From the NCBI RefSeq assembly GCF_014672715.2, contig NZ_CP058566.2:1550001-1614000 (forward strand): a stretch of 64,000 bases of DNA. Reading direction: 5' to 3'. The translations under genes and the position numbers were made by a program. Shown here in pieces: positions 1-64,000 of the stretch. The notes beneath the pieces are model-generated. The model was not told the origin of the DNA and did no database searches. It worked only from the letters and a program-made list of their open reading frames with translations. This DNA comes from Dehalogenimonas etheniformans. Lineage in GTDB: Bacteria > Chloroflexota > Dehalococcoidia > Dehalococcoidales > Dehalococcoidaceae. The first letter of the stretch is position 1. The number at the start of each line of letters is the position of its first letter.

Positions 1-1029
1 GCCGTTGATTACACCATTACTCTAGGCTACGCCAAGCGCGGTTTTTTCCTTTTCCCCGGCGCCGATTACACCAGACAGATCCTGGTTGCCAATATCGGCA
101 TCCCGGAGGGCCTGGACGATGACATTCTGTCCGAAGTGATCGATGAACACGATGTTCTGGCCATCTTACCCATCCGTCCTTCCGACGCCCACAAAGGTTC
201 ATTCGGCAAAGTCATGGTCGTTGCCGGCTCCGCCGAGTTTATCGGCGCCGCCACCCTTGCTTGTCAGTCCGCCGCGCGCGCCGGCGCCGGTCTGGTGACC
301 CTTGCCGCTAGGCGAAGCCTTCACCACATATTTGCTGCCAAACTGATCGAAACGACTCATCTGCTCCTACCTGAAACGATGCATAATGAGCTTGCCCCTG
401 AAGCCGCGGAGGTTGCGTTATCGAAACTGACCAAATACGACGCCGCCGCCGTTGGTCCCGGTTTGGGCCAGGCACCTGAAACTGTTGAGTTTATACATCG
501 ACTGCTGTCGGGCATTTCGGAGAACACAAAATTGGTGCTCGACGCGGACGCTTTGAATGCTCTGTCCTTAACCCCGGATTGGTGGAAAGTTTTCGATCGC
601 CGGGCTGTACTGACCCCTCACACCGGCGAATTTGCCCGCCTCAGCGGTTTGTCAATCGGGGAAATCCTGGCCAACCGGATGGAGGTCTGCCGCAAGAAAG
701 CCGCTTTATGGGGCAAGGTCGTCGTACTTAAAGGTGCTCACACCGTTGTCGGCTCACCAGACGGACGGATCGCCGTCTCGCCCTCAGCCAACCCGGGACT
801 TGCCAGCGGCGGTACCGGCGACGTTTTAACCGGAATCATCGCATCCCTCCTGGCTCAAGGACTGGATGAGTTTGACGCCGCCCGTGCCGGCGTTTACATC
901 CATGCCATGGCCGGAGAGGCCGTCCGCGGCAACATCGGAGATGCCGGCATGATCGCCTCCGATCTCCTGATCCAGATTCCTCGAGCGATAAAATCAATCA
1001 AGGAACATGACCATGCTTCTTGTCATTGA
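1..1029 (+). CDS. nnr: NAD(P)H-hydrate repair enzyme, 3' part (ADP/ATP-dependent dehydratase domain)
   Basis: The frame is open from base 1, so the start and the N-terminal epimerase domain lie outside the window. The visible part begins at the end of the epimerase domain and runs into the YjeF C-terminal carbohydrate-kinase-like fold: KGSFGKVMVVAGS, a VGPGLG loop, LVLDADALN, LTPHTGEFARL, and the catalytic SGGTGDVLTGIIA loop near the C-terminus. The family converts damaged, hydrated NADH and NADPH back to NADH and NADPH. The 3' end overlaps coaX by 23 bp, which suggests coupled translation. The bifunctional reading rests on the open upstream frame. The dehydratase domain itself is clear. Confidence 0.93.
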   Translation, partial: AVDYTITLGYAKRGFFLFPGADYTRQILVANIGIPEGLDDDILSEVIDEHDVLAILPIRPSDAHKGSFGKVMVVAGSAEFIGAATLACQSAARAGAGLVTLAARRSLHHIFAAKLIETTHLLLPETMHNELAPEAAEVALSKLTKYDAAAVGPGLGQAPETVEFIHRLLSGISENTKLVLDADALNALSLTPDWWKVFDRRAVLTPHTGEFARLSGLSIGEILANRMEVCRKKAALWGKVVVLKGAHTVVGSPDGRIAVSPSANPGLASGGTGDVLTGIIASLLAQGLDEFDAARAGVYIHAMAGEAVRGNIGDAGMIASDLLIQIPRAIKSIKEHDHASCH

Positions 1030-1780
1030 CATCGGTAACACCTCCATCTCCCTCGGCCTGTACGATGGCGAAAAACTGAAGGTCAGCCTCAGGGTCGCCA
1101 CCGTCCTTCACCGGATGCCAGACGAGTACGCCTCATTATTGCTCCATCTGCTCGAGATAAATGGCATCGATCGTAAATCGATCGATAAAGTCGCCCTCTG
1201 CTCCGTCGTGCCGCCACTCACCGCCACCTTTGAAGACTTATGCCGCAAGTATTTCAACACCGACCCGCTCACCATCGGCGTGGGCACCAAAACCGGGGTC
1301 AAGATCCGCATGGACAACCCCCGCGAGGTCGGTGCCGACCGTATCGTCAATTCCGCCGCCGCCTTTCATCTCTACCGTTCAGCTTGCATCGTCGTCGATC
1401 TCGGCACCGGTACCACTTTCGACACCGTATCCTCGTCCGGCGATTTTATCGGAGGAGCCATCGCCCCCGGCATCAACATCGCCGCCGAGGCGCTCACATC
1501 CCGAACATCGATGCTACCAAGAATCGAACTCCACGCGCCGGAGAAAGCCATCGGCACTTCCACCGTCAAAGCCATGCAGTCGGGCATGGTCTTCGGTTAT
1601 GTCGGTCTCATCGAAGGCATCGTCGGCAGGATTCAAAAAGAGTTGCCTTCCCCTGCCAAGGTCATCGCCACCGGCGGCTACGCCGAACTCCTGGCTTCTC
1701 AAACCAGAGTTTTCGATGTCGTCAGCCCCGATCTCACTCTCTACGGACTCCGCCTGATTTATTACATGAACCGGGCGTGA
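1007..1780 (+). CDS. coaX: Type III pantothenate kinase
   Basis: This 257-residue protein has the normal length for CoaX, which phosphorylates pantothenate in the first committed step of CoA synthesis. It shows the N-terminal phosphate loop LLVIDIGNTS, the substrate motif EVGADRIVNSAAA and the second nucleotide motif VVDLGTGTTFD, then GGAIAPGI and ATGGYAELL. The start overlaps the end of nnr. A second ATG two codons downstream, just before the DIGNT loop, is an equally good start. With coaBC 600 bp downstream, two steps of CoA synthesis are encoded close together. Confidence 0.96.
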   Translation: MTMLLVIDIGNTSISLGLYDGEKLKVSLRVATVLHRMPDEYASLLLHLLEINGIDRKSIDKVALCSVVPPLTATFEDLCRKYFNTDPLTIGVGTKTGVKIRMDNPREVGADRIVNSAAAFHLYRSACIVVDLGTGTTFDTVSSSGDFIGGAIAPGINIAAEALTSRTSMLPRIELHAPEKAIGTSTVKAMQSGMVFGYVGLIEGIVGRIQKELPSPAKVIATGGYAELLASQTRVFDVVSPDLTLYGLRLIYYMNRA

Positions 1781-2006
1781 TCCTGTTGGGAATTTTGGAT
1801 TTTGATATTTGAATTTGCTCAGAAATTGGGATTTAGGATTTAGCATTTTCTGACTGCGGTCTCATCGTTTCATTATTTTTTCGGAAGTATTATAAATTTC
1901 CACCAAAGGCGTATAATAATCTGCGAATTTGTGCTCTCTTTGTGAGTCGTTAGCCGAGCGAATGGACACGGTGCGGGTCGGATAATTTCCGCTTAAGGAG
2001 CCAGGC

Positions 2007-2333
2007 ATGATCATCATCCTCTCCGGCGCCATAATTTCAATGGTCTGGGGTGTGTGGAGGGTAATGAGAGGTAAAAAATCGACCGAGATGCAGCAAAATC
2101 TCGGGCTTGCCGGCATCCTGGTCGGCGCCGTGGTCGCTATCGCCGCTAATTTCACCCGATCCAATGCTGGAGTTATGACGCTGATTGCACTGTTGGCCGC
2201 GGCGGCCATGCTGGTTCTCGCCATCCTGTGTGTCAGCGCTATCAGGCGTCCCGAGGGTGGGGCTACTACGGTCGATCTAGCCGCGATCATGATCGGCGTT
2301 TTTGCCTTCCTGGTCGGCAGCGTTTTTCACTAG
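2007..2333 (+). CDS. Small integral membrane protein, unknown
   Basis: This 108-residue protein has four hydrophobic stretches: the extreme N-terminus, then about residues 32-46, 56-76 and 90-107. A short basic loop (RVMRGKKSTEMQQN) follows the first. There are no recognisable catalytic motifs. An AAGGAG ribosome site lies 8 bases before the ATG. It sits between coaX and coaBC and may be co-transcribed with coaBC, 17 bp away. The function is unknown. Confidence 0.7.
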   Translation: MIIILSGAIISMVWGVWRVMRGKKSTEMQQNLGLAGILVGAVVAIAANFTRSNAGVMTLIALLAAAAMLVLAILCVSAIRRPEGGATTVDLAAIMIGVFAFLVGSVFH

Positions 2334-2350
2334 ACTGATTGGGCACCTGT

Positions 2351-3571
2351 ATGTTTAAAGATAAAACCATCGTTCTTGGAGTCACCGGTTCCATAGCCGC
2401 CTACAAGGCTGCCGAGATCACCTCGAAGCTGGTCCAGGCCGGAGCCGGCGTCGAAGTGGTGCTGACCGATTCGGCCCAGAAGTTCATCACTCCCCTCTCC
2501 TTCCGCTCCCTAACCAACCGTCAGCCCGTGACCTCCATGTGGGAACCCGCGAGCGATGTGAATGTAAAGCACGTCTCCCTGGCCAATGCCGCCGATGCTA
2601 TCCTCATAGCCCCCGCCACCGCCAACATCATCGCCAAGCTTGCCGGCGGGTTTGCTGATGACATGCTGTCATGTACTGTCCTGGCCACCAGGGCTCCGGT
2701 GATCGTCGCCCCCGCCATGAACTGCAACATGTGGGACAATCCCGTCACCCAGCAAAATATCAAAACCCTTCAGGACCGAGGCTTTATTCTTGTCGGTCCG
2801 GAAACCGGCTACCTTGCCTGTGGCACCGAGGGACGAGGCCGCCTCGCCCCGGTAGATCAGATACTAGCCATCGTGGGTTCAGTTTTGAACAAGAAGAAAG
2901 ATCTTGCGGGCAAAACCTTCGTCGTCACCACCGGCGGCACCAGGGAACCCCTCGACCCCGTCCGGTTCATCGGCAACCGCTCCTCCGGCAAAATGGGTTA
3001 CGCCATGGCCGCGGCCGCGCGCGACCGGGGCGCCATGGTCAAGCTCATTTCGACTGTTGAATTGCCGGAGACCGCGGGCATGGAGGTTACGAGGGTGCAG
3101 ACCGCCGCCGAAATGCTGGCCTCGGTTAAAAACGCGGTCAAAGGGGCTGATGCCCTTATCATGGCCGCCGCCGTCGCTGACTTTAGACCTTCGGCTGTCG
3201 CCAACGAGAAGATCAAGAAAACCTCTGCCGCCCTCGATCTCAAGCTGGAACCGACGACGGACATCCTGGCTGAAATTCGTGGCAAATTTGTCCGCATCGG
3301 TTTCGCCGCGGAGACCTCCGAACTGATCGACAACGCCGAGCGGAAGCTCGACGCCAAGAACCTGGACATCATCGTCGCCAACGACGTCACCGCCCCCGGC
3401 TGCGGCTTTGGATCTGATACCAACAAAGTTACCCTGATCTTCAGAGATGGTCACATGGAAGACTTGCCTCTAATGAGCAAGCGTGAAGTTGCTGACGCCA
3501 TTCTCGATAAAACGATGCCTCTTCTTGCACCCCGCAGAAGTGGAGAAGTCTCCCCGCCCCGGAGCCAGTGA
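2351..3571 (+). CDS. coaBC: Bifunctional phosphopantothenoylcysteine decarboxylase / phosphopantothenate-cysteine ligase
   Basis: The N-terminal half is the FMN-dependent decarboxylase (CoaC): LGVTGSIAAYKA, a PAMNCNMWDNP motif and the substrate loop with LACGTEGRGRL. The C-terminal half is the CTP-dependent ligase (CoaB): VVTTGGTREPLDPVRFIGN, SSGKMG, MAAAVADFRP and the KIKK lysine motif. Together they turn 4'-phosphopantothenate into 4'-phosphopantetheine. I place the start at the ATG at 2351, directly before FKDKTIVLG; a TTG at 2339 would add four residues. The last ~12 residues are poorly conserved in character. The stop overlaps the next start (TGATG), so the downstream gene was probably translated by coupling. 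Confidence 0.95.
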   Translation: MFKDKTIVLGVTGSIAAYKAAEITSKLVQAGAGVEVVLTDSAQKFITPLSFRSLTNRQPVTSMWEPASDVNVKHVSLANAADAILIAPATANIIAKLAGGFADDMLSCTVLATRAPVIVAPAMNCNMWDNPVTQQNIKTLQDRGFILVGPETGYLACGTEGRGRLAPVDQILAIVGSVLNKKKDLAGKTFVVTTGGTREPLDPVRFIGNRSSGKMGYAMAAAARDRGAMVKLISTVELPETAGMEVTRVQTAAEMLASVKNAVKGADALIMAAAVADFRPSAVANEKIKKTSAALDLKLEPTTDILAEIRGKFVRIGFAAETSELIDNAERKLDAKNLDIIVANDVTAPGCGFGSDTNKVTLIFRDGHMEDLPLMSKREVADAILDKTMPLLAPRRSGEVSPPRSQ

Positions 3572-3876
3572 TGGCTCGAAGCATCGAGATCACTCTTCAG
3601 CCTGTTTATCTCAAGAACGATTATATCTACATCCCGGCGGCTTCTAGACCATTCTTCCCGCCAGGAAAACCATTTTCGGTTCACCCGATCGCTATTGAAT
3701 CGCAGACCGGTTCTTTCACCGCGGAACTCCAATTCAATAGCAAGGGCTATATCTGAATCAATAAACTCCGCAAGTTCTTTGCGGCTTACCCGGATTTAAA
3801 GCCCGGCGGCATACTTGAAATCACCGAAATCAAACGCGGTGCCCGCTATAGTATTTCTCCCGTTATGTCATCCTAA
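3571..3876 (+). pseudogene. Small gene interrupted by an in-frame TGA
   Basis: The start ATG overlaps the coaBC stop. Translation runs 61 codons (starting MARSIEITLQPVYLKNDYIY), meets TGA at 3754-3756, and continues in the same frame for 39 more protein-like codons (INKLRKFFAAYPDLKPGG and on to ISPVMSS) before a TAA at 3874. Both halves have ordinary coding character, so this looks like one ~100-residue protein broken by a single nonsense codon. I do not recognise the family. The alternative is a real 61-residue protein. Confidence 0.5.
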
Positions 3877-3886
3877 ACTAAGTATT

Positions 3887-3942
3887 CGTTCGTGGTGAGC
3901 CTAGCCTGTCCTGAGCAAAGCCGAAGGAAATCCATGAACGGA
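3887..3942. repeat. Dispersed REP-like imperfect palindrome, copy 1
   Basis: It begins CGTTCGTGGTGAGCCT and ends CATGAACGGA, which are imperfect reverse complements of each other. Related copies lie at 8111, 22706, 38526 and 57558. This copy has a longer middle, like the one at 57558. It lies between the TGA-interrupted gene at 3571 and the convergent broken genes. Confidence 0.7.
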
Positions 3943-3984
3943 TACATTTACTAACGCTATAACTTTGCCGGCAACATCGTATGA

Positions 3985-4197
3985 TTAAGTCGAAATCGTC
4001 GCCTTCCTCTTCGCCTTATAGCTCAATCCTATAAAATAGAACCCGCCCAGCATCGCCACTACATGGAACACCACCGCGGGTATCTGCGAGGCAAAGGTTG
4101 TCGTGTCGTTCGCGGCGACCGCCGCGATAATCGTGATGACTCAGACCACGCCGAGACCGAAACAGACATATCCGAGTGTCTTGAAAAATGCGCTCAT
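3985..4197 (-). pseudogene. Tiny two-helix membrane protein gene with in-frame TGA
   Basis: On the minus strand an ATG at 4197 has a GGGAG ribosome site. It reads MSAFFKTLGYVCFGLGVV, then TGA at 4143-4141, then continues in frame with VITIIAAVAANDTT, a second hydrophobic segment (VVFHVVAMLGGFYFIGL) and a basic tail, ending at TAA 3985. The TGA falls inside a transmembrane helix, where a tryptophan (TGG to TGA) would fit. The 71-codon frame and good ribosome site argue for a formerly or still functional gene. It follows a similar broken gene with 12 bp between them. Confidence 0.5.
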
Positions 4198-4209
4198 TTC
4201 ATCACTCCC

Positions 4210-4395
4210 TTATTGTTGCACCGCGTTGACAAACATCCACAATGCCAGTAACGCAAAGGTGCCGTGAATGGCATAACCCGTTACCGAGGTCTTGCTCCAG
4301 GGTTTTTCTTTTTGGCGGAACACGCCCGCCATCACCATAATTATTCAAGCGAGTTGGAAAATAAAGGCCACCGATGCCCCAATCCACCATCCCAT
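4210..4395 (-). pseudogene. Tiny two-helix membrane protein gene with in-frame TGA (upstream partner)
   Basis: The minus-strand ATG at 4395 is preceded by a full AGGAGGT site. It reads MGWWIGASVAFIFQLA, then TGA at 4347-4345, then IIMVMAGVFRQKEKPW and a second helix (TFALLALWMFVNAVQQ) to TAA at 4210. As in its downstream neighbour, the TGA sits inside a helix where tryptophan is plausible. The two genes look like a small operon encoding a pair of two-helix membrane peptides. No family was recognised. Confidence 0.5.
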
Positions 4396-4655
4396 ATGTA
4401 TTTCGACCTCCTGCTTAAATTACTTTCGATGAGATTATAAGAACCTCTAATTAGGCGCTCAATGGTCTCAATGCGAGATTTTCCCCATACTTTTGACCAG
4501 TACATTAATAACCTCTCCTTTGCGCTAACAATCACTCTTCGTAAACGTTATAATCATTAACGACCTCCATCGAAAATTGTTTCCCACTCATGGAACGATT
4601 CCACCCTTTCTCGCATCTTATATAGTAGAGAATCATTCAAAAGGGAGCGCTCCTG

Positions 4656-5210
4656 TTGGATGACCCTGGTCAGGCAGCCCTGGTCCGCCGCTGCCAGGAT
4701 GGGGATGCGGAAGCCTTCCGCGCCCTCGTCGAGGCATACAAAAATGCGCTCTTCGGCGTAGCCTTCTTGATGACCAGGGATCGGGGCATGGCGGAGGACG
4801 CGATTCAGGAGGCATTGGTCCAAATCTGGAAACACCTCCCCTCCCTCCGCGACCCCGCCCGGATCAAATCGTGGATGATGCGAATTGTGGTGAATGAAGT
4901 GAACCAGCAGTTGAGAAAGAAACGAGTGCCCTCCCTCCCCATCGAGGCCGCCGATATCCCCTGCGACGACGATCCCGTAGAAAACCGGATCATCTCGGCG
5001 GAGCGCCGCCGCAAGATCCAGGAGGCTCTGTCCGGTCTACCACGTGAGCAGCGTGAAGCCATCGTTCTGCGGTTTTACTCTGATCTCTCGGTGCCGGAGA
5101 TCGCCGCCGCCACTGGCGCCCGTGAAGGCACCATCAAGTCCCGCCTTCATCGGGCTTTGGAAAATCTCAACGAGGCTCTCCAGAACGAAGGTCTGGAGGC
5201 CGAGGCATAA
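4656..5210 (+). CDS. ECF-type RNA polymerase sigma factor (sigma-70 family)
   Basis: This 184-residue protein has region 2 at about residues 10-80 (FRALVEAYKNALFGVAFLMT, then AEDAIQEALVQIWKHL) and region 4 at about 125-175 (LSGLPREQREAIVLRF, then the helix-turn-helix VPEIAAATGAREGTIKSRLH). ECF sigma factors direct RNA polymerase to envelope- or stress-response promoters and are usually held by an anti-sigma factor encoded next door. The start is a TTG with a GGGAG site upstream; no earlier ATG exists in frame. The next gene starts 1 bp after the stop. Confidence 0.92.
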   Translation: MDDPGQAALVRRCQDGDAEAFRALVEAYKNALFGVAFLMTRDRGMAEDAIQEALVQIWKHLPSLRDPARIKSWMMRIVVNEVNQQLRKKRVPSLPIEAADIPCDDDPVENRIISAERRRKIQEALSGLPREQREAIVLRFYSDLSVPEIAAATGAREGTIKSRLHRALENLNEALQNEGLEAEA

Positions 5211-5211
5211 T

Positions 5212-5748
5212 ATGGCAAAACTCGAACAGGAATTAAGGACCTACTTCCGATGCGAGGCCGAGGCTGCCATCCCCCGGGATGATTGGTGGCAGAAAGCGGC
5301 TTCGAAGGCTGTTAGCGAACAACGGAAACCCAAAACAGGTTTGAAAAATTGGGTAGGCAATCTTGCGGAAATCCTTCGTATCAATCCTCAACGACCCGCC
5401 TGGGGCATCGTGACCTACCTTCTACTGCTTGTTGTCTATGTCGGATTGAGCGCCGGTCTTACTGATATAGTGTCCAATTTCCCGCCTGGAGGCTCAAGCG
5501 CGCCACCAATCACGAGTCAACCACCATCTACGACAATTGGACCGAGTCCAACCGGCACTTTGCCTCCCGTTACCACCCAACCCCCGATTACTATCACGAA
5601 TACCACCGTTACTCTCACTACTCCAGCCGAGAGCATGAATGCCTTGTATCCATTGATCTTCTTTTTGTTTTTCATTTTCTTTGTCACCACGACGCTCGTG
5701 ATACTCTCGTGGGCAAGAAGAGCAAGGGATCGAAATGAAGCCATTTGA
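5212..5748 (+). CDS. Membrane-anchored protein, candidate anti-sigma factor
   Basis: The protein is 178 residues long. A soluble, charged N-terminal ~65 residues (starting MAKLEQELRTYFRCEAEAAI) leads to a hydrophobic helix (WGIVTYLLLLVVYVGLSA), a Pro/Thr-rich stretch of ~60 residues, and a second helix near the C-terminus (LYPLIFFLFFIFFVTTTLVI). The position one base after an ECF sigma gene, with a cytoplasmic head and a membrane anchor, is the classic anti-sigma arrangement. No zinc-binding anti-sigma motif is visible, so the role is inferred from context. The end overlaps the next gene by 14 bp. Confidence 0.6.
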   Translation: MAKLEQELRTYFRCEAEAAIPRDDWWQKAASKAVSEQRKPKTGLKNWVGNLAEILRINPQRPAWGIVTYLLLLVVYVGLSAGLTDIVSNFPPGGSSAPPITSQPPSTTIGPSPTGTLPPVTTQPPITITNTTVTLTTPAESMNALYPLIFFLFFIFFVTTTLVILSWARRARDRNEAI

Positions 5749-6310
5749 CCTTCGGCGCGGTATCGCCTATTTCGTTGCGCTCGCATCGATGATAGCCGTC
5801 ATGACTATCACCCCCATCACTATCCATTCTCAAACCGTCAAAACGCAACCACCGATATTCCCATCCAATCCCCCGACATCGTTTGGCATAACATTCGACC
5901 AGGCCATCACTATTGCACGAGGGCTGGTCAATCCTCAAATCTATGAAAAAGTTACCCTTACCATTGTCGGGGGAACTGTGCAGCAGGGTTACTTGGAAGT
6001 AAGGTTTGAGATACCGTCAGGTGTCACCCGGGATGCTCTAGGGTGGCAGGAAGGTCCATTTGTTGTATTTGAAAACACCGGAACGCTGCCGGAAGGAAAC
6101 TTCCGGGATTTATACTTCCGGATCGACGGCTCATCCGGTGCCGTTCTGTTCAGGATAGCATCCGACCGCTTGATACCGCCCCCAGGGATCCCCCCTCCAA
6201 CCAATGAATTTTGGAAGGTTTGGCCACCCATCATAGTTGGCACTGTTATCGCCGTTATCGCTGTTGCGGTTTGGCTGTTGATTAGGCGTAAAGGGAAAGC
6301 AGCAAGATGA
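5735..6310 (+). CDS. Secreted protein with C-terminal membrane anchor, unknown
   Basis: The protein is 191 residues long. It has a signal-like N-terminus (basic start, then YFVALASMIAVMTITPI), an exported middle domain of ~130 residues with beta-strand character, and a C-terminal helix (PIIVGTVIAVIAVAVWLLI) followed by the basic RRKGKAAR. The middle part (FDQAITIARGLVNP, then YLEVRFEIPSG and YFRIDGSSGAVLF) recalls PepSY-like domains, but I cannot assign it with certainty. It overlaps both neighbours, in line with one transcript from the sigma factor gene. Confidence 0.65.
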   Translation: MKPFDLRRGIAYFVALASMIAVMTITPITIHSQTVKTQPPIFPSNPPTSFGITFDQAITIARGLVNPQIYEKVTLTIVGGTVQQGYLEVRFEIPSGVTRDALGWQEGPFVVFENTGTLPEGNFRDLYFRIDGSSGAVLFRIASDRLIPPPGIPPPTNEFWKVWPPIIVGTVIAVIAVAVWLLIRRKGKAAR

Positions 6311-6825
6311 AGGCAATTGAGGTTGATCTCAAGATCTTAATCCTGATCGCTTTGTTGGCTTTTTCAGCCGCATGTGGCACTAACACCACATCAACAACCT
6401 CTTCCCCAACCTCCTCCCCACCCACTACCACTCCCCCGATCTCTGGCACCACAGGAGTTCCGGGAGTCCAGGTCGTAACTGTCGCCTTCGATCCAACTCA
6501 GACCCCGAATCCAGGTGGGCCAATTATTATCATTGAACTCAAGAACATCACGGCACAAGCGATAGTTACCCTTGACGTGAAGCTTTATGAACCCATTAAT
6601 CCCGTTGCGTCTCCATGGACCTTCAACTTTGGTGTCAGCCAGACTGCACTGTTTGATCCGGGAGTCACCATCGGCCACAGAATGAGAATAATCTCAGGTA
6701 GCTGGGGTGCCGGAACTCCCTATTTTGTAACCGTCGCGGGTACATTTTCAAGCGGAGTAACCTTCGCGTTTCGTTGGACTCCTCCTGGAGATGGGGATTT
6801 TGGTACCGTCACACCTCCACCATAA
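6307..6825 (+). CDS. Lipoprotein with Thr/Pro/Ser-rich linker, unknown
   Basis: The 172-residue protein has a lipoprotein signal peptide ending at the lipobox FSAAC (Cys about residue 23). A Ser/Thr/Pro spacer of ~25 residues follows, then a beta-rich domain (PGVQVVTVAFDPTQTPNPGG and on) that resembles an Ig-like or CARDB-type fold. It should be anchored to the outer face of the membrane. It starts within the previous stop (ATGA overlap), so translation is probably coupled. Confidence 0.65.
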   Translation: MKAIEVDLKILILIALLAFSAACGTNTTSTTSSPTSSPPTTTPPISGTTGVPGVQVVTVAFDPTQTPNPGGPIIIIELKNITAQAIVTLDVKLYEPINPVASPWTFNFGVSQTALFDPGVTIGHRMRIISGSWGAGTPYFVTVAGTFSSGVTFAFRWTPPGDGDFGTVTPPP

Positions 6826-6844
6826 TTAATGCAAGGAACCAAAA

Positions 6845-7549
6845 ATGAAAAAATTGTTCGTTGCCCTTTCGCTGGCGCTGGTTCTAACCGCCGTTATTCC
6901 GGTTGCGATCTGCAAAGCCAATTCAGCCCCACCCCCATCAATAATCATAGGAGTATCCGACGCACCTGCTTATTTAACGATGAACATCGGCAGAATAAAT
7001 GCAGAACGAAAAGACAGGCCTTTCATGACCTATTTCATTCTTGACACGTGGAATTTGAATCTAGATTTGAGCGATGGATTGCATGTGGTTTCACAGGACA
7101 AGACTTTCGATGTTCCCATCAATACCGGTAAAACCTTCAATAACTACTTCACGCTTGATTTGGAAAACCAAACCTTGACGTCGGTCCGTTCTTTACCAGG
7201 TGTGAAAAGCATCCCATTCCTGATGATCATTCTCACTCTTTTGATCGAGGGCATCGTCTTCTATATTTTCGGTTACCGTCAGAAGCGGTCCTGGCTGATT
7301 TTCCTCGGTGTTAATCTTGTTACTCAATTAGCTTTAATCACATGGCTCGGAGGTAGTTCTTCACTTGCAAACATGTACGCCATTTTTGGTTTGATTATAG
7401 GGGAAATTGGGGTACTTATTATTGAAATGATCGCCTTTGGTCTCTTGCTCCGAGAGCGAGGGCCATTGCGGAGAATGTCGTATGTTTTCTTGGCCAACAT
7501 CCTGAGCCTCTTTATCGGCGGTTACATCATTTCGATTTTTGCGATATGA
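6845..7549 (+). CDS. Exported multi-helix membrane protein, unknown
   Basis: The 234-residue protein has a signal peptide (MKKLFVALSLALVLTAVIPV), then an extracytoplasmic segment of ~110 residues (about 25-120), then four transmembrane helices in the C-terminal half, starting near IPFLMIILTLLIEGIVFYIF. A basic loop (YRQKRSW) follows the first helix. No enzymatic motif is seen. It is part of the sigma-factor gene chain. Confidence 0.65.
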   Translation: MKKLFVALSLALVLTAVIPVAICKANSAPPPSIIIGVSDAPAYLTMNIGRINAERKDRPFMTYFILDTWNLNLDLSDGLHVVSQDKTFDVPINTGKTFNNYFTLDLENQTLTSVRSLPGVKSIPFLMIILTLLIEGIVFYIFGYRQKRSWLIFLGVNLVTQLALITWLGGSSSLANMYAIFGLIIGEIGVLIIEMIAFGLLLRERGPLRRMSYVFLANILSLFIGGYIISIFAI

Positions 7550-7556
7550 GCACAAA

Positions 7557-8084
7557 ATGATGAATAAGAGACAACCTCGTGGGCTCATGTTATTGGTTTT
7601 GGGACTTGTCCTTTTATCATTATCAGCCTGCACAACCCCCACCGTCGCCTATTTCCCCGTCCGGCATGACTCCGGGATTTCCTTGCTTTTGCCCAATTAT
7701 GGAAAGATCGTTCTTGAAGATGGCTTGTTAAGGTTCAAGGAAAACTTTAGCGACACCTCATATCTGCTCATCTGGCCTCATGGTTTCTCATATCGGGTTT
7801 CCGGCAGCCGGGTCGAGGTCCTCGATGCTGAAGGAACAGTTGTCGCCAAAACCGGCCAATACAAGCTGATCGGCGGCGGACCGGCTTCCTCCGTCGAGTA
7901 TTACACTGGTGAACAACCCCCAGTTCCGGTGCCCGGTCCCTATTGGGCGATGGATAGAACACTCAAGAATCTCTACCCCTGGGACTATGGGTCAGTAAGG
8001 GAACTGGCCGTCCTCCTGCTCTTGGTCTTAGCGGTGGTAACGATTATTGTTTGGTTTACCATGCGCCGGAGGAGGAAAATATGA
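7557..8084 (+). CDS. Lipoprotein with C-terminal membrane helix, unknown
   Basis: The signal peptide ends in the lipobox LSAC (about residue 25). An exported ~115-residue domain follows, and a C-terminal helix (ELAVLLLLVLAVVTIIVWF) ends in a basic tail, RRRRKI. Two adjacent ATG codons at 7557 and 7560 are both usable; I chose the first. The stop overlaps the next start by 4 bp (ATGA). Double anchoring by lipid and helix is unusual and may mean the Cys is not lipidated. Confidence 0.6.
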   Translation: MMNKRQPRGLMLLVLGLVLLSLSACTTPTVAYFPVRHDSGISLLLPNYGKIVLEDGLLRFKENFSDTSYLLIWPHGFSYRVSGSRVEVLDAEGTVVAKTGQYKLIGGGPASSVEYYTGEQPPVPVPGPYWAMDRTLKNLYPWDYGSVRELAVLLLLVLAVVTIIVWFTMRRRRKI

Positions 8085-8623
8085 AATTGCCCCTCGGATT
8101 AACCCAGAATCCGTTCGTGGTGAGCCTGTCGAACCATGAACGGATCGGTATCACGGTGCTTATCGTATCTGTTCTCCTTATTTCCACCGCCTGCACCTCT
8201 CCCCACCCCTCCACCACCCCACCTACTCAGACCACAACCCAATACCCCGCTGACGGAACGGTTTTGCCCATTGAGCCGGTTCAAGGGTCCGGAAATGCTT
8301 GGTCGAATGGAATCAAGTTCTCCAACATCAAATTCACCTTTGGTTACCTAAATCAAAAGGTTCTAGCCCCTTCAGGAAGCCACCAATTAGGGGAACCGTG
8401 CATTTATTTCACAGGTACCCTGACGAATGAAAGCTCATCTCGAACGTACGTCAACATCTGGACGAGCGGTCTCGAGACATGGGAGAGCGACAATTTGGTT
8501 GGCCTGGCGCTTGAAATCATCGATCCCCAATCTAGCGATGAATTCAAAATTCGATTGAGCTATTCTCCCTCTGTTACCACCGTGACTATTAACGCAAATT
8601 CTTATCTAACCCACCCGCCTTAG
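8081..8623 (+). CDS. Lipoprotein whose N-terminus is encoded by a dispersed repeat
   Basis: The 180-residue protein starts in the previous stop. Its first ~20 residues include NPFVVSLSNHERI, which is the translation of the dispersed repeat at 8111-8143. A hydrophobic stretch (GITVLIVSVLLISTAC) and lipobox Cys follow, then a Pro/Thr linker and a ~130-residue exported domain (SNGIKFSNIKFTFGYL to the end). The repeat lengthens the n-region of the signal peptide. An in-frame GTG at 8117 inside the repeat could be the working start. Function unknown. Confidence 0.6.
   Translation: MKLPLGLTQNPFVVSLSNHERIGITVLIVSVLLISTACTSPHPSTTPPTQTTTQYPADGTVLPIEPVQGSGNAWSNGIKFSNIKFTFGYLNQKVLAPSGSHQLGEPCIYFTGTLTNESSSRTYVNIWTSGLETWESDNLVGLALEIIDPQSSDEFKIRLSYSPSVTTVTINANSYLTHPP
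8111..8143. repeat. Dispersed REP-like palindrome, copy 2 (inside a coding region)
   Basis: This is the short form, running CCGTTCGTGGTGAGCCTGTC then GAACCATGAACGG. It lies inside the signal-peptide region of the lipoprotein gene at 8081 and keeps the frame open (33 bp, a multiple of three). Confidence 0.8.
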
Positions 8624-8806
8624 GATATTTTTTTTGGAACGGAACATTTCCCGCATTCCTTGCATCTATTCATAGAGGGAGATGAAACATCAACCCGTAC
8701 TAAATACTTGCTAAATAACAGCTATGATGCCTTTTATCAAATGCTATAATTCGTCCGAACCTAACAAACAATAACTACGCGCCAGTTTATACTAGTGAGG
8801 CTAAAA

Positions 8807-9862
8807 ATGGATTTACCCGCGATTTTCAGGCTGGTAGGCCTTGAATTCAAAAAACTGTTCAAAGGCAAGGCTCTATACATCGTCATTTTCCTCCTGATTG
8901 TCTTTGCCGGCATGAGCACCACAGGATGGAAAGATAATTACCAGAACAACGTCAACAGTTTGCGACAGATGATCGGCAATTCGACCCAAAATCTGGAACA
9001 GATGGCAAAACTGCCTCCGAATGTGATCAAGCCGCCTGTCGTTATTATCGGCGGTATGGGTAGTTACGAGCCTCCTCAAATCGATTGGGTAAACCATCCC
9101 CTTAAAGACGCCGACGGCAACCTGATCCCCGAGAACATGGCGTATTACAAGCAGCTTTACACCACATACTACGAAAACCAGATCGTTGCCTTGACCCAGG
9201 AAGGCGGGCAATTCTCCCTCGGCAGACTGATGGGGCAGGGAGCCAGTCAGGTAGGCATGCTGATCCCGATCCTTGCCGTTGCCCTGGCTGTCGGGCTGTT
9301 TGCCACCGATTTTCGGGGTGGCTACCGTCTCATGGTCAGCCGGGGTGTCAGGCGCTCCAACGTCATGACCGCCAAGCTGCTGACCGCTCTTACACTGGCC
9401 GTTAGCCTGGCGGCGCTTTTCACCGGCGCCCAATTAGTCTTCGGGCTCGTTTCATCCTCCGGTATCGAGGGAGCCGGGCTGTCCGGTGTTTCCTCTTCGA
9501 CGATTTTGAGCATCTTCGCCATTGCCCTGCTCCTGTTCGTCGCCTACATGGCCCTCGGCGGGGTCATCAGCACCGTCGTGGGAACGCCCAGCGCCGCGAT
9601 GGCTATCGGGCTGGTGGTCGCCTTCATTTCGGTCAGTTTCTTCTTCAACCTGACCCCGGAAGACCATTTCTTCCTGGCCGGCCTCTCCCCCGTTTCGCTA
9701 GGCTACAATTTCAATAGCCTGATGTATTACGTTTGGCGGGACGGCGACGCTTCCACCAGGTACCGCGATGTAGCGCCGTCGGTCGCCTTCGCCCTGACCT
9801 ATGCCGCCATCTTCGTCACCGCCATCTACGGAATCTTCTCCAATAAACAGTTGAGGGCTTGA
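8807..9862 (+). CDS. ABC-2 type transporter permease
   Basis: This ~351-residue membrane protein has one N-terminal helix (ALYIVIFLLIVFAGMSTTG), a long extracytoplasmic segment of ~120 residues, and five more helices from about residue 150. This is the topology of ABC-2/YhaP-like permeases that work with a separate ATPase. I chose the ATG at 8807 because GAGG precedes it by 7 bases; a GTG at 8795 would add four residues. The ATPase gene follows after 1 bp. The substrate is not evident; drug, lipid or peptide export are all possible. Confidence 0.85.
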   Translation: MDLPAIFRLVGLEFKKLFKGKALYIVIFLLIVFAGMSTTGWKDNYQNNVNSLRQMIGNSTQNLEQMAKLPPNVIKPPVVIIGGMGSYEPPQIDWVNHPLKDADGNLIPENMAYYKQLYTTYYENQIVALTQEGGQFSLGRLMGQGASQVGMLIPILAVALAVGLFATDFRGGYRLMVSRGVRRSNVMTAKLLTALTLAVSLAALFTGAQLVFGLVSSSGIEGAGLSGVSSSTILSIFAIALLLFVAYMALGGVISTVVGTPSAAMAIGLVVAFISVSFFFNLTPEDHFFLAGLSPVSLGYNFNSLMYYVWRDGDASTRYRDVAPSVAFALTYAAIFVTAIYGIFSNKQLRA

Positions 9863-9863
9863 T

Positions 9864-10763
9864 ATGACCGGAGAATGTATTGTCAAAACCGAAAATCTCA
9901 CCCGCACCTTCGGCAGCATCACCGCCGTCAAAGACCTGTCCATCGAGATTAACCGGGGCCAGGTATTCGGCTTCCTCGGTCCCAACGGCAGCGGCAAAAC
10001 GACTACCATTTCGATGATGCTCGGTCTAATTAACCCGACAAAAGGCAACGTCAATCTCTTCGGCACAAAGCTCTGCCCGGATTCCCTGAAGCGCGTCGGC
10101 ACGGTCATGGACACCAACGGTTTTTATCCCGGTTTTTCCGCGCGGGACAACCTGCTCATCTTCGGCAGCCTCCACAAGCCGGCCGACAGGAAAAAGATCG
10201 ATGCATCGCTGGAAATGGTCGGGCTGGCCTCGAGAGCCAGGAGCAAGTTCCACACCTACTCCATGGGCATGAAACAGCGCTTGTCGATCGCCCTGGCGCT
10301 CCTCGACGACCCCGAGTTCTTCATCTTCGACGAGCCCACCAACGGCATGGACCCGGAAGGCATCGCCGAGATCCGCAGCCTCATCGTCAAGCTGGCCTCC
10401 CAGGGCAAAACGGTCTTTTTGGCCAGCCACCTTTTGTCCGAGGTGGAGCAAGTCTGCACCCACCTGGCGATTCTGAAGAAAGGCGTCGTCATCAGGCAGG
10501 GATCGCTCACTGAGCTTTTATCTAAAGACAACCGCGGTGAATTGGAGGTCGTACCGTCCGACTTCGACAAAGCCCTTTCAGTCCTCAAAGACGCCGGATA
10601 TGAAACCCGGATCGAGAAATCGTCGCTCATTGTCAAAGTCCACGAGGGCGATGCTGAAAAGATTTCGGTTCTTCTCGTCACCGGTGGCGTTCCGATAAGG
10701 GAAATGCGGTTGAGTAAACCCCGCCTTGAGGACGTCTTCATCGAGGCGACAGGGCAAAACTGA
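9864..10763 (+). CDS. ABC transporter ATP-binding protein
   Basis: This 299-residue CcmA-type ATPase has Walker A GPNGSGKTTT (about residue 40), signature YSMGMKQRLS, Walker B FFIFDEPTNGMDP and the switch His in FLASHLLSEVE. The C-terminal ~80 residues form the small domain common to ABC-2 exporters. It is the partner of the permease immediately upstream. The pair follows the sigma-factor lipoprotein chain but is separated from it by ~180 bp with its own start region, so co-regulation is not shown. Confidence 0.93.
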   Translation: MTGECIVKTENLTRTFGSITAVKDLSIEINRGQVFGFLGPNGSGKTTTISMMLGLINPTKGNVNLFGTKLCPDSLKRVGTVMDTNGFYPGFSARDNLLIFGSLHKPADRKKIDASLEMVGLASRARSKFHTYSMGMKQRLSIALALLDDPEFFIFDEPTNGMDPEGIAEIRSLIVKLASQGKTVFLASHLLSEVEQVCTHLAILKKGVVIRQGSLTELLSKDNRGELEVVPSDFDKALSVLKDAGYETRIEKSSLIVKVHEGDAEKISVLLVTGGVPIREMRLSKPRLEDVFIEATGQN

Positions 10764-10890
10764 TGAAATTCCTTCAAAATCCGCTCAGCCTGTCTTGCCC
10801 CGATTGGTCGGGGAGCCTGTCGAAGGCCTGCCCTGGGCGCAGCGAATGAGACGAACATGGAAACCTGAATTGTTCTCCGATCCACGTAAG

Positions 10891-10909
10891 GGCACGGCGT
10901 GCCGTTTTT
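10891..10909 (+). terminator. Possible rho-independent terminator after the ABC operon
   Basis: GGCAC-GGC-GTGCC forms a short stem followed by GTTTTT. The stem is small, so confidence is modest. The 247 bp between the ATPase gene and 11011 also hold degenerate pieces of the dispersed repeat (GCCTGTCGAAGGCC near 10815). Confidence 0.4.
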
Positions 10910-11010
10910 CTGCGTTTTCAATAGTTCAATAATAGTCGCGCCTATTGTTCTTATCTCAACGCTTCTCATCGGAAATCGAGGGAAAAAATTCTAGCAAAAA
11001 GGAGATCGAT

Positions 11011-11244
11011 GTGGTCGTGTGGACTCTACGGATTTTAGGAGTCCTCTTAATTATCTTGCCTTTTGTCGATTCATACATTTCAATTCAAATTCTCCACATG
11101 AGGTGAGCAACCTTCTGTGGCCCCCGAGTTACGGGGGTAATGTTAATCATAGGGATCGGGCTTATAATCCATTCTATATTCTTGAAGAAAAAGCCAGCCA
11201 ACGATCAACCAAAGGATCTCGAAAACCCCCGAGTTCAAAAGTGA
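11011..11244 (+). pseudogene. Small two-helix membrane protein gene with in-frame TGA
   Basis: An AAGGAG site at 10999-11004 precedes a GTG at 11011. The frame reads VVWTLRILGVLLIILPFVDS, then ISIQILHMR, then TGA at 11104-11106, and continues unbroken with ATFCGPRVTG, a second helix (VMLIIGIGLIIHSIFL) and a charged tail to TGA at 11242. The two halves make a sensible two-helix protein of ~77 residues. This is the fourth case in the window of a small gene cut by a single in-frame TGA. Two separate peptides, the second starting at the ATG at 11140, is the alternative. Confidence 0.45.
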
Positions 11245-11260
11245 GAAAAAGGGCAGTCTC

Positions 11261-11638
11261 TTGAAACAGACGACACTGGGCTTGTTAATCGTAATCGTGA
11301 TGCTTGCCATCTCGGTTCTACTTATCTTTGGCATTATCAAGGGGTCAATTGCGCGTGGCATTGAGACCAACAAAAAACGTGAAACGGACCCTAATAATTC
11401 ACAGAAACAAATTGATAACGTCAATGCCAAGCCCGAAGATAATCGCAACGACAAATCGTTCGGTTATTTTCTGTTAGCGGTTGGCTCGTTGATGATAATT
11501 GGCGTCGTAATTTCGGCGTTTGAAAAGATTGAATCATGGCTCATGGGTGCGGTTTTCTGGGGTGCTCTTGGAGTGTCATTTATAGGGGCAGGGTATAATC
11601 TAATCAAAGGAAGGCATTCGGGAAGAACGCAACGGTGA
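11261..11638 (+). CDS. Small membrane protein, unknown
   Basis: The 125-residue protein has an N-terminal helix (TLGLLIVIVMLAISVLLIFG), a hydrophilic, charged segment of ~45 residues (KKRETDPNNSQKQ and on), and two further helices from about residue 70. The start is a TTG; no ATG exists upstream in frame. It may share a transcript with the broken gene at 11011, 16 bp upstream. No family recognised. Confidence 0.6.
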   Translation: MKQTTLGLLIVIVMLAISVLLIFGIIKGSIARGIETNKKRETDPNNSQKQIDNVNAKPEDNRNDKSFGYFLLAVGSLMIIGVVISAFEKIESWLMGAVFWGALGVSFIGAGYNLIKGRHSGRTQR

Positions 11639-11982
11639 AAAAATCCACCAGGGTTTCTTGGCTTGGGTATTCACTTATGGCTGCCTCCAGCCTGATAACT
11701 TTGGGCATATTTATTTGGATTCAGATTCCCCTAATATTGGCTTTGTTGCTATCCGGGCTTAGCATACGGGTGTTTTTTGTGGCGCTAAATAATCCCAGGG
11801 ATGGAAGTCTGGGCGCGGCCATCACGTCCGGGATAATATTAGCGTGGCTGGTCCTGTTCTATTTTATTCCCTGGGATATTGCTCGTTCATTCAAATTAAC
11901 ATTGGTGGGATTATCTGCGATGTACTTCTTGGGTAGTCTTTTGGTTTATTTGTCGACGGGAAAACAGTCTCAAAAGGCTTAG
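11635..11982 (+). CDS. Small membrane protein, unknown
   Basis: The 115-residue protein has four predicted helices (for example SLMAASSLITLGIFIWI and LILALLLSGLSIRVFFVAL). The GTG start overlaps the previous stop by 4 bp (GTGA), so the two are translationally coupled. No catalytic motif or known family seen. Confidence 0.6.
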   Translation: MKKSTRVSWLGYSLMAASSLITLGIFIWIQIPLILALLLSGLSIRVFFVALNNPRDGSLGAAITSGIILAWLVLFYFIPWDIARSFKLTLVGLSAMYFLGSLLVYLSTGKQSQKA

Positions 11983-12046
11983 ATATCGCCACCAAAATGC
12001 GCCGATAGCTGAATTCCCTGAGGTATGGTCCTGCTCTAAATGTTCC

Positions 12047-12301
12047 TCAAGGCACCAGAAAAACCATATCGCCTTTGCGAACACGCTCTTGAACCTTGAC
12101 ACCTACTGATTGCCCTGCCGAAGCCTCACCTACTTCTTTTCGATCGATCTGTATGGACTCGACTGTCTGCATCAGGTCGGTAGTATGACCTTGAATGTGG
12201 ATGCGATCTTCTTTCTTAAGGGAGTCGATAAGGTCGATGCCCGCCACCCCGATATGAGAGAAATAGTCACTGACAGTGCCAATCATTACCTCGTCCGACA
12301 T
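12047..12301 (-). CDS. Translation elongation factor-like beta-barrel protein
   Basis: The 84-residue protein resembles a lone EF-Tu domain 2: IGTVSDYFSHIGVAGIDLID, then LKKEDRIHIQGHTTDL, EVGEASAGQSVGVKVQERVRKGD and a terminal VFLV. Such small proteins are found in many anaerobes and archaea. They are annotated only by this fold, and some are linked to collagenase-like U32 peptidases. No such partner is nearby here. The gene appears monocistronic. Confidence 0.8.
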   Translation of the reverse strand: MSDEVMIGTVSDYFSHIGVAGIDLIDSLKKEDRIHIQGHTTDLMQTVESIQIDRKEVGEASAGQSVGVKVQERVRKGDMVFLVP

Positions 12302-12406
12302 ACTCTCCTCCTCAGCATTCCGTATATATCTTGAAAACAGGTAACTTTTGATCCCGTATCAATATAAATACAACGCGTTTCATCATACGCGACTCATGCC
12401 ATCGAT

Positions 12407-13708
12407 TCAGGCTGTATGGATATCTCTGATTATGTTTTTGTAATGGTTTTTTCGCCCTGCCAATGCCTCCTCGCTGTATATCTGCGACCCCAGCCAGATC
12501 ATGCCTTCCTCAAGCTGCTCCGGTGTCATGTTTTTTGGTAAAAAGTTGATATCGAAAAGTGTGCACCTGTCCCAGGCTGATTCTTTAAGCAGGCGTTTTT
12601 CGGTTTTTAATTTTTCATACAGCCGCGTACCGGGGAATGGTGTCATAACCGTAATCTGCGCCTCCAGCAGCCCTGACGTCTCGATAAAATCACGTGTTTC
12701 TCGGAATGCATCCTTTGTGTCATGTTCAAGACCAAGAATAAAACATCCATCCAGCGAGATTCCGTATGATTGGATTTTTTTGATCGTTGAAATATATGAA
12801 CTAAATCGCTTCAGTTTCCAATTGTTCCGGTCAATACCGTTCAGGTTACCCTCGAGGATGCTTTCGAAGCCTACCAACAACTGATGACAGCCGCTAGGTC
12901 GAAGCAGGGCTAGCAGTTCGTCGTCTTCGGCGACTGAAATATCGGTTTCCGTAAACCACTTTATCCCCAGGGGGGTAATGGCTTTTAACAGTTCCTTGGA
13001 CCAGGCCTTATCGACAAAGGTATTATCATCGGCAAACTCGATGAACGGGTGCGGCCAGTATTTCTGGATTTCCTTGATCTCTTTTACAACGAGATCGATC
13101 GGTTTTTTACGGTAAGGCCCGAGAGTTTTGGAAGCGGCACAAAAATCACAATCATGCGGGCAACCCCGGGAGGTCTGTACTGTTATCCTGTTGTGTTTAT
13201 TCCGGTCGAGGAAATCGAAGCGGGGTAATGGGGATTTTGCCAGATCGAACGGGGCCTCCGCTCGATAGAATTGTTTTAATTTGTCGCGCCGGAAGTCGTT
13301 GATCAGTTCCGGCCATACGGGTTCTCCTTCACCGATCACTACCGCATCGGCATGACCGGCTGCCTCATCGGGCAGAGCCGTGGCATGCAATCCCCCGATC
13401 ACCACCCTGATACCGTTTTGCCGGTAGCGATCGGCAAGTTCATAAGCCTCGAAAACTTGAGCTGAACAGGTAGAAATGCCGACAAGGTCGTAAGTCCGGT
13501 TTATCTGATGTTGAGCGCCCTCGGTTATCTCGATGTATTCGACTTCTATATCCTTGGGTGTCAGGGCGGCGATAGTGAGCAAACCTAGATTTGGTAATGA
13601 GGCAATGAGTTTTCCTCTACTCACGAAACCCGGCAAAGTAACCCCCAGTTCAGCGATGCGCCTGGTGCGAACCTGGGCTCCGCATAGTGCCAACAATCCG
13701 ATCTTCAT
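12407..13708 (-). CDS. B12-binding radical SAM protein
   Basis: The ~433-residue protein has an N-terminal cobalamin-binding Rossmann domain (about 1-130) and a radical SAM core with the cluster motif RGCPHDCDFCAASK (CxxxCxxC) near residue 160. A C-terminal extension follows the barrel. The class includes methyltransferases and ring-forming enzymes of BchE/HpnP type; the substrate cannot be told. I start at the ATG at 13708 (KIGLLALCGAQ), which overlaps the stop of the upstream membrane gene (ATGA); a start at 13813 would overlap it by more than 100 bp. Confidence 0.9.
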   Translation of the reverse strand: MKIGLLALCGAQVRTRRIAELGVTLPGFVSRGKLIASLPNLGLLTIAALTPKDIEVEYIEITEGAQHQINRTYDLVGISTCSAQVFEAYELADRYRQNGIRVVIGGLHATALPDEAAGHADAVVIGEGEPVWPELINDFRRDKLKQFYRAEAPFDLAKSPLPRFDFLDRNKHNRITVQTSRGCPHDCDFCAASKTLGPYRKKPIDLVVKEIKEIQKYWPHPFIEFADDNTFVDKAWSKELLKAITPLGIKWFTETDISVAEDDELLALLRPSGCHQLLVGFESILEGNLNGIDRNNWKLKRFSSYISTIKKIQSYGISLDGCFILGLEHDTKDAFRETRDFIETSGLLEAQITVMTPFPGTRLYEKLKTEKRLLKESAWDRCTLFDINFLPKNMTPEQLEEGMIWLGSQIYSEEALAGRKNHYKNIIRDIHTA

Positions 13709-14094
13709 GGTTTCACCAATCCAACAACAATAATGAATACCCCGATTAACAAGGAAGTGGCTGACAACGGGAGAAGATATTTGGCCTTTCTCCAAAAAGC
13801 GGCGGTCAGACACGCGATGGGAACCCCGGCTGCGCCGAATATCATCAGGAAGGAACCCAGGTTTTTACTTGTGTCCGAAAGACTTGCTGAAACGAGTTCT
13901 TTACCGTAGAGAATGTTGATGATTGCCAGCGCGATAAAAGCGATGTGGCCAAGCCTCAAATATCGTCGGGTTAAAGAGCTGTATCCACCGAGCCAGTGCT
14001 CGCCTTCGGCTTTGAGTCCTAATATCATACCGACGACGAGCCCGACCAATATCCATATCCAGCCGAAGGTTACATTGACCTCACCCTGTAACAC
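13705..14094 (-). CDS. Four-helix membrane protein, unknown
   Basis: The ~129-residue protein has helices starting at FGWIWILVGLVVGMILGL, then HIAFIALAIINILYG, NLGSFLMIFGAAGVPI and ATSLLIGVFIIVVGLV. A GTG at 14094 is the likely start, inside the end of the upstream gene (14-bp overlap), and its stop overlaps the radical SAM start. The tight three-gene packing implies a shared task, perhaps handling a membrane-embedded substrate. No family name is offered. Confidence 0.7.
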   Translation of the reverse strand: MLQGEVNVTFGWIWILVGLVVGMILGLKAEGEHWLGGYSSLTRRYLRLGHIAFIALAIINILYGKELVSASLSDTSKNLGSFLMIFGAAGVPIACLTAAFWRKAKYLLPLSATSLLIGVFIIVVGLVKP

Positions 14095-14494
14095 TGGTCA
14101 CCCCTCTTTTATATTGCGTGAGAAACAACAGGAAAAACACTATAAAAATCAAGTCCATCAGTCCGAAGAGCGCGAAAATACCTGGCATCCCTTGGAATAT
14201 CACCCAATAAAAAGCCACTGCGCTGTAGAAGATCTTGAAAATGATCCCAAGCCTGATAATGTCCATGTTTCTGTACATATTCCTGTACACAAAATAAAAA
14301 CCTATCCCCATGTTGAATATGAAAGCTGCGGCTGCCTGGTAAAAAGCCAAATAGTTGGGCCGGGCGATTTGTAAAATGTTGTCAAAAATCGGTTGCCAAA
14401 AGACAAAAAATACCGCGCCAAGAATGAAATCGTATAATGCAGCTATCAGGAAAAGAAGTCGGAATCGATCTTCATTGCGCATGTGCTGGTTCAT
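14081..14494 (-). CDS. Multi-helix membrane protein, unknown
   Basis: The ~137-residue protein has four helices (LLFLIAALYDFILGAVFFVF, then LAFYQAAAAFIFNMGIGFYF and two more). It is the first gene of a three-gene minus-strand operon ending with the B12-binding radical SAM gene. A GGAGGG site lies before the start at 14494. A leader with a candidate terminator lies ~75 bp upstream. Confidence 0.7.
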   Translation of the reverse strand: MNQHMRNEDRFRLLFLIAALYDFILGAVFFVFWQPIFDNILQIARPNYLAFYQAAAAFIFNMGIGFYFVYRNMYRNMDIIRLGIIFKIFYSAVAFYWVIFQGMPGIFALFGLMDLIFIVFFLLFLTQYKRGVTSVTG

Positions 14495-14561
14495 CGCACC
14501 CTCCTGATTTACTCGTTTTTCAGAACCTTCTATAAAGAGTCACGATTTGATTGCCGGTGCT

Positions 14562-14656
14562 AAAACACAAAAACCGACCATTCAGGTCGGTTTCACTATT
14601 AGCTGCGCGCTACCTAAGTGACCAATTACTGGTAGCGTTTCAGAGCTACCTGCGCA
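14562..14656 (-). ncRNA. Candidate cis-regulatory leader RNA with terminator/antiterminator pairing
   Basis: Read on the minus strand, the order is GGTAGC (14650-14645), GCTACC (14636-14631), GGTAGC (14614-14609), then the hairpin AAACCGACC-TGAAT-GGTCGGTTT (14593-14571) followed by TTTTGTGTTTT. The central GCTACC can pair with either flanking GGTAGC, and TGCGC blocks flank the element, giving mutually exclusive folds ahead of an intrinsic terminator. It sits upstream of the membrane/B12-radical-SAM operon. I cannot match it to a named riboswitch class; a cobalamin box is not visible. Confidence 0.45.
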
Positions 14657-14817
14657 TATAAAATAAGCCGTGAAACACGACAAAGTCAATAGATTTCGCG
14701 GGAATATTTGGTTAATATACTAAGTTTGTGTTGAAACTGTGTTGATTGCGTTTTTGATACCCCGTCTCTCTAGGAAGAATCTGGACTGAATATTTATTTC
14801 ACAAAAAATATTCCACC

Positions 14818-14867
14818 AAAAACGACACGAAACGCTTGACAGCTCAAAGGAACAGTAGTGCTATAAT
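14818..14867 (+). promoter_or_regulatory. Promoter module shared with the leuS leader (copy A)
   Basis: A 24-bp block ending GAAACGCTTGACA (14818-14841) is identical to 59709-59732. TTGACA at 14836 and TATAAT at 14862 are 20 bp apart, a longer gap than usual. The -10 is embedded in GTGCTATAATA, also shared by both copies. The nearest downstream gene is argF, 0.8 kb away, so what it transcribes is unclear. Confidence 0.5.
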
Positions 14868-14870
14868 AGG

Positions 14871-15640
14871 CGCACTAATCTCCCGCCTGTCATCTGAACG
14901 TATTGAAGAATCTCAATCCTTCCCGCTAATTGATGACGTCTTTGAGGCAAGGTTGCCCCCTCAATTTTGTCATCCTACGCGAAGGCGAAGGATCCATGTG
15001 GGTGGGGTATTGTGTATTGGTAGTATTTAACATTGGTAGTATTCTCCACGGCAGAAAGCTGACCGCTGATTGCTGAAAGCTGTAATTGAACGAAATGAAT
15101 GGATTGAATGAATTGTCCGCGCCAAACCACCCAATCGTGAAGTCCGGGAATCCCAATCGTGTCGTTTCGGTAAATCCCATAAAAAGCGCCCGTTCAATTC
15201 ACAGATGGTTTCGCCCGGGATTTGACGCCCATGCACATGGATTCGGAGCCCGTGATTTGGATTTGTCTATGATTTCACCTCAATTGTTTTTCTTGCCGGC
15301 ACGCACAACGAATATTCGTTTCCCCACGATTGACCAATCGCGCATTTTTTGGATTCGTTTCAGAAAAAAGCTTTTTCCCCGTCGCGAAAAAACAAATGCA
15401 AATCCCGGTTTTGGATTTGAGGATTTGGATTTTGATGTTTTTTCGGTCCTGAGCTTGTCGAAGGACGAGATTCGGATTTCGGATTTTTTTGCAGGCGAGG
15501 TTTTAGGGGGTATTGAATATTGGTAGTATCTGGCATTGGTAGTATTGGTATTATTCCCCTTGCGGGTCGAGTCGTTTCAGTCGTTTTCGCAACAGGAAAA
15601 CCTGAAATACAATTTCGAAGCCAACCCGGCGGCCTTTTGC
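14871..15640. other. Non-coding, repeat-rich stretch before argF
   Basis: No convincing gene is present. The region is assembled from low-complexity and dispersed elements: ATTGGTAGTATT copies at 15014-15043 and 15524-15547, TTTGGATTTGAGGATTTGGA-type runs around 15412-15440, and a CTTGTCGAAGGACGAG piece at 15452. An open frame across 15086-15526 translates the repeats and has no protein-like features. No transposase or integrase trace was seen. Confidence 0.6.
15540..15559 (+). repeat. 20-bp repeat shared with the 3' end of mutM
   Basis: TAGTATTGGTATTATTCCCC occurs here and, inverted, at 37268-37287. Shorter variants (TTGGTAGTATT) lie at 15014-15043 and 15529-15543. Confidence 0.75.
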
Positions 15641-15644
15641 CCCC

Positions 15645-15655
15645 TATGGTATAAT
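15645..15655 (+). promoter_or_regulatory. Extended -10 promoter of argF
   Basis: TGGTATAAT combines a TGN extension with a perfect -10 (15650-15655). No good -35 lies 17 bp upstream. It would give a leader of ~22 bases before the argF ATG. Confidence 0.55.
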
Positions 15656-15683
15656 CACACATTATGCTTTTTGATGGTGATCC

Positions 15684-16619
15684 ATGAAGTCCAAAGACTT
15701 TCTCTCCGTAACTGACCTCGCCGGCCATGAGATCCGCATGCTCCTGTCCGACGCCGCCAGCCTGAAAGCCCAGGGTTGGCAGACGACCCTCTCCGGCAAA
15801 ACCCTGGCTCTGCTATTCGAAAAACCCTCCCTTCGTACCCGCGTCAGCTTCGAACTGGCGATGAAACAACTCGGCGGCGAGGCTATCTACCTCTCCCCCG
15901 CCGAGGTCGGACTGGGCAAGCGCGAGTCCATCGCAGATGTCGCCCGCGTCCTGTCCCGCTTCGTCGACGCCATCGCCGTCCGCACCTTCGCCCAGAGCAC
16001 CCTCGAGGAACTGGCCCAGTGGGCTGGCGTGCCGGTGATCAACGCCTTGTCCGATGCCGAGCACCCCTGCCAGGCCCTCGCCGACCTCCTGACCATCTAT
16101 GAGCACAAGGGCGAGTTCCCCGGCCTGAAACTGGCATTCGTCGGCGACGGCAACAACGTCGCCGTGAGCTTGGCCCTGGCCGCCGCATCGGTCGGCTTGA
16201 ACTTCACCATCGCCACTCCGAAAGGGTATGAACTCCCCGGCGCCGCGATGAAACGGGCGCTCGACCGGGCCGCGGTGACCGAAAGCATCATCGAAGCCAC
16301 CTACGACCCGAATGGGGCCGTCCGTGACGCCGACATCATCTACACCGACAGTTGGACGTCAATGGGCCAGGAAGCTGAAGCCGAGATCCGGCGCAAAGCA
16401 TTCAATGGTTTCCAGGTCGACGATCAAATGGTCTCCCTGGCCAAGCCCGACGCCATCATCATGCATTGCCTGCCGGCCCACTACGGCGAAGAGGTCGCCG
16501 AGGGTCTCCTCAACAGCCCGCAATCAGTCGTTTTCGACCAGGCCGAGAACCGCCTCCACGTCCAGAAGGCGCTCCTCGCCGATATGCTGGGCGGTCTCTG
16601 TTTCCCCTGGCCTGGCTGA
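15684..16619 (+). CDS. argF: Ornithine carbamoyltransferase
   Basis: The 311-residue protein has the usual length. It shows the carbamoyl-phosphate motif FEKPSLRTRVSFE, the HPCQALADLLT motif, the SMGQE region (reading TDSWTSMGQEAE) and the catalytic Cys motif HCLPAHYGEEV. It makes citrulline from ornithine and carbamoyl phosphate in arginine synthesis. It heads a run of housekeeping genes (der, plsY, gpsA) on the same strand, 27 bp before der. Confidence 0.97.
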   Translation: MKSKDFLSVTDLAGHEIRMLLSDAASLKAQGWQTTLSGKTLALLFEKPSLRTRVSFELAMKQLGGEAIYLSPAEVGLGKRESIADVARVLSRFVDAIAVRTFAQSTLEELAQWAGVPVINALSDAEHPCQALADLLTIYEHKGEFPGLKLAFVGDGNNVAVSLALAAASVGLNFTIATPKGYELPGAAMKRALDRAAVTESIIEATYDPNGAVRDADIIYTDSWTSMGQEAEAEIRRKAFNGFQVDDQMVSLAKPDAIIMHCLPAHYGEEVAEGLLNSPQSVVFDQAENRLHVQKALLADMLGGLCFPWPG

Positions 16620-16646
16620 TTTGGCATTGGTATCGCGATTTAAAAG

Positions 16647-17960
16647 ATGAATAAATTACCTTCCGTTGCCATCGTCGGCCGCCAGAACGTCGGCAAGTCC
16701 ACCCTGCTCAATCGCCTGACCGGAAAACGCCAGGCCATTACCGAAGACCTGCCCGGCACCACCCGCGACCGGCTCTACATCCCCATGAACCATGCAGGCC
16801 GCGATTTCGAATTAGTCGATACCGGCGGTATGGAAAGCCTGCCGCAGGACACCATCGCCCGAGCAGTGAACGACCAGGTGCGCTCCGCCATGAAAGCCGC
16901 CTCGGTCGTCGTCTTTCTCGTCGACGCCCAGACTGGTATGGCGCCACTTGATCATGAAATCGCCGACGAGGTAAGAAAAAGCGGTAAACCGGTAGTGGTA
17001 GCCGTAAACAAAGCGGATAACGCCAGATTATCGTTGAACTCCGCCGAATTCCACTCTTTGGGCTTCGGCGAACCGATGCCGGTGTCCGCTTTCCATGGCC
17101 GTGGCGTCGAGGATCTGCTCGATCGCATCGTCGAACTCCTGCCGGAACCGGAAGCGATAACCGCCGCCCCTTCGAGGCTCCGCATAGCCATCGCCGGACG
17201 GGCCAATGTCGGCAAGTCATCGCTTTTGAATGCCCTGGTCGGCGAAGAGCGGGTGATAGTTTCTCCTGTTCCTGGGACAACAAGGGACTCTATAGATACA
17301 CCTATTGACACCGCCAGTGGTTCTGTGGTACTTATAGACACCGCTGGCATAAGGCGTCGGGGCAAGATCGAGCGCGGCGTCGAAGAATATAGTGTCATCC
17401 GTTCACTCAACGCCATTGATCGCGCCGACATTGTTTTAATTGTTTTAGATGCCAGCGAACCGGCGACCGCCCAGGACACCCACATCGCCGGATATGCCAA
17501 AGACCAGGGCCGGGGGTTAGTCCTTGTCGTCAACAAGATCGATCTCCTAGAAAATGTGGATATGACTGAATACGACCGTAACATGGCCGCCCGGTTCAAG
17601 TTCATCCCCTATGCCCAGCGCCTCTACGTTTCCGCCCGCACCGGCGACGGTGTCGACAGGGTTATTCCTGCCTCCTTTGAAATCCAATCTGAGCGTTGCA
17701 AGCGTATCCCTACCCCCGATCTGAACAGCCTGGTTCGCCAGGCGCTGGCCCGCCATGCCCCGCCGAGTATAGGCGGCAAGCTCTTGAAAGTCCTTTACGC
17801 CACTCAGGTGGGAGTCTGCCCGCCGGAGATTGTTTTCTTCGTCAACGACCCGAAGCTAGTCCATTTCTCTTTCGAGCGTTTCTTGGAGAACCGCCTCCGC
17901 GAGGTCTTCGGTTTCACCGGCACGCCGATCAAGTTCACGTTCAAATCCCGAGGTGAATAA
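16647..17960 (+). CDS. der: Ribosome biogenesis GTPase Der (EngA)
   Basis: This 437-residue protein has two tandem GTPase domains: the first with GRQNVGKSTLLN, DTGGM and NKAD, and the second (from about residue 175) with GRANVGKSSLLN, DTAGI and NKID. A C-terminal KH-like domain ends near FKSRGE. Der acts in 50S subunit assembly. The length and both G-domain sets are complete. It is 3 bp before plsY. Confidence 0.97.
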   Translation: MNKLPSVAIVGRQNVGKSTLLNRLTGKRQAITEDLPGTTRDRLYIPMNHAGRDFELVDTGGMESLPQDTIARAVNDQVRSAMKAASVVVFLVDAQTGMAPLDHEIADEVRKSGKPVVVAVNKADNARLSLNSAEFHSLGFGEPMPVSAFHGRGVEDLLDRIVELLPEPEAITAAPSRLRIAIAGRANVGKSSLLNALVGEERVIVSPVPGTTRDSIDTPIDTASGSVVLIDTAGIRRRGKIERGVEEYSVIRSLNAIDRADIVLIVLDASEPATAQDTHIAGYAKDQGRGLVLVVNKIDLLENVDMTEYDRNMAARFKFIPYAQRLYVSARTGDGVDRVIPASFEIQSERCKRIPTPDLNSLVRQALARHAPPSIGGKLLKVLYATQVGVCPPEIVFFVNDPKLVHFSFERFLENRLREVFGFTGTPIKFTFKSRGE

Positions 17961-17963
17961 ATT

Positions 17964-18614
17964 ATGTTAGTCATCGAGCTTTTGCTTGTTGCCATAACCT
18001 CTTACCTCATCGGCAGCATCCCTTTCGGTTATCTCATCGCCCGGCGTAAAGCCCATATCGACATCACCTCCATCGGCAGCGGGCGCATCGGGGCAACCAA
18101 TGTAATGCGCACCCTCGGGCGCAAAATGGCTATCCTGGTTGCCGGTCTGGACCTGCTCAAGGGTATTACAGCCGTTCTACTGGCCGGGGTTGTTATCGGC
18201 CATAATTACATCATGCTCGGCGATTACCATGTCGGCATCCTTACGGCACAGGTGATAGCAGCGTTGGCCGCGGTCACCGGTCACATTTTCCCCGTTTTTA
18301 ATCATTTCAAGGGAGGAAGAGGCGTCGCCACTTTCTTCGGTGGTTTCATCGCACTCTATCCCCTTGCCGCAATTTTCGGCGGCGAGGTCTTCATTATCGG
18401 TGCCGGTCTGACCGGTTTCGCCTCTCTTGGCAGCATCGCCGGGGTCGCCGGCGCCTACGCCGTCATGATCCCACTTTCGCTCCACTCCGGTCTCCCCATC
18501 GAATACCTCTTCTATTCTCTCATCGGCTCAACGATCATCGTCATCATGCATCGCGACAACATCCAGCGACTTATTGCCGGCAAAGAGCGCCGCTTCACCG
18601 AAAAAGCCAACTGA
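17964..18614 (+). CDS. plsY: Glycerol-3-phosphate acyltransferase (acyl-phosphate dependent)
   Basis: The 216-residue multi-helix membrane protein carries the three PlsY motifs: IGSIPFGYLIAR, then SIGSGRIGATNVMRTLG, and HIFPVFNHFKGGRGVATFFG. It transfers the acyl group from acyl-phosphate to glycerol-3-phosphate, making lysophosphatidate. The substrate is supplied by GpsA, encoded just downstream. A more divergent paralogue lies at 27944-28627. Confidence 0.96.
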   Translation: MLVIELLLVAITSYLIGSIPFGYLIARRKAHIDITSIGSGRIGATNVMRTLGRKMAILVAGLDLLKGITAVLLAGVVIGHNYIMLGDYHVGILTAQVIAALAAVTGHIFPVFNHFKGGRGVATFFGGFIALYPLAAIFGGEVFIIGAGLTGFASLGSIAGVAGAYAVMIPLSLHSGLPIEYLFYSLIGSTIIVIMHRDNIQRLIAGKERRFTEKAN

Positions 18615-18658
18615 ATGACCCTATTTAAGGCCGAAAACGCGATACTGGCGGTCATTTA

Positions 18659-19726
18659 ATGCCTAAAGTTGCAATTGTCGGCGCTACCACATGGGGCATA
18701 ACCCTTGCTGCTGTGCTTGCCCGCAAGGACGGCGATCTCCGGATACTTACCCGGACCGAGGAAGAAGCCAGCCTCACTCGGAAAAGTGTTTTCAAAACCC
18801 CCCGCCTGCCCGAAGGTTTTATCCTGCCTCCCGGCATCACCGTCACCGCCGATGTTCCCGCAGCTCTGAAAGACGCCGATGCGGTGATCATGGCGGTTCC
18901 CTCCCAGGCGATGAGACTCAACACCCGGCAGGTCGCGCCTTATTTTGGAAAACGGACGCTCATCATCAGCGCCGGAAAAGGCCTCGAGATCGAGACCGGC
19001 AAGCGCATGTCCGAGGTCATCGCCGACGAGACCCGCAAGGAACACCACTCAAACATCTGCGTCCTCTCCGGGCCGAACCTGGCTTGGGAAATCCTGGCCG
19101 GCAGACCCGCGGTCACCGTTATCGCCGCTGAGAAAGAGACCCGCGCGCGGCGCGGCGTAAGGCTGGTGACCGTGCCGAACTTCTGTGCCTTCACCAACAC
19201 GGATGTCGTGGGTGTGGAACTGGGCGGCGCTCTCAAGAACATCATTGCTCTTGGGGCCGGCATCGTTGATGGGCTGGGCTACGGCGATAACACCAAAGCG
19301 GCTTTGCTGACACGGGGATTGACCGAGATAACCGCCCTGGCAACGGCGTTGGGCGCCAACCCGCTGACCCTGGCAGGCCTTGCCGGACAGGGTGACTTGA
19401 TCGCTACCTGTTCCAGCAAGCTTTCGCGCAACCATCAGGTCGGCGAGAGACTTACCCGGGGTGAACCGCTTAAGGACATCCAGGAACACATGAACGGTAT
19501 CGCGGAAGGCGTATCCACAACCCTGGTGGCCTGGAACCTGGCCCAAAAACTGGGTATCGAGATGCCCATCACCGACCGGCTTTACCGCGTGTTGTACCAG
19601 GGCGAAGACGTTCGTGTAGCCGTTAAGGAACTGATGGTGGTGACCGCCTCCCACGAGTTGGCGGGACGCAAGTGGGGTCTGTTCAGCCTCTTCCGAAGGC
19701 GCAAGACCCCCGAGGCGATTTCGTAA
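18659..19726 (+). CDS. gpsA: Glycerol-3-phosphate dehydrogenase [NAD(P)+]
   Basis: The 355-residue protein has an N-terminal Rossmann fold (VAIVGATTWGITLAAVLAR). The middle Gly of the usual GxGxxG is Thr here, as GATTWG. Further motifs are SGPNLAWEI, the catalytic Lys region VELGGALKNIIALGAGI and the DNTKAAL loop, with a TCSSKLSRNHQVG motif further on. It reduces dihydroxyacetone phosphate to glycerol-3-phosphate for phospholipid synthesis, feeding PlsY. The unusual dinucleotide motif is probably lineage-specific rather than damaging, since all else is intact. Confidence 0.95.
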   Translation: MPKVAIVGATTWGITLAAVLARKDGDLRILTRTEEEASLTRKSVFKTPRLPEGFILPPGITVTADVPAALKDADAVIMAVPSQAMRLNTRQVAPYFGKRTLIISAGKGLEIETGKRMSEVIADETRKEHHSNICVLSGPNLAWEILAGRPAVTVIAAEKETRARRGVRLVTVPNFCAFTNTDVVGVELGGALKNIIALGAGIVDGLGYGDNTKAALLTRGLTEITALATALGANPLTLAGLAGQGDLIATCSSKLSRNHQVGERLTRGEPLKDIQEHMNGIAEGVSTTLVAWNLAQKLGIEMPITDRLYRVLYQGEDVRVAVKELMVVTASHELAGRKWGLFSLFRRRKTPEAIS

Positions 19727-19744
19727 ATTTTCTAAAATTGGCAG

Positions 19745-20848
19745 CTATTCTTCGGCAGATGAGTCAGTCTGCGTACCGAGGCTCTTGCCCAGTTCTTCTA
19801 GAAGCTGCTTCTGCTTTTTGTTGAGCTTTTCCGGGGTTACCACCTTCACCTCGACCCATTCATCACCAAACACTGACGGTCGGTTGACCTGGGGCATGCC
19901 TTTTCCCTTGACACGCAACACCTTGCCGCTCTGCGTGCCCGCCGGTACCTTCAACTTTGAAGGGCCGTACAATGTTGGGACGTCGAGCTCGACGCCGAGC
20001 GCCGCCTGGGCGAAATTCAAGGGTAATTCGTAAACTACGTTATCCCCGTCGCGGCGGAATAGCTTGTGGGCGGCGACCGAAGGAGTAATGTACAAATCAC
20101 CGGCACCGCCGTTCCGATCACCCATGTTCCCGGCTCCGGAAATCCGGATCTGATTACCGTTATCGATGCCTGCGGGAATTTTAACTTTTATCGTCCTGGA
20201 CGCCCTGATACGGCCGGAACCTTTGCAGGTGGGACACGGGTCGCTAATGGTTTGACCCTCGCCGCGGCAGCGGGGACAGGTCACTACGTTGGTGAACCGC
20301 CCGAAAACACTGCGCTGGACCTGGTAGACCTTACCCTGGCCGCCGCATTCGGGGCATTTGGTGGGAGTGGTGCCTTCTTTGGCGCCGGTACCCTTGCAGG
20401 TTTCGCAGGCCTCGATACGCTGGACGTTGACCTCTTTTTCGACACCCGTCGAGGCTTCCTCAAGGGTGATGTTGATCTTGTAGTTCAGGTCTGAGCCGCG
20501 GCGCGGTCCCTGTCCGCCCTGACCACCCATGCCCCCGAAAAAGGTCTCGAAAATTTCGCCCAGACCGCCGAAACCGGCAAAGTCCTCAAAACCGCCGGTT
20601 CCTCCACCAAACGGACCGCCGGCAGCCCCGGCATGACCGAAGCGGTCATAAGCGGCACGCTTGTTGGTATCGGAAAGCACGGAGTACGCCTCGTTGATCT
20701 CCTTAAATTTGGCTTCGGCATCCGCCTCTTTGTTACGGTCGGGATGGTACTGGAAAGCGAGCTTGCGGAAGGCTTTTTTTAAATCATCGTCGGTGCAGGT
20801 CCGGGCTACGCCGAGCACCTCGTAGTAATCTCGTTTTGCTGTCGCCAT
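19745..20848 (-). CDS. dnaJ: Chaperone protein DnaJ (Hsp40)
   Basis: The ~367-residue protein has a J domain with the HPD motif ([12 protein letters not shown]), a Gly/Phe-rich linker ([20 protein letters not shown]), four CxxCxGxG zinc repeats ([32 protein letters not shown]) and the C-terminal substrate-binding domain. It stimulates the DnaK ATPase. I use the ATG at 20848; a TTG two codons earlier is possible. No dnaK or grpE is in the window. It converges with gpsA. Confidence 0.96.
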
Positions 20849-21007
20849 GGTCAACCTCGTTGAATAATTAGACTAACGTATCATTCTATCGCAAATCAGG
20901 TAAAAACGCCATTCCCAATCGTAAGCGGCGCCGGAAACCGCGCCGCATTCCCAGAACGAAACAGGTTTCAGCCCGGATCTAAACCGGACGGTATGGCTCT
21001 TAAAACG

Positions 21008-21577
21008 TCAGCCTTTGATCTCGTTGCCTACGCTAAAAGCCTTGGCGACGACTTTGCCGAGGTCCAGGTATTGCGATTGACCGGTGATGTAAACGATCGG
21101 GTCTATCTTTGACACATCAGCCCGACCGTTGGTCAGGCATTCTTCGGAGATATGGCATTCGGTGATGCGGCCGATGACTAGCACGTGACTCCCGAGCTCA
21201 ACTATCTGGTACAAAACGCACTCCAGGTTGACCGGACACGATTCGATAAGGGGCGCGCCGCTTTGCTGCCCGAAGAAGACTTTAAAGCCACATTTGGCTG
21301 TCTTGTCGGCTTTAGAGCCGGAGACTATTCCGCAATAGTCAGTTTCCCGGACGAGTTTGGTATTCGGAATATTGACCGAGAAGCTCTTGTTTTCGTTTAT
21401 TCCCTTGAGGGTGTAGCGGGTCGGCCGTATAGCCACGGACACCATGGCGGGTTCTCCGCAGGCGACACCGCCCCAGACCGCCGTCATGAAGTTAGGTTTA
21501 CCCGCCACCATACTGCCGACCAGCAAGGTGGGCATGGGATAAATGAGAGCCTGAGGCCCTAGTTTAAGTTTGGCCAT
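21008..21577 (-). CDS. Flavin reductase-like FMN-binding protein (flavoredoxin type)
   Basis: The 189-residue protein has the flavin-reductase split-barrel pattern: PTLLVGSMVAGKPNFMTAVW, then MVSVAIRPTRYTLKGI and SFSVNIPNTKLVRETDYCGI, with HVLVIGRI near residue 135. Relatives bind FMN and act as flavin reductases or small electron carriers in anaerobes. It lies 23 bp downstream of an NAD(P)H:FMN reductase-like gene, so the two may pass electrons to each other. The physiological partner is unknown. Confidence 0.85.
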   Translation of the reverse strand: MAKLKLGPQALIYPMPTLLVGSMVAGKPNFMTAVWGGVACGEPAMVSVAIRPTRYTLKGINENKSFSVNIPNTKLVRETDYCGIVSGSKADKTAKCGFKVFFGQQSGAPLIESCPVNLECVLYQIVELGSHVLVIGRITECHISEECLTNGRADVSKIDPIVYITGQSQYLDLGKVVAKAFSVGNEIKG

Positions 21578-21600
21578 ATCACTCCTTGGAAATTCCGCGG

Positions 21601-22170
21601 CTATTGTACCAGCTTGCGACCCGCCTCGAAAGCCTGTTCCATTGCGCCAGGAACATTCTTGATCGCTCCGGCTTCATCGACATCGGCAAAAAGGAGTTCG
21701 CCGGCGTATCCAATATCGAGAACCACGAAGAGCGCCTTTACCGTCGCCCTGGCCGGTTCGAACATGGTCTGCCCTTTACGGCCGCCGACGCAGATAAAGA
21801 ACCCTTTTCTTCGTTTAACCGGTTCGATCGGCGCCAGTTTCAACTGGTATTTGCGTGCCCAGAGGCATTGGCAGCGATCTATGGCTGCCTTGAGCTGAGC
21901 GGTCACCGACATGAAGTGTAGCGGGGATGCGACGACGATGATATCCGCGGCGGATAGAGCGTCGTAAATGAGCTCCATATCGTCATTGATCTTGCACTGC
22001 CCGGTGCGTGAGCAATAATCGCAGTGCAGGCAACCAGAGATGTTGAGTTCGGCAACCTCGATTAGGCGGGTATTAGCCCCGGCTTCCCGGGCGCCTCGCA
22101 GAAATTCGTAAAGGAGGTGCTCCGTATTGCCGCCCATCCGGGGGCTTCCGGACAGGCCGAGGACGTTCAC
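21601..22170 (-). CDS. Flavodoxin-fold NADPH-dependent FMN reductase family protein
   Basis: The 189-residue protein has an N-terminal FMN phosphate loop LGLSGSPRMGGNTEHLL and a Cys cluster CLHCDYCSRTGQC (about residues 50-62), typical of iron-sulfur flavoprotein-like NAD(P)H reductases. The SPLHFMSVTAQLKAAIDR flavin-ring loop follows. It overlaps ybeY by 4 bp and is followed by a flavoredoxin-like gene, making a small redox operon. Confidence 0.88.
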   Translation of the reverse strand: MNVLGLSGSPRMGGNTEHLLYEFLRGAREAGANTRLIEVAELNISGCLHCDYCSRTGQCKINDDMELIYDALSAADIIVVASPLHFMSVTAQLKAAIDRCQCLWARKYQLKLAPIEPVKRRKGFFICVGGRKGQTMFEPARATVKALFVVLDIGYAGELLFADVDEAGAIKNVPGAMEQAFEAGRKLVQ

Positions 22171-22652
22171 GAAAGTTCAGACTCCAGGGTTTTCAAGATC
22201 TGTAACTCTCGGTCTTCCATGATGACGGCATCGGCTTCAACCTCGTGGTCGAAACCCAGCAGGTGCATGATGCCATGGATGAGCAACCGCGCCAGCTCTT
22301 TTTTGAGGGAATGACCGTATTCCACCGCCTGGATCTCGGCTTGCGGCAGAGAGATGACCACCTCTCCCAGGTTGATGCCGCTATTCGCAACGATAGGGAA
22401 ATCCGGATGCGTCGTGGCATCCGCAGAGGCTTCTTTCACAAAAAAAGAGAAGGAAAGGACATCCGTCGGGCAGTCTTTGCTCCGGTACACCCGGTTAAGT
22501 TCCCTGATCTTATCCTGCCCTGTGATGTAGATACCGACTTCGGAAGAAGCCTCGGCGCACTGGGCGATAAGGATGCGGCGGGCTATTCCCCTAAGCCACG
22601 GTACGGAAAGGGCTTTCTTGAATTCTTTATCTATGGTTATGTCAATTCTCAT
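22167..22652 (-). CDS. ybeY: Endoribonuclease YbeY
   Basis: The ~161-residue protein carries the zinc motif HGIMHLLGFDHE (HxxxHxxxxxH) and the upstream CPTDVLSFSFF segment (normally CPTDVLSFP). YbeY acts in 16S rRNA maturation and ribosome quality control. I start at the ATG at 22652, giving RIDITIDKEFK; an ATG at 22694 adds 14 residues without family likeness. It heads a minus-strand operon with the two flavoprotein genes. Confidence 0.93.
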   Translation of the reverse strand: MRIDITIDKEFKKALSVPWLRGIARRILIAQCAEASSEVGIYITGQDKIRELNRVYRSKDCPTDVLSFSFFVKEASADATTHPDFPIVANSGINLGEVVISLPQAEIQAVEYGHSLKKELARLLIHGIMHLLGFDHEVEADAVIMEDRELQILKTLESELS

Positions 22653-22705
22653 ATCAAAAACAATTATAGCGTAACGGCTGGAAGCTGTCAGCATTCACCA
22701 TTCCT

Positions 22706-22766
22706 CCGTTCATGGTTTCCTTCGGCCCTGCTCCACGATTGAAGTCGGAGTAAACACCACGAACGG
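22706..22766. repeat. Dispersed REP-like palindrome, copy 3
   Basis: It begins CCGTTCATGG and ends CACCACGAACGG, the inverse orientation of copies 1, 2 and 5, with a longer central part. Confidence 0.65.
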
Positions 22767-23139
22767 ACACTTGAACTTGTCGAAGCCCGAGATGCGCTTT
22801 TAGAGCAATTGGCGTTTGCGCGAAGGCCGAAGAACCCTTGAGATCAGGCTCAGGGCAGGCTAGTCCTTTCCGCTGAAGGACTCTTCGCTACGACGCGGGA
22901 GTGGATTCCCACATCGGCCAAAAAAGGACACCCGCGTTTTCGCCTAGAATGATAGCCTTTGTAGGCAAAGACAGACGGAGGTAACCATTAGGAAAACATA
23001 TTTCTTAGCAACCACCCAACGAGAAAACGTTGGTGATCCGATTACTATTATTAATTAACACTTTGACATCCGGTAATTCAGATGCTACTTTATCACAAAC
23101 CCTCGGAAGCAACACCTACTTGGTAAGCAGACACACTAG
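22767..23139 (+). promoter_or_regulatory. Upstream region and promoter of the hybrid kinase gene
   Basis: No gene is seen here. Degenerate repeat pieces (CTTGTCGAAG at 22776, CTCAGGGCAGGCTAG at 22848) occupy the first part. Near the kinase, TTGACA at 23063-23068 and TACTTT at 23086-23091 are exactly 17 bp apart, with TG before the -10, giving a good sigma-70 promoter ~50 bp before the kinase start. Confidence 0.5.
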
Positions 23140-26100
23140 ATGACGGGATACACCGGCAAAGACTTCAACCTGCTGTTCTCCAAAATGAGCGAGGGAGTAG
23201 CCATCCATGAGCTCATCTTTGACAGCGACGGAAAGCCGATCGATTACCGCATCCTGGACGTGAATCCAAGTTTCGAAACCTTCACCAGAATCCCAAAAAA
23301 TAAGGCGGCCGGCGCCAGGGCTTCTGAGATTTACGGCACCGGAACCGCTCCCTTCCTGGAAATCTACTCAAGGGTCTCATCTTCAGGCAAACCAGAATCT
23401 TTCGAAACCTATTTTCCGCCCATGGAAAAGTATTTTTCGATTTCGGTCGTCTCCATGCATCCCGGAATATTCGCGACCATTTTCAGCGACATTACTGAAC
23501 ACAAGAAGGCATCGAACCGCACGGAGCAGTTGAACCAGTTCCTCCTGGCACTGCGAAACGTCAACCAGCTAATCACCCATGTAAAGCGAGATCCGCAACA
23601 CCTGATCGACGAGATCACCCGGACACTCATCCAGAGCTGCAACTACTCACACGTCTGGATCGTCCTCCTGAACCTGGACCGACAAGCGACAGCCGTGACC
23701 TCATCCAGTCCCTCGGAATATTGGGACAAACTGAACCGGGAATTCAAAAAGAAAAATATTCCTCCCTGCGCGAAAGACGCCATAGAAAAAGGCAAAACTG
23801 TAGTTGTCAGCGCCATTTCGGACTACTGCTCCAATTGCCCCCTGGCGAGGGGCGAGATCACCAAGCTCGTTGCCCCGCTAATTCACGATAACAAACTCCG
23901 GGGCGTTATCACCATCGACATGACCCCGTGCGCTTTGATCGGCGAAGAGGAATTGAGCCTCTTCGATGAAATGGCCGGAGACATCGCCTTCGCCTTGAGC
24001 GACATCGAAATGGAAGAAGCCCGGATCAAAACCGAAAAAGCCCTGGCCGAGTCCGAAATCAGGTACCGCTCGCTTTTCGATAACAGTAACGATGCGATTT
24101 ATGTCCACCTTGAAGGCGTCACCGGCCGGTTCATCGACGTGAACGATAGGGCGTGCCAATTGCTGGGCTACAGCCGTGAAGAAATGCTGGAGATGAGCCC
24201 AAGTGATATCGATGACCCCGAGTACTCCAAACAATTAGCGGAAAAGTCAGACCAACTCCTTAAAAACGGTCACGGCGTCATTGAAATGGTACACATAGCC
24301 AAGGACGGTAGGCGCATTCCCGTGGAACTAAGCACAGGACCCTTGACCATTGGCGGACTCTCTCTCCAGTTGACGATTGCCAGAGATCTTACCGAACGTA
24401 AAAAAACCGAAGCCGAACTAATCCGTTTTAACAAACTGTACGACGTACTTAGCCAGGTGAACCAGGAAGTTATCCGGGCTAAGAACAATGACAGTTTCCT
24501 GAGCGCGACCTGCAAAATAATTGCCGAACGCGGCGGTTTCGCCCTGGCGTGGGTCGGAAAGTTTGAGCCAATCAACAAAGCGATAACACCAGTCGCTTCC
24601 AGCGGTCAAGCCGCAAGTTATTTAGATGGTATCGAAGTCACCGTGGAAGATTCACCGAAAGGAATCGGCCCCATCGGAATGAGCATTCGCCAAAATGCTC
24701 CTTACATCATCGAAAACTTCATGACCGATGCCAGCACAGCTCACTGGAAAGACCGCGCCCAACCTTTCCAATTCGGAGGCGTGGGCGCCTTTCCGATTCT
24801 CGTCAACGGAGAAATCTGGGGCGTTCTGGGAGTATATTCATCTGCGATCGGCTACTTCGGCGACAAAGAAGCCGAACTTCTTGAAGAAACAGCCGGAGAC
24901 ATCGGCTTCGCACTTCATAACATCGATAAAGAACGAAATCGAATCGCAGCGGAATTAAGAATCCAGGCCGCCGCGGATGAATGGTTGACCACATTCGATT
25001 CGATCAAGGATATGGTTGCCATCGTAGACAGAGATCACATCATCAGACGGGTAAACAGAGCTTTTACAGAAGCGCTTAAAACTGGACCTGGAGATTTGCT
25101 TGGCAAGCATTGCTTTGAGGTTGTCCACTGCATGAACCAGCCCCACCCATCGTGCCCTCATGCCAGAACCCTGATTTCTCGAAAGGCTGAATCCAGCGAA
25201 TATTTCGACAAAAGATTGAAAAAATGGGTCGAAGCCAGTTCCTCGCCGATCTTCGATGACGACGGGATTCTGGTCGGTTCGGTCCACATCATCAAGGATA
25301 TCTCAGCCCGCAAACGAGAGGAACAAGAAAAGCTACTTCTCAGAGACAAAGCGGAGATCGCCAGCCGCCTGGCGACGGTAGGCGAAATGGCAGCGGGCAT
25401 CGCCCATGAGATCATAACCCCTTGACCGGCGTTATCGGATTCTCAGAGATGCTGATGGAGCAGGAAGTTGCTCCGGAAATCAAAGAACAGCTCCAGATAA
25501 TCAACGATGGCAGCAAGCGGGTCAAAGACATTGTCAAGCGCATGCTGACGTTCGCCCGCCAGGCAAAGCCGATGAAAAGCCGGATCGACATCCACGAACT
25601 GATCGAGAATACACTGGAAATCCGCGGTTACGTCCTCAAGACCGCGAATATCGAAGTCACCAGGCATTACGGTGAGGATCTGCCGTGGATCACCGTCGAT
25701 CCAGGCCAATTGCAGCAGGTGTTTCTGAACCTGATCGTCAACGCCGAATACGCCATGAAACAAAACCAGGGCTTCAAGGGGGTATTGACCATCAGTACCC
25801 GAAAAGCAGCCGACAAAATGATCCTATCCTTCAGCGACAACGGCTGCGGGATGTCCAGGGAAACCATAGGCAAGCTCTTCCAACCGTTCTTCACCACCAA
25901 AAATCCGGGCGAGGGCACGGGGCTGGGGTTGAGCGTATCGCGTTCGATCATCCTGGAACACGGCGGTGAGATCACGGTTGAAAGCCGGCCCGGATCGGGC
26001 AGCACATTCACCATCGAACTTCCAATCAGCGCTGAACCTGAGGTAATAGAAGAGACAGACCCGGATAATTCAGGCATTCCGGTTTCCAACGTAAAAGCGC

Positions 26101-26461
26101 GGGTAATGGTTATCGATGACGAACCGGCGGTTAGATCGCTCATAGAAAAGTGCTGATGCGAGAAGGTCACTCCGTCCTAACTATTGAGGATCCGGGCGAC
26201 GTCCTTGGGATTCTAATGAATGACGCCTTTGATATAATCCTGCTTGATATCAGGTTACCGGGTATCAGCGGAATCGATCTATATGGAGACATAGTCCTGA
26301 TCCACCCGAAACTAAAGGAACGGGTCATTTTTATCACAGGCGACACCGCAGATGCCAACGTGAGAGAATTTATCGCGAGTCACCACGCGAATTGGATAAC
26401 CAAACCCTTTGACCGCAGTACTTTCCTGAAGAAATTCAACGAAGTGCTGCTGAGAAAATGA
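23140..26461 (+). pseudogene. Hybrid sensor histidine kinase with two single-base frameshifts
   Basis: Read through both frameshifts, this is a ~1,105-residue sensor: PAS (1-125), GAF (~135-290), PAS (~305-425), GAF (~430-600), PAS with a CMNQPHPSCPH motif (~610-720), HisKA, HATPase (DNGCG, GEGTGLGLSV) and a C-terminal receiver (VMVIDDE, ILLDIR, ITGD, TKPF). The phospho-acceptor motif reads AHEI then shifts: GAGATCATAACCCC lacks one A compared with an HEINNP-coding sequence (near 25413). A second one-base loss at ~26150 (AAGTGCTG for AAGGTGCTG) splits the receiver. Each remaining frame is intact to the base. It is a recent pseudogene, a sequencing error, or less likely recoded. Confidence 0.85.
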
Positions 26462-26515
26462 CCCGACAGCCTTCAGCTATCAGCTTTCAACCTTTTATCA
26501 CGCAAAAACCGACAG

Positions 26516-27769
26516 CTAAGGGTGAATAATCGGCCAGAGCCAGTTGAAGGGTGAAAAGACCCAAAACAAAATGACGTGGGCAGCCATGAACAAGACGATG
26601 CCCACGCCGATGATCTTCTTCCAGTTTCGGCGCCTGCTCCAGGCGATAAAACGGTCTTTGAACCTGGGCTTGTTATCCATCGAAAGCAGGAGCTGACGGG
26701 GGCGCTTTGCCCATCCCAGAGCTTTGTCGATGAACAGCGCGAGACCCAGGATTATGCCACCGACGATCGGCACGAAATAGAAGATATAAGTAATGCGGTT
26801 GGTAATGCCGCCGATGATAATCCACAGGATAAGAGTGGCGAAAATCCACGCGGCGGCAAATAACGCGGCTTCATTACGGCGCCGCCATGCCTGCCAGCTT
26901 GTCCAAGTGAAAACGGGGATGGTCGCCGCCCAGACAGTGGGCGTTACCGCCGACATGTACTGCGGCGTCCACCAGAAGGGCATGACATGGTAACCAAGCA
27001 CCCATTGCCAGGGGTGGAGGGCGGAGGGGTGGGACGAGTTGGCGAAAGTGATGGTGGCGGGAATGGTGAATAGTTGTGCAGCCCGATTAACCGGATTGCT
27101 CCATTCTCCGGTAAGGGCGAACTCCATAACCGGTACCGCGAGGATGGCAACGACATAGGCGACGAGGCCGGACAGCGCCAGTTGAAGAGCTTTATCCCGG
27201 CGGAAAAATAGCCAATGTATCCCGATGATGGCGATCCCAAGGAGCCCCGTAAGTTTCACTAAAGTGGACATGACCAGAAACAGGACCGCCAGCGGGTATT
27301 TACGGGCGAGGTAAGCCCACAAACCGGCGATCATAAAAAAAACATTGAAGATGTCCAGCATAGCCACCGAGGCCATGGTGAAAATTGAATTCTCGAAGGC
27401 GAACATGGTCGTGGCTAAATTAGTAGCGAGGTTCGACAAATTTAACCTTCTCAGGATGAGGTAGAAGAAGAATATCGAGCCGACACCAAAAAGGGCGGGC
27501 ATGAAGCGCCAGCCGAACTGGTTGTCGCCGAAGATCTGCATGCCGGCGGTGATGATGATCTTTCCCAACGGGGGGTGTTCCGGCTGATGCAGGACTCCTT
27601 GGACCAGGTAGTCCCTGGCCGAGACGACATAGTATTGCTCGTCCAACACCAGGTCCTTGGGAAACCACATCAGACCCAGATGCAGGATCATGGAGGCGAT
27701 GAGAATGGTCAGAAGCCAGGCGTGCTTCCAACCGGCAAAGCGTTTAAGCGCAGTTTTTATCTTTGTCAT
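26516..27769 (-). CDS. Membrane glycosyltransferase, dolichyl-phosphate-mannose protein mannosyltransferase (GT39) like
   Basis: The 417-residue multi-helix protein has, in its first extracytoplasmic loop, the Asp-Glu pair of the family (KDLVLDEQYYV), then HQPEHPPLGKIIITAG and GDNQFGWRFMPALFG, all typical of PMT/ArnT-like enzymes. About ten further helices follow. These enzymes transfer a sugar from a polyprenyl carrier to exported proteins or lipids. The acceptor is unknown. It stands alone on the minus strand. Confidence 0.82.
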   Translation of the reverse strand: MTKIKTALKRFAGWKHAWLLTILIASMILHLGLMWFPKDLVLDEQYYVVSARDYLVQGVLHQPEHPPLGKIIITAGMQIFGDNQFGWRFMPALFGVGSIFFFYLILRRLNLSNLATNLATTMFAFENSIFTMASVAMLDIFNVFFMIAGLWAYLARKYPLAVLFLVMSTLVKLTGLLGIAIIGIHWLFFRRDKALQLALSGLVAYVVAILAVPVMEFALTGEWSNPVNRAAQLFTIPATITFANSSHPSALHPWQWVLGYHVMPFWWTPQYMSAVTPTVWAATIPVFTWTSWQAWRRRNEAALFAAAWIFATLILWIIIGGITNRITYIFYFVPIVGGIILGLALFIDKALGWAKRPRQLLLSMDNKPRFKDRFIAWSRRRNWKKIIGVGIVLFMAAHVILFWVFSPFNWLWPIIHP

Positions 27770-27943
27770 TAATTAAGGCCGCTAATGAACATAACGACCG
27801 GAGAGCAATACCGTTAGCCCCTTGCCGTTTAAAACAATAAGGTTTCCTGGTTGGTATCCAATCACAAACTAATCGTTAAATAATAACACAAGAAACCATT
27901 CATTGTTTTGACGTCGTCTTTTTACCGGCAAAGGGGCAATTTT

Positions 27944-28627
27944 TCAAGATTCAGCAACTACCGGTCGGTCAAGCAGCAAGCGCGACCAGAAAATCCGGTC
28001 TCGGGGAGAGTCGGTAGCCAAATCCGCGGAAAGCCCTGCGGTCAAGCGCCGCACCATCACCAGGACGAAGAGGGCGGCAAACCCGGCGACCACAGCCATT
28101 GGTTCGTCCAGGAGGTAAGCCGCCAGCGGCAGTACCAGGAAGGCGGCGCCAACCCCTAGCGGCAGGGCGTTGCTCTGTCCGGCGCCGGTTCTGAAGCGCT
28201 GTTCCTTTGGAACGCTTTTCAGACCAGCAGCCTTGATTACCTTGGAAATGATGGCTAGAAAGACCGGGATGAGGCAGATTATCGCCGGCCAGAAGGCCAG
28301 AGTCGCCGCGGCGCCGAAACCGGTGGTATTGCCCTTTTCACCATCGAACTTCTTGAACACCGGCCACATCTGGCCGCAGGTAGCGGCCAACGCGGACAGA
28401 GTGACTACAGAAATGTCAAAATCCAGAGAACGAGCGAGCCAGACCGTGCCGATTCCTTTCAAAACATCGATGGCGCTGGCCGACAGTCCCCACACCGGTC
28501 CGGCTTTCTTCCAGATGGCATGGTGCAGGTCGCCTATCGGTTCGATATGATGGTACTTCGCCATCAGAAGGAGCTGGGGGAAGGCGCCGATAAAGTACGC
28601 CGCAACGATGACCGCGATATTAGCGAC
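27944..28627 (-). CDS. PlsY-family acyltransferase paralogue with no canonical start codon
   Basis: The protein resembles the PlsY fold: ASAIDVLKGIGTVWLA, then MWPVFKKFDGEKGNTTGFGA, a variant of the HxFPxFxxFKGGKG motif. The first ATG (28564) would remove the N-terminal helix AVIVAAYFIGAFPQLLLM, which matches PlsY helix 1. That helix is open in frame up to a GGAGGAG site, but the codon at the right distance is GTC (28627-28625), not GTG. Either initiation is unusual or the start has mutated. The conserved motif is also changed (His to Met), so the enzyme may differ from the plsY at 17964. Confidence 0.65.
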   Translation of the reverse strand, partial: VANIAVIVAAYFIGAFPQLLLMAKYHHIEPIGDLHHAIWKKAGPVWGLSASAIDVLKGIGTVWLARSLDFDISVVTLSALAATCGQMWPVFKKFDGEKGNTTGFGAAATLAFWPAIICLIPVFLAIISKVIKAAGLKSVPKEQRFRTGAGQSNALPLGVGAAFLVLPLAAYLLDEPMAVVAGFAALFVLVMVRRLTAGLSADLATDSPRDRIFWSRLLLDRPVVAES

Positions 28628-28720
28628 TATAGTCTCCTCCCGAGGAGTTGTATAAGATCAAAACGGTCACATTATAAATCCGCCGCCGTTGGTTTTGATA
28701 GTCCGAAAAAAGTCTTTACA

Positions 28721-28747
28721 TTGAACGATGGTTCAAGTTATTATAAT
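28721..28747 (+). promoter_or_regulatory. Palindrome and -10 upstream of degV
   Basis: TTGAAC-GATG-GTTCAA (28721-28736) is a perfect 6-bp inverted repeat that also supplies a -35-like TTGAAC. TATAAT follows at 28742-28747. It is a plausible operator-promoter overlap for the degV gene. Confidence 0.4.
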
Positions 28748-28843
28748 AACCATCCGCATCTCCCGCTTAAGCGTACCTAATTCTTTCGCGTCTATACCAG
28801 GAGTAATCCTTCCCAGCAAATTTGAGACCGGAGGGCAGACAGG

Positions 28844-29680
28844 ATGACCGTCAAAGTAGTCACCGACACAACCGCAGATTTGCCCGCATCCATAGTGGCG
28901 GAACTCGGCATTAAGGTCGTACCCCAGTACGTCAGATTCGCGGACAAGGTTTACCGGGACCTTGTCGAGATTTCTCACGATGAATTTTACCGCCGGCTGC
29001 AGAGCGATAGCGTCCACCCTAGCACCTCCCAGCCCTCCCCCAAGGATTTTGTGGACGTTTACAAGTCAATCCTTCCGGCGAAGGACGGCATCCTGTCACT
29101 TCACCTTTCGAAGAAACTCAGCGGCACCTACGATTCGGCGCTCCAGGCTAAGCAAATGATGGCCAAGGAAGCCAATATCGAGGTGATCGATACCCAATCC
29201 GTCTCCATGGGGCTGGGGCTTTTCGCCATCATGGCGGCACGCATGGCCAAGCAGGGCGCTACCCTGGCTGAAATAGCGGCCGCAGTCAACGACGCTATAC
29301 CTCAGATGCGCTTACTGGGCATTTTCGACACCCTGAAGTACTTAGCCGCTGGCGGCCGCATCGGTAAAGCGAAGGCTTTAGTGGGATCGATCCTTTCGGT
29401 TAAACCCGTTTTGACCGTAAAAGAGGGCGAACTGCACCCGGCGGGTCAGGTCAGGAGCAGGTCCAAGGGGATCGACCGACTGATCGAGTGGACCGGGACA
29501 TTGGGGAAAATCGCCGACCTGGCGGTGGTTCATACCACCACCCCCGATGAAGCCAAGGCACTCGCAGAACGCCTGGGCAATTATTTCCCCAAGAACCAGA
29601 TTATCATCTCCCGTTTGAGCGCCGCGGTAGGTGCCCACGCCGGTCCGGGGACGCTGTTTGTGGTGGCCCGCTCAGCTTAA
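28844..29680 (+). CDS. DegV family fatty acid-binding protein
   Basis: The 278-residue protein has the DegV start VKVVTDTTADLPASIVAELG, then STSQPSPKDF (the conserved TSQPS motif near residue 60) and LHLSKKLSGTYDSA. The family binds fatty acids; in Firmicutes the FakB members present them to the kinase FakA. No fakA is seen here. A GGAGG site precedes the ATG. Confidence 0.93.
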   Translation: MTVKVVTDTTADLPASIVAELGIKVVPQYVRFADKVYRDLVEISHDEFYRRLQSDSVHPSTSQPSPKDFVDVYKSILPAKDGILSLHLSKKLSGTYDSALQAKQMMAKEANIEVIDTQSVSMGLGLFAIMAARMAKQGATLAEIAAAVNDAIPQMRLLGIFDTLKYLAAGGRIGKAKALVGSILSVKPVLTVKEGELHPAGQVRSRSKGIDRLIEWTGTLGKIADLAVVHTTTPDEAKALAERLGNYFPKNQIIISRLSAAVGAHAGPGTLFVVARSA

Positions 29681-29732
29681 TCCCCGCATTGGCAATTGAT
29701 TCCTCTCCGAAGTGAGAGGATAATAGGCCGCT

Positions 29733-30407
29733 TTGAACCACCAAACGGCGTTTGTATTGGTCCGCTCATCGCGGCAAACCCTTGCGATCGAGATCAGACC
29801 CGATGCCACCGTTGTCGTTAGAGCCCCGAGGCGGGTGGGTTTAAGAGACATTCACCGCTTCATCGAAAGCCATCAGAACTGGATTGTCCGGAAACGGATG
29901 GAGCTCGCGGCGCGGCCACAGCCGCAGAGGAGAAAGTTCGTCGAAGGTGAGGAATTCCTCGTCGGGGGCCGAACCTGCCTGTTGCAATTGTCTGACTCGG
30001 TGTCCCCAGCCGTAGATTTGCAAGGCGACCGGTTGGTTTTGTCCGCCAAAGCACATTCCAAGGCCCGCGAAACAGTCACCACATGGTACCGGGAACATGC
30101 ACGCCGTGTTATCACCGAACGAGTCCAGCATTATGCCCGGATCATGGCCTGCCGTCCCTCGGCGATAAGGATCACCAGCCCTCGGCGTAGATGGGGATCA
30201 TGCGGCCCATCCGATTCCCTCAATTTCAACTGGCGATTGGTCATGGCGCCTCGGGAGATCATCGATTACGTTGTTGTCCACGAACTGGCCCACATCCGTC
30301 ATAAGCACCACGGCGCCGAATTTTGGGACTTAGTCGGCACTTTTTTCCCGGAGCACAAAGCAGCGCGACGCTGGCTGAAGGACAACGGATATCAATTAGA
30401 TTTTTAA
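29733..30407 (+). CDS. YgjP-type zinc metallopeptidase (DUF45, M48-like)
   Basis: The 224-residue protein ends in the metalloprotease signature VVHELAHIRHKHHGAEFWDL (HExxH then a third His), preceded by RRRWGSCGPSDSLNFNWRLV, the second conserved block of this family. The N-terminal ~100 residues form the usual beta-rich domain. The start is a TTG at 29733 and is uncertain. Substrates of the family are largely unknown. Confidence 0.88.
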   Translation: MNHQTAFVLVRSSRQTLAIEIRPDATVVVRAPRRVGLRDIHRFIESHQNWIVRKRMELAARPQPQRRKFVEGEEFLVGGRTCLLQLSDSVSPAVDLQGDRLVLSAKAHSKARETVTTWYREHARRVITERVQHYARIMACRPSAIRITSPRRRWGSCGPSDSLNFNWRLVMAPREIIDYVVVHELAHIRHKHHGAEFWDLVGTFFPEHKAARRWLKDNGYQLDF

Positions 30408-30471
30408 TCAAACGGGTATTGAATCGCGGGCGAGAAGTGATAGAATTACCCCGGGATTTTGGATTGATACC

Positions 30472-30861
30472 GTGACATCAGAGATAAAACCGAAACGCCG
30501 GGTCCTGGTTGTCGACGATGAGACCGCTATCCTGCGGTTCGTGAACGCAGGACTGGAGATTGCCGGTTATCAGCCGACGTCGACAACCGATTGCGACGAA
30601 GCCCTCAATATCGCCAGGTCCGGCAAAGCCGATATTATGCTCCTGGATATTTTCATGGCGCCGATAACCGGCTTCGACGTGCTGACCAAACTCAGGGATT
30701 TTTCAGATCTGCCGGTGATCGTGTTCACAGCCAGGGACGACGTTGGTGAATTCGCCAAGGAAGCCGGGGCTGACGACTACTTGGGCAAGCCTTTCAAACC
30801 GGGAGAACTGGCGGAAAAGATCGAGGAAGTAATGGCGCGGCGATCCGCCAGGACCGCCTAG
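30472..30861 (+). CDS. Single-domain response regulator (CheY-like)
   Basis: The 129-residue protein has the acidic pair VVDDE, the phospho-acceptor Asp in MLLDIF, Thr/Ser in VFTARD and the Lys in LGKPFKP. There is no output domain. The start is GTG. No cognate kinase is adjacent; the damaged hybrid kinase at 23140 or an unlinked kinase could be the partner. Confidence 0.92.
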   Translation: MTSEIKPKRRVLVVDDETAILRFVNAGLEIAGYQPTSTTDCDEALNIARSGKADIMLLDIFMAPITGFDVLTKLRDFSDLPVIVFTARDDVGEFAKEAGADDYLGKPFKPGELAEKIEEVMARRSARTA

Positions 30862-30902
30862 CATCCGCAGCGTCCTTCACACCACCTGGTCCGGAAAAAC
30901 CG

Positions 30903-31280
30903 TCAGGCTGGATTATGGGCGGCGCGTGCGGGCAGATCCGAGGCGATCTTGCGAATGACCACTTTTTCAGCGGCTGAAGCGTGGTCGTGAAGCTCTTCGA
31001 TGATGCTGGCGAGAGCCTTCCGGGCCCTCAAAGACAGCCGGGGATCAGCTTTGATGGCAGGAAGCAACCCCGACAATATGGATTCTCTTCCGGTGACCAG
31101 GTAATCTATGGTGACGCCCAGTTCTTCGGCGAGTTTCTCCAGCATCGAGAGTGAAGGCAGCCTTTTGTTTTGTTCAATGGCGGAGATGTGCTGAGGGGTA
31201 ATATGCAATCCATTGGACAGGTCCTGCTGGGTGAGTTTGAGGTCAAGACGTTTGGCCTTGATCCTGTCGCCGATAGACAT
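30903..31280 (-). CDS. XRE-family helix-turn-helix transcriptional regulator
   Basis: The ~125-residue protein has an N-terminal Cro/C1 HTH (IGDRIKAKRLDLKLTQQDLS, then HITPQHISAIEQNKRLPS) and a helical C-terminal ~60 residues that may mediate dimerisation. I use the ATG at 31280; an ATG at 31349 would add 23 residues unlike the family. It is divergent from the response regulator at 31445. Confidence 0.88.
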   Translation of the reverse strand: MSIGDRIKAKRLDLKLTQQDLSNGLHITPQHISAIEQNKRLPSLSMLEKLAEELGVTIDYLVTGRESILSGLLPAIKADPRLSLRARKALASIIEELHDHASAAEKVVIRKIASDLPARAAHNPA

Positions 31281-31444
31281 GTGGGTCCCTGCCTTATATT
31301 TAGTATTTTTACCCGCACAAATCTTAACAGCCTGTTGTGAGTAGCGCAATGAGACAACTACAGGTTGATTTTGCTATTGGAACCGAGTATTGTATATTTT
31401 ATTAGGGCAAATTCTTAATAAATAATTTCAAATCCTGAGATACA

Positions 31445-31855
31445 TTGAACAAAGGTAAAACCACAATTCTTCTGGCCGACGACCACGCCATTGTCCGGCG
31501 CGGCATTAAAGCCCTCCTGGAGTACGAACCGGACTTCGCCGTGGTGGCGGAAGCCAGTGACGGCCTTCAGGCTTTGGAACAGCTCGAATCGGTCAAACCG
31601 CACATACTGGTTACTGACCTGTGCATGCCCAACATGAGCGGCATCGAACTGCTCAAAGCTATGAAAGAGAAAAATATCCCGACACGATCGGTCGTTCTTT
31701 CGATGTGCGGCGATGCCCCGTACATCACAGGCGCTTTAGACGCCGGTGCCTTCGGCTATATCCTCAAGGAATCCGGCGTCGAGCATCTAGTCACGGCGAT
31801 ACGGGAAGCCCAGTTGGGACGCAGGTACTTGAGCCCGCCGCTCTCAGTGGGTTAA
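31445..31855 (+). CDS. NarL-type receiver protein lacking its DNA-binding domain
   Basis: The 136-residue protein is a NarL/FixJ receiver (LLADDHAIVRRGIKALLE, VTDLCMP, KESGVEHLVTAIR, GRRYLSPPL) that stops where a linker and LuxR helix-turn-helix would begin; full proteins are ~210 residues. No HTH remnant lies downstream in any forward frame. A minus-strand stub of 28 codons with an AGGAGG site (near 31931-31845) runs into it head-on, so a deletion joining two genes is possible. The start is a TTG. Confidence 0.75.
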   Translation: MNKGKTTILLADDHAIVRRGIKALLEYEPDFAVVAEASDGLQALEQLESVKPHILVTDLCMPNMSGIELLKAMKEKNIPTRSVVLSMCGDAPYITGALDAGAFGYILKESGVEHLVTAIREAQLGRRYLSPPLSVG

Positions 31856-32003
31856 ACAGGCGCCCCGGATTTCTTCGGAGTCGTCTCTGCGTTTGATTTG
31901 AATCCCGGACAGCTTCTCGATTCTCGTCATTTCCTCCTTTCCCGGTTTTGATGCCAGCAGAAACCGGTGTTACTATTGGAGTGCGGTCTAAAAGGAGGGT
32001 GCG

Positions 32004-32270
32004 ATGTCCACCGAGAAATTCACTGTCTCCGGCGATAAAGTGGTCGGAAAAGTCAAGGAAATAATCCACCAGGGCAATATCCGGCGGGTCCGCCTGATCC
32101 ACGAGGGTAAAGCCATTATCGACATCCCCCTGTCTATCGGGGCGCCGGCGGCGGCCGTCGGTATTCTGGCGGCTCCGCTCTTGGCGGCGGTCGGTGCCTT
32201 TGCGGCGCTGGTGACCGAGACCACCATCGAGGTGGAGCGGACCGACGATAAACCGGTTGAAACAAAATAA
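32004..32270 (+). CDS. DUF4342 family small protein
   Basis: The 88-residue protein shows VSGDKVVGKVKEIIHQGNIR, then a hydrophobic, Ala/Gly-rich segment (GILAAPLLAAVGAFAALV) and a TTIEVER end, the pattern of DUF4342. A strong AGGAGG site lies 5 bases before the ATG. The role of the family is unknown; it is probably membrane-associated. Confidence 0.85.
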   Translation: MSTEKFTVSGDKVVGKVKEIIHQGNIRRVRLIHEGKAIIDIPLSIGAPAAAVGILAAPLLAAVGAFAALVTETTIEVERTDDKPVETK

Positions 32271-32393
32271 GCCGCTGATTCTTTGGCGCCCATTACAAGT
32301 ACCGGTTCCAGGCTAACTTCCCGGTTATATTTCAGTACCGGATCTTGATTTCGCTAACCTGCGGTGGTACTATAGGCGGGTTGGAGAAAAGTA

Positions 32394-32954
32394 TTGCGCC
32401 TGCGTCAATACGACCCTGAAAAACCGGTATCATATCTCAAACTAGTCGGTGCCGTACTTCACAATTACGGCAGCTTTCACCATCCTGAGGACCTTGTCCG
32501 AATTATGGGTGAGAAGCGCCTTACCGACGTGACACATACCCCCGAAATGGGGGAAGCCACAATCAATCTTTACGACGGCGGCGACCAGAGGGTTTTCCAG
32601 TTTAAAGAATCCGCCAACCGAGGCGGCACCATTGACGTGTTGTTCAATCATAACCACCTCGAAAGTTTCCGGGCGCAATTATTTTTTGAGGGGATGCTGG
32701 GAAAACCGGGGGCATTGATTTTCTCCAGCCTGAGGCTGGGGCCGCTAGTCTCAGCGGTGGTGGGAGGGAAAGCCAACATCAGTTTTGACGCCTCCTCGGG
32801 ACAATTTTTCTGTCACTATGGAGACTTGGTTATTTCATACACCCACGAACAGGAAATGGGCATTCCAAGTATTTCAACATCCATCCTCTGCCGCCAAACC
32901 TGTCCAGCGAACCTGTTCAACAGGCCAGAACAGTTACGGTTTTCCATCACCTGA
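32394..32954 (+). CDS. Hypothetical protein
   Basis: The 186-residue soluble protein starts at a TTG (RLRQYDPEKPVSYLKLVGAV). It has mixed alpha/beta character and no motif I recognise. The last ~25 residues, rich in Cys and Pro (CRQTCPANLF), look less protein-like than the rest. It is 56 bp before polA. Confidence 0.5.
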   Translation: MRLRQYDPEKPVSYLKLVGAVLHNYGSFHHPEDLVRIMGEKRLTDVTHTPEMGEATINLYDGGDQRVFQFKESANRGGTIDVLFNHNHLESFRAQLFFEGMLGKPGALIFSSLRLGPLVSAVVGGKANISFDASSGQFFCHYGDLVISYTHEQEMGIPSISTSILCRQTCPANLFNRPEQLRFSIT

Positions 32955-32995
32955 TACCCCCGGTTCGCAACGAACAGCCGAAAACCGGTGTTTTC

Positions 32996-33010
32996 TGATA
33001 TAATTCAGGT
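32996..33010 (+). promoter_or_regulatory. Extended -10 promoter giving a leaderless or near-leaderless polA mRNA
   Basis: TGATATAAT (TATAAT at 32999-33004, with TGN in front) ends 6 bases before the polA ATG at 33011. Transcription would start about at the ATG. No ribosome site is seen between them. Confidence 0.5.
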
Positions 33011-35773
33011 ATGACCGATCCACCTAAACCGGCTGCCAGCAAACCTAGAATCGTCCTTTTCGACGCCAGCGCGCTGGTGCACCGCGCTTACCACGCCTTC
33101 GCGCACGGGCGGCAACTCACCAACTCCAAGACCGGCGAGGTCACCTCGGCGGTGTTCGGCTTCACCAATATCCTGCTCAAAGTCCTGGCTGACCTGAAAC
33201 CCAACTGCTACGCCATCGCGTTCGACCGCAAGGGGCCGACCTTCCGCCACGACATGTCGCCAGAATACAAAGCCCACCGCCCGCCGACGCCGACTGAACT
33301 CATAACGCAACTGGGGCGGGTACATGAACTTGTGGAAGCCTTCGACATGCCGATCTTCGAGCAACAGGGTTATGAGGCCGACGACCTGTTGGGGTCGGTG
33401 GCCCGGAAGGCGGAGGCGGCAGGCGCCGAGGTTATCATCGTCACCGGCGACGCCGACGCCATGCAACTTGTGGACGACGACGTCAAAGTGCTCTACCCCA
33501 AACCCGGTGGCACATTTTCCGACACCATTCTCTATGATGCCATGGCCGTAACCGGGAAGTTCGGGGTGCCGCCTCACCGGGTTGCCGATTACAAAGCACT
33601 AGTAGGAGACCCGTCCGACAATATCGGCGGTGTACCGGGAGTGGGACCCAAGACCGCCGTTAAACTCCTCACCGAATTTGATGGAATCGAAGAGATTTTC
33701 AGGAATATCGAGCTAATCAAGCCCGAAAAACTCAGGGAACTCTTGAGAAAAGAAGAAAACGCAGCGCGTCAGAGCTTGAAATTGGCAACTATCGTCACCG
33801 ACCTGCCCATAGACTTCGACATCAATAAGTGTGAAATCTGCCGCCTCAACCGGGAAAAAGCAATTCCACTGCTGCGTGAACTCGAGTTCACAACCCTGAT
33901 CAATAGACTACCAAAAACCGATTCCGCCGGAGACGCAGTGACGCAAGCGACGCCGTCGCAAGTTTCCCAACCTACAATCGAATGCCAATATACCCTGGTC
34001 GACACCACTGAGAAACTCGAGCACCTGGCTAAAAGTCTCGCCAAAGACGAGAGGTTTGCCCTTGACACGGAGACCACCAGCCTGGATGCCCTGACCGCCG
34101 AACTGGTGGGACTTTCGATCGCGCCGACGGCCGGCGAAAGTTATTACCTGCCGGTTGGGCATGTGGGAGTGGAAGGCGCTCAGCTAGAGTTATCAGAAGT
34201 CAAAAGGATGCTTGGTCCGATCCTGGCCGATAAAAAGATCCCCAAGATCGCCCACAACGCCAAGTTCGACCTTCAGATAATGCAAACCGCCGGTTTCGTT
34301 ATCAATGGGCTGGACTTCGACACCATGCTGGCTGCGCACCTGCTGGGGGAAAAAGCCCCCGGATTAAAAAACCTGGCATCAACCCGCCTCCACGTTGAAA
34401 TGACGCCGATAACGGAACTTATCGGGGAGGGTAAGAGCCAGATCTGTATCTCCCGCTGCGGCTTGAAAGAGACCTCCGATTACTCCTGCGCCGACGCCGA
34501 TATGACTTTCCGGCTGGCCAACAACCTCGAACCGGAACTTAAAAAACAGAACCAATGGAGATTGTTTTCCGAGGTGGAGATGCCGCTGGTTCCGGTCATC
34601 ATGGACATGGAGCGGGCGGGGATAGCGCTGGATATCGATAAGCTGAACGAGATGGCGGTACAGATCGCTCGTCAACTGGTAGCCCTTGAAGATGAGATCC
34701 TCGCCCTGGCCGGGCACGACTTCAACATCGCCTCGCCCAAACAACTCGGCGACGTCCTTTTCGGGGAACTTCACCTGCCGTCGGGCAGAAAAACGAAGAC
34801 TGGCTATTGCACCGACGCCGCTGTCCTCGACGAACTTAAAGATGAGCACGCTATCGTTCGGAAGGTACTCGATTACCGTACCCTGGCAAAACTGAAATCT
34901 ACCTACGTCGATGTATTGCCAACAATGGTATCAGCCTGCGACGGACGCCTTCACACCAGCTTCAACCAGGCGCGGACGGCTACCGGGAGGTTGTCATCGA
35001 GCGATCCGAACCTGCAGAACATTCCCGTCCGGGGCGAATTGGGCCGCGAAATACGCAAAGCCTTCGTGGCACCGCCCGGTTACGTCCTGCTGGCGGCAGA
35101 CTATTCCCAGATCGACCTGCGGGCGCTGGCGCACCTATCAGGCGACCCCGACCTGATCGCCGCGTTCAAGCATGATGAGGACATTCACACCGCGACAGCG
35201 ATGCGGCTTTACAACCTGCCGAAAGAACAGATCACTCCGGTTATGCGCCGCTTCGCCAAGACGATCAATTTCGGCGTCATCTACGGCATGAGCGATTACG
35301 GACTGGAACAGGCGACGGAACTCACCCGGGCACAATCTTCGGAATTCATCACCAAGTATTTCGAGCGTTATCCCGGCGTGAAATCATACCTCGAGGCTAC
35401 CAAGGAACAGGCCAGGTCGCGAGGGTACGTCGAAACGATCCTCGGACGGCGGCGCTACATCCCCGAGATCAACGCTTCGAACCGCCAGGTGCGAGAGGCA
35501 GCCGAACGTATGGCCATCAACATGCCGGTCCAGGGGACTTCGGCGGATATCATCAAGGTTGCGATGCTGCACGTCATCAGGGAGATGAACCGGCGCAAGC
35601 TCCAGAGCCGCCTGCTGCTGCAGGTCCACGATGAACTCATCTTCGAAGTACCGCAGCACGAACTTATCTTCATGTCCGAGATGGCCCCAAGATTGATGGC
35701 CGCTGCAGTTGAACTGGCAGTGCCTCTTAAAGTTGATATGAAATACGGCACCAACTGGGGAGAGATGGAATAG
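33011..35773 (+). CDS. polA: DNA polymerase I
   Basis: The 920-residue protein has three domains: a 5' nuclease/FEN domain (about 1-300; FDASALVHRAYHAF, YKAHRPPTP, GDPSDNIGGVPGVG), a 3'-5' exonuclease domain (~335-510; FALDTETTS, NAKFD and YSCADADM, so the Asp/Glu residues for proofreading are retained) and the polymerase domain (motif A YSQIDLRALAH, motif B RRFAKTINFGVIYG, motif C QVHDELIFEV). It fills gaps and removes primers. It is 2 bp before a PAP2 gene. Confidence 0.97.
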   Translation: MTDPPKPAASKPRIVLFDASALVHRAYHAFAHGRQLTNSKTGEVTSAVFGFTNILLKVLADLKPNCYAIAFDRKGPTFRHDMSPEYKAHRPPTPTELITQLGRVHELVEAFDMPIFEQQGYEADDLLGSVARKAEAAGAEVIIVTGDADAMQLVDDDVKVLYPKPGGTFSDTILYDAMAVTGKFGVPPHRVADYKALVGDPSDNIGGVPGVGPKTAVKLLTEFDGIEEIFRNIELIKPEKLRELLRKEENAARQSLKLATIVTDLPIDFDINKCEICRLNREKAIPLLRELEFTTLINRLPKTDSAGDAVTQATPSQVSQPTIECQYTLVDTTEKLEHLAKSLAKDERFALDTETTSLDALTAELVGLSIAPTAGESYYLPVGHVGVEGAQLELSEVKRMLGPILADKKIPKIAHNAKFDLQIMQTAGFVINGLDFDTMLAAHLLGEKAPGLKNLASTRLHVEMTPITELIGEGKSQICISRCGLKETSDYSCADADMTFRLANNLEPELKKQNQWRLFSEVEMPLVPVIMDMERAGIALDIDKLNEMAVQIARQLVALEDEILALAGHDFNIASPKQLGDVLFGELHLPSGRKTKTGYCTDAAVLDELKDEHAIVRKVLDYRTLAKLKSTYVDVLPTMVSACDGRLHTSFNQARTATGRLSSSDPNLQNIPVRGELGREIRKAFVAPPGYVLLAADYSQIDLRALAHLSGDPDLIAAFKHDEDIHTATAMRLYNLPKEQITPVMRRFAKTINFGVIYGMSDYGLEQATELTRAQSSEFITKYFERYPGVKSYLEATKEQARSRGYVETILGRRRYIPEINASNRQVREAAERMAINMPVQGTSADIIKVAMLHVIREMNRRKLQSRLLLQVHDELIFEVPQHELIFMSEMAPRLMAAAVELAVPLKVDMKYGTNWGEME

Positions 35774-35775
35774 CC

Positions 35776-36384
35776 TTGACAAAGACGTCGATAAAGGCTT
35801 TCCCCGTTGTACCCTTTTTGGTTATATGCATCGGTTTCATTATCTTATTTTTTATTACTAATAACCCGCCCGCCAGCTTCGACACCTCAGTTTTCAACGC
35901 GATCCACAACCTGAACGCGCCTCTAATCAACTCGATCATGACCGGGGCATCGTTGCTCGGCGAGACCTGGCCTTCCATCTTTCTGGCTTTGTCCGTGACA
36001 CTGTGGTTTTGGCTCAAGGGGTTCAAGCGCGAGGCAATCTGGTTTGCCTTAGCTTTGATAGCAGTTTCATCTACAACATCCCTGATCAAGAATATCGCCG
36101 ACAGAACCAGGCCAAACGGCAACGAATTCAGCTTCATTTCGGGGCATACCTCATATTTCACTGTTTTTGGAAGTTACCTATTACTCAACACCCAAAAACT
36201 CATTCAAAAGGCATCTGTGGTGACTTTTTGGCGTCCAAGTATCATTATCGTCGTAGCGATTATTGCCTTTTCACGAATTTACCTGGGAGCCCACTGGCCG
36301 ACAGATGTGGCGGGCGGATTCGTGTGGGGCCTAATAGTGTTAATTCCCGGTACAGCGGGCTATTGCCAGCCGGCAGCGGGTTGA
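35776..36384 (+). CDS. PAP2-family membrane phosphatase
   Basis: The 202-residue protein has an N-terminal helix and at least four more. The three phosphatase motifs are KNIADRTRP, then SGHTS and SRIYLGAHWPTDV, in the expected order. Relatives remove phosphate from undecaprenyl pyrophosphate or phosphatidate outside the membrane. The start is a TTG 2 bp after polA. Confidence 0.9.
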   Translation: MTKTSIKAFPVVPFLVICIGFIILFFITNNPPASFDTSVFNAIHNLNAPLINSIMTGASLLGETWPSIFLALSVTLWFWLKGFKREAIWFALALIAVSSTTSLIKNIADRTRPNGNEFSFISGHTSYFTVFGSYLLLNTQKLIQKASVVTFWRPSIIIVVAIIAFSRIYLGAHWPTDVAGGFVWGLIVLIPGTAGYCQPAAG

Positions 36385-36455
36385 AACAAAATCTAATGAC
36401 TTTATCAATACTGAAATGAAGTCCCTCGCCTCCCTCAGGACAACAGAGGTGAATG

Positions 36456-37301
36456 ATGCCTGAACTACCGGAAGTTGAGACGGTCACCAATGAAATCCGA
36501 CCCTACGTCCTGGGACGTCGCATAAAAAACGTCGAGGTGTTCTGGACGGGAACGATCAAATGCAACACGGTCCCGGAATTCGTCAATGGCCTTGTGGGGC
36601 ACACAGTAACCGAAGTCTCGCGGCGGGGCAAGTTTATCGTCTGGCAACTATCCGGTGGAAAAAGGCTTCTCACCCACCTCAAGATGACCGGTGCGCTGAT
36701 CGCCCAGGAAGCTGATACCCCACCTCCCCCGTACAACCGCGTCGAGATCACTCTCGACAACGGATTGAAAGTCTACTTTCGAGACCCTCGGAAGTTCGGG
36801 CGCATGAGGGTTGTCGATCACGATGCGACGCTCGATGAACTCGGACCGGAGCCCCTGGAGCCGGAGTTCACCTCTGACGTCCTCGCCTCGATCCTGAAAA
36901 AACGTAAAAGTCCGATCAAGCCGACGCTGTTAGACCAAACGCTCATCGCGGGCATCGGGAATATGTATGCAGATGAGGCGCTGTTCGAGGCTAAAATCCA
37001 CCCGTTGAGGGCTGCGGACAGCTTATCGCCTGCCGAATACAAACGAATACACGAGGCGATTCAGCACGTGCTGACAGCAGCTATCGAGAGCAAGGGCGCA
37101 TCGATCGCCAATTACGTCCGTCCCGGCGGGGAGTTGGGACACGCCCACTTCGCCTTCAAAGTAGCGCATCGGCGGGGTGAAAATTGCCCGAGGTGCGGAA
37201 CCCCGCTCGAGCGGATTGTGGTACGAGGCCGGGGGACTTACTTGTGTCCGCACTGCCAACCCCACACGGGGAATAATACCAATACTACAAATATCCAATA
37301 A
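36456..37301 (+). CDS. mutM: Formamidopyrimidine-DNA glycosylase (Fpg)
   Basis: The 281-residue protein starts with the catalytic PELPEVETV (Pro after Met). It has the intercalating region, IAGIGNMYADEALF (helix-two-turn-helix) and a C-terminal zinc finger CPRCGTPLERIVVRGRGTYL then CPHCQ. It removes 8-oxoguanine and cleaves the strand. The second of two adjacent ATG codons (36456) is required for the catalytic Pro to be at position 2. The last ~10 residues (GNNTNTTNIQ) are encoded by a dispersed 20-bp repeat. Confidence 0.96.
   Translation: MPELPEVETVTNEIRPYVLGRRIKNVEVFWTGTIKCNTVPEFVNGLVGHTVTEVSRRGKFIVWQLSGGKRLLTHLKMTGALIAQEADTPPPPYNRVEITLDNGLKVYFRDPRKFGRMRVVDHDATLDELGPEPLEPEFTSDVLASILKKRKSPIKPTLLDQTLIAGIGNMYADEALFEAKIHPLRAADSLSPAEYKRIHEAIQHVLTAAIESKGASIANYVRPGGELGHAHFAFKVAHRRGENCPRCGTPLERIVVRGRGTYLCPHCQPHTGNNTNTTNIQ
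37268..37287 (-). repeat. 20-bp repeat forming the 3' end of mutM
   Basis: GGGGAATAATACCAATACTA is the exact reverse complement of 15540-15559. It encodes most of the last residues of MutM. Confidence 0.75.
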
Positions 37302-37309
37302 GGAACGTT

Positions 37310-38005
37310 ATGAAGACAATTGGACTTATTGGCGGAATCAGCTGGAACTCGACGGCTTTATATTACAAGTTAATCAACGAGGGAGTGGCAAAAACCCTGG
37401 GCGGGCTGCATTCGGCTAAAGTTCTGATGTACTCTTTCGACTTCGAGGAGATCGAGAAACGGCAGAGCAGCGGCGATTGGCATGAACTGGGCGCGATGCT
37501 GGGGGAGAGGGGGAAAGCTCTAAAAGACGCGGGAGCGGACTTCCTGGTCATCTGCGCCAATACCATGCATAAGGTCGTCGAGCAGGTCGAGGCAATTTCC
37601 GGTTTGGCAGTCCTGCACATAGCGGACGCGGCGGGTGAGTCGATAAAGAAAGCCGGTCTCAAGAAGGTCGGTCTTTTGGGAACCCGCTTCACAATGAGCG
37701 AAGATTTCTATCGCAGGCAGCTGGAAGAAAGATTCGGCTTGGAGGTACTCGTCCCGGAAAAGGACCAGCAATATATCGTCAATTCTATTATTTACGATGA
37801 ACTGTGCCGCGGCTGCGTCCAGGAGGCTTCCAATTGGGCCTGCCAGCTGATCATCGACAAACTGGTCGCTCGAGGTGCCGAAGGTATTGTATTGGCATGT
37901 ACCGAGCTTCCAATGCTGATCAAACCATCCGACATGAAGGTTCCGCTGTTCGACACAGTTAAATTGCATGCGGGGGCGGCGGTGCGGCGGGCGGTCACAA
38001 TCTGA
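37310..38005 (+). CDS. Aspartate/glutamate racemase family protein
   Basis: The 231-residue protein starts TIGLIGGISWNSTALYYKLI. It has the two catalytic cysteines in CANTMHKV (about residue 83) and ACTELPML (about 195). This matches the amino-acid racemase class of broad specificity rather than cell-wall MurI. The likely reaction is L- to D-aspartate or a related acid. It starts 8 bp after mutM. Confidence 0.9.
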   Translation: MKTIGLIGGISWNSTALYYKLINEGVAKTLGGLHSAKVLMYSFDFEEIEKRQSSGDWHELGAMLGERGKALKDAGADFLVICANTMHKVVEQVEAISGLAVLHIADAAGESIKKAGLKKVGLLGTRFTMSEDFYRRQLEERFGLEVLVPEKDQQYIVNSIIYDELCRGCVQEASNWACQLIIDKLVARGAEGIVLACTELPMLIKPSDMKVPLFDTVKLHAGAAVRRAVTI

Positions 38006-38101
38006 AGAATACCATGGGAACGATTTGGGGGTTTTCGGCATCTTATACTGTGGACATGCATTAGGAATGTAGAGACTTGGTAAAATACCGGAGGCTTGCA
38101 G

Positions 38102-38563
38102 ATGGCCGGGGGCGTTGGGGACCGAAATACTAAAAGACTGACATTAATCGCCTTTGTCTTGACCATGACAGCGACCCTAATACTATTCTTTGTCCCGACG
38201 TTCAGGCACTACAGTGGAGTTATTGTTCACCCGGAGGATAGTAGGTACGTATATCAAACAGCCTGGGATCATTTTACTTTCAATCAAAACACACCGGATG
38301 TTCCTTGGTTCTTCTTCTTTTTCATCATACCGTTAGTGCCAACCATGATCGGTTATTTGGCCTCGAGATTTCGCGATAAATCGAAGTGTAAGAGATGGTT
38401 ATGGTTTTCCACGGCGCTAATGACCGGTTTAGTTCTTCTAAATGCATTCTATTTTAGCCTGTATTTCCTGCCAGCTGCCGCTTGCCTCCTTGCCGCGGCA
38501 ATCAACGAAACTCGCAAATCACCCGCCGTTCATGGTTCGACAGGCTCACCACGAACGACTTAG
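38102..38563 (+). CDS. Membrane protein with repeat-encoded C-terminus
   Basis: The ~153-residue protein has four helices (LTLIAFVLTMTATLILFFV, then FFFFFIIPLVPTMIGYLA and two overlapping ones near the end). A GGAGG site fits the ATG at 38102. The final residues SPAVHGSTGSPRTT come from the dispersed repeat at 38526-38557, so the native C-terminus was probably replaced or extended by repeat insertion. Function unknown. Confidence 0.6.
   Translation: MAGGVGDRNTKRLTLIAFVLTMTATLILFFVPTFRHYSGVIVHPEDSRYVYQTAWDHFTFNQNTPDVPWFFFFFIIPLVPTMIGYLASRFRDKSKCKRWLWFSTALMTGLVLLNAFYFSLYFLPAAACLLAAAINETRKSPAVHGSTGSPRTT
38526..38557. repeat. Dispersed REP-like palindrome, copy 4 (at a coding 3' end)
   Basis: CCGTTCATGGTTCGACAGGC then TCACCACGAACG is the reverse complement of copy 2. 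It encodes the C-terminus of the membrane protein at 38102. Confidence 0.8.
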
Positions 38564-38651
38564 AGCGTAAAGGTCAAAACTCCTCCCCCCAATTGCCAAT
38601 CGCCGCCGTTTTAGATATGCTTTCATATCGGAATTATAGACGAGGTATCTA

Positions 38652-40364
38652 ATGAGACTTTCTCTCCTATTTGGTAAAACCCAGCGTGAAATCCCCGGCG
38701 AAGCAGAAACGATAAGCCATCAATTGCTCCTACGAGCTGGCATGATCAACCAGCTCACCGCGGGCGTTTATTCATTTATGCCTTTGGCCTGGCGCAGCGC
38801 CAAAAAAATCATGGATATCATCCGGGATGAGATGGATGCAGCGGGCGGGCAGGAAATAACGATGCCGGTTCTCCAGCCCATCGAGTTATGGGAAAAGTCC
38901 GGCCGCGGCGCTGCTTTTGGAGCAAACCTATTCAAGCTGATCGACAGGAAAGACCGGGTGCTGGCCCTCGGCCCGACTCACGAAGAAGTGGTAACCGACT
39001 TGGCTGCACACTACATCCAGTCATACCGCGACCTGCCGCAAAGGCTGTACCAGATCCAGACAAAGCTACGGGATGAACCCCGCCCCCGCGGCGGCCTTGT
39101 CCGCGTCCGCGAGTTCATTATGAAGGACATGTACACCTTCGATGCCGACGATGCTGGCCTCGAAGTGTCTTACCAAAAAATGGTACAGGCATACAAAAAC
39201 ATCTACCGGCGCTGCGGTTTAAAAGCCATGGCAATCGAGGCCGATTCGGGAGCTATCGGCGGCAAGGCTTCCCATGAGTTCATGGTGCTGGCGGAGTCCG
39301 GCGAGGATGAAATCATTTTTTGCCCCGGTTGCGGTTACGCCGCCAATGTGGAAAAAGCCAAGTTCGATAAAGGCTCTTCGATTGAACAAATCCCTCTCCC
39401 AATGACCGATGTGGAAACACCCGGCAAAGAGTCTATCGAAGATGTCGCCAAATTCCTGAACCTGGCGCCGTCCCAGATGCTCAAGTGCGTCTTTTACATC
39501 GCCGACAAGGAATTCATCATCGCCGTCATCCGAGGAGATCTCGAAATAAACGAAGTCAAATTGAAGAACCTGCTCAAGGCAACCGATCTGCGGCTAGCCA
39601 CGGCTGAAGAAGTGTCGGAGCAGGGAATTATTGCCGGTTCGGCGTCGCCAGTCGGTCAAAAAGCCAAAGTTATAGCCGACGACTCGATTGTCTCCTCAAT
39701 TAACTACGTTGGCGGGGCAAATATCGCCGGCCGCCATACGAATAACGTCGTCCTCGGAAGGGACTTTAACGCCTACAAAACATCCGATATAGCCTCGGCC
39801 GGAGTTGGTGCCAAGTGCGCCAAGTGCGGCGGCACCCTAGAATCAACCCGGGGGATCGAGGTCGGTCACGTATTTAAACTGGGCACATTCCTGGCTGAAA
39901 CATTTGGAGCCCTCTATACCGACCCGGAAGGGAACCAAAAACCATGCGTCATGGGCTGCTACGGCATAGGGGTCGGGCGCCTCCTGGCTGCGGCGATCGA
40001 ACAAAACCATGACGACAAAGGCATCATCTGGCCGATGCCCATCGCTCCCTACCCGATTCACATCTGCGGGCTCTCCCTGGACAATGAAAAGGTTAAAGAG
40101 GCGGCGGACAAAATATACGCCGACCTGTATACCGCCGGTATCCAGTCGCTCTACGACGATCGGATCGAGTCCCCCGGAGTAAAATTCAACGACGCCGATT
40201 TACTCGGCATGCCGCTACGAATTACTGCCAGCCCGCGAACCCTCGATAAGGGTGGAATAGAACTCAAGAAACGTTCGGAAAAAACGTTCACCTTGGTGCC
40301 AATCGACAACATCGTGGGTGAAGTTAAACGCATGATTGATGAACAGATGAAAGCAGCCGCTTAA
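38652..40364 (+). CDS. proS: Proline-tRNA ligase (bacterial type with editing domain)
   Basis: The 570-residue protein is class II: motif 1 near RAGMINQLTAGVYSFMPLAW, motif 2 LRDEPRPRGGLVRVREFIMK, motif 3 CYGIGVGRLLAAAIEQ. An inserted editing (INS) domain of ~170 residues lies in the middle, and a C-terminal anticodon-binding domain ends it. A strong terminator follows. Confidence 0.96.
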   Translation: MRLSLLFGKTQREIPGEAETISHQLLLRAGMINQLTAGVYSFMPLAWRSAKKIMDIIRDEMDAAGGQEITMPVLQPIELWEKSGRGAAFGANLFKLIDRKDRVLALGPTHEEVVTDLAAHYIQSYRDLPQRLYQIQTKLRDEPRPRGGLVRVREFIMKDMYTFDADDAGLEVSYQKMVQAYKNIYRRCGLKAMAIEADSGAIGGKASHEFMVLAESGEDEIIFCPGCGYAANVEKAKFDKGSSIEQIPLPMTDVETPGKESIEDVAKFLNLAPSQMLKCVFYIADKEFIIAVIRGDLEINEVKLKNLLKATDLRLATAEEVSEQGIIAGSASPVGQKAKVIADDSIVSSINYVGGANIAGRHTNNVVLGRDFNAYKTSDIASAGVGAKCAKCGGTLESTRGIEVGHVFKLGTFLAETFGALYTDPEGNQKPCVMGCYGIGVGRLLAAAIEQNHDDKGIIWPMPIAPYPIHICGLSLDNEKVKEAADKIYADLYTAGIQSLYDDRIESPGVKFNDADLLGMPLRITASPRTLDKGGIELKKRSEKTFTLVPIDNIVGEVKRMIDEQMKAAA

Positions 40365-40381
40365 TTCTAGAGAAGAACGCA

Positions 40382-40421
40382 AAAGAAAGAGACAGGCCTC
40401 AAAGCCTGTCTCTTTCTTTTT
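40382..40421 (+). terminator. Rho-independent terminator of proS
   Basis: AAAGAAAGAGACAGGC, loop CTCAAA, GCCTGTCTCTTTCTTTTTT: a 16-bp perfect stem ending in a T run. It isolates the rdh region from upstream transcription. Confidence 0.92.
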
Positions 40422-40428
40422 TCAGACC

Positions 40429-40763
40429 AAAAATCAGCATAAAGTACAATGGAGTCCTAATACTTTAGGACGATGTAAAAAGTTGGTAATAGTGTAAAAT
40501 GGGGTATTGCTATATAGAACATTATGAAAGTCGATCAGTAACACTAAGGATTATCATCAATTATGACTTAAAAGCATGAAGTCTCCCAGACAATGCTATC
40601 TAATATTTTGAATCCAAAATAAAACCGGCGACCTCACGCAAAGGCCGCCAGAAAGGAAGGATTTAAAAAGACTGCCGGTTCAAGGTCAGAACTTTTGGCG
40701 TCCTTCCGTGTTTCTATTATCCAATAACATATAAATCCAGTCAAAAATTTTTAAGGAGTAAAA
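40429..40763 (+). promoter_or_regulatory. Upstream region and long leader of rdhA1
   Basis: AAAAATCAGCATAAA (40429-40443) matches the box found at the other rdhA promoters, but here without the TTAAC repeats or a matching -35/-10. Instead a perfect palindrome GTCCTAA-TACT-TTAGGAC (40454-40471) follows. AACCGGC (40623) can pair with GCCGGTT (40674-40680) to close a ~58-base leader structure containing CTCACGCAAAGG. AAGGAG precedes the ATG. rdhA1 is therefore probably controlled differently from rdhA2-4. Confidence 0.5.
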
Positions 40764-42197
40764 ATGTCCAAGTTTCACAGCATGGTTAGCCGAAGAGATT
40801 TTATGAAAGGTCTGGGATTGGTCGGGACGGGAGTGGGTGTTACGTCGCTTGTGGCACCCGTATATCACGATATCGATGAGCTTATAGCTTCTCCATCCGC
40901 AGCCCAGAACCATCCCTGGTGGATAAAAGAACGAGAACTTGAAAACCCCACCGTCGAAGTAGATTGGTCATTGATGTACCGCTCAGATGGCCTTTGGACA
41001 GGGCAACAACCTTCTTGCACCGACTATTTCATCGGAAAAGAAGAGCGTTTGCGGAGGTCTAAGATTGCATCCGATTTCAGCAATAATGCATTAAAAAACA
41101 ACACCCCAGGACTCGATCTTAAGGCTTCAGCGCTTTCCGGCGGAGGTCTTCAAGCCACAGCTCTGATGGGTTTTATTTGTCCACAAAAAGCAGCAACCCC
41201 AGAATCGAAAGGGGTGCCAAAATACCAGGGTAGCCCCGAGGAAAACAGTAAAATAGTGAGAGCTGCCACCATTTTCTACGGTGCAGCACAAGTGGGCATG
41301 GGAGAAATCACGGACAGAATAAAGGCTAAGCTCCTAAGAGATAAGGATAAGGCTCCTTCGAATAAAAAATACGTCTTTGAGGATGTGCCTGTCGGTTACG
41401 AGGGCACCGATAAATTAGTATTCCCGGCCAACGTACCCCTATATGACTTCGCCATGAACGTGCCAATGTCCAAAGAAATGTACCGCACATCTCCTGCTTC
41501 AAACATTCAGGGCGCTGCCAACGGTAGCCGTTATAGCCGATTTTCCTTAATCCAACCCAGGATTCAGCTTTTTCTCGCTGGTTTGGGTTATACCTGCTAT
41601 GGCTACACCCAAGTATATAATGGAGCAATCCCCTCAGCGGCAGCTTGTAACCTTCAAGGATTGGGAGAAGGTGGTCGGAACAATGGTGTCTTCATCAACG
41701 CAGAATATGGACCTTGCGTAGGTTGCTTTAGTCTGGTAACAGACCTGCCTTTGGCTCCCACAAATCCAATTGATGCGGGTATTTGGCGTTTTTGCCAGAC
41801 ATGTCATAAATGCGCGAATGCCTGTCCAACCGGCTCAATCTCTAATGACAAAGAACCAAGTTGGGAGATACCGCCCATTTATGGGAAAGCAGATAATACC
41901 CACATCCCCGGACGTAAGGAGTTCTGGACTAATGGCATCGATTGTTGGAACTCCAAAGGCATGTACGGCGGATGCGCCAACTGCATGGGAACGTGCACAT
42001 TCAATACCAGTCAATCCTCAATTCATCAAATAGTCAGAGCTACCCTCGCAACTACTCCAATGTTTAACAGTTATCTGTGGAATTTGGACAATACCTTCTC
42101 TTACGGTCTTCATGAGGATAAAGATGCTTGGTGGCATATGTCACAACCCACCTATGGGTTTGATAGTACGATACACGTAAAAGGTGGAAATTATTAA
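40764..42197 (+). CDS. rdhA: Reductive dehalogenase catalytic subunit 1
   Basis: The 477-residue protein begins with a twin-arginine signal (VSRRDFMKGLGLVGTGVGV). The first iron-sulfur motif is CQTCHKCANACPTGSIS; the second is a spaced Cys followed by GCANCMGTCTFNT, where the usual CPFN is CTFN. The segment SRYSRFSLIQPRIQLFLAGL and the QGLGEGGRNNG loop mark the B12-binding core. RdhA enzymes replace halogens on organic molecules by hydrogen as the end of anaerobic respiration, on the outer face of the membrane. It differs from the other three copies and probably belongs to another ortholog group. No rdhB anchor follows. The substrate cannot be read from sequence. Confidence 0.96.
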   Translation: MSKFHSMVSRRDFMKGLGLVGTGVGVTSLVAPVYHDIDELIASPSAAQNHPWWIKERELENPTVEVDWSLMYRSDGLWTGQQPSCTDYFIGKEERLRRSKIASDFSNNALKNNTPGLDLKASALSGGGLQATALMGFICPQKAATPESKGVPKYQGSPEENSKIVRAATIFYGAAQVGMGEITDRIKAKLLRDKDKAPSNKKYVFEDVPVGYEGTDKLVFPANVPLYDFAMNVPMSKEMYRTSPASNIQGAANGSRYSRFSLIQPRIQLFLAGLGYTCYGYTQVYNGAIPSAAACNLQGLGEGGRNNGVFINAEYGPCVGCFSLVTDLPLAPTNPIDAGIWRFCQTCHKCANACPTGSISNDKEPSWEIPPIYGKADNTHIPGRKEFWTNGIDCWNSKGMYGGCANCMGTCTFNTSQSSIHQIVRATLATTPMFNSYLWNLDNTFSYGLHEDKDAWWHMSQPTYGFDSTIHVKGGNY

Positions 42198-42227
42198 GTA
42201 ATAATTTTTCGTTGTTCACAAACCAAG

Positions 42228-42258
42228 CGGCAGGCTTTAGAGCCTGCCGCTGTTTTTC
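42228..42258 (+). terminator. Terminator between rdhA1 and the MarR gene
   Basis: GCGGCAGGCTTTAGAGCCTG then CCGC, followed by TGTTTTT. It is a strong stem that terminates rdhA1 and may also serve the convergent regulator gene. Confidence 0.88.
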
Positions 42259-42272
42259 TTGCTATTGGCAGA

Positions 42273-42770
42273 CTATTCTTCCGGGATGTTACCGGCGAAT
42301 CCGCCTGGGATGTTATATTCTTCGAGTTTTCCGAATTCTTTCAAAGCATTTTTTGTGACTTTAAGAAGATAGTACGCCAGTCTACGCTGTTCCACATCAT
42401 CGAGTGTAGATACCAACTTAACACTATCATCCTCCGTAGTCATCTGACCGAGGATACTGCTACCTTGTGGGGTCAAAGCCAGGCTTATCTTCCCTCTAGA
42501 TCCTTTGGTAACGATCACAAGATCATTTTTAACCATTCGCCTGATCAGACTGGTTATGGTGTGGTGTTCACGAATCATTATCCGGCAAATATCACCAATG
42601 GAGATATCACGATTTCCATGTATGAGTTCCATAACTGTAGCTTGTTCCAGAGTCACACCGTGACGGCTTACATCACGCTCTTGGATTCTGTAGACGCTCT
42701 GGCGAGCGCGGAATAAAAGAAATATAAGGTCTGATGCCGGGACGGGTGGAAGCTGATTGTCTTTGATCAT
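42273..42770 (-). CDS. MarR-family transcriptional regulator
   Basis: The 165-residue protein has a winged-helix core: VTLEQATVMELIHGNRDISI, then GDICRIMIREHHTITSLIRR (recognition region) and VTKGSRGKISLALTPQG (wing). Helical dimerisation ends flank it. MarR proteins near rdhA genes in Dehalococcoides (RdhR type) repress dehalogenase expression. Its position between rdhA1 and rdhA2, divergent from rdhA2, suggests it controls one or both. The palindrome upstream of rdhA1 or sequences in the 176 bp before rdhA2 are candidate operators. Confidence 0.92.
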   Translation of the reverse strand: MIKDNQLPPVPASDLIFLLFRARQSVYRIQERDVSRHGVTLEQATVMELIHGNRDISIGDICRIMIREHHTITSLIRRMVKNDLVIVTKGSRGKISLALTPQGSSILGQMTTEDDSVKLVSTLDDVEQRRLAYYLLKVTKNALKEFGKLEEYNIPGGFAGNIPEE

Positions 42771-42833
42771 TGATTTTCCTTGATTTTTTTTGAGTTTATC
42801 ACCGGGGACTTATTATTGCTACTTAATTCTTTC

Positions 42834-42900
42834 TTAACCATACCTTAACCAAAAATAAGCATAAATGCGTATTTACACATCTTATATGATATCTTACAAT
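42834..42900 (+). promoter_or_regulatory. rdhA2 promoter with 11-bp tandem repeats
   Basis: TTAACC at 42834 and 42845 and TAAGCA at 42856 repeat every 11 bp. The block AAAAATAAGCATAAATGCG and TATTTAC (42851-42876) follows. TTTACA (42872-42877) and TACAAT (42895-42900) are spaced by 17 bp. The box ends 71 bp before the rdhA2 ATG, the same distance as at rdhA4. It lies in the divergent interval with the MarR gene. Confidence 0.7.
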
Positions 42901-42946
42901 ATATTTGCGCGGCAGTTATTCTTCATTACCTGAAAGGAGCTACATC

Positions 42947-44341
42947 ATGTCGAAATTCCACTCAAGTCTTTCCCGACGCGATTTTATGAAGGCCGTAGGT
43001 TTAGCCGGGGTTAGCCTGGGGGCGACCGCCGCGGCAGTTCCTGCGTTCAAAGATCTCGACGATCTAGCGGCCTCCAGCAATCAATCCCATCCCTGGTGGG
43101 TCAAAGATAGAGAGTTCAACGACCCAACCAATGAGATCGATTGGAATGCTTTCAAGCCTTATGATAACAAAATAAACCCCATGCCGACGATTAAGCCCGC
43201 TACCAAAGACGCCAACACCATCCGGGACAACAATATACAGAAGGCTGCCTTTGCCAATAAGGCACCTGGTGATTCCCTCAGGGATTATGCTTTCGGTCAA
43301 GGTTCGAGCTTTATTGGTCCCGATGCTCCATGGGATGGACCCACAGCGTCTTTACCGGCTAATGCGGAGGGTAAACGATGGGAAGATACTCCAGAAAATA
43401 ACCTTCAGATGATGCGCGCCGCCCTTCATACTTATGGGGCTGTATTAACGGGGGCTCTCGAAGTAAACGAAAAAACAAAGAAGATTTTTGATGCTTCTGG
43501 CTTTGTTTTTGATTCCAGTCCTGTGGGTACGCAAGATTCTGCCAAAGTGTACCACATCCCTGAAAAAGCTAAGTACATGCTGACCTTCGCGGTAAAACAG
43601 AACTACATCCAAAGCCTATTTCAACTCCGCTTGGACGACACTATGCCCGGCGGTTACGGTGTGAAGCTGGCTCTGGGTAATCAAGCTATCGGTCATGCAT
43701 ACTCCAATTCTTCCCAAACGGGTTATGCCGCTATGCGCATGGTCAAAACTCTAGGTTATGGTACGTATAAAGCAGGTGTAAGGGCTAACGTCCCATTGGG
43801 TATTTTCTCCGGATTAGGCGAACAGGGACGATCTACTGCTCTCCTCACTCCGCGCTATGGCCTCATGGTACGTTACACCAACTACTTTTTCACCGATATG
43901 CCGTTGGCGCAAACTCCACCGATGGATGCCGGCTTGCTCAAATTCTGCAAGACGTGCGTCCGTTGCGGGGAACGCTGCCCATCAGAATCAATCTCCAAGG
44001 ACAATGACACGACCTGGGATACCGCCGATAAGGGAAACCGCCCCGGCTTTAAAGGATTCTTCATGAATTGGCAATCCTGCATCGATTTCGGTTCTCCGGG
44101 CGCTTGCGGCAATTGCCAGGCGACCTGCCCATTCAACCACGCCTCAGATGGGGTAATCCATCCCATCGTTCGCGCGGTATCAGCTTCAACCGGCACGTTT
44201 AACAGCTTTTTCGCCACAATGGATCGGGCTTTCGACTATGCCAAGGCAAAGACCGACAGAGAACTAGAAGATTGGTGGACCCGCGACCTTGACAAATGGC
44301 AGGCTGACACTACCCTCGGGGCTGGAAAGAACGTCTGGTAG
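42947..44341 (+). CDS. rdhA: Reductive dehalogenase catalytic subunit 2
   Basis: The 464-residue protein starts at the ATG at 42947, with GGAG upstream (an upstream start at 42905 would bury the signal peptide). The Tat signal is LSRRDFMKAVGLAGVSLGA. Iron-sulfur motifs are CKTCVRCGERCPSESIS and the later Cys plus ACGNCQATCPFNH. The corrinoid-core segment shows MRMVKTLGYGTYKAG and SGLGEQGR. With rdhA3 and rdhA4 it forms a related subgroup. The protein ends soon after the second cluster, as usual. No membrane anchor gene (rdhB) follows. Confidence 0.97.
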   Translation: MSKFHSSLSRRDFMKAVGLAGVSLGATAAAVPAFKDLDDLAASSNQSHPWWVKDREFNDPTNEIDWNAFKPYDNKINPMPTIKPATKDANTIRDNNIQKAAFANKAPGDSLRDYAFGQGSSFIGPDAPWDGPTASLPANAEGKRWEDTPENNLQMMRAALHTYGAVLTGALEVNEKTKKIFDASGFVFDSSPVGTQDSAKVYHIPEKAKYMLTFAVKQNYIQSLFQLRLDDTMPGGYGVKLALGNQAIGHAYSNSSQTGYAAMRMVKTLGYGTYKAGVRANVPLGIFSGLGEQGRSTALLTPRYGLMVRYTNYFFTDMPLAQTPPMDAGLLKFCKTCVRCGERCPSESISKDNDTTWDTADKGNRPGFKGFFMNWQSCIDFGSPGACGNCQATCPFNHASDGVIHPIVRAVSASTGTFNSFFATMDRAFDYAKAKTDRELEDWWTRDLDKWQADTTLGAGKNVW

Positions 44342-44362
44342 AATCCTGGTTTGTAATATCTA

Positions 44363-44402
44363 ACAAGAAGAGGCAGGCTGAACAGCCTGCCTCTTCTTGT
44401 TC
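44363..44402. terminator. Bidirectional terminator between rdhA2 and the PAS regulator
   Basis: AACAAGAAGAGGCAGGCTG then AACAGCCTGCCTCTTCTTGTT is an almost perfect 18-bp stem with A and T runs on both sides, suited to stop both convergent transcripts. Confidence 0.9.
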
Positions 44403-44416
44403 GCGATAATGCCGCA

Positions 44417-45262
44417 TCAGTCCGGATCTACAAAGTAGTAGCCAATTCCGAATTTTGTCATGATAATCTTTGGTGAAGCCGGATCAATCTCAATTTTCTC
44501 TCTCAAATGGCGTACGTGTACCTTGATGATTTCGGCCGCCCCCGAATAAGCCACACCCCAAAGCTTTTCTGCAATACCAGCATGGGAGACCACTTCCCCA
44601 TTTTTATCCATAAGACATTTGAGTATTTCACTTTCAGTATCGGTGAGTACTACCATCTTGTTGTTGTATTGAACTACCCGTCGAGACAGTTCGAAAACTA
44701 GTTTTCGGTCTTTAGAGTTATTTTCAACCAGACTCTTTAGGCTCTGTTCTATCCGCCGTCTTTGATAACGCTCTTCAACCAATTTAACGTTGGTTTCATT
44801 GAGCTGGTTAGATTTTTCAATAATTAATTGTAAAAGTCGCTCTTGTGCCAATTTCCGTTCGGTAATGTCTCGTACCATCGAAATCACACATTGTTTCCCA
44901 TTCAGGACAATAGTACGGCTACTTATCTCCACCGGAATCCTGTGACCATCTTTGGCCATGTGAGTCCTTTCGAAAACGACTCGGCCTTCAGCCTTTATAT
45001 GTTCGACAGTCGAATCATCGACCGTTTTGGGGTCATCAATGTCCATCGGAGTCATCAACTTTAATTCTTCCCGAGTATAACCGAGCATCCGGCAAGCCGC
45101 ATCATTAACTTCAATAAACGGTCCGGCCGTGCCGTCATGATTGATACCGTGAACCATAGCCCCGTCGTTACTAAGATTAAAAAGCAAATGGAACTTTGCG
45201 ATGTCTTCCTCAACCGTCGTCCCAACTTGTTTATGTTCAGAATTCTCTTCGTATTTTTTCAT
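44417..45262 (-). CDS. PAS-sensor / PhoB-type winged-helix one-component regulator
   Basis: The 281-residue protein has an N-terminal PAS domain (about 20-135: FHLLFNLSNDGAMVHGINHD, FIEVNDAACRMLGYTREELK, MVRDITERK), a helical coiled-coil-like linker (~136-190) and an OmpR/PhoB-type winged helix (~195-281: VVLTDTESEILKCLMDKNGE, VKVHVRHLREKIE, GIGYYFVDPD). There is no histidine kinase or receiver domain. A PAS sensor wired straight to a response-regulator-type DNA-binding domain is an unusual layout; rdh clusters usually carry separate kinase/regulator pairs. The gene is divergent from rdhA3, with GGGAGGT before its ATG. I infer that it activates the rdh promoters bearing tandem TTAAC repeats. 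Confidence 0.88.
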   Translation of the reverse strand: MKKYEENSEHKQVGTTVEEDIAKFHLLFNLSNDGAMVHGINHDGTAGPFIEVNDAACRMLGYTREELKLMTPMDIDDPKTVDDSTVEHIKAEGRVVFERTHMAKDGHRIPVEISSRTIVLNGKQCVISMVRDITERKLAQERLLQLIIEKSNQLNETNVKLVEERYQRRRIEQSLKSLVENNSKDRKLVFELSRRVVQYNNKMVVLTDTESEILKCLMDKNGEVVSHAGIAEKLWGVAYSGAAEIIKVHVRHLREKIEIDPASPKIIMTKFGIGYYFVDPD

Positions 45263-45324
45263 TTCGACCTCCCAACCTTAGATCACACCTCAAGATCTCC
45301 AAGTGGCTTTGGATCGAAGCGGTT

Positions 45325-45390
45325 TTAACAATTCTTAACGGAAAATCAGCATAAATACCGATATACCGAATATCAGAAACGTTATACCAT
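45325..45390 (+). promoter_or_regulatory. rdhA3 promoter with tandem repeats
   Basis: TTAACA (45325), TTAACG (45335) and TCAGCA (45346) repeat at 10-11 bp. The GAAAATCAGCATAAAT box follows. TATACC (45362-45367) and TACCAT (45385-45390) are 17 bp apart, in the same places as the -35 and -10 of rdhA2 and rdhA4. It lies between rdhA3 and the divergent PAS-winged-helix gene. Confidence 0.65.
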
Positions 45391-45461
45391 GGTTACCTTA
45401 AAGAATGCATCCATTACTGTAGGGTTCAAAATTGGGTGAAAAGTAAGTCGGAAGGAGTCTA

Positions 45462-46892
45462 GTGATGAAGGGGTTCCATTCAACGGTTAGCCGCAGGGAT
45501 TTCATGAAGGGTCTGGGCCTGGCCGGCGCGGGTGTCTCCGCGGCAGCGGCACTCGGCGCTCCGGTTTTTCACGACCTGGACGAAGCCGCAAGCAGCGTCT
45601 ACGGGAAAAAATCATGGTGGATCAACGAACGCGATCACGAAGACATCACTACCGAGGTCGATTGGAAGGTTTACCAGGCCTATGATCCAGCTACTCATCC
45701 AGCGGTTCCCGTTTCTCAGGAAGTTAAGGATGCAACGACTGCCAGATTGGCCGAGGATAAAGCGCTTGGCCTGGCAGGAAAAAAGGCAGGGTTTGACCGC
45801 CGCGCCTGGGCTTGGTACTCGGCTTCCGGGGTAGGCGGCTTGGATACCGACTGGAACGGCAACGTTTATGGTACCGGCGTTCTAAATTATTGGAAGCCGG
45901 CGGCAACCGACGTCACTCAGCCATGGAGCAAGGATCCCGATTATAACTTAAAAGTGCTGCAGGCCGCCTTCCACTCCTTCGGTACACCCACCGTCGGCGT
46001 TGTCGAGATTACCGAACATATACAGCGGCTGTTCAATAAAGGCACGGTTTCATGGGGTGAAAATATTGCCGAGCCTACTTATGATGCCAACAAAGTGTAC
46101 CATATCCCTGCTAAAGCTAAGTACATGGTCGTTTGGGAAACCCAAATGTCCCAGCGGCAGAGCACCTACACCTATTCTGAGTACCCGACCCCTAGCGGCT
46201 ACGGTTCGGCACCGCCCATCGGACGGATGGATTCCCAAGCTTATAATTATGCCAGACTCGTTCGCGCCCAAGCCGTCTCGTTTATGAAAGGTCTGGGGTG
46301 GCTAGCAGTCAAGCCATCACCAAGTTTTCCGGTGCAGAGCACGGCTCACGGCATTTTTGCCGGTCTTGGGGAACAGGCACGCCCAAACTACAGAATGAGC
46401 CCGAATTTCGGCCTAAACATGCGCTATGCCAACATCGCTGTTACCGATATGCCGCTCACTCCGACTAAACCTATTGATTTCGGCGGCCACCGCTTTTGCA
46501 ATGGCTGCAAACGTTGTGGCGAGGTTTGCCCGACAGGTTCTATAGATATGTCAGATGAACCACGGTGGGAGACGGTCGTACCTAAAAACAATGCTGGTAT
46601 TAAAGCCTTCTTCATGAACTGGGACACATGCCCAGGATTTGGTTCACCGGCACACTGCGGTATCTGCCAACCCACCTGCCCATTCAACCATGCACCTGAA
46701 GCAATCATTCATCCTATCATCAGGGTCACAGCCTCGACAACCGGTATGTTTAACGGGTTCTTCGGACAGATGGATCGAGCGTTTGGTTACAGCAAGGTTA
46801 GATCCGATGACGAGATGGAAGGTTGGTGGACCCGGGAACTATCGACAGACAAGGGTGACACCATCTTCGGCGCCGGCAAGTTCATGTGGTAA
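45462..46892 (+). CDS. rdhA: Reductive dehalogenase catalytic subunit 3
   Basis: The ~475-residue protein has the Tat signal VSRRDFMKGLGLAGAGVSAA. Iron-sulfur motifs are CNGCKRCGEVCPTGSID and the later Cys with HCGICQPTCPFNH. The core shows ARLVRAQAVSFMKGLGWLAV and AGLGEQARPN. GTG at 45462 and ATG at 45465 are adjacent starts; GGAG lies just upstream. It is the gene immediately divergent from the PAS-winged-helix regulator and so the likeliest direct target. No rdhB follows. Confidence 0.96.
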   Translation: MMKGFHSTVSRRDFMKGLGLAGAGVSAAAALGAPVFHDLDEAASSVYGKKSWWINERDHEDITTEVDWKVYQAYDPATHPAVPVSQEVKDATTARLAEDKALGLAGKKAGFDRRAWAWYSASGVGGLDTDWNGNVYGTGVLNYWKPAATDVTQPWSKDPDYNLKVLQAAFHSFGTPTVGVVEITEHIQRLFNKGTVSWGENIAEPTYDANKVYHIPAKAKYMVVWETQMSQRQSTYTYSEYPTPSGYGSAPPIGRMDSQAYNYARLVRAQAVSFMKGLGWLAVKPSPSFPVQSTAHGIFAGLGEQARPNYRMSPNFGLNMRYANIAVTDMPLTPTKPIDFGGHRFCNGCKRCGEVCPTGSIDMSDEPRWETVVPKNNAGIKAFFMNWDTCPGFGSPAHCGICQPTCPFNHAPEAIIHPIIRVTASTTGMFNGFFGQMDRAFGYSKVRSDDEMEGWWTRELSTDKGDTIFGAGKFMW

Positions 46893-46912
46893 TCAACGTC
46901 CAAATGGTTTAA

Positions 46913-46950
46913 GCCGGGGGGAAGGTAATACCTTCCCCCCGGGCTGTTTT
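46913..46950 (+). terminator. Terminator of rdhA3
   Basis: GCCGGGGGGAAGG, loop TAATA, CCTTCCCCCCGGGC, then TGTTTTGG: a GC-rich stem of ~13 bp with a short T run. Confidence 0.88.
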
Positions 46951-46968
46951 GGTCAAGGGAGAATAATC

Positions 46969-47035
46969 TTAACCATTTCTTAACTAAAAATCAGCATAAA
47001 TGCGTATTTACATGTCGTATAAGATACGTTACAAT
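46969..47035 (+). promoter_or_regulatory. rdhA4 promoter with 11-bp tandem repeats
   Basis: TTAACC (46969), TTAACT (46980) and TCAGCA (46991) repeat every 11 bp. The box AAAAATCAGCATAAATGCG and TATTTAC (46986-47011) is nearly identical to that of rdhA2. TTTACA (47007-47012) and TACAAT (47030-47035) are 17 bp apart. The box ends 71 bp before the start codon. Confidence 0.72.
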
Positions 47036-47081
47036 ATTAAGGTGTGGTTGTAACTGAATATAACTGGAAAGGGAGTAAAAC

Positions 47082-48482
47082 ATGATGTCCGGTTTCCATA
47101 GTACACTATCCCGGCGGGATTTCATGAAAGGCCTGGGATTGGCCGGTGCAGGCATCGGCGTCGCCGGAGCTGTAGCTCCCACGTTCAACGACCTCGACCA
47201 ATTGGCAGCAACAACGACCAATAAACGCCATCCCTGGTGGGTCAAAGAGAATGAACTCAATGTCCTGACTTCAGACATCGATTGGAATGTATTTGCCCAA
47301 CTGGATAAAAAGACGACAGGGATGCCGTCACCGAGCGCTGAAAACGAAGCTTTGCGTGCCGAACGAGATAAGAAGTTCGATCTTGAGGGCATGACTCAAA
47401 AAATCCCCGGGCGTGACGTTAGATGCGCTGCCTTAGCCGATATGGTTACCGGTCTTCAGACTGCAGCCCCTTGGGACGGTCCCAGCGGTATCGTTCCACC
47501 GCAAGAAAACGGGGCCAGCGCCTGGCAAGGAACCCCTGAAGATAATATGACGATGCTACGCGCTGCTTTGCACCTTGCCGGCGCGGCCCAGGTTGGCGCA
47601 ATGGAGCTAACTGAAAAAATGCTCCGGAACTTCGACAAAGGGGCTGTGGTTTTTGAAGATATTGCCAAAGGGACTGTTGATGCTAAAAAAGTGTATCACA
47701 TTCCCCAGAAGGCCAAATACCTCCTTACCTATTCGATTCAACAGAATTATGTGCAGTGCATTTATCAGCTGCGCGAAGACCCGGCTTACCCAGGGAAATT
47801 AGCTATGCCAATGCCTCTAGGCCGCCCCGCAATTCACCGGGCATATGGCGATGGCCGCTATACCGAGTGGCAGGCTATGCGCTTCGTCAAGAACCTGGGC
47901 TACGGGGCTTACAAGGCGGGCGTAACTACTAACGTCTCGTTAGGTCTTTTCTCTGGTCTGGGCGAGCAAGGCCGGGCTACCTACATGATGACACCACGCT
48001 CCGGTCTGATGACGCGCATCACCAACTATATCATCACGGATCTCCCATTAGCACCGACTAATCCTATCGATTTCGGCGGCAGCAAGTTCTGCGAGACCTG
48101 CATGCGATGCGCCGAGAAATGCCCGAGCGATGCTCTGGGCACTCAAAAAGAGCCAACCTGGGATGCTGGTCCGGGAAATAAACCCGGGTATAAGGGCTGG
48201 CGAGTAGACTGGTTGAAGTGCCGCGAAGTAGGCGCACCATCCCGCTGCGGTGTCTGCCATACACTATGTCCGTTCAATCACCCGAATGAAGGCATGATCC
48301 ACCCTATAGTACGATCTACCGCAGCTACCACACCGATTTTCAACAGCTTCTTTGCTACAATGGACCGCACATTTGCATACGCAGAACCCAAGAGTCCTGA
48401 GGAGTTGGAAGCCTGGTGGACACGCGATCTCGAAAATTGGAGACCGGACGTTACACACGGTGCTGGTAAGTTCACCTGGTAG
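47082..48482 (+). CDS. rdhA: Reductive dehalogenase catalytic subunit 4
   Basis: The 466-residue protein has the Tat signal LSRRDFMKGLGLAGAGIGVA. Iron-sulfur motifs are CETCMRCAEKCPSDALG and the later Cys with RCGVCHTLCPFNH. The core shows MRFVKNLGYGAYKAGV and SGLGEQGRA. It resembles rdhA2 most in the corrinoid core (LGYGTYKAG vs LGYGAYKAG) and its promoter box is nearly the same, suggesting duplication of gene plus promoter. The stop is followed by a weak hairpin (GAGGAG/CTCCTC). No rdhB follows. Confidence 0.97.
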   Translation: MMSGFHSTLSRRDFMKGLGLAGAGIGVAGAVAPTFNDLDQLAATTTNKRHPWWVKENELNVLTSDIDWNVFAQLDKKTTGMPSPSAENEALRAERDKKFDLEGMTQKIPGRDVRCAALADMVTGLQTAAPWDGPSGIVPPQENGASAWQGTPEDNMTMLRAALHLAGAAQVGAMELTEKMLRNFDKGAVVFEDIAKGTVDAKKVYHIPQKAKYLLTYSIQQNYVQCIYQLREDPAYPGKLAMPMPLGRPAIHRAYGDGRYTEWQAMRFVKNLGYGAYKAGVTTNVSLGLFSGLGEQGRATYMMTPRSGLMTRITNYIITDLPLAPTNPIDFGGSKFCETCMRCAEKCPSDALGTQKEPTWDAGPGNKPGYKGWRVDWLKCREVGAPSRCGVCHTLCPFNHPNEGMIHPIVRSTAATTPIFNSFFATMDRTFAYAEPKSPEELEAWWTRDLENWRPDVTHGAGKFTW

Positions 48483-48589
48483 TTTAGATCGAGGAGGGAT
48501 TTAACTCCTCACTCGACAAAAAACCGATGTTCTCTTATGATTGCCGCGTGATGAACGCGGCAATCATGTGTCTGACATGTTTGGAGATT

Positions 48590-49390
48590 ATGAATCAGCC
48601 AATCTCATGCCCACAATCCGACACGGTATTAACAAGCGATAGGTCGTTGCACGTCTATCACGTCGTTTACGAGCCGACGTTCAAGTCGATAATCTTCCAT
48701 CACTGGACCGAATGCAACCTGAAATGCCTCGGCTGCTACTGCAAAGTCGAAAAGCTGGACTTTTCGCTGTTGCCCGACTGGCAGATGCGGGTCTCGACCA
48801 ATCCCCCGGAAAAACCGCCGGAAAGGCTGTTATCTCTCGATGAAGCCATGGCTTTGACTGAGAATCTGGCTATTGAGAGGGCTATCTCCATCGGTGTCGA
48901 ACCATCGCTGGATCCCGGAATGCCGCTCCTGGCCAGAGAAATGAAATCACGACACCACACTTACAATATCCTCTTTACCAACGGCGTGGCATTGGCCGAT
49001 CTTTCGAGCATCGACGAGGTCATCTTCAGTCTGAAGGCGGTGACTCCCGAGCTATACAGAAACTATACCGGCGGGGATAATCGGAAATCGATGGCCAACT
49101 TCCGCCGGGTGTACGATTCCGGCAAGAAACTGCAGGCTGAAATCACGCTCGTGCCGGGAGCTATCGAGGCGAATGAGATTGAAAAAGTGGCAGAGTTCAT
49201 CGCCTCGGTCGATAACAATATACCGTTGCGGATCACAGGTTTCATCCAGTTATCCGGCCAGCCCTTCAGAGCGCCGACCGGGGCAGAAGTTGAAGCTGCG
49301 GCGGCTTTAGCCAAAAAACATCTCAAAACGGTCAATTATCTCTCCGGAGAAATGCCCCGGGTGGGCACGCCGCCAATTAGATTGTTCTAG
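48590..49390 (+). CDS. Radical SAM protein, unknown substrate
   Basis: The ~266-residue protein has the cluster motif WTECNLKCLGCYCK (CxxxCxxC) at about residue 45, then SIGVEPSLDP and ITLVPGAIEANEIEKVAEFI, consistent with a pyruvate-formate-lyase-activating-enzyme-like radical SAM fold. The length is short for the superfamily but the barrel appears complete. I chose the ATG at 48590 with GGAG upstream; an ATG at 48527 would add 21 Cys-rich residues. It follows rdhA4 by 107 bp, but a functional link to dehalogenation is only suggested by position. Confidence 0.82.
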   Translation: MNQPISCPQSDTVLTSDRSLHVYHVVYEPTFKSIIFHHWTECNLKCLGCYCKVEKLDFSLLPDWQMRVSTNPPEKPPERLLSLDEAMALTENLAIERAISIGVEPSLDPGMPLLAREMKSRHHTYNILFTNGVALADLSSIDEVIFSLKAVTPELYRNYTGGDNRKSMANFRRVYDSGKKLQAEITLVPGAIEANEIEKVAEFIASVDNNIPLRITGFIQLSGQPFRAPTGAEVEAAAALAKKHLKTVNYLSGEMPRVGTPPIRLF

Positions 49391-49398
49391 GACAGAAT

Positions 49399-49971
49399 AT
49401 GAGAGTATTACTCGTAAACCCTGGTTCTGAAGTCAATCCCCGCTTCAAGACGTATGCCGTTTTCCCCAATGGCATTCTGTTCCTGGCGGCGGTGCTGGAA
49501 CGCGCCCGACTCGGCACAAAACGCGGTTCCTTCCCCGCTTTCCGGGGCAGCGTTTTCGATCTTCCCGGCGCTTCTCCGATGCGTAACGCCGCCCGCACCA
49601 CGGTTGCACCCACCGGAACGCTATCGATTATTGCCGGGTGTTCCTGCGGCATCGAGCCCCTGTTTTCGGTGGCTTTTGTCCGGCACATGCTGGACGGCGA
49701 GCGGTTGCTTGACCTCGGATTCAAACCCATGATCATCGTCGCCGATTCGGAAATGGGCCCCTCGATGCTGGGGAAGGTTCTCACCCACGAGATCTTGGAC
49801 CAACTTAAAGCCAGGTATGAACACCTTCCCGATGAGAACGCCAGGATTTACTACCATACCTTTGTGATCGACGGCCCGATTTTTAAGAAGCGCCTGGAGA
49901 TAACGGAAAGCGATAAAGTTGTGGCTGGCCCAATATCGTACCTGGACATCAAAAAGTTCGAACTTAGATGA
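49399..49971 (+). pseudogene. Chimeric open frame: B12-domain start + NrdJ fragment + unknown tail
   Basis: The 190-codon frame has no internal stop but is a patchwork. Residues ~1-36 (MRVLLVNPGSEVNPRFKTYA, then FPNGILFLAAVLE) match the start of a B12-binding radical SAM protein. Residues ~37-108 (KRGSFPAF, then PMRNAARTTVAPTGTLSIIA, then GIEPLFSVAFVRHMLDG) match the substrate-binding core of the adenosylcobalamin-dependent ribonucleotide reductase NrdJ. Residues ~109-190 (PMIIVADSEMGPSMLGKVLT to the end) I do not recognise. NrdJ alone is normally over 600 residues, so no working reductase is possible. I read it as a deletion scar that happens to stay in frame. Confidence 0.7.
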
Positions 49972-50117
49972 CCTTCTGGAGCGATAACAGTTTCGACCAT
50001 AATCTCTCCATAAAGGCTAGTAATCATTACATTTGGTGAATCGTGAGAGTTGCTCTTAATTTGTATTACTCACTCAAAGTGTTACAATGAAACGCAAAAA
50101 AATTGCCGGGAAATAGA

Positions 50118-50756
50118 ATGAAACTTAGGAACTCTGACCGATCATTAGCAAAGCTAGTAATCATCATTCCGCTTGCCGTTATAGCCATCTCCACGATGAC
50201 CGCATGCGGCGGTGGCGGTACACCTACGACGTCAAACCCACCAACCTCCCAACCTCCGACCACGACACTTCCCCCCTCGTTGAATTTTCCTTCGGGGAAA
50301 TACGTAAATGAAGTCACTTATGTGGATCAATTCACTTTAGCATACACCGTGACCGATGACGGTATAATTTCTATCGGCATCAAGGCCAAAACAGGCGGTT
50401 GGTTTGCCATAGCTGTCGGCAGCCCTCACGGGCAGTCTGATATTTGGATCGGTTACGTTACCGGTGGTCAAGTAACGCTTTTAGACACGCATAATGCGAG
50501 TTATAGTGGCGCACACCCATTGGATACCGGTTCAGGCGGCACGGACGACTTGACCAACATCACCGGAAGCGAAGGCAACGGCGTTACCACCATCGAATTC
50601 AAACGCAAATTGGACACCGCAGACAAATACGATCTGCCGCTCGTTGCCGGCTCCAACATTGTGACCTGGGCGATCGGACCTTCGGACGATACCAATCAAG
50701 AGCATTCCGTGATCGGGCTGGCGACATTCGAAATTCGTCAGCTCCCAAGCCACTAA
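50118..50756 (+). CDS. DOMON-domain lipoprotein 1
   Basis: The 212-residue protein has a signal peptide with lipobox (STMTAC, Cys about residue 30), a Thr/Pro linker, then a DOMON-like beta-sandwich: DQFTLAYTVTDDGIISIGIK, then GGWFAIAVGSPHGQSDIWIG and GVTTIEFKRKLDTAD, with a terminal EHSVIGLATFEI. DOMON domains bind haem or sugars and often serve extracytoplasmic electron transfer. The start is the ATG at 50118. It has a tandem paralogue 180 bp downstream. Confidence 0.85.
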   Translation: MKLRNSDRSLAKLVIIIPLAVIAISTMTACGGGGTPTTSNPPTSQPPTTTLPPSLNFPSGKYVNEVTYVDQFTLAYTVTDDGIISIGIKAKTGGWFAIAVGSPHGQSDIWIGYVTGGQVTLLDTHNASYSGAHPLDTGSGGTDDLTNITGSEGNGVTTIEFKRKLDTADKYDLPLVAGSNIVTWAIGPSDDTNQEHSVIGLATFEIRQLPSH

Positions 50757-50938
50757 AGCGGCAAACTGATAATACTGGGCGCAAACAATCTTGCGTCCAG
50801 TGCGCTTTGTGTTGGCTTTGTAAAGAATTCCATGTATTCAGTTTCGATTTAGACTTCACGTCGCAAGTAGCTATAATCAAATTGTCGATATGGATAAAAT
50901 CCGTTCGATAACGTTACGTTTACGGAGATGCAGGAGTT

Positions 50939-51517
50939 ATGATTCGGGGCGTCTATCTAAAATTCCTTGGGGCAATCTGCGCCATTTTCATTTTGCTGAT
51001 TGGTGGCTGTGGCACTCCTCAACAAACCACCCACACCACCTCCACAACTCCACCGGAACTCGATTTCTCGGTTGGCAGCTACGCCAGTGTCAATACGTAT
51101 AGCAACTCAATCACCATCGCCTATACCGTCCAGGGCGATACCATCGCCATCGGCCTCAAGGCTAGAACAACAGGTTGGGTCGCTATTGCGCTTGGAAATG
51201 CTCACGGGGATTCAGACGTCATCATGGGTTGGGTGGCTAACGGGCAAGTCACCATAAATGACACTAACCGCGCCAGTAAGGCCGGTTTGCATCAACTTGA
51301 CGTTGATACCGGCGGCACCAACGATGTCAATGTTTTCGGTGGAAGTGAGATCAACGGCATCACCACACTCGAATTCACGCGCAAGTTGGTCACTGGAGAT
51401 ACTCAAGACCTCCCATTCCTCAAAGGCAACAATACCATCACTTGGGCGATCGGACCGACTGACGCCATCACCTCACACCACTCCGAGATCGGTTTCGCCA
51501 CGATTACCATTCCCTAA
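50939..51517 (+). CDS. DOMON-domain lipoprotein 2
   Basis: The 192-residue protein has lipobox IGGC (about residue 24), a short Thr/Pro linker and the same fold as its neighbour: SITIAYTVQGDTIAIGLKAR, then GWVAIALGNAHGDSDVIMGW, GITTLEFTRKLVTGD and HHSEIGFATITI. Conserved His residues (NAHGDSD and the terminal HHSE) could be metal or haem ligands. It clearly arose by duplication with the gene at 50118. Confidence 0.86.
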   Translation: MIRGVYLKFLGAICAIFILLIGGCGTPQQTTHTTSTTPPELDFSVGSYASVNTYSNSITIAYTVQGDTIAIGLKARTTGWVAIALGNAHGDSDVIMGWVANGQVTINDTNRASKAGLHQLDVDTGGTNDVNVFGGSEINGITTLEFTRKLVTGDTQDLPFLKGNNTITWAIGPTDAITSHHSEIGFATITIP

Positions 51518-51557
51518 CAGATTGCCCGTTTGGCCAGGAGACGCGTACAATCGGACT

Positions 51558-52481
51558 ATGGGTTTCATTGATCCGTACGCCTACCAACCCGCCGAGCCCC
51601 AGGCGGCCGTTTCTATCCAGAACGGTCGGCGTTTTTCAAAACTCGCCGTTAGCTTCCCGTCTGCTGTCTCCAATGGTTCGTCTATGGGGAATGTCACCGG
51701 GGTCTGCTACCTGCCCCAAAAACCCCATAAATCGCCACTCGTTGTCCTCGTCCACGGCATCGGCGATTCCAGCACCATCCCATGTCACGCCCTGGCCAGA
51801 TCACTGGTCGGTTCAGGCATCGCAAGCTTCGTCATCTACCTGCCGATCCATTCGCGGCGTCTGCCCCAGGACATGAAGGACCGTTTTTTCAATCTTTCCG
51901 TGGAGGAATGGTTTGAGTTATACCGGGTTTCGGTGATCAATATCAGGCAGGCGCTGGACTGGGCGGAAACCCGCAGTGATATAGATTGCTCGCGCATGGG
52001 TATCGCCGGAATAAGTTTCGGAGGCTACGTCGCAGGCATCGCTCTAGGGATCGACCACCGACTGAAATCCGGCGCCATGCTCCTGGCCTGCGGAAACATG
52101 CAAAAACTGGCATGGACTAGGTCCACCAAGCGTATCCCTAGATGGGAGGTCACTGAAGCGGTTTACCGTGAGGCTCAAAAATCTTATTTGTCTTATGTTG
52201 ACCACGTGTCGGCTTTCGGTTTCGAAAACGTTACACCGCCAGAATCCAACTACGCATTCGACCCCTACACTTTTTGTTCGAAGATTAAAGAAAAACCGCT
52301 CTATTTAACAAACGCCCTGTGGGATGAATATTTCCCCAGGGAAACCGCCAAAGAATTCTGGCAGGCATGCGGTCGCCCACCCCAGTTGTGGCTGCCTGCG
52401 GGTCATGCAACCGCCTGGTTGTTTTACCCATTGATATCGAATAGGGTAAGGAACCTTTTCAAGAAGGCCTTTTCACTTTAG
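51558..52481 (+). CDS. Alpha/beta hydrolase family protein
   Basis: The ~307-residue protein has an oxyanion region VVLVHGIGDSS, the nucleophile elbow GISFGGY (GxSxG), an acidic region LWDEYFP and the terminal His in AGHATAW, so a full Ser-Asp-His triad can be proposed. I start at the ATG at 51558; the open frame extends upstream into the DOMON gene but without homology. No signal peptide. Its 3' end abuts the arsC remnant on the other strand. Confidence 0.85.
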   Translation: MGFIDPYAYQPAEPQAAVSIQNGRRFSKLAVSFPSAVSNGSSMGNVTGVCYLPQKPHKSPLVVLVHGIGDSSTIPCHALARSLVGSGIASFVIYLPIHSRRLPQDMKDRFFNLSVEEWFELYRVSVINIRQALDWAETRSDIDCSRMGIAGISFGGYVAGIALGIDHRLKSGAMLLACGNMQKLAWTRSTKRIPRWEVTEAVYREAQKSYLSYVDHVSAFGFENVTPPESNYAFDPYTFCSKIKEKPLYLTNALWDEYFPRETAKEFWQACGRPPQLWLPAGHATAWLFYPLISNRVRNLFKKAFSL

Positions 52482-52612
52482 CCCGGTATCAGATCGATCC
52501 ACAACGGATTTTGCTCCGGATTTAGAATGACACTGAAAGAGAAGAACGCCTCAGCCATCTTCGAACGCCCCGAATTATGGACGTAGACAAACAGGGCTTT
52601 CCGAGGCTGTGG
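52478..52612 (-). pseudogene. Remnant of an arsenate reductase / low-MW phosphatase-like gene
   Basis: In frame after the phoU remnant, codons give RKALFVYVHNSGRSKMAEAF, matching the N-terminus of ArsC-type proteins (normally FVCVHNSGRS). The catalytic Cys is Tyr (TGC to TAC), no start codon precedes it, and likeness stops after ~25 residues. In Dehalococcoidia such a gene commonly follows phoU. This is a dead 5' fragment. Confidence 0.7.
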
Positions 52613-52613
52613 C

Positions 52614-52998
52614 CTAGTATTTCCCGGCAATCTCTTCTTGCCTGCCGGTAACCACGAAAACCACCCTCTCGCAGATGTTGGTGACGCGGTCAGCGGAGCG
52701 CTCCATATTGTGCGCCGCCCAGATTAGCCGGGTAGCCCGCCCGACCGTCTTGGGGTCCTGCCCCATGAAAACAGGAGTTCCCGGAAGATCTGGTTATAAA
52801 GGGCATCGACCTCATCGTCTTCTTTGGTGATGGCTCGGGCGGCATCCGCGTCCCGCCGGACAAAGGCATCAAGCGCCCGGCGACATCCCGCTCTTTCATC
52901 GAATCCATGGAAAGAATGATCGCCTTTTCGACCATGCTGCCCATGGCCAGGACTTTATCCTGGAGTTGTTTCAGGTTGCGTTCGTAATCGGTTCTCAT
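52614..52998 (-). pseudogene. phoU: Phosphate transport regulator PhoU, internally deleted and frameshifted
   Basis: The first ~41 codons (TDYERNLKQLQDKVLAMGSM, then VEKAIILSMDSMKERDVAG) are a good PhoU start. The sequence then jumps, one frame over, to ALDAFVRRDADAARAITKED (PhoU residue ~145), and after another one-base shift near 52785 continues with RATRLIWAAHNMERSADRVT and NICERVVFVVTG to TAG at 52614. About 100 central residues are missing. The product cannot function. Confidence 0.85.
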
Positions 52999-53023
52999 CG
53001 TTCTCCTAAAATTTCACTGTTCC

Positions 53024-53392
53024 TTACATTGCAAGCGGTACCAGAATCGGCTGTTTCTTGCCATCGGAATCGACATTTACAAAGGTAATGTGGGTCTCGA
53101 ACAGGATGGTCTCCGGGCTGGCCTGCCGCCGGGTCCCGAAAACCCTGACCTGGTATTGGACCGAAGTCCTGCCGACCCTGGAACGGGTGACCTCGAACCG
53201 GATGATCTCGCCACTGGCTACTGGATGATGGAAGGTCACGTTATCCAATGCTATGGTGACAAAGCGGTTGCCCGGAAAATCGTGATTGGCGGTGATGTAG
53301 GCAAACTCGTCTATCCATTTCAGCATGTTGCCGCCGAACAGGAAGCCGTCGTGGTTGAGGTGCTCAGGCAGAATCAGCTTATAGTGCTCCAA
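53024..53392 (-). CDS. Acyl-CoA thioesterase (hotdog fold)
   Basis: The 122-residue protein has the YciA/BACH-type pattern LNHDGFLFGGNMLKWIDEFA, then FVTIALDNVTFHHPVASGE and a terminal ETHITFVNVD. The family hydrolyses acyl-CoA. It is intact although it lies between the pstB and phoU remnants, which suggests selection on it or recent decay around it. Confidence 0.87.
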   Translation of the reverse strand: MEHYKLILPEHLNHDGFLFGGNMLKWIDEFAYITANHDFPGNRFVTIALDNVTFHHPVASGEIIRFEVTRSRVGRTSVQYQVRVFGTRRQASPETILFETHITFVNVDSDGKKQPILVPLAM

Positions 53393-53422
53393 TTGCTCTC
53401 CTCTTAGCCCGTCGCGCGGCGG

Positions 53423-53578
53423 TTAGCCGAACCGCCCTGTGATGTAGTCCTCCGTCCTTTTATCGCGAGGGTTGGTAAATATTTTGGACGTCTCGTCGTA
53501 TTCTACCAGCGTCCCGGCGCACTTGTCGTCTATCATCATGAACGCGGCCATATCGGACACCCGCGCCGTGACAGCTTC
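53423..53578 (-). pseudogene. pstB: C-terminal fragment of phosphate ABC transporter ATPase PstB
   Basis: In frame to TAA at 53423: [19 protein letters not shown], then [20 protein letters not shown] and EDYITGRFG, the well-conserved PstB C-terminus. Everything 5' of it, including Walker A and B, is missing. The upstream end is fused to the start of mgsA in a different frame. Confidence 0.85.
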
Positions 53579-53706
53579 GAGAGCGATTCACGATGGTCCT
53601 CGGCGAGCGACAGCATTTCTTCTTTTTTGTTGTCGTGGGCGATGAGCGCCAGGGTTATGGGCAATATTCTGTTTTCTTTGGCGGTGTCTACACTGTTTTT
53701 TATCAT
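53536..53706 (-). pseudogene. mgsA: N-terminal fragment of methylglyoxal synthase, fused to the pstB remnant
   Basis: The ATG at 53706 opens a 56-codon frame: MIKNSVDTAKENRILPITLA, then [20 protein letters not shown], matching the MgsA start (ALIAHDxKK). It breaks at about 53580, just before the phosphate-binding ATGTTG motif, then reads pstB sequence out of frame to TGA at 53536. MgsA is normally ~130-150 residues with an active-site Asp further on, so the fragment is dead. Confidence 0.8.
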
Positions 53707-53789
53707 ACAGGTTCAGTATAAAACGCCGACTTTAAGGCGCCTTTAAGGGAATGTTAAAGTTTTGTTAAATTTTCGGCGGTTTGCGGCAA

Positions 53790-53822
53790 AAAAACGGCCT
53801 CAATGATTGAGGCCGTTTGATT
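53790..53822 (-). terminator. Terminator of the phoB-phoR operon
   Basis: On the minus strand AAACGGCCTCAATCATTGAG then GCCGTT ends in TTTTTTT: a 13-bp stem plus T run, 20 bp after the phoR stop. Confidence 0.9.
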
Positions 53823-53839
53823 CAAGAACGATTACAAAT

Positions 53840-55174
53840 CTACCGAGGCAGCGTGAAATAGAAGGTCGAGCCCTGCCCAGGGACACTCTCGGCGCGGATC
53901 TCGCCGCCGTGAGCTTTGACGATGTGCTTGGCAATGGCCAGCCCCAGGCCGGTGCCTCCCCCGCCGCGGGCTTTATCCGCCTTGTAGAATCTTTCGAAGA
54001 TGCGCGGCAGGTCTTCGGCGGAAATCCCGATTCCGGTGTCCTTGACGGCTATCTCGATGGCGTTTCCATTTTTGGGATATGCCGAAACGATGATCCGCCC
54101 GCCGGCCGGGGTGAACTTGATGGCGTTGTGGAGCAGGTTAACCAGCACCTGCTCGATACGGTCGGCGTCAGCCTGGACCGGCCTTAAGCCGGGAGTTACG
54201 TCGACCGACAACACCAGTTCCGCTCTGTCGGATTGAGGCTTCATGCGTTCGGTGACTTTGTTGATGAACGGGCCGAGGTCCAGTGGCTTTTTGGAAAGAG
54301 GCGCCTCCCCGCTCTCGATACGCGATAGTTCACCCAATTCGCGCACCATCTGGGTCAACTTGTCCGTTTCCACCTCTATCCTGTTCAGGAAATCTGCAGC
54401 CACAGACTGATCCTCGATGGCGCCGCCCTTCAAGGTTTCGGCGAGCAGTTTCAGCGAGGCGAGCGGAGTCCTGAGTTCATGCGAGATGTTGGCCACAAAA
54501 TCCCGCCTTACCCTTTCGAGGCGCTTGATCTCGGTCAGGTCCCGGACGACGACCACTGCTCCGGGTTCGTTTTTCGGCGGCGTTACCGTTACCTCAAAGA
54601 ATCTGCGATTGGAGCGGATTTCAACCGAGCCTTGCTGGCGCGTCCCGGAAGCCAGGCACGCCTTCACCAGGGCATCGAATTCATGGTCTCGGATGACATC
54701 GATAAATGTCCGCCCGACCGCATTGGATCCCAGGCCGAACATTTTTGTGGCCGTATCGTTCACCTTGGTGACCTCGCTATAGCGGTTTACGACAAAGATG
54801 GCGTCTGCCACGTTGTCCATCATAAGCTCAAGCCGGCTATTCTCGGACTCGAGCGACCTGAGCCGGTCGCCCAGTTGCTTGGTCATCTCGTTAAAGGTAT
54901 GTTTCAAGTCAGCCAGTTCGCCGATGGCCACCAGCCTCAGCTTATCCGGAGGCTCGCCGCCGCCCAGCTTTTTCATCGCCATCTCAAGCTCGAGTTCGTC
55001 CTCGGTCATCGACGGCACAAAAAAGTACATAGATACCGCCGCCGTCGCCGCCGAAGCGACACCTGCGATGAGGAGGGTCAGACTGAAACCGCGTATAAAG
55101 CCTACGACGGTCAATACCGCGGCAATAGCCACCACGGTAAACAGGATAAGGCTCCGGATGGAAGTGCTGGTCAA
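53840..55174 (-). CDS. phoR: PhoR-like sensor histidine kinase
   Basis: The 444-residue protein has two N-terminal helices (LILFTVVAIAAVLTVVGFI and TLLIAGVASAATAAVSMYFF), a HAMP-like linker and a PAS domain (~110-215). HisKA with FVANISHELRTPLASLK follows, then HATPase with NLLHNAIKF, DTGIGIS and GGTGLGLAI. The kinase is intact even though the phosphate transporter genes next to it are ruined. The start is a TTG directly after the phoB stop. The phosphate assignment rests on context and general likeness to PhoR. Confidence 0.85.
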   Translation of the reverse strand: MTSTSIRSLILFTVVAIAAVLTVVGFIRGFSLTLLIAGVASAATAAVSMYFFVPSMTEDELELEMAMKKLGGGEPPDKLRLVAIGELADLKHTFNEMTKQLGDRLRSLESENSRLELMMDNVADAIFVVNRYSEVTKVNDTATKMFGLGSNAVGRTFIDVIRDHEFDALVKACLASGTRQQGSVEIRSNRRFFEVTVTPPKNEPGAVVVVRDLTEIKRLERVRRDFVANISHELRTPLASLKLLAETLKGGAIEDQSVAADFLNRIEVETDKLTQMVRELGELSRIESGEAPLSKKPLDLGPFINKVTERMKPQSDRAELVLSVDVTPGLRPVQADADRIEQVLVNLLHNAIKFTPAGGRIIVSAYPKNGNAIEIAVKDTGIGISAEDLPRIFERFYKADKARGGGGTGLGLAIAKHIVKAHGGEIRAESVPGQGSTFYFTLPR

Positions 55175-55175
55175 G

Positions 55176-55868
55176 TCATTCCTCGAATTTGTAGCCGAAT
55201 CCCCGCACCGTGAGAAGGTGTTTCGGGTGGGAAGGATCGGCTTCTATTTTTTGCCGCAGCCAGCGGATGTGGACATCCACCGTGCGGCTGTCGCCCGGGT
55301 AGTCGTAACCCCAGACCCGGTCCAGGAGGCCTTCGCGAGAAAACACCTGGCCTTTATTGGTCATCAGGAACTGGAGCAGGTCGAATTCTTTGGGTGTGGT
55401 CTCGACAGCAGCGCCCGAAACCAGGAGAACGTGCCTGACGGGATCGAGCTCGATCTCCCCGGATCTGATCGTCGAAGTCTCGACGGGGCCCTGTTCGCGC
55501 TTAGCTGTCTCGTCCCGGCGGAGCATCACCTTGACCCTGGCCAGTAGTTCCCGCATTGAAAACGGCTTGGTCAGGTAATCGTCGGCGCCCAGTTCCAGCC
55601 CTAGGACCTTGTCTATTTCGTCACTCCTGGCCGTCAGCATCAGCACCGGCACGTGAGATTCCCGGCGTAATAAACGAGTGGCTTCAAAACCGTCTATCCC
55701 CGGCAGCATGACGTCCATGATGACGGCATCCGGCTTTTCGCGGCGGATAAGGTCCAGTCCTGAATTGCCGTCGGCGGCGGTGACCACCGCGAAGCCGTCC
55801 CGGTTCAGGTTGTATCTGAGTAGGTCGGCAAGAGTCCGGTCGTCTTCGACGACAGCGATTTTAGGCAT
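55176..55868 (-). CDS. phoB: PhoB/OmpR-family response regulator
   Basis: The 230-residue protein has a receiver (VVEDDRTLADLL, VIMDVMLPGIDG, LTARSDE, LTKPFSM) and a C-terminal winged helix (LLQFLMTNKGQVFSREGLLD, VDVHIRWLRQKIEAD, VRGFGYKFEE). It is transcribed just before phoR with 1 bp between them. As its usual targets pstSCAB-phoU are reduced to stubs here, it may now control genes elsewhere. Confidence 0.9.
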   Translation of the reverse strand: MPKIAVVEDDRTLADLLRYNLNRDGFAVVTAADGNSGLDLIRREKPDAVIMDVMLPGIDGFEATRLLRRESHVPVLMLTARSDEIDKVLGLELGADDYLTKPFSMRELLARVKVMLRRDETAKREQGPVETSTIRSGEIELDPVRHVLLVSGAAVETTPKEFDLLQFLMTNKGQVFSREGLLDRVWGYDYPGDSRTVDVHIRWLRQKIEADPSHPKHLLTVRGFGYKFEE

Positions 55869-55904
55869 CGTCCAAGTATAGAGCCTGCCGCGGTCTCACG
55901 GCAA

Positions 55905-56035
55905 TAACCAATTACCAAGATACAAATTCCAAATAATTCCCAAATTCCAATGACCCAATAATCGAATGTTTGGCGATTGACGTTTGGTAATTGGAGCTTA
56001 TTTGGTTATTGTATCTTGTATCTTGGAACTTGTTC
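55905..56035. repeat. Intergenic AT-rich inverted repeat
   Basis: CCAATTACCAA on the left matches TTGGTAATTGG on the right, and CCAAGATACAA matches TTGTATCTTGG, so two arm pairs fold the region into a long imperfect hairpin. It fills the interval between divergent phoB and rhomboid genes. Confidence 0.65.
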
Positions 56036-56076
56036 GATTTGCCAAACGGACTTATTAACCTTTATCATGTCAGATT

Positions 56077-56652
56077 ATGTACCGTTATAACCGTCCCTTG
56101 TGGCAGGAACCCCTGTTTATCCTCATCGCGATCAATGTGGTGGTGTGGCTCATCGAGTTGAGTTCACCCGGGCTGGCGGCGAATCTAGGCCTTTTCCGTC
56201 CTTCGTTTCTCTCCGAACCCTGGACCGCTGTTACCAGTATGTTCATCCATGATCCCTACGGCTTTACCCACATACTTTTCAATATGATCGCCCTTTACTT
56301 CTTCGGCACCTACCTTATCCAGATCGTTGGCGAACGAATGATGTTGGCGGTCTACTTCATCGGCGGCATCATCGGCAGCATTTTCTTCTGGCTCCTCGGA
56401 CCGGTCAACGGTCTGGCTTACGGCGCTTCCGGCGCTATCTTCGCCCTGGGCGGCGCTCTAGCGGTGCTGAGGCCGCAGACCAAGGTTTTCGTATTCCCGA
56501 TTCCCGCCCCGTTGCCGCTTTGGGTAGCCGTTATCGGCGGAGCCTTGATATTGTCATTCATCCCCGGCGTGGCCTGGCAGGCTCACCTCGGTGGGTTGTT
56601 GACCGGCATGGTTTTTGGTTATTTCGTAAGCAAGGGGCGGGTCCGTTTTTAA
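56077..56652 (+). CDS. Rhomboid-family intramembrane serine protease
   Basis: The 191-residue protein has six helices. The catalytic Ser lies in LAYGASGAIFALGG and the His in AWQAHLGGLLTGMVFGY. The upstream HILFNMIALYFFG segment carries the conserved HxxxN. It should cleave membrane-spanning substrates. The substrate is unknown. Confidence 0.92.
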   Translation: MYRYNRPLWQEPLFILIAINVVVWLIELSSPGLAANLGLFRPSFLSEPWTAVTSMFIHDPYGFTHILFNMIALYFFGTYLIQIVGERMMLAVYFIGGIIGSIFFWLLGPVNGLAYGASGAIFALGGALAVLRPQTKVFVFPIPAPLPLWVAVIGGALILSFIPGVAWQAHLGGLLTGMVFGYFVSKGRVRF

Positions 56653-56724
56653 GTTCCCGAGACTCGAAAAGAAATCTAACTTTTTTCTTGCCATTTTGGC
56701 AACCTGAGTTTATACTTTCGAACG

Positions 56725-57114
56725 ATGACCGCGAAAATTCTTATCGCTGACGACCAGGCGCCAATTCGCAGCTTGATTTCGACTGTCCTCAGCAAAGACT
56801 ACCAGGTAATCCAGGCCAATACTGGCACTGAAGCCTTGAATATGGCCCGCCAGGAAAAACCCGATCTGGTTATCATGGACATATTGATGCCGGGCATGGA
56901 CGGCCTGACGGTTTGCACCCAGCTCAAGGCTGACCCTGCGACAGCGAAAATTCCCGTCCTGATGTTGACCATCATAGATTATGAACTTAATCGCAAGTTC
57001 GCCGAAAACCTCGGCGCGGACGGCTATGTCACCAAGCCTTTCACCGCGGAGCAGCTAAGACAGGCGGTCTCAAGCCACCTCAATCCCGTCTCTCGAGTCG
57101 ACACCACGGGTTAA
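56725..57114 (+). CDS. Single-domain response regulator (CheY-like)
   Basis: The 129-residue protein shows LIADDQAPIRSLI, VIMDILMPGMDG, LMLTIID and VTKPFTA, with all phosphorylation residues present and no output domain. It is 4 bp before yjbQ. No kinase gene is adjacent. Confidence 0.92.
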   Translation: MTAKILIADDQAPIRSLISTVLSKDYQVIQANTGTEALNMARQEKPDLVIMDILMPGMDGLTVCTQLKADPATAKIPVLMLTIIDYELNRKFAENLGADGYVTKPFTAEQLRQAVSSHLNPVSRVDTTG

Positions 57115-57118
57115 CCCT

Positions 57119-57520
57119 GTGTTGGACAGGTTTTCATTCCGCACCTCGGCTAAAATTGAATTCCTGGATATCACTAGCAAGATTCAGAACGCCGTCGACA
57201 ACCACCAAGTCGAAAAAGGGACATGTATCATTTTCGTTCCCCACACCACCGCCGGAATTACCGTGAACGAAAATGCGGACCCGGCGGTGTTGCGTGACCT
57301 GAAACGCGAGATCCAGCGCCTGAACCCGCAGAGAGCCGATTTCGAACATTCTGAGGGTAATTCCCCCGCCCATGTTGCAGCCAGTCTCACCGGGCATTCA
57401 TTGACTGCGTTCATCGAGGGCGGCCGGTTAGTCCTTGGCACCTGGCAGGCAATCTACCTGGCGGAGTTCGACGGGCCGCGCCAGCGGGAAGTCCTGGTTA
57501 AGATCCTCCCCGACGTCTAG
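57119..57520 (+). CDS. yjbQ: YjbQ family protein (UPF0047)
   Basis: The 133-residue protein has the core VPHTTAGITVNENADPAVLR, then SPAHVAASLTGHSL and LGTWQAIYLAEFDGPRQREV. Family members have weak thiamine-phosphate synthase activity; the natural role is uncertain. The start is a GTG 4 bp after the response regulator gene. Confidence 0.92.
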   Translation: MLDRFSFRTSAKIEFLDITSKIQNAVDNHQVEKGTCIIFVPHTTAGITVNENADPAVLRDLKREIQRLNPQRADFEHSEGNSPAHVAASLTGHSLTAFIEGGRLVLGTWQAIYLAEFDGPRQREVLVKILPDV

Positions 57521-57557
57521 GCTTTGAGTCGGGATTTGATAACCTTCTAACAGCGAT

Positions 57558-57611
57558 CCGTTCGTGGTGAGCCTAGTCTGCCCTGAGTTTAACGAAGGGA
57601 ACCATGAACGG
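57558..57611. repeat. Dispersed REP-like palindrome, copy 5
   Basis: It begins CCGTTCGTGGTGAGCCTAG and ends GAACCATGAACGG, with a longer middle like copy 1. It lies between convergent yjbQ and the ligD-like gene. Confidence 0.75.
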
Positions 57612-57628
57612 AAGCTCTACCGGTTATT

Positions 57629-58537
57629 TTAGGACTCCAGCTTTTTCAGCTTCCCCGTTGCCTCTTTCACCGATTGTCCCTTTTTATAGATGCCCTTCCA
57701 GGGGTCGGGCCTGCGTTTCAACAATTCGAAAACATTACCAATGGTATAACCATCTGGTTTGAGTCCGGGTTTCTCAAGCTCCTCCCAGGTGATCGGGGCG
57801 GCGACTGACGGCGTTTTTCTGGCGCGCACCGAATAAGGGGCTACGGCAGTCTGGCTGAAGTGGTTGCGGTTCACATCGATGAACACCCGGTTGCCTCGCT
57901 TTGCCTTGGACATTTCTGTGGTGGTGTCATCCGGATGCCGGCTCTGGTAAAACCTGGCAACCCTCAATGCAAAATTATGGACTGTCTCGAAATTGTCGCT
58001 ACGATCGAGCGGTACAGTTACGTGCAGGCCGCGGCCGCCGGTTACTTTGAGATAACTTTTCAGGCCGAGGTCATCGAGAAATTCCTTGAACCCAAAGGCT
58101 GTCTGTCGAACCGGCTCGAACGAATCGGTCTGTGGGTCAAGATCGAAAATCATCAGGTCCGGGTAATCCGCCTTGTCCCCTCTGGCCAGGGCGGTGTGCA
58201 GGACGATGACAGCCTGCTGTGCGAAATAAACCAGGTCCGCCGCGGAATCCGCCGACGCATAGTCGACGATCTCTCTTTGTCCTTGCGAAATCCGGGTAAT
58301 CCAGGACGGATAGCTCGACGGGGCTTGTTTCTGGAAGAAACCCTCGGCTTCAACACCATCAGGAAACCGCTGGAATGACAGCGGCCTCCCCTCCAGGTGC
58401 GGCAACATTACCGGGGCGATTTTCAGATAGTACCGGATAAGATCGCTTTTGGTCGTGCCGTCCGGAAAGAAAACCTTCTCAAGGTTGGTCAGTTCGATTT
58501 CATGCCCGTCGAGGCTGGTCTTGATTTTCTGAGGCAT
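57629..58537 (-). CDS. LigD-type primase-polymerase domain protein
   Basis: The 302-residue protein matches the stand-alone polymerase domain of bacterial LigD: LTNLEKVFFPDGTTKSDLI, then FQRFPDGVEAEGFFQKQAP, the metal-binding MIFDLDPQ, and KVTGGRGLHVTVPLDR. It adds nucleotides or ribonucleotides at DNA ends in non-homologous end joining. No ligase domain is fused and no ku gene is in the window. Confidence 0.92.
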   Translation of the reverse strand: MPQKIKTSLDGHEIELTNLEKVFFPDGTTKSDLIRYYLKIAPVMLPHLEGRPLSFQRFPDGVEAEGFFQKQAPSSYPSWITRISQGQREIVDYASADSAADLVYFAQQAVIVLHTALARGDKADYPDLMIFDLDPQTDSFEPVRQTAFGFKEFLDDLGLKSYLKVTGGRGLHVTVPLDRSDNFETVHNFALRVARFYQSRHPDDTTTEMSKAKRGNRVFIDVNRNHFSQTAVAPYSVRARKTPSVAAPITWEELEKPGLKPDGYTIGNVFELLKRRPDPWKGIYKKGQSVKEATGKLKKLES

Positions 58538-58618
58538 AATCTAAATATAACAACTTGAGCGTCAAGCGCCAAGCTCGTCGCATTACGATGTGCATGATTT
58601 TCATCGTTATGTAAAAAG

Positions 58619-58645
58619 AAGGGGCGGGTTTCAGACCCGCCCCAA
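58619..58645 (-). terminator. Terminator of the lipoprotein gene
   Basis: GGGGCGGGTTTCAGACCCGC then CCC is an ~10-bp GC stem; on the minus strand it is followed by TTCTTTTTA. It lies 25 bp after the stop of the gene at 58669. Confidence 0.8.
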
Positions 58646-58668
58646 CTTATCCGAGGTGGCGACACTAT

Positions 58669-59580
58669 TCAGGCTGGTAGAGTTACCGCGTTCTGGGCCG
58701 CAGTCGGCAGAGTGATGTTTACCGGCTGGTTCACTTTGTTGAAGGTTTGGGATAAGACCATAGTGATGGTCATCGTCTGCCCCTGGCTGTCTACGTTAAG
58801 CCCTAAAGCCATGTCCATCTTCGCAGGCAGGTAGCTGGCGGTGCTGACCCAGATGGTCACGTCCAGCTGCTTGAACGCCTGGGCGGCATTGGCGATCCCC
58901 ATATCGGCTAGGTCGCTCCCGGAGGCGCCGAGGTAGGACATGAATTTGTCCATGTTCGGATTGATTTTTAATTTGTAGCACTGGACTCCCCCGATGCTCT
59001 CGGTACCGACGATCTGCAGGGCTGCCGAGTCCAGGAGGATCTGGATCTGACTTCCGATATCCTGGGACGTCCACATCGCTGACAGGTCGGTTGCAGGTAA
59101 AACCTGTTTGTACCAGGTATTGGGATCCATCCCGGAGTCCTGGACTTCGCCTTTTATGTACATCGTATCGTTTATCAGATACATCTGCTCGTTCATCGCG
59201 ACTGTTTCGCCGAATCCCGAGGAGGAACCGGTGATCACGGTGAACAGTTTTTTGCCCGGTTTATCTACCGCCATCGTTCCTGTCATGTCGATCTTCATAT
59301 CCATGCCAAAAAGGTTCATCGACATGTTTGTCGAAAGTGAGCCTTCGAACGTATTCATTCCGGCTGAAGCGGTGTTGATCAGCTTCAACAGGACATCGGG
59401 CGCCGGAGTGGTCGGAGGCGGGGTTGTCGTCGGCGGATTGGTCGTCGACGAGGTTGTGGTCGTCACCGGGTTATTGGAGGTGGGTGGCGGCGAAGCCGTG
59501 TCATTGCCGCCGCAGGACGAGGCAATGATGGCGATTAACGCCAGGCCAGCCAAAATAGAAAGGATTTTAGATCTAATCAT
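58669..59580 (-). CDS. Lipoprotein of LppX/LprG-like or DUF6612-like fold
   Basis: The ~303-residue protein has a signal peptide and lipobox (IIASSC, Cys about residue 23), a Thr/Pro-rich linker of ~40 residues, then a ~230-residue beta-rich domain (FEGSLSTNMSMNLFGMDMKI, then NEQMYLINDTMYIKG and IWVSTASYLPAKMDM). This is the pattern of lipid-carrier-like lipoproteins in actinobacteria and Chloroflexota. The start is the ATG at 59580. The cargo is unknown. Confidence 0.78.
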   Translation of the reverse strand: MIRSKILSILAGLALIAIIASSCGGNDTASPPPTSNNPVTTTTSSTTNPPTTTPPPTTPAPDVLLKLINTASAGMNTFEGSLSTNMSMNLFGMDMKIDMTGTMAVDKPGKKLFTVITGSSSGFGETVAMNEQMYLINDTMYIKGEVQDSGMDPNTWYKQVLPATDLSAMWTSQDIGSQIQILLDSAALQIVGTESIGGVQCYKLKINPNMDKFMSYLGASGSDLADMGIANAAQAFKQLDVTIWVSTASYLPAKMDMALGLNVDSQGQTMTITMVLSQTFNKVNQPVNITLPTAAQNAVTLPA

Positions 59581-59708
59581 CTCTGATCTCCATAATTTAA
59601 GTCCGGATAACAATGATACACCCTGAAGCAAGGCTTGGGAATAATCCGATAGTACTATACCCAAACCGGTTTGAAACTTATCGCTCTCGGCGCAAAAAAT
59701 ATATCCTC

Positions 59709-59757
59709 AAAAACGACACGAAACGCTTGACACCCAAAGAAACACCCGTGCTATAAT
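59709..59757 (+). promoter_or_regulatory. Promoter module shared with 14818 (copy B), upstream of leuS
   Basis: The 24-bp block ending GAAACGCTTGACA is identical to 14818-14841. TTGACA (59727-59732) and TATAAT (59752-59757) are 19 bp apart. The next gene is leuS, ~355 bp downstream. Confidence 0.5.
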
Positions 59758-59764
59758 ACCCGCT

Positions 59765-60110
59765 GTGAAGATATTAGAACCTATGTACTTGATAGGTTCG
59801 TTCCCGTTCTTCCGATGCTTGCTGCGGTTGCGATGCAAACAGGCAATTGTTTTTTCGGCCGGTTAGTCGTTTCCAGCAAAAATGAACGTAAAATCCAAGT
59901 CGTTTCCCGAAAAACGTGTCAATAGTGAAAATTCAAAAGAACAATTGCAACAGCAACGCCCTGTTGTCCGCTATCCGTAAGGCACAGCCTGCCGTCCCGA
60001 TGCAACTGACAACTGTAAACTGTGAAAATTGATAACTAACCGGTGGTCTGAACTTGAACCGCCCGCAGGCAGGCGTTAAGATTACAGGATACCGCCAAAC
60101 GGAGTCACAT
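59765..60110 (+). other. Long non-coding leader of leuS
   Basis: No gene is seen. A perfect 8-bp hairpin GAACCTAT-GTACTTG-ATAGGTTC (59777-59799) lies just after the predicted transcription start. The rest has no clear T-box: the GGTGG and ACCGC fragments near 60030-60062 lack the conserved T-box core. Regulation of leuS by a structured leader is possible but unproven. Confidence 0.45.
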
Positions 60111-60113
60111 TTG

Positions 60114-62558
60114 ATGATCGACAGATACGAGCCCCAGGAAATAGAAAAGAAATGGCAGGCCAAATGGGCCGCCGATAACCTTTACCACGTACCTGATGAT
60201 TCGCCCAAGCCGAAGTGGTACGCGCTCACCATGTTCCCCTACACCTCCGGCGACCTGCATATCGGCCACTGGTACGCGATGGCCCCCTCCGACGTTTACG
60301 CCCGCTACAAGCGGATGATGGGCTTCGATGTCCTGCACCCCATGGGCTTCGACGCCTTCGGTTTCCCGGCGGAGAACGCCGCCATTAAGCGCGGCATCCA
60401 TCCCCGCATCTGGACGGAGAAGAACATCGAGAACATGCGTAAGCAACTCAAATCCATGGGCTGCTGCTATGACTGGGATCGCGAGGTTGTGACGTCCCGA
60501 CCCGATTATTACAAATGGACCGAGTGGTTCTTCCTGAAACTGTATGAGGCCGGTCTGGCCTACCGGGCCAAAGCCCCGGTCAACTGGTGTCCATCATGTC
60601 AGGCGGTCCTGGCCAATGAGCAGGTTATCGGCGGTGGTGAATGTTGGCGCTGCGAGACTCAGGTGGTCCGCAAGGACCTGGTGCAATGGTTCTTCAAGAT
60701 CACTAAGTACGCCGACGAACTCAAAGACCATGAAGGATTGGACTGGCCGGAGCGCATCAAGATCATGCAGCGCAACTGGGTAGGCAAGTCCACCGGCGCC
60801 GAGATCGAGTTCAACCTGGACGTTCCCGGTGTCGCCGAGAAGAAGATCAAAGTCTTCACCACCCGGCCCGATACCGTTTACGGAGTGACTTTCATGGTAC
60901 TGGCGCCGGAGCATCCGTTGGTCGAAAAAATCACGACGCCGGCGCAGAAAGCCGCGGTTGAAGCCTATGTTGATAAGGCCCGCCGCCTGACAGAGATCGA
61001 TCGCCTGTCGACAGAACACGAGAAAGACGGCGTTTTCACCGGCGCATATGTAATCAATCAGCTCAACGGCGAGCCAGTGCCGGTATGGATCGCCGACTAT
61101 GTTATCTGGAGCTACGGCACCGGAGCTGTCATGGCGGTGCCCGCCCACGACGAACGCGACTTCGCCTTCGCTAAAAAGTATAAGCTGCCCGTCCGCGTGG
61201 TTATCGCCCCTCCCGGTTATGAGGGCGGCCCCATCCCCGAAGCCTACGTCGGCGAAGGAAGAATGATCAATTCCGCTCAATTCAACGGCAAACCAAGCGC
61301 CGAAGCTTTCGACGGCATCATCGATTGGATGGAATCCCAGGGCTTCGGTAAAAAAGCGGTCAGTTATAAACTCAGGGACTGGCTGATCTCGCGACAGCGC
61401 TATTGGGGCGCGCCCATTCCGATGATTCACTGCGATAAATGCGGCATCGTGCCGGTACCCGAAAAAGACCTGCCTGTGCTATTGCCGGAAGAAGCGGAGT
61501 TCAGGCCCACGGGTGAGTCGCCGCTCAAGTACGTCGAGAGTTTCGTTAATACGACTTGCCCTAAATGCGGCGGTCCTGCCAAACGCGAAACCGACACAAT
61601 GGACACTTTCATGTGTTCCAGTTGGTATTTCCTGCGTTATTGCTCGCCGCACGACGCTAAAGAAGCCTTCGACCCGGAGAAAACAAAAAAGTGGATGCCG
61701 GTGGATATCTACACCGGCGGCGCCGACCATGCCGTGATGCACCTCTTCTATTCGAGGTTCTTCACTATGGCATTGCGCGACATGGGACGCCTGCCCTTCG
61801 GCGAGCCGTTCAAGAGGCTTTTCAACCAGGGCGTCATCACCAGCCAGCATCAGAAGATGTCCAAGAGCAAGGGCAACGTCGTAAATCCGGACAAGTACGT
61901 TGGCGAACTCGGCGCCGACACTGTTCGCGCCTACCTCATGTTCGTCGGACCGTGGGAACTAGGCGGTGATTGGAACGATTCCGGCATCGGCGGCATGTCC
62001 CGCTGGTTCAACCGCGTCTGGAAACTGGCATTGGAGGAGTACACACCAACAGATTTCGGTTCCGATGCGGACGCGGCTCTTACCCGCAAAACTAACCAGG
62101 TCGTTCGCAAAGTGAATCAGGATATCGACAAGCTCCAGTTCAACACCATGCTGGCGGCTCTGATGGACTACACCAACTACCTGGCGACGGCAAAAGATAC
62201 CGGGAAAGTGTCGATCGAAACCTGGAACAAGGCTATCGAAAGCTTGACGCTGATGCTGGCTCCGACTGCGCCTCACCTAACCGAAGAAATATGGCAGCGC
62301 CTGGGTAAACCATATAGCATTCATAATCAGTCATTCCCGTCGTGGGATGACGAATTGGCCAAGGAACCGGAAATCACACTAGTGGTGCAGGTAAACGGCA
62401 AAGTACGCGCCCGGATCCAAGCACCTGCTGATATTACCGAGTGCCAGGCTACCGACCTGTCCATGTCCAACGACAGGGTCAAAGAGTTCAGTGCCGGGAA
62501 GACGGTCAAAAGCGTGGTCTACGTTCCCGGCAAATTGGTCAACGTCGTCGTCGTATAG
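60114..62558 (+). CDS. leuS: Leucine-tRNA ligase
   Basis: The ~814-residue class I enzyme has FPYTSGDLHIGHWYAMAPSD (HIGH), the CP1 editing domain (~220-420, TTRPDTVYGVTFMVLAPEH and GTGAVMAVPAHDERDF), a zinc-type Cys motif (CPKCGGPAKRETDTMDTF) and QKMSKSKGN. A C-terminal anticodon and extension domain follows. I start at the ATG at 60114 (IDRYEPQEIEKKWQ), with GGAG 9 bases before; an upstream TTG at 60054 adds 20 residues without likeness. Confidence 0.96.
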   Translation: MIDRYEPQEIEKKWQAKWAADNLYHVPDDSPKPKWYALTMFPYTSGDLHIGHWYAMAPSDVYARYKRMMGFDVLHPMGFDAFGFPAENAAIKRGIHPRIWTEKNIENMRKQLKSMGCCYDWDREVVTSRPDYYKWTEWFFLKLYEAGLAYRAKAPVNWCPSCQAVLANEQVIGGGECWRCETQVVRKDLVQWFFKITKYADELKDHEGLDWPERIKIMQRNWVGKSTGAEIEFNLDVPGVAEKKIKVFTTRPDTVYGVTFMVLAPEHPLVEKITTPAQKAAVEAYVDKARRLTEIDRLSTEHEKDGVFTGAYVINQLNGEPVPVWIADYVIWSYGTGAVMAVPAHDERDFAFAKKYKLPVRVVIAPPGYEGGPIPEAYVGEGRMINSAQFNGKPSAEAFDGIIDWMESQGFGKKAVSYKLRDWLISRQRYWGAPIPMIHCDKCGIVPVPEKDLPVLLPEEAEFRPTGESPLKYVESFVNTTCPKCGGPAKRETDTMDTFMCSSWYFLRYCSPHDAKEAFDPEKTKKWMPVDIYTGGADHAVMHLFYSRFFTMALRDMGRLPFGEPFKRLFNQGVITSQHQKMSKSKGNVVNPDKYVGELGADTVRAYLMFVGPWELGGDWNDSGIGGMSRWFNRVWKLALEEYTPTDFGSDADAALTRKTNQVVRKVNQDIDKLQFNTMLAALMDYTNYLATAKDTGKVSIETWNKAIESLTLMLAPTAPHLTEEIWQRLGKPYSIHNQSFPSWDDELAKEPEITLVVQVNGKVRARIQAPADITECQATDLSMSNDRVKEFSAGKTVKSVVYVPGKLVNVVVV

Positions 62559-62629
62559 GGCGACCTGCCGGTCGCCCGCCTGGTCTGTCCTTTCCCCCGG
62601 GTGGGAAAGGACTTAAAGGAGAGGGCATC

Positions 62630-63430
62630 ATGAAAATAGCGTTTATCGGCGGCGGCAACATGGGCCGCGCCATGATCTCTGCCATCATCGATAAGGGGCT
62701 GGCTGAGCCCGAAGACATCACCGTCGCCGACGTTAAAGAGGAAAGCCGCGAGGCTATCGTCCTGGACCTCGGCGTTTTTGCGACGCCGTCAAACCTGGCC
62801 GCGGTCAAAGATGCCGAAGTGATTATACTGGCTATCAAACCGCAGAACCTGGCAGATGTCACTGCCGACCTTGCCGGAAAGCTCGATAGCTGCCAGTTAG
62901 TCTTATCTATTATCGCCGGAAAGAAAATCTCGACTCTGGTCGACGGGTTCAAGCATCGGGCGGTTGTCCGTGTAATGCCCAATACCCCGGCACAGATAGG
63001 TAGAGGCATGAGCGTTTGGACTGCCACCGAGGTGGTCAGTCCGAAGCAAAAAGAATCCACCCAAAAGATCCTCACCGCCATGGGGCAAGAGCTGTTCACA
63101 CCGGATGAGAACGACCTTGACAAGGCCACGGCTCTTTCAGGCAGCGGTCCAGCCTATTTTTTCCTGTTTATGGAAGCCCTCGTCGATGCCGGCGTGAAAA
63201 TGGGCTTCAGTCCCGAGGTCGCGCGGCAACTGGTGCTCCAGACCGCTTCGGGCTCCGCAGAGTATGCCTGCCTTTCCGGTCGAGACCTGATGGAATTACG
63301 ACGGATGGTCACCTCGCCCGGTGGCACCACTGCAGAGGCGATCAAGGTATTTGAATCCGGCGATTTCAAGGGTCTGGTGAATAAGGCTGTCGAGGCAGCT
63401 TTACGGCGGGCTAAAGAGCTGGGCGTCTAG
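62630..63430 (+). CDS. proC: Pyrroline-5-carboxylate reductase
   Basis: The 266-residue protein has Rossmann motif IAFIGGGNMGRAMISAI, then ILAIKPQNL, VRVMPNTPAQIGRGM and ALSGSGPAYFFLFMEALVDA, with VTSPGGTTAEAI near the end. It reduces pyrroline-5-carboxylate to proline. AAAGGAGAG precedes the ATG at 62630. Confidence 0.96.
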   Translation: MKIAFIGGGNMGRAMISAIIDKGLAEPEDITVADVKEESREAIVLDLGVFATPSNLAAVKDAEVIILAIKPQNLADVTADLAGKLDSCQLVLSIIAGKKISTLVDGFKHRAVVRVMPNTPAQIGRGMSVWTATEVVSPKQKESTQKILTAMGQELFTPDENDLDKATALSGSGPAYFFLFMEALVDAGVKMGFSPEVARQLVLQTASGSAEYACLSGRDLMELRRMVTSPGGTTAEAIKVFESGDFKGLVNKAVEAALRRAKELGV

Positions 63431-63444
63431 TTTCGGAGGGCACG

Positions 63445-63810
63445 ATGGAAAAACCAAAATCGACCGACGAATATATTAAAAGTTTTCCCGCAGATATCCA
63501 GGGCATTCTTGAAGAAATCCGCCGGGTCATCAAAGGGGCAGCTCCCGAATCTACAGAGGTTATCAGTTATGGCATGCCGGGATTCAAATTAGATAACCAT
63601 TTACTCTTATGGTTTGCGGCTTTCAAGGACCATATCAGTCTTTTCCCGACCAGTTCCGGCGTTGACGCTTTCAAGGCAAAATTGAAAGAATTCAAGGTGT
63701 CGAAGGGGACGATCCAATTCCCGCTGGATAAGCCGATCCCCTATGATTTAATCCGAGAAATAACCGGGTTCAGGGTGAAGGATCCCGCCAGGCACGGTTC
63801 GAAGTATTAA
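63445..63810 (+). CDS. DUF1801 family protein (YdhG-like)
   Basis: The 121-residue protein shows VISYGMPGFKLDNHLLLWFA, then HISLFPTSSGVDAFKAKLK and GTIQFPLDKPIPYDLIREI, the signature of the YdhG/frataxin-like family. GGAGG lies 5 bases before the ATG. Its role is not settled; a frataxin-like iron role was proposed in Bacillus. It follows proC by 14 bp. Confidence 0.9.
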   Translation: MEKPKSTDEYIKSFPADIQGILEEIRRVIKGAAPESTEVISYGMPGFKLDNHLLLWFAAFKDHISLFPTSSGVDAFKAKLKEFKVSKGTIQFPLDKPIPYDLIREITGFRVKDPARHGSKY

Positions 63811-63824
63811 CAGGCGCGGGGTAG

Positions 63825-64000
63825 CTATGCTCGTAACGTGGCGCCGAGCTGGGTCATCAACGTTGATACGATCTCGGCCATGACCTTATCCACTTCTGCG
63901 TCCGTAAGCGTTGCAGCCGGCGACTGGAAAACCAGCCGGTAAGCCAGCGATTTCTTGCCGTCCGGAACCTGTTTGCCTGAATAGACGTCGAACAACCGGA
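63825..64000 (-). CDS. pheT: Phenylalanine-tRNA ligase beta subunit, C-terminal end (partial)
   Basis: The frame is open from the window edge to TAG at 63825. It reads LFDVYSGKQVPDGKKSLAYR, then LVFQSPAATLTDAEVDKVMA and a terminal LGATLRA, the ferredoxin-fold anticodon-binding domain of PheT. The 5' part lies beyond the window. Confidence 0.92.
   Translation of the reverse strand, partial: RLFDVYSGKQVPDGKKSLAYRLVFQSPAATLTDAEVDKVMAEIVSTLMTQLGATLRA

Follow-up and report, generated by a model that had tools for sequence, protein, structure and literature searches.

In organohalide-respiring bacteria, RdhS/RdhP-type two-component systems, which adjoin rdhA genes, pair a PAS sensor with an OmpR/PhoB-type output. 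OmpR/PhoB response regulators carry a Trans_reg_C winged helix and are associated with tandem boxes of 10-11 bp period, and MarR-type rdhA repressors of the Rdh2R kind are one-component proteins, encoded divergently from rdhA, which bind DNA through a winged helix. One-component regulators with a PAS domain linked directly to a DNA-binding domain are represented by the PAS-LuxR and PAS-Fis types, for which we know of no connection to organohalide respiration. For most rdhA genes in these bacteria, to our knowledge, neither an inducer nor a regulator has been described. CprK, a member of the CRP/FNR family acting on dehalogenase genes in Desulfitobacterium, is likewise a one-component protein with a ligand-binding sensor and a DNA-binding domain (PMC2610375). 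A survey of Dehalogenimonas published in 2026 lists only two-component, MarR and CRP/FNR regulators of rdhA, and 'PAS', looked up throughout its text, led to no mention of a PAS-winged-helix type (PMC13390414).

Strain GP ("Candidatus Dehalogenimonas etheniformans") respires vinyl chloride and has about 50 rdhA genes (PMC7729418). The window, i.e., the whole stretch of DNA analysed, comprises 64,000 bases (1550001-1614000) of its 2,068,322-bp single-contig genome. We herein describe a regulator in this window that joins a PAS domain to a PhoB-type winged helix, and that is most likely a cytosolic one-component activator of the neighbouring genes rdhA2-rdhA4.

Architecture of the regulator

The gene and its parts are as follows.

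44417..45262, minus strand: PAS-winged-helix one-component regulator, complete gene, 281 aa (Pfam, AlphaFold2, genome comparison)
44852..45199, minus strand: PAS domain, residues about 22-137 (Pfam, trees, AlphaFold2)
44711..44863, minus strand: continuous signalling helix, residues 134-184 (AlphaFold2 models)
44429..44668, minus strand: OmpR/PhoB-type winged helix, residues about 199-278 (Pfam, trees)

The sequence-only reading had described a PAS domain, a helical linker and an OmpR/PhoB domain in the absence of HisKA, HATPase and receiver, and both Pfam and AlphaFold2 confirmed this arrangement. PAS_9 matches residues 36-135 (2.1e-12) and Trans_reg_C residues 202-277 (6.6e-20; 71.4 bits, cut-off 26.2), while Response_reg, HisKA and HATPase give no Pfam match, so that the protein is neither a response regulator nor a histidine kinase; the MarR fold gives no Pfam match either. 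Sensor and DNA-binding output are thus held in a single chain without HisKA or receiver, as in one-component regulators, and a one-component function is likely for the protein. When each of the 27 Trans_reg_C open frames in the GP genome was inspected individually, an N-terminal receiver was found in 26, the 281-aa regulator being the sole exception.

These features set the protein apart from the systems described above. Unlike in RdhS/RdhP, sensor and output lie in one protein with neither kinase core nor receiver, hence without phosphotransfer; compared with OmpR/PhoB response regulators, a PAS domain and a long helix stand in place of the receiver. The MarR-type repressors have an unrelated fold without PAS, and the MarR protein of this locus is a separate neighbour (42273-42770). 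CprK combines a sensor of cyclic-nucleotide-binding fold with a CRP helix-turn-helix, whereas PAS and a PhoB winged helix are combined here, and the PAS-LuxR and PAS-Fis types carry a different DNA-binding domain. No PDB chain uniting PAS with such a winged helix was found by sequence search, and no described receiver loss of such kind by a literature search, most subscription journals being outside the latter's reach.

In the AlphaFold2 model of residues 1-185 (29 sequences, pLDDT 88), an N-cap helix and the PAS fold are followed by an unbroken helix of about 50 residues (134-184), which likely forms a coiled-coil dimer. The full-length model, built from two sequences and of low confidence (pLDDT 65), has the winged helix in place beyond a poorly ordered linker (181-194). 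LOV domains account for several of the best fold matches, but we rejected a LOV light sensor because the GRNCRFLQ-type motif with its adduct-forming Cys is missing. The fold also resembles FixL; no haem-ligating His was seen, by eye only, at the expected F-helix place.

Gene neighbourhood

The regulator gene lies among three rdhA genes and a gene for a MarR-like protein.

45268..45273, minus strand: ribosome-binding site GGGAGG of the regulator gene, before its ATG (read from sequence)
44364..44399, unstranded: terminator-like hairpin with 16-bp stem and 4-base loop, lying where the ends of rdhA2 and the regulator gene converge (sequence)
42273..42770, minus strand: MarR-like regulator, divergent from rdhA2 (Pfam; orthologue comparison)
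42947..44341, plus strand: rdhA2, 76% to L133:11199-12596 of G005
45465..46892, plus strand: rdhA3, divergent from the regulator, 66% to L133:7181-8584 of G005
47082..48482, plus strand: rdhA4, 65% to L133:12850-14256 of G005

The divergence from rdhA3 noted earlier is borne out, the two genes being separated by a 200-bp spacer. Between 40764 and 49971 there is no kinase or receiver gene that could make up an adjacent pair of the RdhS/RdhP type, and no hidden remnant of either was found beside the regulator gene. The three rdhA genes are 39-50% identical to one another. The regulator gene (44417-45262) and the MarR gene (42273-42770) have a G+C content of 43% and 45%, respectively, against 53% for the window. 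A further open frame of 190 aa (49399-49971) looks chimeric, as residues 60-154 match part of a ribonucleotide reductase barrel and residues 101-188 a domain resembling diphthamide synthase.

Origin of the two halves

Across 11 family genomes, the best matches of both halves fall in adjacent genes of the same genome. Residues 4-176 match the kinase L109:5775-8585 (49% over 173 aa, 2.3e-48), which has four PAS domains, HisKA and HATPase, and residues 170-280 match the response regulator directly behind it, L109:8582-9265 (49%, 5.7e-29), which consists of receiver and Trans_reg_C. This kinase-regulator operon of the parental type lies about 259 kb from the 281-aa regulator gene, and its two genes overlap by 4 bases. 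A maximum-likelihood tree places the PAS half beside the kinase's second PAS (bootstrap/aLRT 100/97), and the first 40 or so residues of the long helix match the helix that follows that kinase PAS. In a separate maximum-likelihood tree, the winged helix clusters with the family of the L109:8582-9265 regulator (99/94), branching outside the four regulator orthologues included in that tree; its score is 97-103 bits inside this family and 86 at best outside it. Because the two trees each point to the same pair, both halves, judged by their sequences, derive from one kinase-regulator operon type. The sequence-only reading had been correct on architecture, on the divergence from rdhA3 and on the presence of repeats, but this parentage had been missed.

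The close likeness to a kinase segment also allows for a different role, in which the fusion is a repressor or dominant-negative protein whose PAS and helix dimerise with the parental kinase, so that signalling by the latter is blocked. The PAS half with its helix is 49% identical to the kinase segment, and dimerisation is common in PAS-helix modules; however, a separate winged helix has been retained intact, and gene order couples the fusion to rdhA3 rather than to a kinase operon some 259 kb off, so that we hold such a role to be very unlikely. At several loci (L109:5775-10168; L120; L121; L122), a conserved kinase with multiple PAS domains precedes two successive, differing regulators of OmpR type, the second of which has a divergent receiver. 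This arrangement occurs in several Dehalogenimonas species and, in GP, lies away from rdhA.

A second fusion was found in another Dehalogenimonas species, G009, where a receiver-less PAS-winged-helix protein of 269 aa (L119:3644-4453) is encoded divergently from an rdhA gene (L119:1664-3232); homologues that are never near rdhA, which would have spoken against the sequence-only reading, are thus not what is seen. The GP and G009 proteins are 29% identical. For the latter, the winged helix clusters with rdh-linked response regulators from both species (97/97), and the PAS clusters with kinases of rdh-linked pairs (96/94; a long branch makes this placement less sure), i.e., its two halves cluster with the halves of an RdhS/RdhP-type pair. 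Since these halves trace to a different, rdh-linked pair, the G009 fusion seems from its sequence to have arisen independently. Its linker contains LVHDRLSDTL, faintly like the H-box LVHELKTPLT of a related kinase, which may be a vestige of the kinase core that was lost or a chance likeness.

In both likely parent pairs, the kinase comes first and the adjacent regulator overlaps its end, which is why an internal deletion could fuse them. For GP, we infer that it would suffice for a duplicate of the pair to undergo such a deletion and also to lose the kinase's first PAS. With a search model built from the GP and G009 proteins, no third full-length fusion was found among the six candidates scored per genome in 393 Dehalococcoidia and 400 Chloroflexota genomes (partly overlapping sets), and rare or distant fusions may have escaped at this depth. 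Nor do the genomes compared contain an orthologue of the GP protein itself. A protein-pattern scan of genome contigs gave one PAS match, in a Bacteroidetes MAG, and no fusion.

Promoter elements and the G005 locus

Upstream of the three rdhA genes, two kinds of element can be distinguished.

45325..45339, plus strand: tandem box TTAACAATTCTTAAC, 10-bp period, ahead of rdhA3 in the spacer shared with the divergent regulator gene
42834..42849, plus strand: tandem box TTAACCATACCTTAAC, 11-bp period, before rdhA2, with a third half-site TTAAT starting at 42823
46969..46984, plus strand: tandem box TTAACCATTTCTTAAC, 11-bp period, before rdhA4
42859..42900, plus strand: core GCATAAATGCGTATTTACA before rdhA2, with -35 TTTACA (42872-42877), 17 bp, and -10 TACAAT (42895-42900)
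46994..47035, plus strand: same core and promoter before rdhA4, with -35 at 47007-47012 and -10 at 47030-47035

The repeats claimed at 42834, 45325 and 46969 are real, have PhoB-type spacing and lie upstream of rdhA2, rdhA3 and rdhA4. TTAAC-N5/6-TTAAC occurs there three times exactly, against 0.08 expected from shuffled promoters, and the TTAAC pair is absent at 0-1 mismatches from the other 38 of the 41 GP rdhA promoters scanned. Combined with CATAAAT, the pair occurs three times in GP, always at this locus, and twice in G005, with none in the other nine family genomes or in a reversed control. For the winged helix of PhoP, binding to an 11-bp direct repeat (7-bp repeats and a 4-bp spacer) has been solved (PMC4832192). 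The boxes of rdhA2 and rdhA4 are located 22 bp upstream of the -35, and the rdhA3 promoter has a degenerate -35. Position and sequence would suit an activator in both respects, a box at about -65, upstream of the -35, and a -35 that is degenerate. TTAAC also recurs in tandem at two other places, as three copies following a response regulator gene (L114:3470-3500) and at window position 53768 on the minus strand, just past the kinase gene of a PhoB-like pair (53840-55868); these are possibly ordinary Pho-type boxes.

The core GCATAAATGCGTATTTACA, whose last six bases are the -35, is found in ten or so GP rdhA promoters and in others of G004, G005 and G009. In the form GCATARATNCGTATTTACA, including the -35, it is seen at about 20 rdhA promoters of four Dehalogenimonas species (GP, G004, G005, G009; L174-L198), and it is absent from the three genomes examined on the side of the sister genus Dehalococcoides. 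Upstream of it, the rdhA genes in several kinase-regulator clusters carry ATTAAT repeats spaced by about 22 bp, whereas rdhA2, rdhA3 and rdhA4 have TTAAC repeats 10-11 bp apart in their place. The core with two kinds of upstream repeat looks like a readable regulatory code. The view that the palindrome-like core is the MarR operator is too simple and was rejected: many rdhA genes that adjoin a kinase-regulator pair, but have no MarR gene in the vicinity, carry the core as well, so it is not MarR-specific.

Alternatively, the similarity of the boxes could be a leftover from duplication of rdhA2, rdhA3 and rdhA4 with their promoters, devoid of any regulatory role. The genes are indeed related and the core is common to many rdhA promoters, but unselected spacer DNA should not remain exact between genes of 39-50% identity, and the orthologous rdhA2 and rdhA4 promoters of G005 retain the core without exact boxes, so that we consider this explanation unlikely.

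In G005, the syntenic locus has orthologues of the MarR gene (67%) and of rdhA2, rdhA3 and rdhA4 (76, 66 and 65%), and the genome has no PAS-winged-helix gene. The rdhA3 orthologue, there divergent from the MarR gene, keeps the exact box, and a tandem box also occurs at one distant rdhA. Boxes specific to the fusion are rejected on this ground. Thus the earlier claim that the repeats are targets of the protein stands insofar as three promoters carry them, but the repeats are not tied to the protein. Since G005 keeps the box without the fusion, its reader may be the response regulator of the parental pair, MarR or another factor; since G005 carries a parental-type response regulator in addition to the boxes, these may have originated for that regulator and been inherited as targets by the fusion, or be read by both proteins.

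Two readings follow that would assign the rdhA group to another protein. According to one, the boxes are the sites of L109:8582-9265, the parental response regulator, or of some other regulator with a receiver, and the fusion competes for these sites or regulates only its own gene. The winged helix of the parental regulator is the closest to that of the fusion, and exact rdhA boxes occur in only two genomes, both with the regulator, one of them (G005) lacking the fusion. However, exact boxes stand at three of three orthologous promoters in GP against one of three in G005, and 15 kb of GP sequence around the parental operon contain no such box; we regard this reading as possible, without favouring it. 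According to the other, this rdhA group is in truth switched by the neighbouring MarR protein, and the PAS-winged-helix protein is a minor component or decaying relic. The MarR gene is conserved with the locus, and repression of rdhA by MarR has been reported in Dehalococcoides and proposed for Dehalogenimonas (PMC13390414). On the other hand, the fused gene is intact: it has a ribosome site and a terminator-like hairpin, and neither the PAS fold nor the winged helix is broken. Moreover, the core shared with kinase-regulator rdhA genes is not a mark of MarR, which leaves this second reading rather doubtful.

Proposed function

We lean towards a cytosolic one-component regulator, fused from the second PAS and helix of a kinase and the winged helix of a response regulator, that would activate rdhA2-rdhA4. 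Sequence comparison lends good support to its architecture, to its origin and to its recurrence; the TTAAC boxes as its targets and the activation of the rdhA genes are plausible. In this model, a kinase segment (second PAS and following helix) would have been joined to the DNA-binding half of a response regulator of the same operon type, and the phosphorelay core (HisKA, HATPase and receiver) dropped. The PAS domain may sense a small ligand or redox state, and together with the long helix would hold the dimer, while a short flexible linker (about residues 185-195) would let the two winged helices sit head-to-tail and contact TTAAC repeats 10-11 bp apart. From about -65, upstream of the -35, the fusion would then activate rdhA2, rdhA3 and rdhA4.

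Being a single soluble protein with candidate sites about 60 bases from the gene start, the fusion lends itself to experiment much more readily than a kinase with its regulator, and it could serve as a contaminant reporter. More broadly, we tentatively suggest that rdh two-component systems of Dehalogenimonas may have repeatedly collapsed into PAS-winged-helix regulators through loss of the phosphorelay core, and that such a protein may directly sense an organohalide-related signal and drive a group of rdhA genes via inherited PhoB-type boxes. With the parentage of both halves traceable in two cases, the change runs from two-component to one-component, opposite to the usual textbook direction.
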